From positions 17,360,001 through 17,424,000 of the forward strand of contig OX485806.1 of assembly GCA_950295325.1 (NCBI GenBank): 64,000 bases of DNA, read 5' to 3'. Every line of letters starts with the position of its first letter. The stretch's first letter is position 1. A program made the translations under genes and the position numbers. This DNA comes from Polytrichum commune. Taxonomy: Eukaryota; Streptophyta; Polytrichopsida; Polytrichales; Polytrichaceae. This document shows, piece by piece, positions 1 through 64,000 of this stretch. The notes beneath the pieces are model-generated. The model had not been told where the DNA came from. It saw only the letters and a program-made list of their open reading frames with translations, and did no database searches.

Positions 1-1570
1 TTCATTAAAAATACGTAAATGATATTAAAGGAAGACAATATGGATCCAACATTGGCATAAAAAAATCTACAAAGAAATATGCCGTTTTAGAGGCGTGGGT
101 AGAAGAAGAGTTTGTAAGTTGCAATGGCTCTTTGAGCACTCTGGGAACCTTAGAAAAAGCTCAAAATGTTTTACCAAAGTTTTAGAAATTAGAGCAAATA
201 GGTATGGAAGGAAGCCAATGCACTTCACTTCACAAAATTTGAAAATTTGTGTGATTGAAGTAAGATTCATGAATTTGGTTGCATGCATCTTCTCCCCCAC
301 AAAGTGGGTATTGTTGAATGTTGATTTTTGGTCTCTCTTAGCCAATGAGCTCATTTTATTCTCCTGTTGTATAATACTATCTTTAGTACACATGTCTAAG
401 TACTTGGTTGTCCATTTTGGGACAAAAGAAAAATAGGTGTCATAAATGAATCATTTGACGGAATGGGCACTTGTACCTAAAATAAATCACTCAAAGTCCA
501 CAATGTAACAAGTTGCAATTACTATGCTATATATCTAATTTAGTGTGGCCCACATTATTTATTATCTTGCGATCTATGCATAGTACTAGAAGAAGCCACA
601 TGGGATACTTGTTGGTACAAGACTACCCATTGACGCTACTCTATCTAGTTAATATTGCACATCTATTTAACCCTCAATGACCATTTTGGTGCCAATGATA
701 GGTATAGGAGGGTAAATCGGGGTGCAAATGAGATATTTTTTATTCAAAATATATTTTCTAGAACGGTGGCAAATGCACCTACTTATGACCCCCAAAAATG
801 GATCAAAAGCTTTGTAACGGGCTCTCATTATTTAAAACCACAAAGATGTTGAAATTGGTGTGCAACGGGTGAACATACTCTACCAATTAAATGAAATGGA
901 GTCACCAAATCATTGATAAGTAAAGAGATTTCCATGTCCAAATTTCACTTCTCAAAAATTAAAAGTTTTAAGTAAGTAATTATCTAAGACATGCATGCAA
1001 TTTATACATGACTTAGACCCTATAATGTCCCAAAGTTAAGTAGCACTCAAAACGAACGTTCATAATCCATAAGAAATGCACATGGAAACATGAAACAAAG
1101 GCATTTACCAACATCACTTAAATCATATGTAGGTTGCTGGTCTAAGATGAAATAATTCCATAAAGAGATGCTAGATCATATTGGTAACTCTATGAAACAT
1201 ATATTTTGTTTGACTTATACATACTTAACACAAGTGCCAAAATATTAAAAATTTCCACTCCACTCCACCCCACTAGACTCAAAATCATGTAGTGTCTACA
1301 TTGTAGGATATCAATTGGAGAAGGGTTTAGAGAGAAGAAATGTTGACCTTAGTGGGATCGGCGTGATTGAAATGTCCCTTCGACCCACCCTTGGTATTAT
1401 GTCCACTAGACATAATATCAGTGGTGCAGGACTACTAACCCCTCTCGGGGTGGGCATTATAATGATCGGGGTGATCAAAGTGACCATGGGAACTGAGTAA
1501 TTGGATGATCTTTGTAGTGGCAAGGTTAGTGTGGTTGTGATGTTGTAGGGGTATATGATCATTTTTCTTC
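1..1570. other. Stretch without recognisable gene
   Basis: AT-rich sequence with stops in all frames. The two opposite open frames near 67-436 (108 and 113 codons) overlap each other and show no recognisable motif, so I treat them as chance. A small perfect palindrome, TTATGTC-CACTA-GACATAA, lies near 1395-1415. Confidence 0.6.
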
Positions 1571-1790
1571 GTGAGGTGGCCGCCGAGTCATAAGACTTCT
1601 CAGTGGTTCATTGTAGCATCACATGTTTAGTGGTTTGGGTTCAATCCCTGATGGCCTTGTACGGGCACTGTATTGTGATGTGAGTGACTTGGCATTTGTT
1701 GTGTGAGTTACTTGGCATAAAAGTTGTATCCTATAGCCACCATCCCCTACCGTAAGTTGTGACAGCTCCTTAGCCAATGTTGACATTTAT
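1571..1790 (+). mobile_element. tRNA-derived SINE-like unit
   Basis: The segment opens with a tRNA-like head. TGGCCGCCGAGTCATAAGA (1577-1595) resembles an internal pol III A box of the Leu/Ser tRNA type with a two-base insertion. GGTTCAATCCC (1638-1648) is a good B box. The A-to-B spacing of about 60 nt fits a class II tRNA with a long variable arm. The sequence then runs into a unique-looking body instead of an acceptor stem, as in plant SINEs. The 3' end, tail and target duplication could not be fixed. It could instead be a decayed tRNA-Leu/Ser pseudogene. Confidence 0.45.
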
Positions 1791-1800
1791 TCTTTTGTAA

Positions 1801-3411
1801 TCCTAATTATTTATTGGTTGGTGGATATTCGGGATTTGCTATGGTAGTTGTGGGTTTATTGGTAGTGGTTCGTTGTTTTCTATCCTCCTTTTATGTAGAA
1901 TTATGGAGAAGGGTTCACATCATATTCAAGGTCAATCATACTCATCACAATGAATATGGATTAACATGAATTTGAAACTTCAGCCCTTGTTTCTACTGTT
2001 TCATGCTTGACTTTCTCAAATTGCAAGATTATGTACTAAGAACTTTAGCCTATATCTTAACAAAAAAACATTCAAGGGCTCAATTCCACATAGAAGACAA
2101 ACTTGTTTGGAATTGTGTTGAACTAAGAATATATGGGAAATCAATCAAAATACCACCTCTATAAAGAATTTTGTGCTTCAAAGTTTTTTAATGCTTTATT
2201 TGTAGTTTTATTTTTAGTGCAAACAACATAAAGACATTCCAACTAGCATTGTCAGGAGGAGTAGGAGGCTTGAACATATTTTGGAGGTTGATCATGCAAA
2301 GGAAAACATTCTTTTTTGAGTAATTAAATAACGGTGATCACACATAGTTCCACCTCCAACTAGAGTTTTGTGATTTTGAGTTGTTATGCAACAAATTTGA
2401 GCAAATTTGAGCAAGCTTTTCTAAGAGGTGTAGGAGGTTCAAAGGGAAAATAATTTATAACATATTTTTGGAGGTTGATTGTGCAAAGGGTACTTTATTT
2501 TTAGTCGTGTTTCGACTTAGACAATCAATTATTTATTCAAAGTTGTTATTCAAAAGACAAGAGTACTAAATGGGCTTCATCTCTCAAGTTTAAAAATCCC
2601 ACATGAATTGTGGACGCTACTCCCACTACACTTATATAAAAGGGAGAGTTTTCCACCCTAAAGGTACAAGTGTTTGAATGTGCATTATGAACACCTATAG
2701 TCTGTTGATCGTGTATTGGTGACAAAACCATTTTTTTTCAAAAAATAAGTTGAAAAATGAAATTCATATTACTATCTTCAATTGTCAGATTGACTTTTGA
2801 CATTTGTTCATTATTCGGCTCAAAATTTTAGACTAGCTATATACCTATGGTACCATAATAGACATTTACTCCTAAGTGTCTCAGATTAATGTAAATTGTC
2901 ATTCAAACCTTCTTCTATTTTTAGACAATAAATAATTATCTTGATTTTTTTGCATTTTGTGGAGGTTTATTATTTATCATAATTGAAGGCCTTGGTCTCT
3001 TCATTATTTGAATTTATGGCCAATTTACAAATTATGCCAGTTTCCAAATTGCACACTAAATGTTAAATTTCAAACAATAGTTTTAAAAAATTATAGGAAA
3101 GTACAAGAAGAGTTTGTACCAATTCATAAAATACCACTTACAAACCAAAATGTGTTAGTATGAAGTTCATATTCATGCAAGCAATATTCCCATCATCTAC
3201 TATGTAACTACCTCGGTCCTCTACCTCCATCACGTAACTCAATCGATGCCTCAATCCTTTTGAGAAAGTTTTTGCACCAAATCCTTAAATATTGTATGAT
3301 CCTCACAGAGCTTCACACAATGCATATGGAGAAATTTCCAAATTGTCGGCTAATCATTGTGATGATGAAGTAATCATTCACACAACTCAAATATTTTCAC
3401 GATTCATGCCA
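1801..3411. other. No gene seen; one imperfect direct repeat
   Basis: No coding frame of interest. A phrase of about 50 bp (GGAGGTTGATCATGCAAAGG at ~2282-2301 with its left context) recurs in diverged form ~180 bp downstream (~2425-2490), so part of this stretch is an old local duplication. Confidence 0.5.
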
Positions 3412-4022
3412 CTAATCCCTCGTTATTTGGTTCATATCCATATCAATGATATTGCCACTAAACATCTCTTTGACATCAACAACTAATTGACCATGCATCA
3501 TTAAAGTAGTGGCATCACCTCCGGAGTTGAATCACAATTGTCTTTTTCTTTTTCTTTTTTGGCACAAATTGAATCACAATTGTCGACAAAAATGTGCTCA
3601 CCCCAAACAACAATATTGTTCCTTTTTGAAACATCTCTCGAAATGATTGGCGCCTCTTTAGGAACTTTCACAACAACAATAGCATTTACAACATCATGCT
3701 AGACACCTTTTGTAAATTGATGTAACGCTTGATGCAAGGTATTCAACACGCATTCGTTTGCAAATCTCGATCTAAATTTTTCAAAGCACGCTAATGGTCA
3801 TACATGGTCACTAGCAATTGTGCATAACTCCTGCATTCGAATCCAAATGTCATCACAAGAAGGTTGACAATATGCACTTTCCTATACAACATCACTTAGA
3901 CCACTCCCACAATTATAACCTTGAAGCTCGTGTTCTATTGTGATACACTTTCGTTTGTTTTGAACATCATCATACATGAGGCAATTTCCATCTCTAAATG
4001 ACTCTACGATAATGGCCCTCCT
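3412..4022 (-). pseudogene. Decayed coding fragment, family not recognised
   Basis: Read on the minus strand from about 4022 down to 3570, one frame is strikingly protein-like over ~145 codons and broken only by three stops (TAG, TGA, TAG), each explainable by one base change. Segments such as ESFRDGNCLMYDDVQNK, CDDIWIRMQELCTIASDHV and VKVPKEAPIISRDVSKRN have ordinary amino-acid composition. A second open stretch of about 36 codons (GGDATTLMMHGQLVVDVKEM, ~3525 down to 3412) follows in a shifted frame. I cannot assign a family. A transposon or captured gene fragment is most likely given the context. The A-tailed insertion at 3527-3584 interrupts it. Confidence 0.4.
3527..3584 (-). mobile_element. 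Micro retro-insertion with 16-bp target duplication
   Basis: TTGAATCACAATTGTC occurs twice, perfectly, at 3527-3542 and 3569-3584. The 26 bp between them read on the minus strand as TTTGTGCC followed by an A-rich tail (A6-G-A5-G-A5). A direct duplication of this length around an A-tailed insert is the signature of target-primed reverse transcription, here of an extremely 5'-truncated LINE or SINE copy. Confidence 0.55.
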
Positions 4023-4865
4023 AATGGTCATTACTTAGTACATAAACAATCATCATGTACTTTTGATACATCATAAACATGCATGTGTAGAGATTCAAAC
4101 CAAAGTCACGCAACCTTAAATAATTTAATTTGAATTTGAAATTGCTTCAATGGAATTCACCGAGGCATTTTAGGACACCAACCATATAAATGTGAACTTC
4201 GAATCAATATCAACAATTTTTTTCAATTTTTTTGGCTTTCTAACTTTGCAAATTTTATTTACAACACCTAAACAATTTGTGGTATGATAAGAAAATTCAT
4301 TGGGGCTTATGGGATTAACACCCCACTCAATGTGATATATAGTTAACAACAAAGATTGTTTGAAGGGGAGGCCACACAAGACCAAGAAGTGACAATTTGG
4401 TGGTGGCAACTACCAACCTGCTTTTTTGGGGATAAAAAATAGGAGATTGTTCCTTAATGGAATGGCAGTTGGAATGGAGGTTTGCCTCCACTCCAAACTG
4501 TCAATTCTTGAAAAAAGGCGGGTGAAAACATAGCCCTTGATTTCGGGAGCCAATGAAAATGCAACATAGGGTCTTACATGTTTGACTTAATGTTTTGGTC
4601 AATTTGTTAACTATTGAACTTTGAGGTGTCTGGGACATTGCATCTCTTCACTCTACCACATATCACTAAACTAACGAAAACGGTGGCTCATTTACACATG
4701 TGATGTGACTGCAAGTTTCAAGACATCCGGTTTCACCTCTCCGGTCTAAGACTCCGGCTCAGGCGTGTGCGGCCTCCACTTGGACAAGACCAATTGGGTT
4801 GCCTATCAATATGAGTGAAGGCAACCCACCTTTACTAACTTATGGATTGTAAATGACCAAAACTC
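4023..4865. other. No gene seen
   Basis: An 80-codon minus-strand open frame (4170-4409) has no recognised motif. It may be a further piece of the decayed coding sequence to its left, since it lies upstream of it on the same strand. Confidence 0.4.
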
Positions 4866-5084
4866 CACTATTTTGTCTAATTAGTGTGGATTACCATTTA
4901 GAGTTACGTGTTGCTATAACTTCCTACGGACATTATCGTTTTCTACCAACTAAGTTATATCATATTCTTCGGTGTGCATACTAACTACTTATGTTATTTG
5001 GGTAAAAAATGATGCTCTTAGTAAAAAAAATTATAGGAACACGTAACTCCAAATGCTAACCCACACTAATTAGACAAAACAATG
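4866..5084. mobile_element. 219-bp MITE, CACTA-starting family
   Basis: The left arm begins CACTATTTTGTCTAATTAGT. The right end, reverse complemented, begins CATTGTTTTGTCTAATTAGT. The two ends stay alignable inward for about 55 bp through ACCATTTAGAGTTACGTGTT. The length of 219 bp equals that of the copies at 25529 and 33432. It has no coding capacity. Its left TA flank is eroded to TC, while the right flank is TA. Confidence 0.8.
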
Positions 5085-6511
5085 TACTTGCCCTCCGAAT
5101 CACTCATAAATTAAAAAAAAAAACAAAACAGAATAAAATATTATTCTAGATGTATGGAACTTGAGGCAATCAGTGAGTACTGCAAGATAGTAAGCAATAT
5201 CTCATTCTAATCTTAGTGGGAACAAATGTGTTTGCAAAACGTGTTAAAAGGTGGCACTACAGTCGTCTAGAAAGGCAGTTTGGAAGATCATGTCGGCACT
5301 GTATATTAGTTGCTGCTAATATCATATAATATACTCTATACTTATCGTTTCGAGAAATGGTGAGTCTGTTGAATCGAGGTTAAGAAGAAGAAAAAAAAAA
5401 GCAAGTGCAGTTAAAGTGACTTATATACTTACACAAACATAACATTACTCAGCTGATGAGCTGTGTTTAGTTGCCTGGACTTCATGTTCAATTTGAAGCA
5501 GTGGGATTCTAACATTTAGAGTTTGTATTCTTGAATCTACTACTAAACCCATCAACTGAATAATGTTAAGAAATTCCAAGTGAGGAGTGACTGACTCCGT
5601 CACCTTCTTGATAATCGAACTATATATAAGATAGTTTGGGTTTGATCAGGGTGATACATACTTATACTGTAAAGACTTTCACGTAGTAGGTTATAGTTTT
5701 GGCGTTGACCTTTAGGTTAGTAGTTGTTTGAACCGTTATCTTAAGGTTTGAGCATTAAATTTTCTCCCAATTTTTTAGTGTGTCGGGCCGGGTGCCCTTA
5801 GCTAATCCACTGTACTCATCGACCCTCAAAGTCAACGGGAAGTGACAAGTATTCTAAATTACTCGAAATTCTTGCGGTGCCACCACCGCCGATCGAGTTC
5901 AAGCACATATAAGCTCAATAATTGAGAACCAAATTTAACACATGGCATTTCGAAGTGCTCGACATCGTGGCATTTTGATAAATGATTGAAACTTTTAAAT
6001 GGAAGAAAGTAAAAACAGTCTCAAAATCTACACTAAATATAATATTTAGTGTTGTATGATATTTATGTCACTATGATATATTTTCGGATGACACTTTTCA
6101 TGAACAAGTGAACAAATATTGTCATGGATAATGGATGAGTTCATTCATTGGCCAAAACCCTGCCTTCTGCCCAAAAATTGTAATGCCCAAAAATGGGGCT
6201 TTATTGTGTGCCACTCTTCAGGTCACGAGACTTGAAAGTAAATCCTCGTCTCTTGCATCAGTTATAGATCCGCTAAGCTGTAAAGAAACATAATTTTCCC
6301 AAATCTACTACAAATTGGTATCACTCACAACTCAAGTTAACCATTATCTGTCCAAGGAGAGGCCATGTATAGGCCTCCCTATGCACAAAATAACTATGTA
6401 TTGGAGCTACAAGTTTCATTCTTAGTCAAAGCGTGTCAGAAGTTACCCTACTTAGAATTTAAGACATGAATCAAATGCACTTTGTACGTTGGTGCATCAG
6501 CTTAATGTAAC
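5085..6511. other. No gene seen
   Basis: Apart from the isolated MITE end at 6031 I see no gene or repeat I can name here. Confidence 0.5.
6031..6075 (+). mobile_element. Single end of a CACTA-starting MITE
   Basis: CACTAAATATAATATTTAGT, preceded by TA, matches the terminal repeat of the element at 25529-25747. No matching right end is evident downstream, so this is a truncated copy. Confidence 0.5.
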
Positions 6512-6514
6512 TGA

Positions 6515-7582
6515 GGGCCGCTTTACACTACGGTGGAGAAGGCCTCCGGTCGGTCAAGAATGCTTGGCCAAGACATGGTTATATGAGGCAAATGGTGAAT
6601 GTGCCGGAGAAGAATTAAAGGCAATAAAATATTTCTTAAGGAGTCTTGACTGGTTGAAGTCTAAACACCTAGAGGAGAAGTCCACCGGAGAAGTCCACTA
6701 GTGAAGAGAAGTTCACCTAATGGTGAAGATTTTTTGTCATAAAAAACCATAATTCTCTACATTCACATTGTATCCAAAGATTTCAACAAGAATTGTGTTC
6801 ATAAGAATTGTGTAATATAATGTTCAATTTTATTCAAAACATAATGAAAATTGCCAAATTGCCAATTGTCAAGTTTGGCCCATGTAGGAAATAAATGTCT
6901 CCTTGGGTGTTTAAGAATGAAGAGGGGAAAACCCATACACATTGGACAAAGCACTACTCTTTGGTATTATTTAAGACATGCTCTCCTCTTAATCATCCTC
7001 ATCAATTTCTCTCTTCTTATCTTTGATCTTCAATCATGGATAATCGAAGAAGAGAGATTTTGTGCTCTCTTATGATCTTTATGGTTTTGAAGTATTTTAT
7101 CGTTTCAACTATGGCGATACAAAAAACCATCATATATCACCATAATGCTTCAATTATGATGATGGCATATTTTTTGTTTGGGAGCAAGGAGAGGGTGGTG
7201 TGGAAATTTGACCGGCCAAGTGGATATGTGTCACAATTTCTTCTTGGATCGTATAATGCAAAAATGTTCAAAGATCGTGTACGGGTGAGTAAGCCTACGG
7301 TCCAGATTTGTTTTTGAAAATTAAATTTTTATTGAGTTGGGCTTCTCTGGCCTCTTGAGGCCGGACAAGAAACTCCTCCTCCGGAGAAGCCCAACTCCAA
7401 AAAGTGCTGCCATGTAGGCGGCCATGTCATTTTATCATCCATGAGAAAAGTTCACCACCATTGTTTTCTTCACCTAGTGTAAACATCCACCAGTCAAGAG
7501 TTGCATTTTCGACCAATCACAATTGAGAAACGCCCTTTTTTTCATGACCGGTGGACTTCTCCACCGTAGTGTAAACCGGCCC
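6515..7582 (+). mobile_element. PIF/Harbinger-like DNA transposon, internally deleted
   Basis: The left end GGGCCGCTTTACACTACGGT is repeated inverted at the right end (reverse complement GGGCCGGTTTACACTACGGT). Together they form terminal repeats of ~38 bp that continue through GGAGAAG and CACCGGTC with few mismatches. The flanks are TGA and TCA, one change each from the TAA/TTA target typical of PIF/Harbinger. Subterminal GAAGTCCACC-like words repeat in both halves. Inside lies the start of a Harbinger-type transposase (7036-7317). A shorter derivative at 20764-21121 shares the left ~85 bp and the right ~200 bp. Confidence 0.75.
7036..7317 (+). pseudogene. Truncated PIF/Harbinger-type transposase
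   Basis: The 93-codon frame begins MDNRRRE and holds the phrase RPSGYVSQFLLGSYNAKMF followed by KDRVRVSKPT. This is the conserved N-terminal region preceding the DDE nuclease in plant HARBI1-like proteins, where RMS/RVSKPTF..LC is typical. The match then breaks (VQICF, stop) and the sequence passes almost directly into the element's right terminal region. The whole catalytic DDE domain, normally ~250 residues, is therefore deleted. It lies inside the terminal-repeat-bounded element at 6515-7582, which supports the assignment. Family membership is recognised from memory and was not searched. Confidence 0.6.
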
Positions 7583-7984
7583 TCAGGCTTTGGGGTTCAA
7601 TCGAAGATACACAACCTAACCTTAAATGTACACGCATATTTTGTATGTTGATGATCTCAGTACAATTATATTTTTCATCTCTTTGGCATGAGAGATGTGT
7701 TGTATAAAATCCCAAACTTGTTACTAGATTCTTTTTTTTAAAATGTTTTGTGAAAACTCCCATAATTGCGCATATAGGGTTGTACGTTGATCCCACTAGA
7801 CCTTTAACTTTCAAGGATTCAATTATATCGACTTGTTCACTAGGTTAAAACAACCATCCTGAAGTTGTAGAATGAAAGGTGGGTGAAACGAGGCTCATAT
7901 GTCTATCTAACTAATTGATAGGGTTCATAATTGATTTTCATCCTATCTAATCAACCTTTGTGGTCACTCTTCTTAATCGTGCCT

Positions 7985-8240
7985 CCACATTTGAGTGTTG
8001 CAGGGCCAAGCTTGTAGTTCAGACCAAACAACTTCAATATTAAAAAAAATACTTGTTGCAATGAGATTGGATTGTGCGCTCAACATATAAACATCATTAT
8101 AGGCTCATTATTTAACATAAATGAGAGGTTCTATGTGATCATCTCAAGAGAATGAGATGTTTCAATTTTACCCCTTATAGCTTTTGCATCTCAACTAGAG
8201 TTTTGGAACTTGAAATTTCAAAATTGTGACCTTAAGTTTC
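7985..8240 (+). repeat. Dispersed repeat family A, copy 1
   Basis: It shares an ordered set of words with copies at 14508, 39381 and 42448: ACATTTGAGTGTTG, GAGATTGGA..TG.GCTCAA, GGGAGGGTCTATGTGATCA-like, AAAGAGAATG, and TTTTGCATCTCAACT followed by TTTTGGAACTTG. No terminal repeats or coding frame were found. It is probably part of a larger unnamed transposon. Confidence 0.55.
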
Positions 8241-9232
8241 AAAAGAGTGAGCATTGAAAGTATTACCAAAGCGGGAGGGTTAAATTATAAGTACACCCTA
8301 ACCTCCGTAATATCACCCTCACTAATGTCAATCCCTCTCGTATATCCCAAAATCCTAGGGACCGGATGTTCTTAGTTCTCATCTCACTCCTCATTGTCAT
8401 GTTTCCCTCCCACATATCATTGGTTTCGACATTAACACAAACCACCAAAGAATTGAAACCGCACGCTCACACACATCACATTGTCATCATTGTAATGCAA
8501 TGTTGACTTTTTGTGTTATTCCATAATATCACATGCTGTAACAATTCTCTGTTGTCACGCATCCATGCGAACACTACATCCCTCCTCAATATCACATGCA
8601 ATTTGGTTGCCACGGGCGTGGTGATATTAGGGAGTTTGGAGTACTCCATTGTTGCTAAGAGCGAGCACGTCTCATTTTGATCATTTCTTTTGAATGAGAG
8701 GAGGTTTGTAAGTTCAAAATGGGAGTGCAAGTAAATTTAGTTTGTTCCGGAGTATTCTACTAAAATCCGGAAGGGGTACGGTGTGGCTCGAGGAGGAGTT
8801 ATAGCTCGGAATGATTGAGCTTGGAGTTCCATGCAGGCCTCCTTTCGATTTGCCGTCTTGTTGGTTATTTGTTCTAGAAGTTCCCGCTAACTTACAATTT
8901 AAGGCCTTTGTTAATTGTCGAGTTCCACGAGTTATGTATAGTAATAATATTGTAAACTATGGAGTGAGGGGTTCCCAAAACAGGCTAAAACGAGGAAGCA
9001 TATGGTGACCTCTAGCTTGGTTTGATTGAACTTGGAGTTCATGGCTCCTCCGGCCTTCTTACTAACTTTGGGAAGCATGCAAAAGCAAAAAAGGAGCGGA
9101 GTGGTCAATTTAACTTATTCAAGTTCACTAGGTACTACTCCTACGACCACTACTATGGTGCCATGTCTATATAATAAGCCATGTTAGTACTAGACGAAGA
9201 ACATGTTTAGGTCAAACCCCAACACACTCAAA

Positions 9233-9312
9233 ATTATTGAGCCTATAAATATCCATTTGACAAACACACGCAATTATTGAGCCTATAAAAACACCCATTT
9301 GACAACACACAT
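9233..9312. repeat. 40-bp tandem duplication
   Basis: Two adjacent units begin ATTATTGAGCCTATAAA and continue to CCATTTGACAA, differing at a few positions. Each contains a TATA-like CCTATAAA word. Confidence 0.8.
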
Positions 9313-12300
9313 AAAGGGGGGTCAAAACCTACCACAATTCGAACATCACCAACACAAAGTGCACGAGAAGTGTCGCGATTGATGACGTGACAAGTGCAAT
9401 TCGTTTTTTTGCATGAAACCTACAGTGATACATGCAATTAGGTCGCCCCTTCACACTAAACTATTAGCATGCCGCACTATTTTGAGTATTTACGACCGCA
9501 ATCACAAAACACTCTAGATTTGGGTATTATTAGTGCGGTTGCTACGTGGATGAAGAACCAAAGTTACATGTTTTATGTGTTTCGAGTTTGATTTCGTCCA
9601 ATATTTTTGAGAGACAATTGAAACACATTTAATTCAAAGTCAATAAACTACACAAAGCCTCCACAAGAGGTTGTATTCAGGTTGCTTGTGTCAATGTTGT
9701 CTTTGTTCCGGAGGTTGGCAGTTCCCATGAAGCACATTCATTCTCGAATGCGGGCGTCCTAGCTAGGCAAATTCTTGCAATTTCGGGTCCCGAATAAAAA
9801 TGGAGCATATATTTTCCATTGTTGAAGTCCTTTCCAATTTATGGCGATGTAGGCTTGGCTTAGAAAACTGAAATGCACTAGTGATACAAACGATACAAAA
9901 GAATCGACCATGTGACGCACGTGATGAGTGCATGTTCAAAGGGGGTGTTGTGACTCATGGAAGAATATTTTGTTGGCGAGGCTAACCTCATGAACGCACA
10001 TGAAATGGGGCTAGCAGAGGCGGGTTGTCTGAAGACGATGTGGAGTAGAGTAATGTAATGTATGACATGGCTGTGGGATTTCCAATTGTATCACTATTTC
10101 ATATTATCATGAAGCCCACATTTTGTTGTCACGTCTTTCCTCAATGTGAATGTTGTCTTGTTGGCATTTCAATTCCAATATAAATCTTTCATTTTCTCCA
10201 AATTGTATGAATATTATGAAGCAAAAGACATACCATACTAGTATGGGTATTCGCACAATATGTGGACTTTCCACATTGTGCTATACATATCCTTGGAAAG
10301 TTAGGAATATTTGATTATTGATGCATATATCCTCGTGTCATTTTAAAAATAAAATAAAATAATCACCCAAATTGTTGCTTATGGAAGAAATTTCAAAGAT
10401 CCTATATCATTAACCTACTGGTATTTCTCAAAGGACATACTAGACCAACACTAGTCCACATTAACATGATTATGGAAATCAAGTTCTTTTCATTTTCCGG
10501 ATTTAGGAAAGGAGAAGGCGGACAAGTCCCCATCCTGAAACTTCTATTGTCCCCTACAATGGTGCTACTTGTTGATTTTTTATTTTATTTTTTTCATAAA
10601 AAATTAACACACTTCCATGTGGAAGGGAGGTCCAAACTTTCATCATCTAGCGATTTTTGTCACGACATGGAAAATGTGTCCTTAAGTGCACCTATTAGTG
10701 TAGTTCAAGATGTGTTATGCATGTGTGGTTTTGTCTTTCACATTTGAGTAGATTAGGGTGTTGAAAGAGAATTTAAAATTAAATATTTAGCAGCTCATCG
10801 TATTCAAAATACTCATCGAATGGCCAACAAGAGAAAGATAATATTGTGAAAATATTGTCCCAACAGTATTTGTGCAAATATCAAGCGAGTGTAGTGACTT
10901 AAACTTGAGAATAAATTTCAATAATAAGGGGCCCCAACCTTGAGCTAAAGCTCCACCATTTTAAGCACATTTAAAGGTTGAATGTTTTTTACCTTGGCAC
11001 ACCAAAATAACAAAGATTACAATCTTCTTGGGTATAGACTTTCCATTTTAAAATTGAAGGATATGATACAACCAAAGGGAATTATTGCATACGAGCGTGC
11101 CTCTCGTCTATCCAACATAAAAACCTTGAAATAATGCATTAATTGGTATCATCTACCAAGTCCAATATTAACAGTGTATTAACATGGTATATATCTAGTG
11201 TATTTTGCACATATTAACCCTTAAATACCCAAGCAAAGTCTCTTTAAAATTGCTTTGAAAAGTTCATCTCGATTCAATTAAAAATGTGCCTCTAATGATG
11301 AACATTACTAGAAGGATGGCATCTTTGTAAAGTTAAGATCGTCCACACAAAACTTCAAATGTCAGTGTATCCCACATCAAAAGATTTTTATGTAAACTTG
11401 TATGCCATTTATGGTTGGGTAGGGATGACTGCAACGACAAAAAAATCCTTCTAAACCTTCAGGATTTAACAAAACTGCCTATGTACCCTTATCGATAACA
11501 CAGTTGACCCTTGATACCAAAACATTGGTACTAACAATTGGATTCAAACCACATGACTTGTACCAACACTGGAAACCTCTTGTTTCTTAATCATAATGTT
11601 GCTTGATGTGTATGTGTAGGTGGTGATTTTTATCTAGATATTGCTATGAATTGACTCGTCATCAAGGCTTCAATAATAGATGGATACTCTTTGTTTCAAT
11701 TTGGAAGAAAAGGGAACATTAAGAACACATGCGGCATCTGATGATGCATGTGACAATTCATTAGGACATTGATGTTTAATGATTTTGCAATTTAGGTTTT
11801 CCATAGTAGGACAACTGGCATTTTGTCACAACACAAATTTCAGCAGCCTTCACACATATGATGAATATCTAGCCAACTTTTACAATCTTAATTACATTAA
11901 TATCTTCCATGATCTTCAAGACACCCTCTATGAGATCGCCATGTGCCAAACCCAATTCGTTTTAGTGCCACAACCTCAATGAATTCTTGCAAGCTTTCTA
12001 TTCTTGGATATTTTCATCCCGATGGTGAAGACACAATTATCTAACGTTTATAACCTAAAATATATGATTGATCCTCAATCATTTCACCCCCATGTGACTG
12101 GTGATAATCTTATTGAGAGAAAAACACTTGCCTATTGATTTTCTTATGATTGTTGACTTTGCTAGCAATGTGGATTTGCTAACTATTTGTATTAATTGTG
12201 GAGTTATCAAAACTTATCCTTACAAAAGTGAGGATGGAACAAGAGTTATTTGTTTTAGGCCCACTTACCTTAGCAAGGTTGCCTTCGGGTACTTAGATGA

Positions 12301-13179
12301 GCTAATATCCTCTAACCATGTGAAGAGCTAGTTGGGTATGTTTGCCGTCCAAAAATGTCCAAAAATTTATGCCAATTGATGAGAGCATATGTATTATGGG
12401 TTTAGCCCAATCACCCATTATGTGGGGGAGGCACTTTAGCGACTCCATCCCAATGTTGAATATAATATGGTGGCACAATAATTTGTCAGAGACTCTTACA
12501 TGCTTGGAGGTAAAACTTAGGCACCTTGGATCCAAATACAAGAATCTCATTCCAAGTTGCACAAGACATAATTGCTTCATTGGATGCAAACGCTCACCAT
12601 GCTCTTCATGGAGCTCGCAAATGTTGGTTTCTAGCCTTAGATTGTATAAAAATATATTTATGATATGACTTTATGGCACTTCCAATCTTTCATTTGCTTG
12701 TGGAAACAATTGTGACATTGGTTGTGACATCATTGACAAATTTGGATTCACCAATTTTGGGAGCGTATGGATGGTGATTGAATCATGGTCTAGTCTTGCT
12801 TGTATGCCTCCACATCATATATTCAACCCTTTTCAACCCTTTTCTTTTCCGAAAAAATTGCTCCTCCGATCACCTCACTTGGGACAATAATCAATTAAAT
12901 ATGTGATGCCTCCTTTGTGGAAACTCACGACTTGTTCATCAAACCACAATATACTCTCGTTCACAACATAGCATAACCTTGGACTCTGGTGTATGCATCT
13001 TCCAACAGGGGCCATTCACAATCAGGGTACTACTTTCGGGACACAGGACTTCAGGACTTTGTCGCATTGATCTTGGTTTTTATCATGACTTACTATTATT
13101 TGATCAATAAATTTTACATGAATAAGTAGATAGTTCATAAGCTTTATCAAGAAATATTTTTATTATTATTTAATAATCA

Positions 13180-13205
13180 CCCTAAACCCTAAACCCTAAA
13201 CCCTA
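13180..13205 (+). repeat. Interstitial plant telomere repeat
   Basis: Three perfect CCCTAAA units plus CCCTA. This is the Arabidopsis-type telomere motif, here in an internal position. Confidence 0.9.
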
Positions 13206-13206
13206 G

Positions 13207-15590
13207 GCCACATCAGTGGCATTTTTTTGCTATTTAGGTGTGCATTGGTGGTCAATTATTTCCTGTTATGTATCTTGGTACCTTGGTGAAAGTGTCATGT
13301 GTCCATTCATATAATTTTTTTTGTCCAATTCTAATACTAGACGTTCCTTTTACGTGTGGGCGTGATTATATGTATATTTGGACTTGTTTGGTGCCACATG
13401 TAAAGTTGGGCAATTGCTATTCAATACATATTTGGTTCTATTGGTACACACTTGAACGATGAGTGTGAGGAAAAAATTTGGGATCGTTCCGATTGATTCT
13501 TGTTGTCCTTTTCATTCCTTGATCTTAAGGTGAACAATTAAGACAACACTCCTGAATGTCCTTTAAGGAATCAAAAGGATATCTTAGATGACCCTATTCC
13601 TTCTAAATTAACTTTGTTAGTGTACTCGATATGGAGTATGAAATGTAGGTATGATCCAAAATATGCTTCACAATACAAATCTAAGCATACCAAGCATGTG
13701 AAGTTATCCAAAAAAGTCCGTTTTCCGTTAGACGGCCAAAAGTAGTACCCTAACCGTGAATGGCCCCAACAAGAACTATGGAAACATGTCTATGGAGCAA
13801 ATACCTCCATTTCACAAGGAGTGGGCTAGTGGGCCAAACATACAACATGGAACGTGTTGGCAATACACAAAGGAAACTTTCTTTGAGACATATGTTGATA
13901 TTTCCCTAAAGATTTTCAGATGTGGTTAATGTGTGGTTGTCTATGCTATTGAGGTGTTTGCAACGCATTGAAGATGTCATGGTGGATATGAAGCACTCTC
14001 AAGTTGAAAATCTTAGATTGCGCACGAGGGGATCTCTGGTCTTCTTCAAGGTATGCAATAATCACACAATCACTTGAAGTGAAGTGGAGGATCCATAGTT
14101 CCAACTCCATTGTTGTAGCAATTTGCAATTTATGTATTATCACCAAATTGTGCTCTAAGATTTATAGTTGGCTCTCATATATGTGTGTGCAAGAGTAGGG
14201 GTCCTAAATCCCTCCTACAAAGGGATGCATATTGCAACCCCCGCAATGTAATTGATGCCCTACCCACTAGTATGTGTGGGCAGGGCATGAGTAGACTTCC
14301 TCATTTCACATCAACAATTGATTAGGCTAGGTACCCTATAAGCACACTTCAATAAATTAATTAAAAAGGGACCAAAAACACTCACAATGGTTTTTTGGGG
14401 ATTATGAAGGTGAGAATCTAGAGTAGTTTGTAATCACTCAAAAAGTTGCCCCGGAAGGCTGTCAAAACATGCATCTTTGTTAAGAGGACTCTTATTTGTA
14501 GCATATTCGATCTTACATTTGAGTGGTGTGTGGTTAGGTGTAGATATGAGAGTGGACCCCCAAAAAAACATGTCTACAAAAGATATTGGACTACCTGCTC
14601 AATATTTGTCAACCATTCTAAACTCAATAATCAAGATAATTAGGGTTTCTTTTTTTTTTAGGGGGAGGGGGGAGGCGCTACTTAATCGTTTTATAACTCC
14701 TGCATTTGGAATTTTGAAAACAACAACAACATGGAAGATCGATTCTTTTGATAGATTGTTACAAACATCTCAAAACACATTCACATATCAAAGAAATACA
14801 CTAACTTTGAAATCCAAGATCATATTCTTGGCAAACAACAAACTAACCATTTTGGACATATTTACTTTAGTGGTCATTTGAATGCCATGCGCCTAGATGT
14901 GATGACATTGGTAATTTTATTTTTTATGCGACCTACGTTACTAGAGTTTGGTAGGAGGAGTTGAATGAAATTTTGGCATTATGTTCTTGAAGAAGCACGC
15001 TCCAATGAGTGAAGCAGAGAGTCTTAATAGATGGATGGGTATTTTTGAAAGTTGTTTGAAAAGTTGAAGGACTTAGTCCTTAAACTGGAGGTGGCATGCA
15101 GTCCGTATTTGAATTTCGATTTTGGTTTTGCCTCTCATGCATCTATGTTATGTTATCATTGTGTTGACTCTTCTTACTCCTTTTCATAGTTGTCAGCAGT
15201 CAGTTCAAGGGGCAACACCATTTAATACATGACTTTGTATTCTGAACAGATAACCAAAGTGACTCCCTAACAGCCTTGCATTCTGGGCCCAAAAGCACAT
15301 CACACAAACAAATCTCACTTTGTTAGTAGCACAAATATATCCTAGTCACTTTAGATCGAGTACATGTATGAGAGAAAATTAAAGCATCTTACGTAATATT
15401 TGAGCAATTGTGGATTAAACAGTTTAAACAGCTGTGATTGATGTCAAATTATTCTCCTTTAAAGTTTGCGTAAGAGTAATTGCTTGCTACAGATTTCCTT
15501 TCATGTTTTGACCATAAGCTTTTCCTTTCGGTGTCGCAATCCAAACAAAGCAAACTAAAACCCATCACAACCACAACACAAGTATACTAA
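13207..15590. other. No gene seen
   Basis: It contains repeat family A copy 2 (14508-14645). The 134-codon frame at 14477-14881 overlaps that repeat and shows no motif, so it is not called as a gene. Confidence 0.5.
14508..14645 (+). repeat. Dispersed repeat family A, copy 2 (partial)
   Basis: It matches the left part of the family: ATTTGAGTG, ACATGTCTAC, GATATTGGACTACCTGCTCA, TTTGTCAACCATTCTA. The right part is missing and a T9/G-rich tract follows. Confidence 0.5.
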
Positions 15591-15965
15591 GGGCCGCTTC
15601 ACACTATGGCCGAAGGTCGAGAGGCCATCGATTTCCACCAATCAGATTGCAAGAAACCAAGAATTTGGCCTCTCCACCCTTCACACTAGAGGCCAAAGTC
15701 CAAAGGTTGTCGCAATTTAAAATACCTGCATGGCGATGTTTTTTGACCAAGGCGACGGACTCTCGAAGGAAGTTTGGATCAGATAGGAATGGAAACCCAA
15801 ACTATGGCCGAGAGGCTCTTAATTTTTTTTCATGAAAAATAAAAAACTGACAACATCTTGGCCGTTAGATTGGAGGGCTTGTTTTGGGTAGGGAACAAAG
15901 TGGGATGCTCCTTCTTCCTTCTTCCTTTGGGCTTGGCCTTTGGGGGCTTCACACTATGCCCGCCC
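15591..15965. mobile_element. PIF/Harbinger-type nonautonomous element
   Basis: It begins GGGCCGCTTCACACTATGG, ends ATGCCCGCCC, and is flanked by TAA on both sides (15588-15590, 15966-15968). Only about 10 terminal bases are inverted. The word CTTCACACTA instead recurs in direct orientation at ~15597, ~15683 and ~15947. That spacing resembles the short elements at 24887 and 28015, so this copy may be a short MITE plus an extra fragment. The A/T-rich centre has no coding frame. Confidence 0.6.
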
Positions 15966-16044
15966 TAAGGCTCCAATGCCTATATTTTATTGGCTATTTT
16001 CAGCCATTTCTTTGGACTCTCAACATGGTGTGAAGCAACCCTAA

Positions 16045-16204
16045 TAGCCCACCCACACTTACTGATGCATGCCACCAATGAATGGTTCCTTCCAACAGGG
16101 GCCACTTTTGGAGTCGGTTTGGTTAGTGAGAGCCACTGGATGTAACCAGTGTTGGTACTCACCGTTCACTGGTGGGGCACACAAGCAAGTGTGGATGGGC
16201 CATA
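16045..16204. mobile_element. Tourist-like MITE, copy 1
   Basis: It starts TAGCCCACCCACACTTACTG. The right end reverse complements to TATGGCCCATCCACACTTGC, and CACCA(A/G)TGAA follows inside both arms. It is ~160 bp long and alignable throughout with the copy at 22031-22193. Flanking TAA/AAT suggests an eroded three-base target. Confidence 0.7.
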
Positions 16205-16442
16205 AATCACACCCACGTAATTTCTTCTTTGAACAATTAAATCCAAAGTGATCTTTGCAGACAGACAAGGGCGAGTGAATGGATGATTTAGATTGCATAC
16301 ATAATAAACCTTTGATACTTGTGGTGATGGGTTTTGCTGATTGATCGATCTATAGAGGCATGACATGATTAACTCTCTATCTAACTCCTGAACTAATTAT
16401 GGGACATGTTAAACATGCTCTATGTATGTATGTTGTCATCGG

Positions 16443-16535
16443 GGCTGGGGCGAACCAACCCGTACCTCGGTTTCTTGGAGGCAAGGGTTTAGGCATCCAA
16501 CAAAGAACGAATGTATGGGTTGGTTCGCCCAAACC
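16443..16535. mobile_element. 93-bp inverted-repeat element with 10-bp target duplication
   Basis: TTGTCATCGG flanks the segment perfectly on both sides (16433-16442 and 16536-16545). The ends are inverted repeats of 23 bp with three mismatches: GGCTGGGGCGAACCAACCC.. against GGTTTGGGCGAACCAACCC.. Long target duplications of 9-10 bp and G-starting ends point to a Mutator-type MITE. Superfamily is inferred. Confidence 0.65.
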
Positions 16536-17885
16536 TTGTCATCGGATGTTCAAGAAGGCAATTGGGCCGCTTTTACTTTCACCCACCACTACCTTAAATA
16601 ATTTAGTCTGGGCATTAGGTAAGGTGGGAAGCAGCCACCTCAGCCTCATATGGGGTTGTGTCATGTGTCCACGTGTCGTCCACCTAGGACGCATAGCCCT
16701 ATCCATACCCTAGAAAGCCCAAAAGGATGATTCTTGGATTTTCTCGCTTTTCCATTTCAGTTGGGAGTCACAACACCTAAGTTAGGCCAGTCTACTAGGC
16801 ACGGCTACACAGACAACAAGACCTTTATTATGCAGTGGATCATTTCGGTGTCAAACTAAATAATAATAAAGAAGTTACCTTCTTTCTCATGGCCCAATTT
16901 CAGGGATGGATTCTCACTCTAAAACCCTAAAAACTAGGGTTGGTTGCTGCATGACCGTCTTCCTTTGAGGTAGGTCAGGGTTTAAGGGCACGGTCAAGCC
17001 TGGGATATACACAATCAGATCTTCAAAGTAACATATATATCTATATATATATGCCGGTGCAGTCGTAGAAGTTGAGCAAACAATATATTATTACTTCTAA
17101 GTTAACTCTTGAGAGACCAAGCTTGATCACCAAATGGGCTGACTAGCTAGCTTGCGGGATTTTCAACACTCTGAGCGAGATATATGCCCGCCATTTAGGA
17201 TGGATTAGGTCAGGCTTTTGAGCAGCCAGTCTAGTAGTTGGGGGTGGGCTAAGCATGTGTGCGGCTGAATATATAGATAGATTTAGGCGGCCGTCCTCGC
17301 CTCCTAAGTATATATGTTTGTGCATTCTTAAAGTGTCTGGCATGGGGATTGATTACAAGTAGTTTGCACACGAAGGAAAGTCCGAGTTCGTAATATGAAA
17401 GGCCAGAGAGAGCACGGCACACGAGGCCGCTCATTTTGGAAGAGAAGGAGCATTGGCTAGATAACTATTTGAGTGACGAAGCCACGTAAATAAATATGGA
17501 TGACTATACGAATGATATCATCCAAATTTATACACATTGAGCAAAAGTTAGCGACCTCAGTCCGTTTTTTGATTGTCACCGATATTTCAAGTTATTTCAT
17601 TCATAAATAGCATGAAACAATGACGAAATGTACCCGTCTTTTGATTTTAGAATTAAAAACGGTTGGTGCATAGCATGGGTAGAAATCGTTGGATGAGGTT
17701 CGCCAATCTAGTGCTTCTTCTTCAAAACTGAAGTAGGGAAAACAATGTTGTTATTTAGAGGCTATTGCATACCGACGATTTGTCTTTCACTTCCTAATTC
17801 TTGCGGTTGTTGGCTGGGGGACTTTGTTTCTCAACACCTACCATGGGGGGTATGGTAAAATCATGGGCCACTGTAGATTTATGAT

Positions 17886-18061
17886 TGATTCATCTTGATT
17901 TAAACTCACTAGATTAAGTTGGGGTTTCCTTAATCTTTAATTAAAGCGTTAATTTTGGTAAAATAAGAACTCCTCGGACTCTGCATAGCCTTAGCCTATC
18001 ATTGTTTTCACCCTCCCTTTGGTAATTAGGTCCTACGAAACATCACTCCTAGTTGGAGTAA
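17886..18061 (+). repeat. Dispersed repeat family C, copy 1
   Basis: It shares GATTCATCTTGATTTAAACT..TTGGGGTTT with 20408-20450. It shares GGACTCTGCAT, TTTTCACCCTCCC, TTGGTA, and TACGAAACATCAC with 21199-21271. A reversed relative lies at 33180-33420. Confidence 0.5.
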
Positions 18062-18359
18062 GCAACTACATACCATGAGAGAGGGTAAAAACAGAAAGAG
18101 GCACTTTTTAACATGGAAGTTTTATTTATTTATGGTTTGATTGACTTCTAGAAAGGGGTTTCTATCATGATTTAGTCTAATGGGATCCAAGAGATTCTAC
18201 AACGGAGGGCACACTTTCCAACTACACTTCTCCATCGTACACTAGTTGTGCGGAAACAATTGACGTGGGCCGCTCTAATTGTCTACTTGAGGTTCAAGAC
18301 CTAGGTTTTCCCCCTCAATGTGCCTTCAGCCTTTTGACCAATGCCTTACATCAAACAAA

Positions 18360-19150
18360 ATGGTCACTTTACATCAAAAGTAGCACAATAAAATATCCAC
18401 CCACATCAATATCAATGTGGCCCAAAATAACATTAACCTAGATATTTGACATGGCCTGAAAGTCCACTTGGCTTAAATTTCTCCTTACAATAATTAATGT
18501 GGGTTCCGCAAAATTATTGTGGCCCACACAAATGGGACTATTTAATGTAGTTGCTAAGAACCAAAAATCCATGTTGCTACCATTGTGGCATGGCATCAAT
18601 CAAGAAATTCGCATGTTATTTATCTTATTAAAAGATCCTCCTAATTGTTGTTGTTGTTGTTGTTGTCGTCGTTGTTTTTTATTTTATTTTATTTTATTTT
18701 TTTGGGTTTTGGGTGAGAATATGGATTCCCACAAATTGGCCTAAAACTAAAGACACCCACTCGATACAATATTTATTTTCCCTCCATTTCCACTTTTCCA
18801 ATGATATGTACACTAAACAATCACACAAATTTTCTAGTCAAGGTGGAAACAATGTGGGTCCAAGACCCCGTGTCTTCCTCTAAGTCTTCATGAAGATTTA
18901 TGACCAACTCCATACATGAACGAAAATAATTAACCTACATTAAAAGAAGCACAAAAATAAATAATCACGCACATTAATTTCCTAGGAAAACCAATATTGT
19001 TGCCCATGCATGCTTTGAAAATTACTTGAGCCACATTAATTCGCATTATGAGAATTATCATGGTCTCTAGAAAATTACAATGGCCCACAATCATAGGACT
19101 TTTCCATCTACTTGTCATGAAACTTGAGCCCCATTCATCATGAACATGAC
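18360..19150. repeat. Diverged duplicated block
   Basis: Two portions (~18360-18620 and ~18920-19150) share the order AGTAGCACAA/AGAAGCACAA, CACATTAAT, TGTGGCCCA/ATGGCCCACA, GGGACTATT/AGGACTTTT. Identity is low, so this is an old duplication. Confidence 0.35.
18645..18700. repeat. Microsatellites (TTG)n and (ATTTT)n
   Basis: TTG units pass into TCG units and then into about four ATTTT units. Confidence 0.85.
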
Positions 19151-19257
19151 CGAATCCTTTATGCTCTTAACGTAACTTACATGTTAGGCATAGCTGCACT
19201 GTTGCTAGCACCATGACAATTCCCATCAATCGATTATGGAGAATGTGGTAAACCCAT

Positions 19258-19408
19258 CCCCCCCCCCCCTAAAAAAAAAAAAAGATAGAGAGAGACTCCC
19301 ACCATTTCATACCAGTCTAGGTTCCACCAGACCAATCAAATTTTTGTAACCCCAATTGAAATATGAAAATACATATGTACTATACTATATATATATATAT
19401 ATATATAT
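19258..19408. repeat. C12/A12 tract and (TA)n microsatellite
   Basis: Twelve C at 19258-19269 precede a run of A. An alternating AT tract occupies 19386-19408. Confidence 0.9.
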
Positions 19409-19599
19409 TGCATTTTCACCTTCCTTCATGTGTAGCATTGATGAATTCACTTCAGAGAGAGCGAACTATTGCACACATCTCTCCATACAACTCCACCTAG
19501 CTAGAGCCCCCTATTTCCCTCCTATTCACCATGTCATAAAGGGGCCGTAAAGGACACAACAAGGAACATAAAATACCGTTGCAACCAAGGCTTGTTGGT

Positions 19600-20040
19600 C
19601 GCCGTAACTCATCCCATGTATGGCCCCCATGCTAGGGTCACGCCGGTTCCCACCAATCGGGACGCAGCGGCATGAAAGGCTATGCTTCTCGGTCGGTCGG
19701 TCGGTCGGTCCCTCTCCCCCTCCCCCTCCCCGGGGCCGAATGGGACCCTTTCTTTCTTTATTTCCTTCTTTCTTTCACTGCACCCAAGCTGGGCTTGAAT
19801 GTGACTGGAGGTGTTGGCGCGTGCACGGCCATTGAGATCGAGGATCCGAGGGCCCACGTTGGGCTCCGTCGTGCAAGGCCGAATGGCCGACCCGACCGCC
19901 TCCTCAACCCCACTTGCATTGCTTGGCATGGCATTGGGCAACATGAACTTGGCCAAGGCCCAATGGCCGGGGGCGGGAGGGATATGGGAATCGTGGGGAT
20001 CCTTTTGTTTATTTGTTTGCACTTTCCGGTCGTCCACTAG
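19600..20040. other. GC-rich island, function unknown
   Basis: This ~440-bp segment is far richer in G and C than its surroundings. It contains (GGTC)5 at 19691-19710, CTCCCC repeats and several CpG-bearing words. It is open in four overlapping frames on both strands (71-142 codons), which is the usual by-product of high GC content. No motif supports any of them. Candidates are a fragment of a captured gene, a promoter/5' exon, or a GC-rich repeat. Confidence 0.5.
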
Positions 20041-20282
20041 AAAGAATTACTACGTCCTACCTTGCGCCCTAGGTTATATACCTACTCGATTCCGAAGGGG
20101 TGACTAGTGTAGAGTAATCCCCTCTAGGTTGTTCGTTATTCCATTCTTATTTGAGCTCTAAGTGGTTTAGGGATTTTGAAGTATTCAAATGTTTTCACCT
20201 TCACAAGTGGATCGGGGGTTCAAGGGTAGCTTTGACCTCAATGTCGGGGCTACTTTACGATAACAATTCCAAGGCTCTATGA

Positions 20283-20450
20283 TAGAAATTGTTGTTTTCA
20301 CCCTCCCTTTCAGTGGGTGTAGCGAACATTTACCCATTTGTGTGGGTTCCATTTCACGACATGTACGAGGGGGATTAAAAACCTTTTGCCTTTTCGGGTT
20401 TGTTGGTGATTCATCTCAATTTAAGTTCATTAAATCAATTGGGGTTTGTG
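20283..20450 (+). repeat. Dispersed repeat family C, copy 2
   Basis: It carries TTGTTTTCACCCTCCCTTT followed by GATTCATCTCAATTTAAGTT..TTGGGGTTTG, matching 17886-18061 with the blocks in a different order. Confidence 0.4.
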
Positions 20451-20763
20451 ACCCAGGTTTAGGGGTAATTTGTCTACAAACCGTCAATGACGGGTTTTAC
20501 AATACTAATCATCGTTTTCATCTCCCTCTCTCTCTCGCTTCACCCCAACCCTTGGTAGGTGGCACAAAACTTTGCCCTACGAAGGGGGGGGGGTTAAAAA
20601 CATGTCCCCCATCAAGTATGTTGTTAATTCTCGTAAATTTGGTCCCACTATACTTAATTGGGGTCTTTTGCCATGAGAGGTTACACCTAAATGATCTCGG
20701 TTCCCAACACCTACATAGGGGTGGTCTAGGTTCCTAACACCTACTGAAAGGTCATAGTACTAA

Positions 20764-21121
20764 GGGTTGGTTTAGACTATAGTGAAGAAGTGCACTGATC
20801 GGTCAAGAATCTAAGCCCAAGACAAGGTTATTTGAGGCAATGGTTGGTATGGTGGACAACATAAGTCTTTTTTAGATTTTAAAAAACCCAAGATGGAGTA
20901 CTCCGGAGGTATGTCTTGTCCCAGGGTTTCAGGTTGCCTGAGAAACTTGACCTTTGGAGAATTCCCTTAGCAAAGTTTGTTGCCATGTTGGCAACCATGT
21001 CATTTCTCATTTATGCTTGAAGTTCTCCACTAGAGAAGCCTTGGTTGTATTGTAAAATTTTGGGTTGGTAAAGAATCCATTTTGTAGCCAATCATACATT
21101 AGTTTAATGGTGAATTCACCC
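20764..21121 (+). mobile_element. Deletion derivative of the 6.5-kb PIF/Harbinger element
   Basis: It begins GGGTTGGTTTAGACTATAGT, ends ATTCACCC, and is bounded on both sides by TAA (20761-20763, 21122-21124), a classic PIF/Harbinger target duplication. The left 85 bp follow 6515-6600 (GGTCAAGAAT, CCAAGACA.GGTTAT, TGAGGCAA). The right half follows 7340-7530 (GCCATGT..GCAACCATGTCATTT, GTAGCCAATCA). The central ~700 bp including the transposase are missing. Confidence 0.7.
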
Positions 21122-21198
21122 TAATTTGACCTCGTTTGGTTAGTTCATGTCTTTGATCCTGAATGAAATGTCCGTTTGGCTTAAAAAATAAATCCTTG

Positions 21199-21271
21199 GA
21201 CTCTGCATTGCAATTAATGTTTTCACCCTCCCCCTTGGTAGGTACTACGAAACATCACCCTTGAATGAGCA
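21199..21271 (+). repeat. Dispersed repeat family C, copy 3
   Basis: GGACTCTGCATTGC, TTTTCACCCTCCC, TTGGTAGGTACTACGAAACA match 17978-18061. Confidence 0.5.
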
Positions 21272-21781
21272 CAAGAAGTCCCAGATTTGTCCAACGTGGG
21301 CGATACTTGGGTGAAATGAACCATGGATAAGTTAAAGCCAATATGAATAACTTTTTTTTTTCTTTTTTTACTATACTTGTTTTTAGAGGGTCTTGGTAGT
21401 ATCTATGGGGCTCGGTTCAAGAGCAAAACATCTATCTAGACCTGGCTAGGCCACATACTAATGTTAAAGTTAGTAGTGGAAGCGGTGGCACTACGCTTTG
21501 GAAGTAATACCAAGCCCGCAATAGGGCTAGTCGTTACTCCTTGGTAATAAAAAGAAGTTTCTCTTAATAGGGAGAGTTCAACTCTCTTTGAAATACACTA
21601 CTACCAGTAAGGATATGTCGTCCTACTCATAGTAACCTCACTGGATGTAACATACTGCAATTTTGCCAATGCATACAAGACAAAAACTTCCATCAAGGTG
21701 GGAAACTCTCTTACTAGTGTGGACCAATCGTTGGTCCTAGTGTGGACATGGTATAAGTATAATAATGGGTTGACCTCATAA

Positions 21782-21831
21782 ATAGATAGATAGATAAATA
21801 GATAAATAGATAAATAGATAGATAGATAGAG
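21782..21831. repeat. (GATA)n/(AATA)n microsatellite
   Basis: About twelve four-base units alternating GATA and AATA. Confidence 0.9.
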
Positions 21832-22030
21832 TTGCTCCATACCTTTTCCTACTCTTGTGGCCCATCAAGCCCACCCTAGGTATCCCCCCCCCTGACCTCC
21901 CATTGGCTCTCCTTGAAAGGTAAAGTATTGCCATATTGATGGGTAGCAATAAACGGTAAGTAGATCACAATAATTACCATTGTGAGGATACTTATTGCAT
22001 TGTAGTAGGTTGTCATCACTTGATTACTTA

Positions 22031-22193
22031 TAGCATGCCCACACTTTATTGGTGCGGGCGACCAGTGAATGGCTCCTACTAGCAAGGGCCACTGTTACCT
22101 CGGGTTTCGCCAATGTTAGCCACTAGAAGTAACCGTTGTTGGTAAGAATTGTTCATTGGTGGCATATATGCACCAGTAAGTGTGGGCGGGCTA
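22031..22193. mobile_element. Tourist-like MITE, copy 2
   Basis: It starts TAGCATGCCCACAC and ends GTGTGGGCGGGCTA. It is flanked by TTA at 22028-22030 and 22194-22196. The 163-bp body (GAATGGCTCCT, GGGCCACTG, GTAACCG.TGTTGGTA) aligns with 16045-16204. The TTA target duplication places it with PIF/Harbinger (Tourist) MITEs. Confidence 0.75.
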
Positions 22194-23531
22194 TTAATCA
22201 ACAACTTGAAATTCACGAGTCCAGCTTGGAGATTGACGATTTAGCAAGGCCTTCAATTACGGGGCTAACTAGCTAATAGCAACCCCACACATGCAAGTGG
22301 CGATGGTCAGTGACTGCCTCCCACCAACATGGGTCACTCATTGGACCTTTCTTGCAGTGCCATCGACTGAATGCATGTAACAAATGGATTTTATAATCGT
22401 TTGTTGGGCCCCAACCCGCGAATGGACGAACTGAACAAGAAAGACATACATGCATGTTTTCCGGAATACGTTGCTTTCTTATTACAATATGTAAGTTTTT
22501 GAAGCTACACTACTACAGTTTGCATTGAACGCCACCAATTCTAATTGTCTTGCTCAAATACGAATTGTAAACCGCCCGTGGAGTGTCACCAACACTAAAT
22601 GTAGACGTTACATTGCTTGCCGTCCCTTGTAACAACTTTGGACACTGTAGATTTCCAATGTAGGTTGTTTACTAGTGGCCCACGCCAGTAAGTGTGGTGA
22701 CATGGCTATAAGCTGATGTGGCAAGACCCCAATCCTACAACATCCACATGGTGGGGACTTATGGTGGTTTGGGAGTTTGGGACTGTTGTGGGCAGTGTCA
22801 AATTCACTTTGGATGGGTTCTAAAAATAACATTTAAAAAATATTTTTTCCCAAAAAAAGAAATGGTACAAATATCAGTTACATTATGTCATATATGACAT
22901 GTGAATATAAGCATAATGCAATCAAACCACTAATACCCAATCAAAATATCAATCTTGAAGTGCTTGATTCACCTGCATACATTAATTCATCAACCACAAA
23001 ATTTAGAATGGGGCGTACTGAAAAGATGACAATCGACAACAACAAAACAGATAATTGACGAACATTGAAGGCATAATTTGTCAAGACCCTATTGTTTCCA
23101 AGTGCAACCAGTCACATGTCGACATCTTTCGGGGTTTTTTTTTTCTCATTTTTTTTCTAATTTTTTACCAACATTGTAAGAAACTTATTTATACCTCTTG
23201 CGGGACGGGTGTTTTCATTTTCAAACCGGTTTTGGGACATGTTGTTTTTTCTTTAACCTTTCCATGAACGGGTTGGTTTAGAAATCACCGGTTTTGAGAC
23301 GGGTTGCAACTTTTTGTTGCCTTTCAATTCAAGGTTTTTGGGCCAAAACTTTGTGAAAAATGAGCCCTGGTTGTGGGGAGCCTCTTGGGAGCTAGAGACA
23401 TGCTTTTAGAACGCACTCTTCACCACACCCACAAACTGACTGGGTCCACATTGGGATTGGGTGGATCCGTTTGGCCACTGCCCTGGCGGCCTCGAGTGTG
23501 TGGAAGGCTCGTTTCTTGGGATCATCATCGG

Positions 23532-23554
23532 CTTCTTCTTCTTCTTCTTCTTCT
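23532..23554. repeat. (CTT)n microsatellite
   Basis: About eight CTT units. Confidence 0.9.
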
Positions 23555-23939
23555 CCTCCGGCTAACCTAACCTTTGTTTAATTGTGGCCCTGGTTTGAAG
23601 TGACTCGATCATTCGACTCGCTCTCCATGGACCAACCGGTGCCTCACCTCCCACACTCCTAAATTTCTTTCCAAAATTGATGTCAACCGGGGGACTTCAA
23701 GTGCAGGCGGCGCTTGATCGTGCGTGCGTGTCATGCAGCTGCTATTTGGAGGGGGCGTTTGGAAGTGACTCGTGATGAGGAGCCAACCCTTTCTCCGAAC
23801 AGAGCCACTCGAAAGGATGATCAAAGTGCCTCAGGAGTCTTGCCAAATTTGGCAAGGATGAATGGAACAAGGCTTGGGTGCATGACAATTGACATATCGT
23901 TAGGGTTAGGTTCCGTGTAGGCCACTTGTCCACTAGAAT

Positions 23940-24420
23940 CTGGTGGGCAAGCGTCCTGCATGGAAACAACTCACCCTTAAGATTGTCGATACCTCCATCA
24001 TTGACACCGTTTTGAAACAGTGTTGGAGGGACTCTCAACTTCTCACTCAAACTGATGCTACTCAAGACTTGGCCGAGTGCACTAGAATCATAGACAATAG
24101 AAGCAAAGCAACTAAGGTTGAATCCGCCTGTGACTTCGAAGAGATCCTACGCAACGGGTGCAATGCCATGTATTGGCGTACGGGCCTTGGAAACAACATG
24201 GCTTGGGAATTGTAAGAGTGGACTTGCAATTGAGAGAAGTTGGGTCTTATTGAACGGGGTGCGTTGTTGACTGCACCACCAAACTTGGCTATGCTATTGA
24301 CCTTTAACGCCACAATCAAGGAAAGCAAACTCTTACAGTGGATGGGACAAAATGGGGCTCACATTACAAAGAATGTTTTTGGTCACATTGACGTTCCCAA
24401 CTTCATCACCAATGATTAAA
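23940..24420 (+). other. Protein-like fragment of unknown family
   Basis: The plus-strand frame at 23943-24215 (90 codons) has balanced composition (KIVDTSIIDTVLKQCWRDSQ, DNRSKATKVESACDFEEI). It continues past one stop with WMGQNGAHITKNVFGHIDVP before losing the frame. This looks more like decayed coding sequence than chance, but I recognise no domain and no start or splice signals. Confidence 0.3.
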
Positions 24421-24886
24421 CCTCTTAATGAGATTATAGTAAGGCCTTTGAATGTAGATCGATGAATGAACAACTTGATCTGTATGTACATGTGCATCTT
24501 AGTAGAAGCTTGAGGAAAATTTATGGCCATCACCCATACCAAACATGTGAATGACGGACTAAACTAGAAACGCTCACATGAAGTTTGGGCATGATTTTCA
24601 ACTATTGTTGGTGGTAGAGTGGGCATTTCATACCACTCTTGGTCGGGAGGCCATGGTCCACTTGGGTTGGGGCATGAGCTGAGGTTATGGTCTAAGTGAG
24701 ACCGGTGAAGACAAACGAGGGGCATTGCAAAGGGGAGTTTTGTAACTTCTTATTAGTGGCGATGCCCAATAAGATCCAACCTCATCAAAGTTGGTTAATT
24801 TGCCGCACCATCAGCACATGGAGTCTGCAAGGCCAATGCAATATGCCAAACGTTTACTTATGCTCATCACGAGACCGAGCAACTAA

Positions 24887-24998
24887 GGACCACTTTACAC
24901 TAGAGCTTGAGGGCCCTTGACCGGTGATATACAAATCATACGATTGGTCGAGAAGTTGAAGACGGTTTGAGTGCACTTCACACTAGACCCTTGGGGCC
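24887..24998. mobile_element. 112-bp PIF/Harbinger-type MITE
   Basis: It starts GGACCACTTTACACTAGAGC, ends CTTGGGGCC, and is flanked by TAA at 24884-24886 and 24999-25001. CTTTACACTAGA and CTTCACACTAGA occur in direct orientation ~85 bp apart, the same architecture as at 15591 and 28015. Confidence 0.65.
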
Positions 24999-25001
24999 TA
25001 A

Positions 25002-25528
25002 GGGACCACAAAAATTCAATTGGGTGAAAATCTACATGACCGTTCTACATGAATAATGTTTCACGGTCTACCGAATTAATATCGCCTGAAGCTTAAGGAC
25101 TGACGCAAAACTAGGGGGCATTGAAACCAACTATTAACGAAGTCTGGAAGAGGAAAATATCCTCAATTATCTGCACAAAAGAATCAAGTTGAAGCAAGTG
25201 CGGCCTGGACTAAGTTAGAGTGGCGGCCATAACTTGTGAACGTGTAGTAGTAATAAGATACTCTGTGCAACTTACAACCTCTTTTTTCTGCAACTGAGCC
25301 CAACTCCCATGCTGCTATCAAATCCTTGGATGCCAAGGAACGGATGGTTTGGAGTACCTAACAAAATAAATACCTTTTGGAATGCTGCTAAGATGGACTA
25401 ACATGCATACACTTATAACGGGACTCGACACTTTCAAGTTTCAACATAATATGTTTTGAGAGCTTTGAGAACAAACTCAAACTTAGATGAACACAGTAGA
25501 GTCATTTTTGAAGAGATGGGAGCAACTA
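25002..25528. other. No gene seen
   Basis: No motif, repeat end or long frame that I can support. Confidence 0.5.
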
Positions 25529-25747
25529 CACTAGATGTTATATTTAGTGTCACTTACTATTTAGAAATACACAATGCTATATCTATATATATTAAATATC
25601 TCATATTTTACCAACAAGTGTCAAATTGGTTGTTTGGACATTATAGAACATTAACAACTTCACTTGATTACAAAAATGATCAATAGTAAAATGATATAAC
25701 ATTGTGTAACTCCAAATAGTATGTGACACTAAATATCATATTTAGTG
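25529..25747. mobile_element. 219-bp MITE, CACTA-starting family
   Basis: The left end is CACTAGATGTTATATTTAGT. The reverse complement of the right end is CACTAAATATGATATTTAGT. The match continues ~55 bp inward (GTCAC.TACTATTT.GA). TA flanks both sides (25527-25528, 25748-25749). The centre is very AT-rich and noncoding. Confidence 0.85.
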
Positions 25748-25749
25748 TA

Positions 25750-26483
25750 GTTAGTTAGTGCCTTGTTTTTGGTGTGTTAGCCATAAATTATTCGATTCCA
25801 ACAAAAATTATGGATATATGTATAGGTTAGGCCCAATAACTTTGTGGATCCTTAGTGAAAAATTTAAAAAAGTTTCCAAGTTTCATGTACATATTCATGA
25901 GAGAAAATGACCAAACTCATGACCAAACTCTGGTGAGGTCAAGAATAGGACAAAAACTCTTTGAGCATGTGTTTAAATATAGGTCATAGCATGGGAGAGG
26001 CAAGCCATATAAAACAAAATAGAACTCCCAAGTTACTTATGAAGTTGGGAATTTGGTTTCTTGTGTTATGCCTTCTATATGACGATTTGAAGAGAACTCT
26101 TATCAAAAAATAAATTAAAAAGGGACATGGAAGTGGAGTGAAGGTGATTATCTTCTGCAGTCATAGCCAGCCTCTTATGATTATTTTATCATTCATTATT
26201 TATTATTTTACGGATATGTACATTTCAGATGGCCCACGTCAATCGCAAATTCATGATCGTCCAAGTAAGTTGATTGCAAATAACCAAACCAATTTACACA
26301 TGTATTGGTTCATTCATAACCCATACTATTTCTCATTCTTTCATTGATATAATAAATGACTGATTCTTCATAAGACAATGAGCTTGAAATGAACGTGGCC
26401 CACTATTTTTCAAACCACATAGTAATGGTGCTCATCGGTGAACTCTACACACAATCTACATTGCCTTGAGATCGTTGCATTTA
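25750..26483. other. No gene seen
   Basis: AT-rich, no supported feature. Confidence 0.5.
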
Positions 26484-26898
26484 CAGTCTACCCTCTATAA
26501 ATGCTAACCCTTGGGAGTGGATCAAAGTTAACATTTATAGAGGTGTTAACAGTTAACAATTATAAAATTACTTTTTTGAGCAATATACAAATCTTAACAT
26601 TTATAAATATAAGCAATTGTGAAGAGTCCTTGTGAGAGAATACCATTCATAAAATTGCAAACCCAATCAAAACTTTATTCAATATCAAGTTTACAAATAT
26701 CAAGTTTTTATCATCCATATTATGGTTGTATTTCATTCGTTAACATTTATAGAGTCAAATTTACAAAGAAGGGAGTACCATTTTGTTAACAGTTAACACG
26801 TTTAACATTTATAGTGTGCAATATGTGGGGAGTAGAAGAAAGTTAACATTTAGAGAGGGTTAACACTTATAGGTGTAACATTTATAGAGGGTGGACTG
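26484..26898. mobile_element. 415-bp pogo/Emigrant-type MITE
   Basis: The left end is CAGTCTACCCTCTATAAATG and the reverse complement of the right end is CAGTCCACCCTCTATAAATG (19 of 20 identical). TA lies at 26482-26483 and 26899-26900. The interior repeats TTAACATTTATA many times in both orientations. CAGT..ACC(T)CTATAAAT ends with TA targets are known for plant pogo-derived Emigrant/Lemi1 MITEs. Confidence 0.85.
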
Positions 26899-26900
26899 TA

Positions 26901-28014
26901 CTAACACATCAATCTCACATCTTTGTTCTTGCCCTTGTATTGAGGCTTCTTCTGAATGCCTAAGCAAACCAATTTGATTACGTATCTTAATTTTAATGAG
27001 TAATTGGACATTCATGATCAAGTGCAAGCCCTTATTATGTTGTTTTTCTTTGAAAAGGAGTAGATTTGGCTGAAGTGTTGAATATAGAAACAACCAAGGT
27101 TTTGTGGAATTTAAGGTGACTACATTTAGATGATATAATCCTTAACTTTCCACTGCCAATCTCCTTCAAATTGGCCTTAAAAAATGTGACCTCAATTTCA
27201 TCGATCGAAGCTGAAGATCTGAAGTTTTTTTGACAAACCCAACCGTATTGATGTTTGTAGGTTAGAGGTGACTACTCACAATCCAACTTTTAAATGTTGG
27301 AGTTCTATTATGTAGGAGATTATAATATGACTATCAATAGTGGTCTTGAAGGGCAACGATTTAGAAATTAAATTAGGTTGTGTTTTGATTGAACCTTCAC
27401 TCAAATCATCTCCAAATGATAGAATGTTACCACAACTGCGCACCTTCCTCATGGATTTACACCCACCAACACATGTCCAACTAAAGATCCGGACAATGAA
27501 TGATTAAGATATGTTGCGTTTGAATGCCTTGCAAATTTTGATTGTCATTTGCACATAGGAATTAGCAGAAAAAACATGTTTAGGATATGTTGCCCCTAAA
27601 CCACGGAGGTGAAGGACATTAGGGGTTAAAGGGGTATTTGGCGAGTGCACGGAACTTATGCATCAATTTGGGTAGGGGCTTCTAATTGTACATGAAAGAA
27701 GTCCAAGGCTGCATGTATGCTTTAATAAGGTAAACAATGAACCCACATATCAAAATAGAAAGTGAATAAGTGGCCCCATATTTATATCCGCACTCTACAT
27801 GTGGCCACACGCACTACAAACTAAGGGGAAAGTTGGCTACACAATGAAATCGAAGAAGCCATTGAAGTTGGCTACATTAAGAGAATTACACCAACCCCTT
27901 AAACCTCTAGAGGCATCCAAATTCAAACATGTTTGCAATTATATGAGAAGATCAACATGCACATACCATACATTTCAAGCACTTAGCAACACCTTGCATT
28001 CACTTACTCCGTTG
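26901..28014. other. No gene seen
   Basis: Frames at 26860-27093 and 27799-28029 (76-77 codons) carry no motif. Confidence 0.5.
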
Positions 28015-28125
28015 GTCCCTCAAGCGTAGTGTGAAGCAAACTTGAACCGGCTCCGGCTTTTCCACCAATGAGAGTGCTTGAAGTGTAATGGTCACGGGCT
28101 CTCAGTCTCGTGTGTGAAGTGGCCC
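28015..28125 (-). mobile_element. ~111-bp PIF/Harbinger-type MITE, reversed
   Basis: Read on the minus strand it starts GGGCCACTTCACACACGAGA after TAA (28126-28128 as TTA). It carries a second CTTCACACTACGCTTGAGGG block ~85 bp on, ending near GGGACC. It aligns in order with 24887-24998. The other flank has decayed (TTG). Confidence 0.55.
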
Positions 28126-28128
28126 TTA

Positions 28129-28619
28129 TTATTGCCAAATCCCCGACCACCTTACTTGGCTCCAGGCCTCCATTTGCAATGGGCTGAAAGTGCATCCAGT
28201 CATACTTCTTCTTATGTCTCATTGGCAAGACAAGCTAGGCAAGGTGAGGCAGTCGCATCATGTTCTCGAGTTCATTCATTCAGTAGGCGTATAAAAGGCT
28301 GGTGGCAGGGTCCACCTCAGCTTCGGCTCTTGACTTGTTATACACAAGGCCAGCAATTGTCGAACGCCAGGCGGGATGTGCACACATTCCTTGGCTCCCC
28401 TCCATTGCTGACGTGGCCGCCAGGTGGGCTGACCTGGCACATATCCATTGCTAACATGCTCACCACTGCCACCTTCATTGTTGTCCCCCCCCCCCTGCAG
28501 TCGGCATATGAGAGGGAGTTGTTGCATATGAGTGTATCTCTCATTCATCCAACGTGAAAGCTTCTGAAATAGTATGCATGTAGTTAACATCAAAACTTCG
28601 TTTGGAAAATCTTGAGTTA
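28129..28619. other. GC-rich noncoding stretch
   Basis: It is moderately GC-rich up to ~28500 with an 11-C run at 28485-28495. The 159-codon plus frame (28078-28557) and 105-codon minus frame overlap, show no motif, and cross the MITE boundary, so neither is called as a gene. Confidence 0.5.
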
Positions 28620-28794
28620 CAGTAGAACCTGTCTAAATTAATATTCTTGGGACCGCCCATGGCAGATTAATTTACGGAGGTTATTAATTTACGAAGGGTT
28701 AATTGATGTATGGGTCCGAGCTGGGGCCGAGCCCATCTGATTAATTTACGGAGGTTATTATTTTATGGAGGATTAAATTAGACAGGTTCTACTG
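28620..28794. mobile_element. 175-bp Emigrant/Lemi1-type MITE
   Basis: The left end CAGTAGAACCTGTCTAAATT is mirrored by the right end with near identity. TA flanks at 28618-28619 and 28795-28796. ATTAATTTACGGAGGTTATT appears twice internally. The ends closely resemble the Arabidopsis Emigrant consensus, which is pogo-derived. Confidence 0.88.
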
Positions 28795-28796
28795 TA

Positions 28797-30459
28797 TTTG
28801 GTTTGAAAGTATTTGAGATTCCACATGTTTGCAAGGGGCGAAGTTTTTATATGGGATGGAGTCGATTTCCTCTCAGTCATGTATACATCCCCACTCGTGG
28901 AGTTACAAACGGGTCTTCACCATCGGCTTTTCGATCCCTTTAAGGCAAGGTCGTTTGCTTCATCCTCTTAAAATGCCCGCATAGATTCTAGATTCATATT
29001 GACCGCTGATTATGTTAAAGAGGACCCTCTCTGATTTTCTTTAGCCACTCAAGTAGATGGTGCTAACTCCAACACCCCACCCATAACAACCACCTTACAT
29101 TTTGCACGATGAATAAACCATGTTAAGATCACATTCCCACGTTGGTTTCGGGTCGTCTACCAATAAGACTTTGAACTCTGATTATTTTTGCGTAGTGGAT
29201 TCAAATGAGACATGTGTTGGTGGGTTGGAATGCCCTGCACTTGCCGATGAGACCATCCAAAGCGTTATCAATCTAATAATAATAATGATAAATACACTCA
29301 GTGCTTAAATTGAAAATATAAACACAACAGGTCGAGGGTTGACGGGATCGCATACAATCACAAGGATTCACCCATCCCATTGTGATGCAAAATTGTACCG
29401 TGGGGCACGATGGAGGTTGGGATTCATGGCGCCTATGGAAAGCATCCCATTGTGGATGAAAGGGGTCTAGTAAAAACAAGTCTCCATAAGGTTAAGGACC
29501 AATTCATTCCTACTAAGTTCCCCTACACTAAATGTGGGGTTTAAAAAGCTATTTACAGAGTCAAATGGTCTTAAAATAGCCATACATTCATTGTATTTTT
29601 GCCTACACATGGGGAAGAGTTTATGTAGACACCACGAATCCCTAGTTGGTGAAGAGAGGAGGAAGGGAATTGTCATATACATTAGCCAAATGAAATGTGC
29701 GGCAAGCACGGGGGGACAACCTACGGTAAACTCATTATAAATAGATATTCTAATACTATCCACGTTAAATGAAAAATGCGATTGTTGGAGCTACTATAGA
29801 AGGTTGTTTCTGTGTAACTACTGTGAAGTGATTTTCCTTTCGTGCAATAGTTTTCCTATCATGTAGTAAACAAAGCTTATTTCTTTCTACTTCATACCCT
29901 ATAGATAAAGCTTGCATGCTCAAAACTTGTCGAATCAACATACACAAACACCACTACGTAGCCAAACCACAAACACTTCGTTCTTCTCTCCTTCATGATG
30001 CATTCTCACACCTAATTCGTATATCGTGAGGTCTTACATTCTTCATGATCCCATTTGGGCTCACACGAAGAACTTGTGACCTCCAAAAGACTATGGGTTG
30101 CAGTCCTTAGGCTTCTCAATGGTCGCATCCAAAAAGTGGGGTACCATGGTCATTTAAGACCCATGGCCTAATGCCTTTAGTATGAGCTTAGATACTAATT
30201 GGGCTTTGGGCCACTGTGAAGCCATGGAAACCGTAAGTAAGGTCCATCTTTGGTGTGTGTGTGCGTGCTTCCAGCAGCACGACAAGTACTAAGTTACCTC
30301 AGGAGCTGGGACTACTGGGGAAGTAGCTGAAGTTGCAAATCTCAATAACCAGCACTCGCATGCAGTACTTGGATCACACAGTGGCCGCCTCTTCACCCTT
30401 GTCCCTATCCTACCCTCCTTCTCCCAATTAGCGAGGGAGGGAGGGAGGATTAGTAGAGC
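28797..30459. other. No gene seen
   Basis: Overlapping opposite frames at 29467-29763 show no motif. Confidence 0.5.
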
Positions 30460-30829
30460 GTGTGGGAAATTAGTGAAGGTGATACTAAATTTCTTTACAT
30501 TATGAAAGCAGTGATCGTCAAAAGATCTGGGAATCACTGTTCATCTTGGCATTGTTCACTGAAGATACTATTCATAACGACATTATTCATTGAAGGTACC
30601 AGCACTATTCATTTGGGCACTATTCACTACACTAAATATACCAATTTGTGAGTGTGGGAAATTAGTGAAGATGACATTAAATTTTGTTAAACTATGAAAT
30701 TAGTGCCACCAAAAGGTCTAGGAAGCAATGTTCATCTTGGCATTCTTCATTGAAAGTATTATTCATAGCAACATTGTTTATTAAAGCTAGTGGCATTATT
30801 CATTCTTGCATTATTCACTAACAAGCATA
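30460..30829. repeat. 192-bp tandem duplication
   Basis: GTGTGGGAAATTAGTGAAG at 30460 and 30652 opens two units that stay aligned to ..TATTCACTA/..TATTCACTAA with ~80% identity. Each unit also holds internal CATTGTTCA/CACTATTCA words spaced 15-20 bp. Confidence 0.85.
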
Positions 30830-31190
30830 TGTTTGGATATAACGTTTTTTTATCATTCTACAAGTCGCAACTTAGAGCAACACTAATTTTCTTGAAATGT
30901 ATGGTAAATGAGCATGTATTCATGAATTTACTATCACTCATTGAAAATCTTCGCCCTCGCTAATTTTGAGACTTGGCAAAATAGTGAGTGTTTCAAGAAT
31001 TAGTATCGCACGCATGATAGTCAAACCACCTATTCCTTGATCAAGACCCCATCACGAATCTATAGGGTACTAGAATTTTAATTCGGTCGGGATTGAATTT
31101 CAGAATTTCTTTTCATGAGGGATTAAAATAAGGTTCCATGTTTCACTACGTGAGTTTTGTGCATAGCAAAACACGATTGCCACTTATCAG

Positions 31191-31346
31191 GTTAATTAGA
31201 GCATGAGTTAGTGAAACTGAATTAATAAGTTAGCTACTGACCTCTTCTTGAGTGCTTCTTGAGAGATTAGGCCAGTTGTCATGTTGATTAAAGCATGAGT
31301 TAATGAGTTTGCTTCTAACCTCTTCTTGCTTGCTTATTGAGAGAGT
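31191..31346. repeat. ~92-bp direct duplication
   Basis: GTTAATTAGAGCATGAGTTA and GTTGATTAAAGCATGAGTTA open two units that also share GACCTCTTCTTG/AACCTCTTCTTG and TTGAGAGA. Confidence 0.7.
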
Positions 31347-32171
31347 ATGTTAATCCCACAATGCTAACGCAAACTAATTTGACAATGTTTGATCGCAAAG
31401 TCAGAAATATTTCTTGAAACAATACATCTAAGAGCAACTAGAACTTGTTCACATGATTCTTGGAACGGGCAAGGTCACCCATGATTCCACTATGGAACAC
31501 ATCACTCTAGATGTTCAACAACTAGACTTAAAATTTGATTGAACAAGGCATTTTAGTCGATAGTCAAGAAAATCCACCATTTATCATGTGTCAATTGTCT
31601 TCAAGCAGAAACATCAAATGACTTTGGTAGGATTGGAATGAAAAATATGTGCACTTGAGTCTTGAGATATGATTGCAAAGTCACAACCAAACGTGAGAGA
31701 TCTAACAGTGAATGAGGTGAGCATAACGTGGGCCAACTTGTACACCAACAACTCTTGGCTTCTAAGTCTCCAACTTCGGTTTTGATATCACCAAGGAATC
31801 GATAGTGCCATGACACATGTCCCTGGTTTTGAGTGCTAGAATGAACATGAATTCATCTCAAAATGAGCGGTTTGGCAAACTCTAGATATTGGTAATGTGT
31901 TCGGGATCAACCTTTGGCTTCAGAATTCACAGTAATTTCAGTTTAAGAAATAAAACCACCAAAAGATGTGCAGTCCTCCTGCTTTCTACCTTCCTACATG
32001 TGAAGAATTTGCACCTCCTTATACTTCTCTAGATTTGGTGTAGAATCGTTTAAGTGATCAGTTATGGCCAGCTCTACCTTAATTGGGACAATCAATGTAA
32101 TGCAAGTCCACTTGGAGGAGGAAGGATATTTAGTTGTAAGTAATTCAATATTAGTCAACAATATATGATTG
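31347..32171. other. No gene seen
   Basis: No supported feature. Confidence 0.5.
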
Positions 32172-32361
32172 AGAAGCATAACATCATTAAGCATTGTATG
32201 TTTGTTTCATGTGGGCCCTAAGGATATAACCATGGGATGTCCCAACCTAGTTTAGATTCAAACTTGATATGAGTATCCTTGCACTAGGTGGGGGCATCCC
32301 ATGGTTGTATTCTAAGGGCTCATATGAACAAACCACATTGCTTGATAATGTTATGAGGGGA
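32172..32361. mobile_element. 190-bp foldback MITE-like hairpin
   Basis: The arms of ~80 bp pair around a 28-nt loop. CCTAAGGATATAACCATGGG (left) pairs with the complement of CCCATGGTTGTATTCTAAGG (right), and the match continues outward through CATAACAT and TTAAGCATTG. Target duplication was not resolved because a TG/TA microsatellite adjoins the right side. Confidence 0.65.
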
Positions 32362-33431
32362 TGTGCGTGTGTGTGTATATATATATATAGATATGTTATA
32401 TATAGATATGCTATAATGGTCTTTAGTGTGCCAATGCAGCAAGTAGGAAGGAAGCACGGAGACTTTCCTAGGCTAGCCAATCCCTCTCTCTAATAACATA
32501 AGTTAGCCTACAAATGCGGTGGAGCCCTAGTAGCAGCGTGTTTGTTTGACAACTTTCATTTGACGTTCGACTTCAAATCCAAAGTGTCATGTGACGTTTT
32601 CAAAAACAAAAAACGCACGACAATTGACATCTACATTTTCTTCTTAAAACGTCACCTCAATGTCACGCGCCTGGTAGTACGTGTCGTTTATTTTCCTCAC
32701 AAGCCACACACTACATGTCAAATTCTAAATTGTGCATGTTAATTGATGTGCATTTTTTTTCTTCTCGGCATGGAAGTATTCGAGTGTCAAATGTCCAAAA
32801 CGTGCAATTAATAAGTATAAATATACACACTGCACGCCTAGTAGTTGATGGATGTAATGTAATGTATAAGCTTTTAGATCCATCCTCGCCCTTTCTGTGA
32901 CAGCCCAATCACAGCACACGTTACTCCCACCCAATCCCCTCCCTCCTCTCTTCCCATTCGCCCATCCCAGGACCCATCTCTGCCGTCGATTTCATCCCTC
33001 GATGCTGGCTGTACACGACGTGGCTGCATCGCCGCTCTCCTTGTGATCGGGGCACTACATCTGCACCGTCCAAGATCTCAGCCACATCTACGAACCAGTC
33101 AGCACCGAGATCATTCGATACCTAGATGTACAAATCTACACCGGTGCGTAGATATTGGTCATGTAGACATACAATACATCCCTCATATATGTTTTTTTGG
33201 GTGGTGTTTGGTAGCACCTATGCCCGGGAGGGTGAAAATGAAAATTGGTATGTAGAGCTTGGGGATTGTTAGTTTTTAGTCAAGTTAACACCTAAATCGG
33301 GGTCAAAGAGCCTAAATTCATCTAGTGAGCTTTGATTTGGACAAATCAACAACATTATAGGGGTGTGTTTTTACCCCACCCCTCATGGTATGTGTTAGGA
33401 AACCAAATCCGTTTTCCTTTACCATCAACTA
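32362..33431. other. No gene proven; promoter-like composition near 32810-33100
   Basis: TATAAATA at ~32817-32824 is followed ~70 bp later by a C-rich, CT-rich block and GCCGTCGATTTCATCC-like words, as in many plant core promoters and 5' leaders. No plausible coding exon follows, so a decayed or captured promoter is only a suggestion. Family C sequence in reverse lies at 33180-33420. Confidence 0.3.
33180..33420 (-). repeat. Dispersed repeat family C, reversed copy
   Basis: On the minus strand it reads TTTTCACCCTCCCGGGCATA then GGTGCTACCAAACAC, resembling the CACCCTCCC..GGTA..TACGAAACA order of the other copies. Confidence 0.35.
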
Positions 33432-33648
33432 CACTACTTTGTCTAATTAGTGTGGGTTACCATTTGGAGTTCCGCATTGCTGTAACATTTTACTGAGAAT
33501 ATCGTTTTTACCCAAACAACATTAGTCGTTAGTATGCACGTTGAAGAATATGATATAACTTAGTTCGTAAAAATTAATAATGTTGGTAAGCATATATAGG
33601 ACACATGTAACTCCGAATGGTAGCCTGCATTAGTTAGACAATATAGTG
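33432..33648. mobile_element. 217-bp MITE, CACTA-starting family
   Basis: The left end is CACTACTTTGTCTAATTAGT and the reverse complement of the right end is CACTATATTGTCTAACTAAT. TA flanks at 33430-33431 and 33649-33650. The arms align for ~50 bp through TTACCATTTGGAGTT. It closely matches 4866-5084 along its length. Confidence 0.85.
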
Positions 33649-33650
33649 TA

Positions 33651-34959
33651 CTCATGTTCATAAATTTCATATCATTTAAGGGTGCAAGCATGGTGAAGTG
33701 GACCAAAAAAGTGCTATGGTATATGAAAACAATATTTTTTGGGTCAAAGGCCTAAAAGTAGTAGCAAAGTGTTGTTTGATTGTGTTTCTTTTTTTTCATG
33801 ATGACCTCTATTGTTGTGATAAATACTCAAATGTAGAATATCATGTTGGGATCTTCAAAACTTATCATTAAAATTGATGGTCAAAAGAAATGGTTGAATC
33901 TAGTTTTGGACGTAAATTTCATGACCTTAAAGATTTTGAAGTTGGATTTTTTTAGATTTTTATTTTTATTTTCCATATTCCTTGACTATATTATCTACTT
34001 GAGGGAATCATCACAAAAATTTGTAGAACACCATCAATGTAATGTAATTTTATAGTATTTTAAACAAATTTTAGACGGTTACTTGTTCAATATCACTACT
34101 TGCACATCACTTGCATTGTCTTATGAAACATGTAGACTTTTGTTGAAATTGTTTTTGTCACCATAAGTTCTTCGGTTTTATAGATCAATATATATATTTT
34201 AATGTCTATGATTTTTTTTTTTGGTTCACAAAATTCAAAGTTAGTGTATAATTTTGAATCACTTCACTTAACACTAGGTACGGATTAGGAGCTCTCCACT
34301 TTACCATACTTGCACCCTTAAGGGGAATAATTAACTACAATAAACATCTAAATTTTGTGGGATTAAAATTGGTGTGCCATGTTGATTGAGGTGAGCAAGC
34401 TCTAATAGGAAACTTTTAGCTTACACTCACTTCTTGTAGATATGATATGCGCAATTAGTGCATGATGATTAGTGAATCCAAATTATGTCTCCATCCAATT
34501 CCCTTATAATTTTCCGAGCTCATATGAATATCTTAATCAAAACAAAGTGAAGATTCTCTTTCCTATCAAAGGATCATGTAGAATGGCTAACAAAGCTTGA
34601 GCACATAGTCAAATCTCCTTATAATACACGTCATTCTGGTGTCCAGTTGTATATCCACATCTAATCATACACCACTCAAATATAGTTTGTTCATTTAGGG
34701 TGAGTAATTGAACTAGGATAATGATTACAAGACAATTAGTGTGGGTTCATGACAAATAGTGTGGGCCACAATCAAATCAACTACTTAGTGTACACTACTT
34801 CTGGTAATATGTACCCCATGACCTCTCCGTGCGGGGAGTGGACTCTTTATTGGAAACCTAAATGTTGTGCGTGGATCACTATGAAATTGAACCCCCTATG
34901 TACGAGAGGTTTATAGAGAAAACCAAAGGTATATGTACTAATGGCATGTTAGAAAAGAC
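33651..34959. other. No gene seen
   Basis: It contains dispersed repeat family B copy 1 (~34577-34690). Otherwise it is AT-rich and featureless. Confidence 0.5.
34577..34690 (+). repeat. Dispersed repeat family B, copy 1
   Basis: GAATGGCTAACAAAGCTTGA, GCACATAGTCAAATCTC, ACACGT, TGGTGTCC and CACCACTCAAATATA occur in the same order as at 37716 and 44636. Confidence 0.5.
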
Positions 34960-36095
34960 TTGTGCATTTATATTAAGCTTCCCAATCTAATGTGATTAAT
35001 GCCTCCACTACATGTACAAAATAAAAATCATTAATTAAATAGGCCTTTATTACTCGTAGAACCCACTTTCACTTTCCAAAGAGAAATTCATTGAACGATT
35101 TTTCATCCATAGCATGTATACCAATGATCGCATCAAACAAATAAAGGCAATAGGACAATAACTTAGCCACAATTCAAAGAGAAAAACTAAAGGGAGCCCA
35201 TGAGCCTCCAATTTGTGAAACCTAGAACTCAAATGCAAGCGTTAACAAGAATGGACAAGGTTGTCATTGAGGACATTACCATATGACAACAACATATGAA
35301 AACATGATTGGATGAAACTAACACATCTGTTATCAAATTTTTCTCCAAACCTTAGAGCCCCCTTTTGTACATGTACCTTTACTTCAAAATGCTTGATAGC
35401 CTTTCTAAATGTACACACTAGAGAAAAGTAATACCTCTCCCTTATGTATGTGTATGTTAATGCCTCAAATAGTTCCCCCCCCCCCCCGAATCCTTGACTC
35501 ATGTAAAACTATTAATGTACAAATTAACGTAAGTGTAAGAGGGGGTGTTATTTGAGGCATTAACATACATATACATAAGGGAGAGGTATTCTTTTTCTCT
35601 AGTGTGTACATCGAAAAAGGCTATTAAGAAATTTGAAGTAAAGGTAGGTGTACAAAAGGGGGTCCTAAGTTTTAGAGGAAAACTTGACAATAGATGTGCT
35701 AGTTTCATCCGTTTCACTTTTTCTTTCATTGTTGTCATATGGTAATAGTCCTCAAGGTCTATCCTATCCGTTCTTGTTAGGGTTTGCATTTTGGGTTCTA
35801 GGTGTTTACAAATTAGAGGCTCTTGCAATGCTCACGGGCTCCCTTGAGTTTTGCTCTCCATATTGTGGCTGAGTTATTGTGCTTTATTGTCTTTGTTTGT
35901 TTGATACAGTCATCGAGTTACATGCTATAAATGAAAAATTGTTCAATGAAATATTGTTCTCATTGGAAAATGAAAGTGGATTTCATATGTAAGAAAGGCA
36001 TATTTAACACAAGATATTTAACTATATCTTGTGTGTGTAATGGAAGCATTTAACACATTAAACTGGAAAGCTTCAAAAGTCCAAGGTGCAAATCC
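34960..36095. mobile_element. Large foldback (inverted repeat) element
   Basis: The left arm (~34960-35474) and right arm (~35546-36095) are inverted copies separated by a ~70-bp spacer holding a 13-C run (35475-35487). Anchors are GAGGCATTAACATACATATA next to the spacer, TTGTCATATGGTAAT, CAAATT.GAGGCTC, TGAAAAAT.GTTCAATGAA, and GAAAGTGG.TTC further out, then the weaker GCATT.AA.CACATTA.A. Identity is ~80-85% near the spacer and falls outward. A ~65-codon frame (TYIYIRERYSFSLVCT and relatives) is open in both arms, on opposite strands. No transposase was seen. Ends and target duplication are not resolved. Confidence 0.75.
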
Positions 36096-36096
36096 T

Positions 36097-36848
36097 TGCT
36101 CATAGTGGCTAAGACGTGATCTAAGAGACAATTGAACACAATCTCCCAAATTGTAATATGTTTTATATATTAATCGCCCGTTAATGGCCTTTTATTTGAG
36201 CATTTAGCCAAATCATAAACATTCTCCTTTGTGATGTTGCCTGCGATTTCTCCATTATGTGTTGCATCATCGCCAAGGTTTAGCTTCCCCAAAAGAACTA
36301 TTGTAGCCAAACTATCAAAAGTTACAACTGAACTTCATTAGTCTAACGAACGCCGAGTACGTGATAAGTTCAAGAACTACCGTATGCGCCATCCATATTA
36401 TAAACAAAAGAAGTCCCAAAAGAAAGGCTGGTCCAGGCCAGGTTAGTAATTAAGTGGCACTATCATAAATAACGCAAAAAGTGTGGTGCAAGATAACGAC
36501 TTTGACAATGTGTTTTTGTGTGTTGTTTCTCTTTAGTCCGACTTTAGATTTTTGTGTGTTGTCCTTCACGTTTGGATGTGGGGATCATTCATATATATCT
36601 CAGATCGCAAGTAAAGCTAAGCTAGTCCCTGCCTAGCTACTTGAAGGATATCTGTTCTTTGGTTGATTTTTTTTGGGTGATGATGGACCTGATCCACGCC
36701 TGTTATTTATACTAGTCCTTTTGAATCACAACAGTCAAGACAACCGGAATTCCTTGCCGATTCAAAGCCAGTCGATGGAGTGGGGTCACGGATTGCACTA
36801 GAGCAACCCTTTTTGATAATTAAAAGGCGAACTCATAAGGCTCACGGC
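36097..36848. other. No gene seen
   Basis: No supported feature. Confidence 0.5.
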
Positions 36849-36856
36849 TAATTAAG

Positions 36857-37255
36857 CAGTGTTCGAGATTGAAGCCTTCAATGCCCTTCAAACATGATTT
36901 GGCCCTTCAAAATATACCTCTCTCAAAACAACCCTTCCTTCAAAACGCAACCCCAAATTGACAATGAAGACGTCGCTGGAAGCCCTCAATAGAATTTGCC
37001 CGCCACAAGAACCAACAAGCGTAGGGCATTGTCACTACAAGAAAATGGAGTTAGATGGTGGATTCGTAGTTCTTCACATTGTACTAGAAACATGTTACCA
37101 TATAATTCATGCACAAGTTTAATATGAGGTTCGTATTTCATTTCTATGTTCTTGGATACACGTCTTGGATTTGAACCAACCCTTCAACGGAAAGGCTGAA
37201 ATTTGATAGGCCCTTCAAAATGAGACTCGTATGAGGGCTTCAATCTTGAACATTG
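36857..37255. mobile_element. 399-bp hAT-like MITE
   Basis: The left end CAGTGTTCGAGATTGAAGCC and right end (reverse complement CAATGTTCAAGATTGAAGCC) are inverted repeats. More spaced matches such as TGAAGGGC and AACCCTTC lie inside. The flanks TAATTAAG (36849-36856) and TGACTAAG (37256-37263) agree at 6 of 8 bases, fitting an eroded 8-bp hAT target duplication. An internal CACTACAAGAAAATGG at 37033-37048 looks like one end of a CACTA transposon. Confidence 0.7.
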
Positions 37256-37715
37256 TGACTAAGGTTCGACCCTACAAATTTGACGTCCATACCTAGTTCA
37301 TATGACAATCTCATCAAGTAATCAGGAACATAATTCGTAAAGGTTTACATGGGATATGTTATGATTTGTGCGACCGCCAACAACACACCGAAATAATAAT
37401 TCATGTGATTTATAGTGTTGTGACTAATCTATGGATGCTCGATCCAATGCATCTACTAGAGATATGCCTACTAATTTCTAAGGTATGGTGGCCTAGTGTG
37501 GACACTTGCAACGTCGTTGATAATTTTGACTGTTGGATTAGATTGGAAATTGCTTTACCTAATTAGCAATTGCAAATCACGAAGATTGACGTTTCAAGTG
37601 TAAGAATCAGAGGTCGGATGTACAAGTTACAGGAGGTCAAAGTGACTGGCATCTTTGTCTTGAAGCAATGACCATAGAAACCCTCCAAGTTGTGAAGTTC
37701 ATGAATAAATCTAGA

Positions 37716-37835
37716 ATGGTTAATAAACTATGAGCACATAGGTTAACTAATCGTAACATGTGTCTTTTGGGTGTCCATTGTTAACTACAAATTCTACCGT
37801 ATAGCATTCCGATATAGGTGTCCGATCAAAGAGTG
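37716..37835 (+). repeat. Dispersed repeat family B, copy 2
   Basis: GAATGGTTAATAAACTATGA, GCACATAGGTTAACTAATCG, GGGTGTCCATTG and GTGTCCGATCAAAGAG align in order with 34577 and 44636. Confidence 0.45.
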
Positions 37836-38933
37836 ACCACAAAACACCCACATCCCTCAGTACTAACTGAATTAGTGGGACTTTGATGCGATTCCTCACT
37901 GATTTACCCAAAAACCCTGTGATTCAACCCTCGCCTCGCTGCGCATACGTTCCTCATGTGATGCGATCATCCACTGTGAAAGTAAGTACATTTTCTTCTC
38001 TTTTGCGGAAAGTCACCTAATTAAGCAAGTAAACTGTGATAATTCCCCAGACAAGTTGGCATGAATAACCTCATGGAGAATGAGGGTCACACTGAAGATA
38101 CTGTGTCCTGCTTGCTTTCAGAAACTCTAAATTTGTGGTCTAAAAAGCGAGGGAAACAGACAAACTCCCTTGCACACAAAGGACGCACACGAAGGAGTCA
38201 CTTTGCTCCACACGAAATTTGGTACACACAACGAGAGGCACACAATGGAAGTAGGCTAGACTGATAACTATAAAAATAAAAAAAACAAGGGACTCTCCAT
38301 GCATGCAACTGGCCGCTGCTACTGCATTTTCGCCAAGATATTATATATTAAGTAGTTAGTCAAAGTGGCAAGCTTCATGGGTGAGTGGCAACATGGGACA
38401 TGTCCACAGTGTGTGTGGGACTCTGAGAGCGAGCTAGTCGCTAGGAATATGATCGCATCCGACTCGATTTCTTTAATATTTTCGATTCAATTTGGAGGGT
38501 TATGACCGGAAGTTACTGTACTTTTCACCCTGCTGGCCATGGGTGATTCTTGGAGCTCGCACCAAATCTGCAGTACATCAGACAGCAATGGCGCATAATA
38601 ATTGATGCTCCACCATTACTACTCACAATCGTAGGCATGCACTCACTCGCGGAAGCATAAAAGCACATGAATACACACATGACTGGCTCGAAGCACCACT
38701 TCCATTCATGGCTGGCTCCGTACACCGCGCGCGCGCTCGCTCGCGGTGATAATGTTTCAAGTGTTAATTTCTAGTGCTTTGTGTGGAAGTTGTTTAAGTT
38801 GATGGAAATCTCGCGAAATCAGATCACTGCAGTGATAAGTAAGGTAGGCGGGCAGGTGACCACTAACAACAACATTGGGCCTGCTGGTCCTCCATATCAA
38901 TGATCGGGGAGAACCGGCAGTTAGTTACAAATG

Positions 38934-39101
38934 AACCGGTTGAGTTTGAGAAATAACCGGTTGAAGCTCGAGACTGCAGGAAAATTACCGATCATTCTAG
39001 AGGAATCTATGGAATATACCCCAATTTAATAAAGGAAAGCCGGAGGATGTCAACATGTAACCAACCGGTTGGGCTTGTAATCACTAGGATCTCAACCGAT
39101 T
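38934..39101. promoter_or_regulatory. Cluster of AACCGGTT palindromes
   Basis: Perfect AACCGGTT occurs at 38934-38941, 38955-38962 and 39063-39070, with AACCGATT at 39094-39101 and GAACCGGC just upstream. The palindrome is a binding site for CP2/Grainyhead-type factors in other organisms. Any role here is inference, and no adjacent gene is recognised. Confidence 0.3.
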
Positions 39102-39380
39102 ATGCCCAAAAATCTCCCCGATCACTGCTCCATGTTTAAGCTAATCAGTTTCAGTGTCTTTGAAGGCATAAGTCATGATGGGTCGCTTATTTAGGTATGG
39201 CTGCTTGCATTGCTGGAGGCAAGCGAGCGCCGCATCGAGAAGGTGATACTTTCTCGTTTCTGGTGCATTGCCTTCCTTGCATGCAGGTCAGGCGAAGTTG
39301 ATGGAAATGATCTTCCAAAATCAGATTGCAGCGAGGTAGTTGGGGGCCTTATGTGGTCTGTGGCAAGCCTTCTAAATAAG

Positions 39381-39615
39381 ACCGGAAACCAAAACAAAAT
39401 ACACGTGTTATGATGAGATTGTACTACGTGTTCAAATTGTGTTCAAATTGTAGACATCATTCTTGGTTCAAAGTGAGCACAGATGGGAGGGTTTATTTGA
39501 TCATTTAAAGAGAATGGGGATCTTCATTTTGACCTCGTATGATTTTTGCATCACAACTCTAAGGGTCTCAAGTGGGTCCATAATAAGCACTTCTACCTTT
39601 AAGTAATGTGTGCTC
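39381..39615 (+). repeat. Dispersed repeat family A, copy 3
   Basis: CCGGAAACCAAAA, GAGATTGTACTACGTG, GGGAGGGTTTATTTGATCAT, AAAGAGAATGGGGATCTTCA and TTTGACCTCGTATGA match 42448-42700 in order. Confidence 0.6.
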
Positions 39616-39879
39616 CTATTATGGACACTTTGAGCATTTCAACATGATCGGGGGTTTGAGAACAAAATAGAGATTGCAAGGGCAAATCAACAAATCCAAA
39701 TGAGGAATTTTTAATGTTGGACTTATTGATGTTGGATTTAAGATGATTATTTTGTGGATTCTTAAAGTGAAACTCAAATTTGACTCGTAATAGTTTTTTT
39801 CAAATACTTGTATGTCAAACTCAAATGACTTATAATGCATAAGAAGCCATTACAAACATGGAGACAGACATGGTGAAGT

Positions 39880-41126
39880 AATGTTCGACATTGATGTTAA
39901 ACAAGAATGCCCTCTCTCCCCCACACTATTTGGCTTGTACATTGATGAACTTAAAGCGTATTTGGATAAGATTGACAGGGATTCGCCATGTTTATTTAAC
40001 ACGATGGTTGCCATTCTTCTTTATGCTAACCCATGTTAACCCATGCTAACCCATGAATACAAACACTTGGAATTGATTTTTATTTACATGGTTACTTTGA
40101 GCCATCTAGTAAAACACAAAGAATCACAAATATGAAAGCCTTGATGGGCATTGTAACGAAAGAAGCAATAGTCATAGTCACATGTTGAGAACATAAATCC
40201 CGTGTATTCAAGGCTTCGATGCTTCCAACTTTCACATATGGCATTGAAATTTGGGGAGGTAACTTGAAAAACTCTTAGTGGAAGGTTTTTGTGAACGGCA
40301 TAAAGATGCATATGATGTCTCCTATCAAAGTACATTCTTCTACTACCTATCATATTTTGTTGGCCAAATCTGGAGAACTTCCCATAGACTTACACATTGT
40401 CAAGCTCACTATAGGGTTTCAAAACAACATGCCCACCTATCCCCATCTTGGTTAGTCAACAAAGCAACCTCACTTTCCCAACACTTGGCCAAATAGGCAT
40501 TTAACACCTAGCACAAATCAACAATCATGTGGAAGACACCATGGGGTCTGTCTCACTAGGACGCCCATGACAACCCAACCACATCAAAAATAGCATATGA
40601 TAATATCAAAGAGGCTTTTCTTGCTAAAGAGTGGAACTCTTTTCATCTCGTAGGGAAGAAATAGATTATCTCCACCTCAAAGATTTTCTTAAATATTAAC
40701 ATAAATTGTACATGAAGCAACCATGACACCAACACAACAAAGGATCATTGCCACTTACCGCACCTCGAATCATAGACTAGCCATTGAAATCGGACAATGG
40801 TCAACTAGCCCTATGTCTAGAGATACTAAAGTATGCCACTTTTGCTCCTATAATGCAATTGAAAATAAGGCACATTTTGTGTTGGAATGTCCCCTATATA
40901 AGCATGTTAGAGATACGATTCCATCACTACTTGAGAATGTAGTCCTAAGGAACCTTGAGTCTCTTTCAATTGGACCACCAAGTTAACATAAGCCTCTATC
41001 TCACAGAGGCTACCACACTCACATCTAGAGAATTAGCCAGTGTACTGTGAATTGGAAGCATCCTGGTATACTTTAAGTCCCATTAGCCTTTTCGGCTTCC
41101 CAGACTTTGCTATCAATTTCATTTAA
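39880..41126 (+). pseudogene. LINE 3' half: RT fragment to C-terminal zinc motif
   Basis: A reverse transcriptase of a non-LTR retrotransposon survives in shifted frames. VKQECPLSPTLFGLYIDEL (from ~39893) is the conserved block preceding the catalytic site, and VAILLYA (~40010) should lead into the YADD box. The sequence instead passes into repeated CCATGCTAACCCATG words, so the DD pair is lost. Further on, MLPTFTYGIEIWG (~40220) and the thumb-like region are recognisable. The 87-codon frame 40723-40986 ends the protein with VCHFCSYNAIENKAHFVLEC, a C-x2-C..H-x4-C zinc motif seen at the C terminus of jockey-like/related LINE proteins. SLFGFPDFAINFI and a stop at 41124 probably mark the end. 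It is 5'-truncated and dead. Confidence 0.7.
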
Positions 41127-42447
41127 TTACAAGTCGTTGTCCACAGCAGGGGTACCCATCTTACAAAATTTGATATCTGTAGTCTGTCACCATTTGCTGT
41201 AGACTTTGCTTCAAGTGTGCATCAACACAGGGTTTTGCTTGGGTGGCCCTAAAGGTCCAGTGATTGGTAGATGACATCAGTTAATTGCTTATGATAGGTA
41301 GATGACATCAGTTAACCAAGAATACATAGAGTGACTTTCAACAATGCAACGTACATTATCTCTGCCAATGGTCAGTTCCACTTAATTTTCATTCAGCCCC
41401 GACACATAGATCACTCACTTGTCAATTCAAATAGATATACATTGCGTCATTGGACACAATCTCCCCTAAACCATGTAAAGCCATAGTGGCTGTCACATGA
41501 GCACCTGAGTAATTACATCCCAGGTATTAGCCAAATCCATCTAGAGGATTCAGTCCAGAAATATACATTGTTTTATCTTTTGGTCGAGAGACATTCAACC
41601 AAAAACATTAACAGTGGACATGTACAAAATACTAGCCATAATTTCAATAGTGTCAACATTGAGAAGAATTTTAAAAAATAAAGGATAAAAATAATAAACC
41701 AGCTGGTATTGAATTTGGGCTCTTTACCTCTAACATTCAATTGTAATAAGTTTGGCAGGAGGGTGAACTGCATAGGCAAGTATGGTTGTCTTGCTTTTGT
41801 TTCTTGCACAAACAAGGCTTGCACGCAATTAATAGGAAAAATCCAGAATGCATAAGAGGCTTTCTGTCACGTCTTCACTTTTCAAACTGCAAAAGAACAT
41901 TCTTGTATTTATTACTTCAAGTGCATTACATTCCACATGCCTACCAGGGATTGGCAGTATACGGCACCTTAAGATTTACTGCATAATACATTCAAGTATC
42001 TATCAGTGCAAGGACATTGCATCCCACAGATGAAGTGGTGATTACCTACTTTCTAAAGCACCAACTGCTTTCTCCATTCCTACAAGTTTATCATCATATC
42101 CCATAATTTGCATTGCACACATCCTGTTTGCACATTCATCATTGTGTTCCAGCTTAAATGGTGACCAGCCTTCCCCCAGCACAATGATTGCACAGGAATG
42201 AGGCAATGTTTGCAATTTTCACACATCAAAATGGAGTTAGACAACTTTTTTGGTTGAAGAAAGCAGCATGAAGAGACTAGCCTAGCAAGCAATGTCAAAG
42301 AGATTATAATGTCCTAAACTACTGTGAGTTTCTGCATGTGTCTTTCGCAATAGTTGCAAATTCCACATCTCTATCCATGATATTTAACAAGCCTCACACC
42401 ATTCTAAGGTATGTGGGCCTTCTGTGGTATATGACACTCTTCTTAAA

Positions 42448-42700
42448 CCAATACCTATATTTGAGTGTTGTACAATAAGGCTTCTAGTTAAGAGCGGAAA
42501 CCAAAAAGACATGTCTTATGAAGAGATTGGACTATGTGCTCAAAACATGTCAACTATTTTAGGTTCAGCAGTTAACACAATTGGGAGGGCCTATGTAATC
42601 ACTTAAAGAGAAATAGAATCTTTACTTTGACCTCCTATAATGTTCGCATCTTAACTCTGATTCTGGAACTTGGAATGACAATCTAAGTGATTTGCAATTG
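42448..42700 (+). repeat. Dispersed repeat family A, copy 4
   Basis: TATTTGAGTGTTGTACA, GCGGAAACCAAAAAGACATG, GAGATTGGACTATGTGCTCA, GGGAGGGCCTATGTAATCAC, TTTGACCTCCTATAATG and TCTGGAACTTG preserve the family order. Confidence 0.6.
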
Positions 42701-44635
42701 CCAACCGGATGAGACAATGCCCAATCTGATTCAACTTCCAAAATTGTTATGGAGTTAGAAGTGCCCACAATAGACCCACGTACCTTAAATGAATGAATGC
42801 CTGGATTGCTATATTTGTCACTTGGCCTCAGTTGTTCCTCTCCAGTTTAGGGGTAAGGGAAGCTGTGTGACCTTGTCACATTTCCCTCTTCACTTGCAAT
42901 CCATTGTGCCACCTGTCACATTTTAACTGCTTTCAAATATCTCTAGCCACTTAACCAATCCTTCATATTCTTACTTGGGAGTTTTCTTACTTAGCCGAAG
43001 TGTTTAAGAACATTTTGCAATTATTCCACTATCCTATTCATATAGGAAATATGTATCTTTTATTTAAGTGCATAGCTCGCACCCACTACTTGATGTCATA
43101 TTTAATTAGATATGCTGTCATTTGTGTTGACAATTATCATGGTTGATTCTCTTTGAGGAACCTATATGCGTTAGCTTAGTTGACAACATGCAAAGTGAAA
43201 TCAAACAAGGATTTCCCAGTTTGGTGTAAACTCTACCTCTTCCTATTTTGCACACAAATACCCGTGAAGAGCATGTGCATGGGATGTTAATGTGCTGAAA
43301 TTGATATACAGCTTGGCAGTGCCTCAAAACAATCACCGATAATTCCCTGATACACATATAGATTCAAGTAGACAAGTTCCCCACAACATTTGATGTTGTC
43401 ATGAACCTTCAAGTTAACTTGAAATTTCACCTTCCAACACACCCTTCAAACAAAAAATTAAAATCCTGTGACTGACCTTGTTCTGCACCTTCTGCTTCCA
43501 AACTTTTCAAATCAATTTGCAGAATCTGCACACAAAAGAAATGTTTTAGCAACAGCCACTGTCAAGCAGCAATATAGGTATGCTTGAATTCACTATCGAC
43601 TTACTTCAGTGACAGAGATTACTTGTACTGACATCAAACGAACACAGTGTTGTGGTTCCTATTTATGTCATTCTGATCACTACCATCAGAATACTAAGTT
43701 AACTGCACTGAAAAAACTTCTTGACACTGAGATTCAGCACCAAGCTTATGGATTTCCAAATGGCCTTTTTTGTTGTTGAGCCTCCTTCTTCTTGTTGTTG
43801 TTGTTGGTAATGCCACAGTGAATATACCACAGTAAAGGTGGGTATAAAACATACACTCGCACCAAGACATTCATAGGTCCAGTTCCTTGTGATGGTTGAA
43901 AGTCAGCTACTTCTAATTTGTCCAGAGATGACAGTTAACCATAATTTTCTCACAATCATAGGAGGAGATTATAAGTAAAAGATGTCAAACTCTTATCTCT
44001 GCCATTCAATGATCAAGATATCTGGAAAGATTTGACTTCATGAAGAGTAGACAGACGGTTTAAATACTTGCTCATTTATGGCACAACTTTACTCGAGAGT
44101 TTAATGTCCCTATTCAGTTTTGTGTCAAAAAGTGGTGCACAGATTTTGCTGATAGAGTCTACCCACAATTGAATATTCAATAAAGAAGGAAAGTTAGGGG
44201 ATTGCTAGATAGTCAAAGGCATGTGATGACAAGGATTTTTCATTGTGAAGCAGGAAGAAGATAGTAGTAGAAAGTGAAAACCCATGCCACCAGCACTTAA
44301 AATTCAGGTGGGTTCTTGTGCACACATAGTGTCTTCATGGTTCAGCTTCAGCACATGCCACAACAAGTGCACAATAAACCTGCCAAATTTCACAAACCCC
44401 AATATGCTATGCAGAATGTTCATTAAAGTATGTGGGTGTTAGTTGGTTCATTTTCATGTTCTCCAACTTCTACCAATTACATTTACATAACAAAACTTGT
44501 GTTGCATTAGCAGATCTGCAATGAAGCATCAGCAAAAATCAGTTCCCCCTTGATTTAGTTATGGTTACAGAAGTGCATGTTTGTTGATTGTTTATTGAAT
44601 ATGTAGGTCCTCCCAATTAAGTTCACTATTGAGTG

Positions 44636-44790
44636 AGGAGTAGTTAATAAATTTGAAGACATAGTCCAACCTCTATTATAACTGTGTCTATATGGTGATT
44701 GTTCTTTGATCCTAACCTAACCACGCACCAATCAAATATATGTGTCCGATTAGAAAAAGCAACTGAATAACACCCGCACACATTAATACA
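44636..44790 (+). repeat. Dispersed repeat family B, copy 3
   Basis: GTTAATAAATTTGAAGACAT, AGTCCAACCTC, CACGCACCAATCAAATATAT and GTGTCCGATTAGAAAAAG match 34577 and 37716. Confidence 0.5.
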
Positions 44791-45727
44791 ATCAAATCAA
44801 CATATAAGAAGACTGAAGAGATTACCATCTCGTAACCTCATTGAACTCAGCCTGGGTTGTAGGGTTAGAGGATCATCCCAGAAAAGCACTTGTTTTCGTG
44901 TAATCACTGCCAGTTACCTGGCCACCGTTGGTATTCTAGTCTCATTGTACAATTGTAGACATGTAAATTGAGAAATTGTAAATAGTATTCTAGTCTAATT
45001 GTACAACATCGATGTAGAAGCACACTGCTCCTCATACTGCATTTCACCGTTGCTGCTATGATTGTTTCCCTTCATGTCATGATCTATCCACCAAAGGTCG
45101 AAGTAACTCCCATTAATATCCTTTCACTAACAATATTAAGCATCAAATGTACTTCCCTATCAAAGCAGTAAGCTCAAACAAGCAGTGCACAACTTGCGTT
45201 CATCAAATTTAATATAAACAATTGGCCTCCTAACAGTATCAACACAGAGATAGGATTTCCAACCTTCAAAACAACCAGCAAGTTGCTCAGCATAGAATCT
45301 GATGCCAAAGGGAATGTTGCATAAAAGATAAGGGTGGTTATGAAGAAGCAATTTCTGGGAATGGGACCAACACAAAGAATAATTTCTTGTGGAGCATGTT
45401 AGTGCAGCATCACATTCTACCATTGGCAATGCTGAGGAAATGTTGGATGATATTTATTGTGCAACAATTGCAACAATAAAAGGTAGAATTATACAGTAAC
45501 TTATCCTCACAGTCCCAGGCCATGGACACAATTTCATTGTGCAATCACGTTTTAAGAGATTTTTCCACAAAGATAAGCAGCCCACATGCTAATATAAAAT
45601 GAGTTTGTAGAGATTTCTATCCACGGCCATATTGTCGGAAAATAAGTTAAACTTAAGGTTAAACCAGTTGTTGTCCAATTGCTGAGACACTATGTACCAT
45701 CTGATATATAAACCTCAAAAATGTCAA

Positions 45728-46485
45728 AGCTTACTAACTTCATCCAGTGTTGATACTATCATGTAATGAATATCCAGCCCTACTACAAGATCAAGAAATT
45801 CAAGCCATTGACATTCAAAACCACCAAACCCATCTCACCAATTTAAGAGGAGAGGATGCAAACCATCTTGGGATATGATGCCAACTGAACCCCATATTGT
45901 GATGACTTCGTTGCAATAAGCCAAACCCTAGACCTTGCCAATGTTCAGCCAAGTAGAATATAATGGAGCCCCCTAAACCTTGCCAATGTCCAGCCAAGTA
46001 GAATATAGTGGAGCTCATAGGCCAGAATATAACAAAAGAGATTGAAACCAAAATATTGGACCGCTTGAATCCTCAGTGAACCCACTTGAAGCCACACACA
46101 TGATCCATTCAGTCCTTCCATCCTAAGTCTGCAGGGAAACTTCACTTCTGCATTGAAGGTAAGCAAAATGCTTGAAACCGTAGTTGATCTTTAAGCCAAA
46201 ATATCAAAGATCACTAAATTAATCCAGTACTGACTTTATCCAAAACCCTAAACGCAAACCCTAAACCTTCCCAACGTCCAGCCAAGGAGGAATTTGTGGA
46301 GCTGAAAACTTAGGCCAGAATAGAACAAGAAAGAATGTTGAATCCAAAATATTGAACCACTTGAATCCTCAGTGAACGAGTCAATTGAAGCCACACATGA
46401 TCCATTCAGTTCTTCCATCCCAAGTCTGCAGGGAAACTTCACTTCTGAATTGAATGGAAGCAAAATGCTTGAAACCATTTAATAT
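45728..46485. repeat. Imperfect tandem duplication, ~280-bp period
   Basis: Two units share CATCCAGT/AATCCAGTACTGA, CCTTGCCAATGTCCAGCCAA (CCTTCCCAACGTCCAGCCAA), ATTGAACCACTTGAATCCTC and AAGTCTGCAGGGAAACTTCA. Unit 1 also holds a smaller duplication of CAGCCAAGTAGAATATA..GGAGC. The mirrored minus-strand frames (FNSEVKFPCRLGMEELNGSC and relative) are a by-product, although conservation of frame could be checked. A telo-box-like AAACCCTAAA lies between the units. Confidence 0.8.
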
Positions 46486-46557
46486 GTGCAGGTACTAATC
46501 GAATCATATCTGCATAGTAACTGTGAAAACATTCAGTCTTTCCAACAATGCAGATAA

Positions 46558-47921
46558 CAGTCTGACCTCGTTAGTATGACACTCGTTTATATGACACCCT
46601 CGATATTACGACACATTTTTGCACGACCAAACTTTTTAGTTCAAAACTCCCTCTTTTATACGACTACGACACTCAATAATACGACATTTAGAAACTCCAT
46701 TTTGTCATATTAAAGAGGGAATTAATGCTAAAAATCCTTTCATCCATGTTATGTACATCTAGAAATTCATCCATGTTTTCTTGGGAACTACTTGAGAACT
46801 TCACTTATCATTGGGAACTTAATGATAATTAGGGTTACTAGAGTAGAATGGACTTGGTTAGGGTATCTAAAATCGAAAGGTGATTATGATTTTGGATAAT
46901 GCATCTTCACATGTTGTTAGCTCTGTCAAAGTTGGTAAGTCTCGTGGTTTTTCAACCTTGGAATTGAGCAACATGACTTTGGTATTCCTTCCTCCCAATG
47001 TTACAAGCATAGTTCAACCTTTTCATCAAGGTATAATAGCATCTTTCAAAATTCAATACAAGAAGAAACTTTTACTGTGGGTTTTGACACAATATGATGA
47101 TGTTACATTGAAGGACTGAAAGAAGGGGGTGCCCAACATCAGACATGTTATCATGTGGCGTTGTGAAGTTGGAGTGAGTTGGATGCACGGATAGTTAAGA
47201 ATTGTTGGGGGATGGCGCGTATATTACCTGCAACATGGAATGTTGACTTTGCCCTAGTTGATGAAAGGGGGAAGGATAGAATGCAAAAAAAATTAGATGA
47301 ACTTGGTGCTATGATTTCAAAGTTGCAATTGGGTGATGATGAGATATCAATCAAGACTTACATTCAGATGGAAGGGGAAGAGACTACTGAGCTAGAATTG
47401 GTTACTAATGAGTTGGTGGATGTTGCTTTGAGAATCGATTATGCACAAGGCTTTGATCTTAATGTTGATATGCATTGAATAGATGTGGATGATGTTGCTC
47501 CACCTACAATATAGCGTAGTGATGCTAAACGTCATGCATCATTGTTGTCTAATTTCTTATTAGACAACTCTTTACATTTTGTTGTTAATGAAATTATTAG
47601 TTTTCAAAAGCTAGTATGAAATTTAGATAAGATGATAGTTGCTAACTTAGGTAGGCGACACCATAGATCTTTGAACTCTTATTTCAAGAGTTCGTGAGAG
47701 TATTTGTATTTGTTTGGAGTCATGAGTTATTATCTCATACAATCCATATTGCTTAAACTTGTTGTATATGTTTTTAAGCTCATATTGCTTATGTTTTTGT
47801 ATCCCCTCAATAGTTCGACAATTTTATGCCATTTGTCATATTAACGAGAAGACAACACCTCAATAATACGACATTTTTTGTTTGCGTTTCCCAAACGTGT
47901 CATACTAAAGAGGGAGAACAG
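46558..47921 (+). mobile_element. pogo/Tigger-like DNA transposon, defective
   Basis: The left end CAGTCTGACCTCGTTAGTAT and the reverse complement of the right end (CTGTTCTCCCTCTTTAGTAT) are inverted, improving inward (TTAGTATGACAC). Both ends carry extra subterminal repeats of TACGACA/TATGACA type. The right flank is TA; the left terminal bases are eroded. At 1364 bp it is shorter than autonomous pogo elements (~2 kb or more) because the transposase N terminus is gone. Confidence 0.75.
46871..47700 (+). pseudogene. pogo/Tigger-like (CENP-B type) transposase remnant
   Basis: Only the C-terminal half of the DDE nuclease remains. MILDNASSH (~46886) is the second catalytic Asp block. LSNMTLVFLPPNVTSIVQPF (~46966) is the conserved strand before the third one. 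QPFHQGI follows where the family has QPxDQG, so the third catalytic Asp has become His by a single base change. A frame change occurs near 47117-47180 (PNIRHVIMWR then SELDARIVKNCW). The C-terminal tail continues in the frame 47179-47478, then past stops as RHASLLSNFLLDNSLHFVVN up to ~47695. The helix-turn-helix and first Asp are absent. It would have recognised the terminal repeats of the element around it; the related-looking MITEs at 26484 and 28620 have a different end sequence. Confidence 0.75.
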
Positions 47922-48205
47922 TATCTCATTTGTGTAAGTGTCAGAGTATCTCATTTATCTTATTCATCTCACACATGATGGTAACTTTTAGGAGTGCAAA
48001 AGCTTCAATACCTTATCTTCATTGTGGGCCTTCCATAAAAATTAAAAATTAAAAAAAATTAAAAAACTTTGATAAGTGTGGATTAAGGTAGATGGGCCTT
48101 AAATAAGTGTTTTATCTGACCAGCCACTTCTCATAGGATATGACAAACGTAATTAGTGGGAGATGCTTAGCAAATCCAAATTGAGGCCGTAACCCCTTTC
48201 CTCAT

Positions 48206-49389
48206 GCAGACGATATGCTACCCCCTACGAGCTTTTCGGGGGGGGGGGGGGAATATTCTGTCAGGGGGCAGCCCCCGACATTTTTCCTGCACCCGCCCGA
48301 AAACTGCTGCCCGCCCGCCCGATTTCAAAAAAACTAGTGTACTTGCATTTTTGAAGGCTACTTGTCCACAAATCCCATATTGAGTGCACTTCATTTTCAA
48401 GGTCTCAAATGCAATATATATGTTTACTTCCATTGAGTAAATAAGCAATTGACTAGATTTCATTTTCAAAGTGAAACCGTCAATAAAGCATGTAATTAAC
48501 TTGGAAGTCAAAAATATTACAAAATCCTCATTACCACTGAGGTTATAATTTTTGTCACTTACAATTGAAAGGGACTTTGTCATTCTAAAATGAAACTAAA
48601 ATTTATGGTTTATTTTTATATTTTTATAATATATTTAATACCTTCTACTATTACAAAGTTTTCATATGCATTTAAACTAGTTAAGTAAGATTGAATGCAA
48701 CTAAGTCTAATAATTTCTGATTAATCCTAATTATAGAAACACAGAAGGACACTATATAGGGTGTAGTACACGGCTTTGGACATCGAGGAACACATAAGCA
48801 CTGTGAAGAACATGGATGTCATTCATCGTCCTTCATCGTCCTTCATCGTTTTTCATGTGTCCTTCATCGTCGCGAATATGTTAGACTTAGTTGCATTCAA
48901 TCTTACTTAACTAGTTTAAATGCATATGAAAACTTTGTGATAGTAGAAGGTATTAACTATATTGTAAATTATATAAAAATAAAAAAATAAATCATAAATT
49001 TTAGTTTCATTTTAGAATGACAAAGTCCCTTCAATTGTAAGTGACAAAAATTATAACCTCAGCGGTAATGAGGATTTTGTAATATTTTTGACTTCCAAGT
49101 TAATTACATGCTTTATTGACGGTTTCACTTTGAAAATGAAATCTAGTCAATTGCTTATTTACTCAATGGAAGTGAACATATATATTGGATTTGAGACCTT
49201 GAAAATGAAGTGCACTCAATATGGGATTTGTGGACAAGTAGCCTTCAAAAATGCAAGTACACTAGTTTTTTCGAAATCGGGTGGGCGGGCAGCAGTTTTC
49301 AGGCGGGTGCAGAAAAAATGTCGGGGGCTGCCCCCTGACAGAATATTCCCCCCCCCCGAAAAGCTCGTAGGGGGTAGCATATCGTCTGC
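48206..49389. mobile_element. 1.18-kb foldback element with 11-bp target duplication
   Basis: The element starts GCAGACGATATGCTACCCCC and ends with its exact complement. CCTTTCCTCAT lies directly outside both ends (48195-48205 and 49390-49400). The left arm 48206-48710 and right arm 48881-49389 pair for ~505 bp at roughly 95% identity, leaving a ~170-bp loop. The arms contain a poly-G/poly-C run of different length (14 G against 10 C). Long terminal repeats and a 9-11-bp target duplication fit a Mutator-type or foldback element without a transposase. The open frames at 48218-48583 and 49088-49450 are the same arm sequence read twice. Confidence 0.85.
48821..48870. repeat. 10-bp tandem repeat in the foldback loop
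   Basis: (A/C)TTCATCGT(C/T) units repeat at least four times, one of them interrupted by TTTCATGTGT. Confidence 0.8.
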
Positions 49390-49400
49390 CCTTTCCTCAT

Positions 49401-49849
49401 ATCGTAGTTCTCTAGTAGCTTGGGCACCTTTCATCCTAATAATTCATTAAAGTGTAAAAGTAAGTTAGGCAGCCCAAAAAATAATATTGAAAATTGGGAA
49501 TATTCAACAAAAAAATAAAAAACAAGTTAGACATTCATTCCCGTTTGCTTGTCTCATTCCCATTTTTTATGGTAGTGAATCAACATGACTTGTAGAGCAA
49601 ATTTATGCTTGTATTGTTTTTAGATCATGAGTAAGATTGATGTTGTGCAAAGACACTATTGAAGTTATTTGATGATACTTTGTTGGTTTCCACTGAATGT
49701 CACTTGCATTATTGTGATTTTAGGCACTCTTTGAATTATTATTTTTTTCTAGGGGGGGGGGGGGGGAGGGGACTCTCAACGAAATTAATTTCCTAGAAAT
49801 TTAGGCACCTTTAAGTTAATTATATTTCTACCCAAGTTGCTAGAGAGCT
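49401..49849. other. No gene seen; G15 run
   Basis: AT-rich apart from fifteen G at 49752-49766. Confidence 0.5.
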
Positions 49850-50960
49850 ACGGTAATTTTTGGGGCCCATGTGATGCTTATATGAACATCAATGCACGCG
49901 CATGTTATCGCTCCTCCACTACACGGGCTTTATTATTTTCGAAACTAAATTTAATATACACTTTGAGTCCACAAACTCCACATCTATGTTGCAACGACCA
50001 CTCTTCCATAGAGATTGGTACTCCAACTCATTTTATTGTACTCTCATGCTTGCCCAAAAAAAACCAACACTATTAAATTCCAACATAAACTAGCATCCTT
50101 TAATATTACTGCCCTCCCCCAACCCCAACACCCCTTCAAAACCATATACTCTCTTATGTCGAATTCCCAAAAAATACCACACCAAATCCCCCATTATTAA
50201 AGCAACATCATTATGTAAATGGGGCACCAATAAACCAATTTATTAGTTCCTTTGTACATGGTTCCAACCCCACTCCTATTCCAAATGGATCCTAGAAAAA
50301 GATCTTTTTAACATTGATAATGTTTCCTATAACCACCACCTTCTCCTCCTCACTTGTCATTGTCACCAAATAACACAAGACCAAATTTGACAAAACATCA
50401 GATCCACTTACTCGCTAGCACAACGCCGAGAGAGACGTTACATCAACCATGTTCTCCACGTCCCTCACCTTACACTATCAACTTAAGAATGCAACCCCAA
50501 TAAAGATATCATCACCACCCAACCCACCATCCAAATTCATCCCCCTTCCAGCCAATTACACAATCATACATGAGCCTACCAAACATCCATCCCTCGTGAC
50601 CGACTTTTTTGGGTAATGGGAGTGTTTCTCTAGTTCCATACCCTCCATGTCCCCTACTCTACAACCGCCCCCATAAATCTTTGCCATTGAACTACTCCTC
50701 ATGATTCAAAGATATATCACCATACTCCCTTGCAAACCCCCTAACCATCCATTAACTCTTAACATGCATCATTCCTTACCAAATCTCATCCTTCGCCCCT
50801 TTCTCTACAATCTTAATATCACTCACTCTTATTTTCCATCTCCCCTATATATGCCCCCTCCAATTTACTTAATATTATTCCCCTCATCATACTCAATTCC
50901 ATGGGCCCTACTTTCTTCTACCAATGGGTACGAATTTCTATTAGCCCCCCAACTTTAGAC
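49850..50960 (+). pseudogene. Probable 5' part of the C-rich LINE
   Basis: The composition (very low G, high C and A on the plus strand) is identical to that of the LINE segment at 52451-54290. Shifted frames give LINE-like phrases between the endonuclease and RT regions, for example FNIDNVSYNHHLLLLTCHCH (~50312), RERRYINHVLHVPHLTLS (~50428) and PRDRLFWVMGVFL (~50597), heavily broken by stops. I could not locate the catalytic RT box, so the call rests on composition, context and general appearance. Confidence 0.4.
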
Positions 50961-52450
50961 TATGGTCTCCCACAAACTTATAACTAACTATGAACTTATA
51001 CACTCGTGCCCTTCATATTCATGGTCCAACCATGGTGATTTAAAATTCTTATCGTGTGTTTAACTAAGACGGCAATCGCCAATGCAATCTGAGTTTGAAT
51101 ACAAACATCTCTATAACCTCAAGAATGTGTACTACATTGTGTTTATGTCTATGACAATTAGCACTAGGCAATGTACTTTGTCATTAAGAAGAGATTAGTT
51201 TCCACTTTATCATTTGAAGAATAATTGCTCATCTCACAAATTTTTTATTTGAAAATAATTAATTTCTTCCCCTTTCCTTTACAGAAGATTCTTGGCTACA
51301 TGATGAAACAATGGACCACTCTCATTGTTTCAACATAAGGGTGTCACTATGTTTCTAGACAATAGGTTTCCCCCTTTGACAACAATACACACTCAAGGCA
51401 TCACACTCTGACTTCTCTGAGAGTAGATTATTGCCTCTAACAATTTAACTTTGTAAGGTTCCCACTACTCTTGTCTCAAGTAAATCGCTAGTTCAATCAC
51501 TCAAAACGTTATGTCACATCCATCTTCACATCACACTATAATCTCTCGTTCAAACATCAACACTTAGTCTAGAGACTCAAACTCCCCCCTTTCTCTTTGT
51601 GAATACTCAGTTACACTATTCTCAATAGTCACGCTGATGAACAATTCTATTTCATAAGGCTATTTATCACAAATAATCTATCACTCAATTTTCACAACTT
51701 GTCATACTCAACCCCGGTTCAGTAACTTCCCTTAGTTTTAACAAATCGTCACATCATGTCCACTCAATCACATACCATGATAAAAACACGATCTCTAGCA
51801 CATACTATTCATTTATTTATCCTCAACCAACCAACCTTGCAAGATTGTATGCTAGGTCCGTCCAAAATTCAAAAGACTTTGCTTTATCAACCAATAGCAA
51901 CTCATACAATGTCATTCAACTTAAAACTGATTTGTTGTCCTCAATACATTAGTTAAATGTTTGTCCTAGATAATCTTACCACATTTAGCCACACAACAAA
52001 AGGAACAATCTCACAAATAATAGGGGCTTCACACCCGATTGCTTCAATCAAACAATGGTGATTATACAATTTAATCCAAAAAAATATTCACTCTCATCCT
52101 AAGAGGGATTTCTAATTCAGAAAGTTGTTCTTGAGTCTACTATGATTGATTGTCGACTATGGCCTACATTGAGATATAGGGAAGAGGAGGTTGGTAATTT
52201 GACCACAAGGGGCACATGTGTTCATAGCCATATTTACAAATTCAACTTCATTTTCTCACATGCTTATTGTCCCTACACTAAACCCTCTCCTAATCTCAAC
52301 CAATAGTCATAATTTTTTACTTTTGGAATTACTAACCTCCTTTCAATGAAGTAAGACTAAATTTTAGTTTTCTTATTATTTCCCACTCTTGAAAGGAATT
52401 TCTAACTAAAAATAAACCAAATTTCAAGAAGATACCTTGTTGGACAAAAA
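50961..52450. other. Possible insertion between the two LINE parts
   Basis: No coding similarity seen. Phrases such as GGGGCTTCACACCC (52022) recur in 57900-58150 (GGGCTTCACACCC), suggesting that both belong to one unidentified repeat. Confidence 0.35.
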
Positions 52451-54263
52451 CATTTAATGACACCCTCACAACCTATCTCTTCTCGTCATCCCCCATGACA
52501 ATTGGTCCCATAACCCTCGATATCATGAACCACCCGAATGTACACCATGTCATCACCATCCCCCACCAACAATGCAATACACCCCCAAAATGAACCTACC
52601 CACATATTACACCACCAAAGAACCACAATCAATTACAATCATATATATATCCATCAATCTCCACTATGTATCCCTTCACAATTTCCATTATATCCACATG
52701 CCACATGTTCGCACTTCAATATCCATCACGTATCATACAAGCCCCCCCCCCCCCCCCCCCATTTCATCTTCATATCACACATGGCAAAACATCCCACCTC
52801 ACCGCCTCCTCTACCCACTAGGACCCCCCCCCTTTACCCCCATCCATCACAACCCTTTGCCCACTCAAATACTCCCTACAAAATGCATACTACACCAATG
52901 ATACCTTTACACCCCCAAACTAGGAGGGTCACAGTAATATTGTTGATTTTGGTGTCTTTAATGGCCCTACTCACACCTCCATCGAGGCTAAACTACCAAG
53001 ATATCCAAACATCCTTCGTGCCAAATTATACGCAATTCTATTTGCATATCGACACACTAAAAACCTTACCATCAGTGTCTTCATATTCATTGATAGCCTT
53101 AATGGGATTTACCTTCTCCATAATTATATAAACCACCCATCCTCCCAACACAACCACCCAAATAAACTTCTAGTAGCCACTATATAATTTTCAATACATA
53201 AAATCATGTTCCAAAAAGTTTGAGCGCATAACAATATTTTTGGTAATGATAAAGCCAACAAACTTGTCGAACAAGGGGCCAACCGTGACTCTATATGTAT
53301 GGACCTCACCCCATTCCACCTCATAGGCAATTGAATACCTTAGTATCCCACCAAAACCCCTACTTCCACCCAACATGATGGCTCAATTCAAAATATTTAA
53401 CGATATATGGAAAACAAACATCATAGTTCACAAATCTCCTATGCATTCGTCACCTTCCCCCATTGATTCTAAATGGTTACATAACACAACCATACATCGA
53501 CCACAGTCCAACCTTTTTTGGAATTCAAAGGTTGCCTCCAATGCTCAAATCATTTAAGTCTTTAAATTCCGCTATGGCAGATACTTGGGTAGCCAAAATA
53601 TACAACAAATTTTCAACATCTCACTCCACCCCCTTTCCATTTTTTTCCGCCTTAAGCAAAACAATACATGCCTACATTTCCTTTCATGTTGCACAAACAA
53701 ACATGTCAACACCTTTCACACCAACATACATAATGAAGTTGTTCATGCACTTGCCACCATCCCTATTGCGTCGCTACATTTTTATACATGTTGGCACTTA
53801 CAACAACCGCCCCAAATAACACAATGTCCTCTTTGCTACTTCCTTGCACATATTTCCTCCCCCGTTGCAAATGCCTAGCCCGCCTAGACCAAGGATCTTA
53901 TGCATCAAAGGTAAATCACCCATCAATAACCCAACATTCCTCCCTTCTCCAAATGTCACCATGCAATTTATTAAATTTACATATTGCAATGACAAATACA
54001 CTGAAAATGCCATCACTTAGAAACATGACAAATATGATGTTCTCATCCCCTACCTTCAATGTTTGGGTTGGACTACCCTTCCTCCCATTATTATCATTGT
54101 TGGCATTGGAGGTACCATTCACAAACCGTCAACAACACATCTCCTTGATATGGAAATCCCTTACACTAGAATTGAAGTTCTCATGGGAATCATTGAATAC
54201 CTAACATACATGGTCCTCAACAAGCAAAAAACTAGAGAAATGCCAAACCCCTATTCCCTTGCA

Positions 54264-54290
<27 letters not shown>
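52451..54290 (+). pseudogene. LINE with RNase H domain and C-terminal CPLC zinc motif
   Basis: The frame 52924-53334 is interrupted only by three stops (53185 TAA, ~53221 TGA, ~53332 TGA) and encodes an RNase H domain. ILRAKLYAILFAYRH corresponds to the RAELYAI helix with the catalytic Glu changed to Lys. VFIFIDSLNGIYLLHNYI keeps the catalytic Asp. AHNNIFGNDKANKLVEQGA keeps the last Asp (GND). The TGA after QKV is a likely CGA-to-TGA change. Downstream, ITQCPLCYFLAHISS (~53815) is the start of the zinc motif that ends such proteins. RNase H LINEs of this arrangement occur in many algae and plants. The 197-codon frame 52538-53131 is in a different frame and not the protein. Very low G on this strand marks the whole element. 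Confidence 0.65.

Positions 54291-54291
<1 letters not shown>
54264..54291. repeat. (AT)14 microsatellite
   Basis: Uninterrupted alternating AT, at the likely 3' limit of the LINE. Confidence 0.95.
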
Positions 54292-54294
<3 letters not shown>

Positions 54295-56196
54295 TTAAAT
54301 CATTACTCTCGTCCCCTTTGTATCCACCTATTGCGAAATAGGAATCATTCCATCTTCTTTTTACATTGTTTGATGGCAATATTATGAAGATGGCTAACAT
54401 ACTAGCTTTACGTCGGTCAACCAACATTGTTTTTATTTTATCTTATTTTCATCTGTTATTAAAGTGAAGATGGTTGTGCTTATTAAATGGTCATATAGGA
54501 TCCCTCATTTATGTTATTATTTGAATCTCCAATGGTCATCATATTTTGAGCATGCAATCCAATTTTTTTTGGACACAAAACATTTGGAATTTATTTTTAA
54601 AGCCACACCAAATCACACAACACTCAAATATGTGGACAATGGAGAATCTAGAAAATGTGTTATACTACAAGGAACATATCTTAATAGATTTTAGTTCACA
54701 AGTACAAAAAGACTCACATTTCACTTTAAGCATTTGAACTGAATAACAACTATAGATGATGACTAAGTTTGGTCATAATAATATTTTATCAGTTACTGCC
54801 ACATTTGGGATTTTTTTAATATGCAATACTAGATACTTTGAAAGACAACCTAACACTAAAAATAAAAGGATGTGCATGATTTACATATTTAAAAGATAAC
54901 CCAATACTAAAAAATGTTGATTGTGTAGGATTTACACCTTTAAAGGATAACCCTCAAACTAAAGAAAATTGAATGTGCATAACTTAGACAATCGAATGAA
55001 ATCATTAATTTTTTTTTTATCATTAGTGCATATATCTAGAAAACTAAAGAATATATGTGTTTTGTTTTTGTTGTTGGGTTCCAATTAAGAAAACCACACA
55101 AGGAAGACCAAATGAGTGTCAGGTGTTACATCTAGGGATCACCATTAAGTTAATTGATAGATCACAAGGGAATTAAGATAAATTTAGGACAACAAACCTA
55201 GGGAAAATGACTTCTAGAATGAATTTTAGGACATGTTTAATTAAGGTTGAAGGTCACTCACGGCAGTATATGCAATTGCTTAGTCACTCCCTTACAACCC
55301 ACTCTCGTCAGTATCATCACTCTTATGGTGATTTGGCAATACAAAGAGTCACAACTCAACAACGGTCTTTTGAGTGCGCCATAGTCTTATGCACACAAGA
55401 CCATAGCTCCTTGTTTTAGTCCATAGTCTCTTCCAATAGTACTCAAGGACCATAGGCCATACCACATATTAGATAACACTGCCACTCTATTGCTATTACA
55501 TTCCTGTAATTACAATTTGAATTAATTAAACTTAGTGTTATTATGTTCAATCTCCTCTTATTACTTCAGAATTGGCAAAACAACGTTCAATTTAATATTT
55601 TCTAAATTAAGTTGTTATAATTTGCAAAAGTCTAGATACAAGTGACACGAGCTAAACGAACCGGAACTAAGCGAATGAGTCTAATCGCTAGGACCATAGT
55701 TTGAGTGCCAACCATAGTCTCAATAACCATATCCAAGTAACGAGTCTCAAAGGAAGGCCATAGCCTTAGTAGCAGTCACTAGTAACCAGTAAGCGTTTTG
55801 TTCTTGAAGACATACCTGATCCCTTTTCCTTATATGTTGGCTTTTGGCTTCCCTCCCAAGCAATATGGGATAAATCAAGTTGTCGGGTAGAGAGGGTTCC
55901 GCCTTGGGAAAGCACTGGGCTTTTGGCTGCAACTGGACTTGTTTACCGGACCGTCGAATCTTCTAGTCTTCAAGAGTCATGGTATTCAGTTTCTTCAAGT
56001 CTTCAAACTCTTTCCCATCGACCTATCCTGTTGCGGCTCTATATGGGTCAAGGGTAAGGGTAGGGTGATAAGATACCACAGGCCTCGGACGGGTAAAACG
56101 GGACGTCAGAACACGAGCTGACGTCCGAAAGATTGGCTCCTAAACTTTCAAACCCACGGTGACCAGCAATCGCGCCTCACCAATGGGAACGACAGA
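54292..56196. other. No gene seen
   Basis: It contains the 51-bp tandem array at 54834-54988. Short frames without motifs. Confidence 0.5.
54834..54988. repeat. 51-52-bp tandem repeat, three units
   Basis: Units start at 54834, 54885 and 54937. Each runs (T/C)TT.AAAG(A/G)(T/C)AACC..A(A/C)ACTAAA then TGTG(C/T)A and a TTACA/TTAGA end. Confidence 0.8.
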
Positions 56197-56288
56197 AAAC
56201 AACCTTGTGGGTCATTAATCCCACTTCGTTGTCACAAACATGAAACAACCTTGTGGGTCATCAATCCTACTTCGTTGTCACAAACATG
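56197..56288. repeat. 46-bp tandem duplication
   Basis: AAACAACCTTGTGGGTCAT..TTCGTTGTCACAAACATG is present twice in direct contact with two mismatches, so it is recent. Confidence 0.95.
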
Positions 56289-56810
56289 AAATGGGGGTTT
56301 GTGGTTTCCCACATAATCCGCAACAAATTTACGATGAAAAATACAAATGCAACTAGCCTCCGAAACCGGCTTGGAATCACAAAAAAAACACAACGAACAA
56401 CGCTCTTGAGTCTTGTGAAGTTCTCAAATCTTCAAATTTGTCCGTCTTCTATGGTCGGTCGAAGCCTCGGCTCTTCTTTTTTAAGAACCAACAAACCTCC
56501 CTCCACTCAAACTAGCACAGATTTCGATTGCTAACTTCAAAACAAACAAGTGATATCACTCTTAAAGAAACAACTTTTTGAATCACAATTCCTTAGTATT
56601 TTATTTCAAAATTCCTCTCAACACAACACACACCATGCTTCAAATCAAGTCCCTTCTTCTCTACAACCTCCTCAATACCATAATAACACCACACCTCTCA
56701 TCTTCACAATGTCTCTCTCTCCTCAATGCCCGAGACAAAGTTCCATCTTATCCCCATCACATGGCTTCTAATCACCTATTGGTCCAAAGTAACTCAAGAT
56801 AACTAAAAGG

Positions 56811-57008
56811 CAAGAGTAACTATGAGTAAACAAAAAGGTAATCTATTTCTATCCTTTAGTAAAGGTAACTAAGAATAAACTATGAGTAGACATAAAGGTA
56901 ATCTATTGCTATCCTTTAGTAAAGGTAACTAAGAGTAACTATGAGTAAACATAAAGGTAATCTATTTCTATTCTTTAGCATAGGTAACTAAGAGTAACCT
57001 ATGGGTAC
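56811..57008. repeat. ~60-bp tandem repeat, about 3.4 units
   Basis: GGTAACTAAGAGTAACTATG followed by AGTAAACATAAAGGTAATCT and TATTGCTATCCTTTAGTAAA recurs three times and then partially. Units are >90% alike. Confidence 0.9.
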
Positions 57009-59640
57009 TAAAATCACAATGCAATTCTAAATACGTACACATCTATACAGTGTACGTATTTACATTACGACAACGTCCGGCCCGCCCGCAGCAAACTCCA
57101 TTTACGCGCGACCCCTTTCTTCTCCTCCGGTCAACATCAATGTCTCTTCTTCTTCCTATAATTACTTCACTCGTTCTATAATCATACTCATAATTGTGAG
57201 ACTAAGCTGCCGCACTACCTCCACAATTCTAACAAAGAACTCCATAGATGCCGAATCACATCCAAGCTTTCCGTCATCACGAATCGGAAATTACCCTTTT
57301 TGACAGAAAGAGTAGGCCATCACTGTAACTTTCTTACTTTTCAGACCGCATCCAATTTCTTATTGGAGAATCCCTCTCTCATATACGTTTCGGCATTCCT
57401 GGCGAAGATGATTTACTGGCACTTTCATGAGCAGAACCGTCGAACATTCTGCCACACTGATCAATTTCATCTAACTCATCACCGTGCTCTACAACATTGT
57501 AAGCTATGTATTTGAACATGTTACTCAAGGGATAATCATATTTAACATCGAAATTTTCCCTCTATAAACGCTAGGCGCTGCGAGAGAATTCCCAACTTGA
57601 TTTCCTCCCTCAATTCAAACATCTCTCACACATGTATTTCATCCCGACTACCTTATTTGATTTGAACTCCTCTTGTTGAAATCATAGAAAGGAAACATGC
57701 ATTTACCCACGTTGGAATTTCACATTCCATGCACAAATTGCGATCAAGAATCAAAATGTGATACTTGAGACATTTCAACTACTCCACGTAGTTTCAATTA
57801 TGATGCGTACTTATATCAGTCAAGACATAGTTAAAAGATTAAAACTCCACTGATTCATAACAAGATATGTATCCAAATAGGGCTCACAAATCAACTAAGG
57901 GCTTCACACCCAATCTCTAAAACTTAATTCTTCTCAAGGGTAAAAGTTGTACATAAAAGGACTCACTCTCTTCACGAGAGTAAGGTGTGTCACAATTCTT
58001 CCTGGACTCTTTCTTGACCAAGGAGTATATATCTTTGACTTAGTTTACTCACAAAGAACACCAAAGCCAGAAGTGTAATCAATGCACAAATATCATATAA
58101 AGTAGCTTCACAATATTATATTATGGAGAGTTAGGTGTACATAAAAAAGGGCTTCACACCCAGAAGATCTCACAAACTATAGTCTCATTTTTCAACAAGA
58201 CGATGAAGAGCTACCCTCTTCGCGAGTGGTAGTAATAATGATCCCCTTCCTTCTCTTTGACTATGATCATGGCCAACTTTTCTACACACAGAAAGTAACC
58301 GTCTTCCCAACCATTGTATCTGTTCATAGCCAGATACCTAAGTTTTTCTAATCAATCCCAAGACTATAGTCTCACCCAATTGACTCTTCAACTCTGGTCT
58401 ATGGTCATATTAGTTGGGAATAGTCATTTCCGCTATATCTTTACTATTTTTTCCATTTTTCACTATTCTTAAGTTCTAACCTTACTTCTGACCTTAAACC
58501 ACACTAAATTTCAAAAGTTTGTCTAATTTATCCAAAAAAAACGTCTCACAACATGTTTCTATTCCTTGCAACAATTTATTCTTTAAAAAAACATGGTCTA
58601 TATAAATGCATAATGTGAAGAATCATTCTTAATCACTCATTCAATGATGAATTTGAAACATACTCAAAATTTGTCTTTATACACTCCAAAAGTAATAACT
58701 TTTTGTTTACACCATATTACAAATATTCACTAATCAATTTTTAGATTCAATCTTCTTTCTAATTTTGTAACTTTGTCTCTATTGAATCGATTTGTTGCTT
58801 GTGCGCTATCTATGCTCCTTCATCACAACCTTCACGTTTCATTCCGTTTTCTTATGTATTCTTGTTTGAACTACTATGATTAATATGTTTATAATAATAC
58901 TCCTTATTTATATTGCATCGCTCATAATGTAGTTCAAAGTAAATCTCTATTCTAGTTTAATAAAAATCCCTACATAATGCAAACATTATTAGATCATATG
59001 GTATATAATATAATAAGTCTCTAATAACTTATGTTATTTATGTTATCATACTATTTATTTATTTAATACATATTTTAATGTAAAAATCGATTTATGTTTG
59101 TTTTACCTCACATAAGATACGAGGTCTAGATCTTAAGGCCTTTGTTAATTCCATTATGTTCTTCAATATATAAAGCCTGCATGTCCAATCCGAATTTTGT
59201 TCGGGTATATGTACTTGTATCAACGAGTGTGGAGACTATGCGATATTTTTCAAAATATCAATTGTATATATTTTTTTGTATATCACATTTTTGTAACGTG
59301 GACACATTTTTTGGAGCTTGCGTTAACATCAGTAATGATTATACAATAAAAGTGAAAGTTCTAATGCATTTTTAATACGAACACCTTCTAATGTTTCCTA
59401 CAAGATAAATGAACTATGAAAATGTTAATATCTAAGTCCGACAGCTTGCTGTACTTATTGTGCACGAAATCTACGAATATTTCTAGAGCATTCATCTATA
59501 CATTTTTCACGGATTGTGATGGTAGAATAAATATGCAAGGCACAGTCATATAACTATTGACATCTAATTGTAGATTGAGTCATGTCTTAATTCATTCTAA
59601 CATAAATAATATACATTCTTTGGACAACCTTCTAGGAGTA
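57009..59640. other. No gene seen
   Basis: Pyrimidine-rich phrases (GGGCTTCACACCC at 58149, ACTCTCTTCACGAGAGTAAG at ~57965, an inverted CTCTTCGCGAG at 58214) suggest LTR or transposon debris, but no domain or end was identified. The stretch 58860-59110 is extremely AT-rich. Confidence 0.4.
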
Positions 59641-60043
59641 AGTCTTCAGATTCCTCTAAAAGTCTTATAGAAGTTTTCCAAGTAGTTGATTGAAGTTGTT
59701 TAAAAACTTTCTAACTTTAATAGTTGGTGAAAATTCTTCTAGGAGCTTCTTAGGTCTAGGAATATATATAGTTGGTTGAAATCTTTTAGAAACTTCTTAG
59801 CTTTAGTAATTGATGAAAGTTATTTTAGAACTTCATAATTTTAGTAATTGTTGAAAATTTTACTAGAGTTTTTTAGTTTTATAAATATATATAAGAATGT
59901 AGACTAATAAGTTCTTCAGTCTTGACAACGCACCTCTTAGAGTTCTAGCTCACATTTCTTGGTGTTGTTCGCGTACTTGTCTTATTAATTCAATTTTTTG
60001 TTAGTTTCCGTCTTGAACATTTTTTTAGTTTTAAAAATATACA
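59640..60043 (+). mobile_element. Candidate 5' LTR (3' portion) of the copia element
   Basis: Position upstream of gag, a TATA-like TTTTATAAATATATATAA (59878-59895) and a degenerate CTAGAAGCTTCTTAG-type array before it are typical of copia LTRs. The tentative 3' limit is AATATACA just before the primer-site candidate. The left boundary is unknown. It could not be aligned to the 170 bp of 3' LTR visible at the window edge, so it remains unproven. Confidence 0.35.
59681..59885. repeat. Degenerate ~40-bp tandem array
   Basis: About five units follow the pattern AGTTG.TGAA....TTCT.GAA.CTTCTTA.TTTTAGTA (for example GTTGGTTGAAATCTTTTAGA and ATTGATGAAAGTTATTTTAG), 38-48 bp each, lying just upstream of the TATA-like sequence. 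Confidence 0.6.
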
Positions 60044-60057
60044 TTTGGTATTTCCGT
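60044..60057 (+). promoter_or_regulatory. Candidate copia primer-binding site
   Basis: TTTGGTATTTCCG begins like the TTGGTATCAGAGC complement of initiator tRNA-Met used by plant copia elements; the second half has drifted. A rival, GGTATCTAGACTC at 60193, belongs to a local ~65-bp duplication and is less likely. Confidence 0.3.
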
Positions 60058-60243
60058 ATCCATGATAAAAACATGTGATTTGAATTTCTTGAATGTTGAA
60101 ATACTTATTTAAGAAGTTTGAAGCTATTTAGACTTCAAAAGCAATTGACTTGAATGTTTTGAACGTTGAAGGGTTCATTTTGAGAGCTTTAAAGGTATCT
60201 AGACTCTAATAACACATAATTTGAAAGTATATCCAAGTGTACG

Positions 60244-60960
60244 ATGACATCATTTGATAACGAAACTACTAGAGTTATTGAATAATTAAATGAAAGGAAC
60301 TTCAACTTTTGGAAGCTCAAAATTGAAATGTTATTTGCATTCATGGAACTTTTAGATATTGTGGATGGATATGATAAAGCTTCCCTTTCCAATGAAAATC
60401 TCAAAGTGATGAAATAGTACCAAAGGCACGTAAGGAAGACAATATGTATTATCGGTCTCAATTTGGTGGATAACTAACTTGCGCATATCAAAAGTTGTAA
60501 ACAACTTGCAGAGACATAGGAATTTTTTTTGTAATATTCTTGAAACAAAGAGTTTGTCCAATATCGTTTTTATTCGCTATAAGTTTTTTGTGTGCAAGAT
60601 GTAAAAAAACGACGACTTGTTGGACCACGTCAATTAGGTCAAGGCGTTCGTTGATCAACTTGTTTTTTTTAAGGTACCCGTGAAAGATGAACACATTATT
60701 ATGATTTTGCTTAAGAGTTTACCGGAATTGTACGAATACTTGATTACTGCCTTAAAGACGAAGCCAATAAATGAGCTTATGATATACTATCTAACGACGC
60801 GTTTGATGCACGAAATATCAAAACGCAAGAAAAATGAGCCCAAGATGATGATGCTGCCATAGTGTTGTGATAAAACAAAGGTGACAACTCATATTCGCGC
60901 CAAGGCACAAAGACATGTTTCTATTGCAGTATATCGGATCACATTATGTGTTTTTGCTAC
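60244..60960 (+). pseudogene. Ty1/copia gag remnant
   Basis: ATG at 60244 opens MTSFDNETTRVIE, then a stop, then LNERNFNFWKLKIEMLFAFM, the conserved N-terminal capsid block with its W..K...L pattern. The region runs to 60862 through MKDEHIIMILLKSLPELYEY (frame from 60680), the LLxSLPxxY motif of plant copia gag. A perfect zinc knuckle follows at 60916-60957: CFYCSISDHIMCFC, that is C-x2-C-x4-H-x4-C. At least five stops and several frame changes break the protein, so it cannot form capsids. It is directly followed by protease remains, as in all copia elements. Confidence 0.8.
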
Positions 60961-61029
60961 AAAACAAAGAACAAAGAGTGAGAAAATGCGAAAAATGCGT
61001 GGGACGACGACGACTACACATTTGTAATC

Positions 61030-61407
61030 CGTAATGGAGCACATTCCAAAAGCATGTGCAAGTTGATTGTGGTTTTGAAAGCCTCCAAACACATGACTTC
61101 GCATAGGAACACATTCAACACATATGAGTTAATCGCTCTACGTAATGTGTATTTGGATAATAATAATATTGATAAAGCCATCAGAACGGGATCCATCATT
61201 GTAGAAGGAATCGTAAAATATAATATCAACCGAATTCGTATGAAATATACATTCAACGTGCCCAAATTCAATGCCAATTTGCTATCAGTGTGTAAACTTG
61301 TGTTGAACGGTTTGAAGGTCCTATTCAACCTAAACAAATGCATTGTAAATCTTGTGATGGTGAAGTCATTGCAATTGTACTATGCTAAGGCAACTTGTAT
61401 AAAATAA
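61030..61407 (+). pseudogene. Copia protease remnant, catalytic Asp lost
   Basis: The frame 61054-61407 aligns with the aspartic protease region that sits between gag and integrase. KASKHMTSHRNTF corresponds to the family block (D-S/T-G-A-S-K-H-M), but the three residues that should read Asp-Ser-Gly here read Val-Leu-Lys. The catalytic aspartate is therefore gone by point changes. LLSVCKLVLNGLKVLFN matches the conserved NLLSVSKL region at the C-terminal end. The frame itself is open for 117 codons and flows into the pre-integrase domain. Confidence 0.75.
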
Positions 61408-61419
61408 ATTTAATAAAGG

Positions 61420-62270
61420 TGCATGAAGCGGATGCGGCCAACTTGGTGCAATATCCAACGGGAGATGGTGTGCTCAAATTTTGGCACTGCCGCCTTAATC
61501 ATTTGAACATGAAAGGTCTTCATAAGCTTCAAAACATGGTGAGTGACATGAATTTTAGCAAAATTTCATGTCCCACATTCTCGTTGTATTGCACAGCGTA
61601 CATTAAAGGCAAACATAATAGGGTTGCGTTTCCGAAGAATGAGGGGGGGAAGGTGAACGAGCAAGTTTTTGAAAATTGTGCATTTTGACATATGTGGCCC
61701 CATGAGGACCACATTTATGGATGGTACAAGATATTTTATGACCTGCATTGACAATTTTTTGAGGAAAATATAGTTGTTTGCGTTGAAGTCCAAAAGAGAG
61801 TGTTTAAGATGTTTAAGGAATTCAAGGCGTTTGTAGAGACGTAACCGGAGCATAAAATCAAGGCATTTCAATCGAACAACGACGGGAAGTTCGTTTTTAA
61901 GGCATTCAACCAACTTTTTAAAGGATCATGGCATTGAGAAGCAAACATCCACCCCGTATACGCTTTAACAAAATGGAGTGGCGGAATGTGCAAATCGCAC
62001 CAGCGTGGAGATGGCAAAAAACATGTTTCATGCTCAAACCCTTGATAAATCATTTTGGACGGAAGCGGTGGCCAATGCGGTTTACATACAAAACCGATAT
62101 CCAACGAGGACGTTGGACTCTATTACGCCTAAGAAAACATGAAGCGGGAGGAGGCCTTGCATTACACACATGCATTGCCTATATTAGGTGCCGGATGAAA
62201 AGATGGATAAGTTGGATGCACAGGGCACAAAATGTTTGTTTTTCGATTATTGTAAGTGAACTAAGACCTA
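61420..62270 (+). pseudogene. Copia integrase remnant
   Basis: The pre-integrase zinc region reads WHCRLNHLN then CTAYIKGKH: both His are kept, the first Cys is kept and the second is Tyr. The core begins HFDICGPM, with the first catalytic Asp (61687-61689) preserved. FQSNNDGKF at ~61866 is the block that normally reads FRSDNGGEF, so the second Asp is Asn (61875-61877). QNGVAECANR retains the catalytic Glu (61984-61986) just after an in-frame TAA. The three catalytic blocks lie in at least two different frames. The family order gag-protease-integrase-RT shows Ty1/copia rather than gypsy. Confidence 0.82.
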
Positions 62271-62565
62271 TAAGTTAATGTGTTTGCAAATTTAAAAAAT
62301 TCATAAAAATTGAGATGTAATTTTCATGAAGGATATCACGGGCGTTGAAAACGATTTGGAGATACGTCAAAGTGAGAGAAATGAAGGCCCTATAGTGGTT
62401 GTTGTGGACGAGTCTTCCAAATCATTTTTATGTGATGACGGTGAAGTGCAATGAGCAAGTGAGAGATCACTTAGTTGCAAATGAAAAAACAATCAAATAC
62501 TTGCGGAGAATGACAACCATATCGAGAGATCCGGCATTAAATGCATTCTCGCAATATGAACGGCC
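62271..62565 (+). other. Shortened linker; RT finger region deleted
   Basis: Linker phrases (VVVVDESSK at ~62395) pass within ~170 bp to the middle of RT. The usual 150-200 codons of linker and RT N terminus, including the W-K-A..E..L..N.TW block, are missing. Confidence 0.6.
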
Positions 62566-62949
62566 ATGAATTGGGAGATCCACCAAATGAACGTAAATAC
62601 GGCATTTCTTAATGGAGTATTTGAGGTGGAGATCTACGTGAATCAATTGGAGGATTTCATACAAGAGAGGAAAGAACACTTTGTGTGCAATCTCAAGAAA
62701 ATTTTATATAGGCCCAAGCAATTGCCTAGGGCGTGGTACCACAATATCGATTCATTCTTCATCAACGAGGGTTTTTGTTGTAGCGAAGTGGATCATTCGT
62801 TGTATGTCAAACAAACGGGTGAGTATTTGTTGGTGACAATCGTCTACATGGACGATTTGGTCATATTGGTAAGCAATGTAACCCAATTGAAGTGGTTCAA
62901 ATTGGAGCTCGATAAAGAATTTGAGATAAGCGATCTCAGAGAATTGTAA
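62566..62949 (+). pseudogene. Copia reverse transcriptase fragment
   Basis: An open frame of 127 codons carries MNWEIHQMNVNTAFLNG (family: QMDVKTAFLNG, with the catalytic Asp here Asn), EIYVNQLEDFIQ, LKKILYRPKQLPRAWY and the YMDDL catalytic box at 62845-62859 with both Asp kept. FEISDLREL ends the segment before a stop. The upstream Asp of motif A is lost, so catalysis would fail despite the intact YMDDL. It is the longest uninterrupted part of this element. Confidence 0.88.
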
Positions 62950-63000
62950 TATTACCTAAAAATAGTATCTAAAAGGAATAGAGAAGCATGTATCATCACT

Positions 63001-63830
63001 ATGAACCAAAGGAGCTACAACGAGGAGGTTCTCAAACATTTCAACACGGACGAATGCAAATTGGTCGGAACTCCGTTTGATGCAAATTTAAAATTGTTAA
63101 AACTTTTAGAGGAGGAATTTTGGAATGTACAAAAGAAAACAAAAGGTGATGCATACAAGGCTGAGGTAGGATCTCTCATGTATGCAATGGTGGCCACGAG
63201 GGCCGATATTGCATTTGCGGTGAGTATGGTGAGCCATTTCATGTTGAAGGCCTGTTCACCGCATAGGATGGTTGTAAAACGCATCATATGGTATTTGAAG
63301 GGCAGTTTGGACTTCAAATTATGCCTTAAAGGCAAGGATATTGCCTTCAGAGAATTTTGCAATGTGGATTGGGTAGGAGATGCAAACGTCCAGCGATCCA
63401 CCATGGGATAAGTGTTTCTTATTGGCGTTGGAGTCGTTTCGTGAAAATGCAAGAAACAACCAACCATTGCATTGTCTATGACAAAGGTGGAGTACATGGC
63501 CACTAGCCATTGAACGAAGAAAGCGGTTTGGCTTAGGCAATTTTTGGCAGATGTGGGATACATGCAAGAAGGATCGACATCCATCATGTGTGACAATTAA
63601 GGATGCATAACACTTGCAAAGAATTCCACACATCATTCTCGCACCAAACATATCGATGTACAACATCACTTCATTAGATAGAAACTAGAAAACCAAGAGA
63701 TGTGTTTGAAATATTGTCCAACAAAGGATATAATAGCGGACGTGCTAACCAAACCACTTGCAAAGGATAGGCATCAAGCATTAACAAATGCAATGGATTT
63801 AAAAGCCTTTGACTACTCGCAAAGTGGGAG
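63001..63830 (+). pseudogene. Copia RT C terminus and RNase H remnant
   Basis: The 136-codon frame 63001-63411 holds YKAEVGSLMYAMVATRADIA and HRMVVKRIIWYLKGSLDFKL, the hallmark G-S-L-M-Y..TRPDI and RYLKGT blocks. RNase H follows: FCNVDWVGD has Asn for the first catalytic Asp, MTKVEYMA stands for STTEAEY, and MCDN is followed by a stop. LTKPLAKDRH and a terminal DYSQSGSVEG region end the polyprotein just before the polypurine tract. Stops occur at about 63409, 63442, 63512, 63598 and 63678. Confidence 0.85.
63821..63830 (+). promoter_or_regulatory. Polypurine tract of the copia element
   Basis: AAAGTGGGAG sits exactly between the end of the polyprotein and the TGTAGAAGG LTR start, the normal place for plus-strand priming. 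Confidence 0.65.
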
Positions 63831-64000
63831 TGTAGAAGGTAGAGCCTTAGATTGCTCATAGTCAATATAAATGTAATGGATGAGGCATGAGAAACAATAA
63901 GGTTAGAATAAAGCTATAATGCTAGTCCAAAGAGGGATAAAAATTATCCCATATTATTTGTATGAACCAATGAAAGAAATAAAAGCAATAAAAGACAAAG
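63831..64000 (+). mobile_element. 3' LTR of the copia element, cut by window edge
   Basis: It begins TGTAGAAGGT directly after the polypurine tract; TG is the expected LTR start. Only 170 bp are visible, so neither length nor identity to the 5' LTR can be measured. Confidence 0.6.

Follow-up and report, generated by a model that had tools for sequence, protein, structure and literature searches.

Members of the Mutator-like (MULE) superfamily generate target-site duplications of 8–11 bp, mostly of 9 bp. The FARE foldback elements of Arabidopsis, reportedly described by Windsor and Waddell in 2000, have imperfect palindromic termini, and their large coding members bear the same long arms. FARE1, which has long palindromic repeats at both ends, is now classed as a MULE (PMC4486113). 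The same source describes MuTAnT of Medicago truncatula, 90% of whose copies are 200–300 bp long and which targets TA microsatellites, together with a putative Jittery-like partner of 4.9 kb (PMC4486113). In addition, MULEs bearing Ulp1, including KAONASHI (KI-MULE), are described from Arabidopsis, melon, rice and grapevine (PMC2528002, PMC13317346), and one of these sources reports Ulp1-bearing MULEs with terminal inverted repeats (TIRs) in grapevine and melon (PMC2528002).

The element described here lies in a window of Polytrichum commune (the whole stretch of 64,000 nucleotides that was analysed, C4:17360001-17424000), and the genome searched comprises 408 Mb in 64 contigs, of which C1–C7 measure 42–78 Mb each. 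Judged from sequence comparison, it is very probably a non-autonomous foldback MULE that is likely to be mobilised by a group of 11–12-kb transposase elements, termed A, B and C below. Its features, in window coordinates, are the following.

48196-48204, no strand: left target-site duplication CTTTCCTCA, 9 bp, matching 49391-49399 at 9/9 positions, with a single similar copy at L049, the paralogous empty site
48205-49390, no strand: whole foldback element, predicted to be non-autonomous, delimited by the family boundaries (first base T here, G in the other 27/28 copies)
48205-48236, plus strand: left terminal ~32 bp, common to the 11–12-kb autonomous-size elements (end comparison)
48206-48710, plus strand: left arm, 505 bp (self-alignment)
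48711-48880, no strand: loop of 170 bp separating the arms (self-alignment)
48736-48823, minus strand: 88-bp loop piece, 96.6% identical to the stretch directly after the last long transposase frame of A (4175-4262 of joined L041 and L042)
48855-48881, minus strand: 27-bp loop piece, with an identical counterpart within the last long transposase frame of A (3699-3725 of joined L041 and L042)
48881-49389, minus strand: right arm, 509 bp (self-alignment)
49359-49390, minus strand: right terminal ~32 bp, common to the 11–12-kb autonomous-size elements (end comparison)
49391-49399, no strand: right target-site duplication CTTTCCTCA, 9 bp, a 9/9 match at the family boundary

With arms of 505 + 509 bp in 1186 bp, the element consists almost wholly of long inverted arms. 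Their identity in the self-alignment is 95.1% over 514 columns, gaps counted, and the outermost 42 bp pair without a mismatch, so that the foldback with ~505-bp arms, perfect complementary ends and a loop of ~170 bp proposed by an earlier, sequence-only reading is borne out by measurement. The complementarity of the arms is far beyond chance. The ends that this reading had named, GCAGACG...CGTCTGC, are present and flanked directly by CCTTTCCTCAT on both sides, but the family boundary has to be moved outward by one base on either side (G before GCAGACG, C after CGTCTGC), and the family termini are GGCAGACGATATG...CATATCGTCTGCC. The predicted RNA fold of the element contains 502 arm-to-arm pairs at -891.8 kcal/mol; control windows of equal length gave -272 to -335 kcal/mol in four of five cases and -575 in the fifth, a window that turned out to contain another inverted repeat. 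Folded as single-stranded DNA, the termini behave as imperfect palindromes in the window copy (z -2.6), in element A (-3.2) and in one foldback with the D-type end introduced below (-2.5). Elsewhere in the window, a further imperfect palindrome of ~1 kb with arms 77–86% complementary piecewise occupies 35022-36020, and a search for an exact 8–10-bp target duplication around it found none.

The same end (hereafter A-type) stands at both termini of at least 27 further loci, which are distributed across all seven large contigs and have common boundaries and different flanks. Counting the window copy, at least 25 full-length matches were found among the best 40 of 2246 candidates in the genome search. 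Genome-wide, there are 51 exact occurrences of the 19-bp end versus 0 for a reversed control, and 111 of a 17-bp end with at most two mismatches versus 8 for its control. The boundaries of the other genomic copies, on which the earlier reading had staked its interpretation, are the same to within one base. Pairwise divergence among 25 copies (the loopless L012 and L023 were left out) averages 2.0% with a minimum of 0.09%, so part of the family spread recently, and the nearest relative is at ≤0.35% for 13 of them. The nearest relative of the window copy is at 1.5%, which places it among the older ones. There is also a weak hint that conversion may occur between arms: the two arms within one copy differ by 2.1% on average (0 in L013), and the values between copies are 2.7% for left versus right, 2.1% for left versus left and 1.7% for right versus right. 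A 3.4-kb relative, L027 (C5:5043905-5047291), has exact A-type ends, broken-up arms, other inverted sequence in its interior and no target duplication.

The search for autonomous-size relatives sharing the end, which had been proposed from the sequence, was successful: long-distance end pairs led to A (12.0 kb), C (12.0 kb) and B (11.2 kb), elements with a predicted MULE-type transposase. The terminal ~40 bp of the foldback match these 11–12-kb elements at 82–90%. A and C are 99.4% identical; C has a 9-bp target duplication, GTCCAAGCC, and B one matching at 8/9 positions (both read by eye), A has a 66-bp terminal inverted repeat of 88% identity, and A lies in a G run that masks any target duplication. 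The Pfam MULE domain is the best match in A (E 2.3e-5, 25.2 bits) and B (E 5.9e-5, 23.9 bits), scores that fall under the curated 27.6 bits. A C48 peptidase match was obtained in C (23.4 bits, E 6.3e-5) and B (27.9 bits, E 2.5e-6), with a curated cut-off of 20.7 bits, and this Ulp1-like frame lies on the strand opposite the transposase frames. No Pfam hit was found in the long frames on either side of the MULE domain in A, nor in a 2-kb stretch of L044 with stops read as X. Among the best 94 of 539 candidates, the 449-codon frame of A has at least 99 genome matches; five copies, A included, are open and at least 98% identical, and many others contain stops.

As the earlier reading had claimed, the foldback itself holds no transposase, and its arms are without a match to the transposase frames of the 11–12-kb group. 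Furthermore, the arm body of ~460 bp is absent from A, B and C in a whole-element search, so the arms do not merely represent the termini of a master element that suffered a deletion. A word-7 search of A and B for it gave nothing beyond two chance-level matches in B (E 0.67), and the first 12.0 kb of element D (13.35 kb, discussed below) do not contain it either. Arm matches listed in the genome search are 95–100% identical (best 40 of 2743 candidates).

The 88-bp and 27-bp loop pieces are matched in A and C; of the 27 A-ended foldbacks examined, 25 have them, L012 and L023 being the exceptions; the 27-bp piece adjoins CCTTCATCGT repeats spaced 10 bp. The two pieces keep the order of the large element and the stretch between them is missing, which is consistent with a break at the apex having been mended by copying from the large element. 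We envisage that a transposase made elsewhere would bind the two matching ~32-bp ends and move the foldback by cut-and-paste, leaving a 9-bp target duplication. The putative source is the 11–12-kb group, which shares these ends and has an Ulp1-like peptidase on the opposite strand, and the foldback is thus probably mobilised in trans. As to the origin of the loop, we infer that a break at the palindrome apex may have been repaired on a large-element template, with amplification following.

The same hairpin and loop invite another reading, in which the element is a silencing locus whose read-through transcript is diced into small RNAs against transposase elements, much as hairpin-derived small RNAs from the rearranged Mu killer locus of maize reportedly silence such elements. 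The predicted RNA does fold almost completely (the 502 pairs given above), and the loop holds 115 bp from a transposase element. Since the double-stranded arms have only ~40 bp in common with the transposase elements, however, hairpin silencing of the transposase is not favoured; coding sequence is in common over 27 bp at the margin of the loop, an Rfam search of 47500-50500 gave no match at gathering score, and a repeated element with target duplications is ordinary for a transposon. We consider a silencing locus improbable; the hairpin may be a source of small RNAs.

The target-site duplication was examined in 28 junctions comprising the window copy, 26 loci (L001-L026, with the second foldback of L018) and the 3.4-kb relative L027. 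The base preceding GCAGACG is G in 27 of the 28 and T in the window copy. An exact 9-bp duplication stands at the family boundary in 20/28 copies, the window copy included, and a near-perfect or 10-bp one in five more (8/9 in L003, 10/10 in L013 and L026, 9/10 in L019, and 9/9 in L008 once shifted by one base, as read by eye); it is absent in L002, L010 and L027. In 560 comparisons with shifted controls, never more than 6/9 positions matched. The family duplication is thus 9 bp, sometimes 10. Viewed in isolation, the window copy has an 11-bp perfect direct repeat, and the sequence-only reading had taken it for an 11-bp target duplication, which would make the element a distinct foldback class with ends GCAGACG. 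Against such a class stand the outer G in 27/28 copies, the exact 9 bp at the outer boundary in 20/28, and L006 and L009, which match over 11 bp at the inner boundary too, despite the usual outer G and C. A true 11-bp duplication is rejected on this family evidence, and a separate class is accordingly very unlikely. For the window copy, the most plausible reading is a 9-bp duplication, CTTTCCTCA, next to a terminal base that has changed, or else a 10-bp duplication that has lost a base, and its lesson is that the target duplication should be read from the family and not from a single copy.

An empty site carrying a single target copy, which the earlier reading had anticipated, exists as a paralogous site. 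Among the best 40 of 2152 candidates in a genome search with the joined flanks, no place matches across the junction, one left-flank match at C6:39718499 stops at it, and many right-flank matches start within a few bases of it. The locus around C6:39718499, L049, is without both the foldback and the neighbouring 49402-49853 insertion, aligns through the site as TTTTCCTCA-TA-AATTTTAGAGCCC with the window flanks joined minus both elements, and has the target once. By this alignment, L049 is a diverged paralogue and not an allele of the same locus in another individual. Empty sites have no power to separate duplications of 9, 10 and 11 bp, because all three yield an identical joined sequence. The insertion at 49402-49853, which adjoins the right target duplication of the foldback, is a repeat of 452 bp bordered by TA at left and right, and six copies elsewhere start at, or no more than 8 bases from, the same point. 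Short inverted ends are recognisable on inspection and from reverse matches, although the repeat-finding output has no entry for these ends, and the repeat resembles a miniature element of the TA-inserting (Tc1/mariner-like) kind.

The assignment to Mutator or foldback elements made from the sequence holds, given mostly 9-bp duplications, common boundaries and long relatives that share the ends and have a predicted MULE-type transposase. The terminal sequence, which could then be placed in no named family, now points more narrowly to foldback MULEs with likely partners that contain an Ulp1-like gene. Foldback structure occurs in several superfamilies, and Galileo of Drosophila is a foldback of the P superfamily. 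The nematode element Mcmar, which is mariner-like, is likewise mentioned among foldback structures (PMC3169594). A P-superfamily or Tc1/mariner foldback is nevertheless highly improbable here, since the duplications are of 9 bp, the elements that share the ends have a predicted MULE-type transposase and the loop pieces come from one of them. That the inverted arms arose by chance or as an artefact of assembly, without mobility, has next to no likelihood, for although assemblies do contain inverted duplications and a few relatives have inverted flanks, the 27 further loci on seven large contigs share boundaries in differing flanks.

As a foldback MULE, the element appears to work like Arabidopsis FARE1. 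It resembles FARE in its size of ~1.1–1.2 kb, its inverted arms of ~0.5 kb, its 9-bp duplications and its termini able to fold into imperfect hairpins; it differs in that A, B and C have only the terminal ~40 bp and the two loop pieces in common with the foldback. The likeness is one of structure, and the window element is therefore not filed as a FARE member. Similarly, the Ulp1-like peptidase of the 11–12-kb partners lies in reverse to the transposase, as in KI-MULEs; the latter are described as non-TIR, whereas A has its 66-bp inverted repeat of 88%, and the foldback itself has no match to the Ulp1 frame. MuTAnT elements are also foldback MULEs of the non-autonomous kind, for which a putative autonomous partner with the same ends is described, and MuTAnT leaves 9-bp duplications where it inserts outside TA repeats (PMC4486113). 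Tm1 of root-knot nematodes is another Mutator/foldback element with mostly 9-bp duplications and transposase-coding members, but its arm is mostly 13–15-bp repeats (PMC3169594), and the self-alignment of the window arms reported none.

Foldbacks with the same arm body also occur with other ends. L018 and L031-L039, which were found by arm similarity alone, have this arm body and a D-type end, GGAGGACGTTAAGTACC, except that L035 and L037 instead have GGCGGACGCTAAACACC (type X), and the end of a more distantly related foldback in L031 is of type Y. Both ends of an element are of one type wherever both were seen in L001-L040; just one end is visible in L028-L030 and in L039, and neither in L040. 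In L018 and L031, two foldbacks of differing end types lie within ~1 kb. Conversely, ten loci chosen as D-type end pairs (L058-L067) all match the arms, with exact 9-bp duplications in five, inverted flanks in four and neither in one. With at most one mismatch, the D-type end occurs 257 times in the genome versus 5 for the control. It matches the 13.35-kb element D, which has a perfect 9-bp target duplication, CTAGAATAG, at 30/31 positions. The putative transposase of D is assigned from its protein and DNA similarity to A, the frames being 66% and the aligned DNA 67–74% identical; none of five D reading frames had a Pfam match at E 0.05, and no Ulp1 domain was seen in these five. By coordinate comparison, several other transposase relatives (64–66% identical, one 76%) lie ~8–12 kb from D-type ends.

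Some D-ended foldbacks have unusual surroundings. In L059, L066 and L067 (all on C6), the flanks are mutually inverted, with 100 bp identical or nearly so, and the palindrome extends past the foldback in L068 4192-5747 (C1:25181491-25183046) and in L069. In L070 3854-6285 (C4:38944553-38946984), a D-ended foldback sits at the centre of a 2.4-kb palindrome (86%). Such inverted flanks could be captured sequence, or a larger palindrome could have grown around the foldback. Furthermore, L056 and L057 contain foldbacks with ends GCAGACGATATCCTACC and arms 77–80% like those of the window element, and the right side of B has that end.

One arm body of ~480 bp thus occurs with at least two kinds of end, the A-type of the 11–12-kb group and the D-type of the 13.35-kb lineage, and for this we propose, with belief and doubt evenly balanced, that the foldback is a parasite which switched from one host enzyme to another, exchanging its recognition ends, taking its loop from the new master and then spreading. 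In this scheme, the terminal ~28 bp would have been replaced with the rest of the arm nearly unchanged, the new end would have been copied onto the other arm inside the palindrome so that both ends match, the new master would next have supplied the loop, and the spread of the family would have come last. The palindrome is probably broken and mended at its centre, a process that could explain both the exchanged centre and the matching ends. Two copies, L012 and L023, combine A-type ends with the 182-bp centre of D-ended foldbacks (95–98% alike) and look like possible intermediates.

The two ends differ at 7/32 aligned positions, one gap included, and the arm bodies of A-ended and D-ended copies diverge by 6.6% on average (minimum 1.7%, maximum 13.8%) in a set of 90 of the 98 possible arms, 8 having been dropped as their aligned part was too short. 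The probability of end differences such as these arising by drift is 1e-6 at 1.7% divergence, 0.0002 at 3.8% and 0.004 at the mean of 6.6%; at the largest divergence of 13.8% it is 0.14, with which drift alone is compatible. In a quick tree, a single clade was not rejected for A-ended (p 0.96) or D-ended copies (p 0.81), and both held trees fit better than the free one. A careful tree, which kept 28/54 A-ended rows, likewise did not reject a clade (p 0.33 A-ended, 0.18 D-ended), and its well-supported branches force at least two changes for the D label and one for the A label. Arm diversity is 8.3% in D-ended versus 2.3% in A-ended copies, and an exchange in the direction from D to A would be favoured, because the D-ended copies are more diverse. 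The existence of the further end types X and Y means that ends may also simply evolve fast, and an end evolving fast in step with its transposase is a possible alternative. No title or abstract opening on end exchange was found in the literature searched on foldback MULEs, an absence that is not proof.

Taken alone, the window element is one more foldback MULE, and it is its relatives that make it useful. If the proposed exchange of ends is true, these relatives preserve the steps by which a palindrome without transposase exchanges its ends, gains a piece of a large element and spreads, and a single genome would allow one to test how non-autonomous transposons select the enzyme that mobilises them and how they switch to another.
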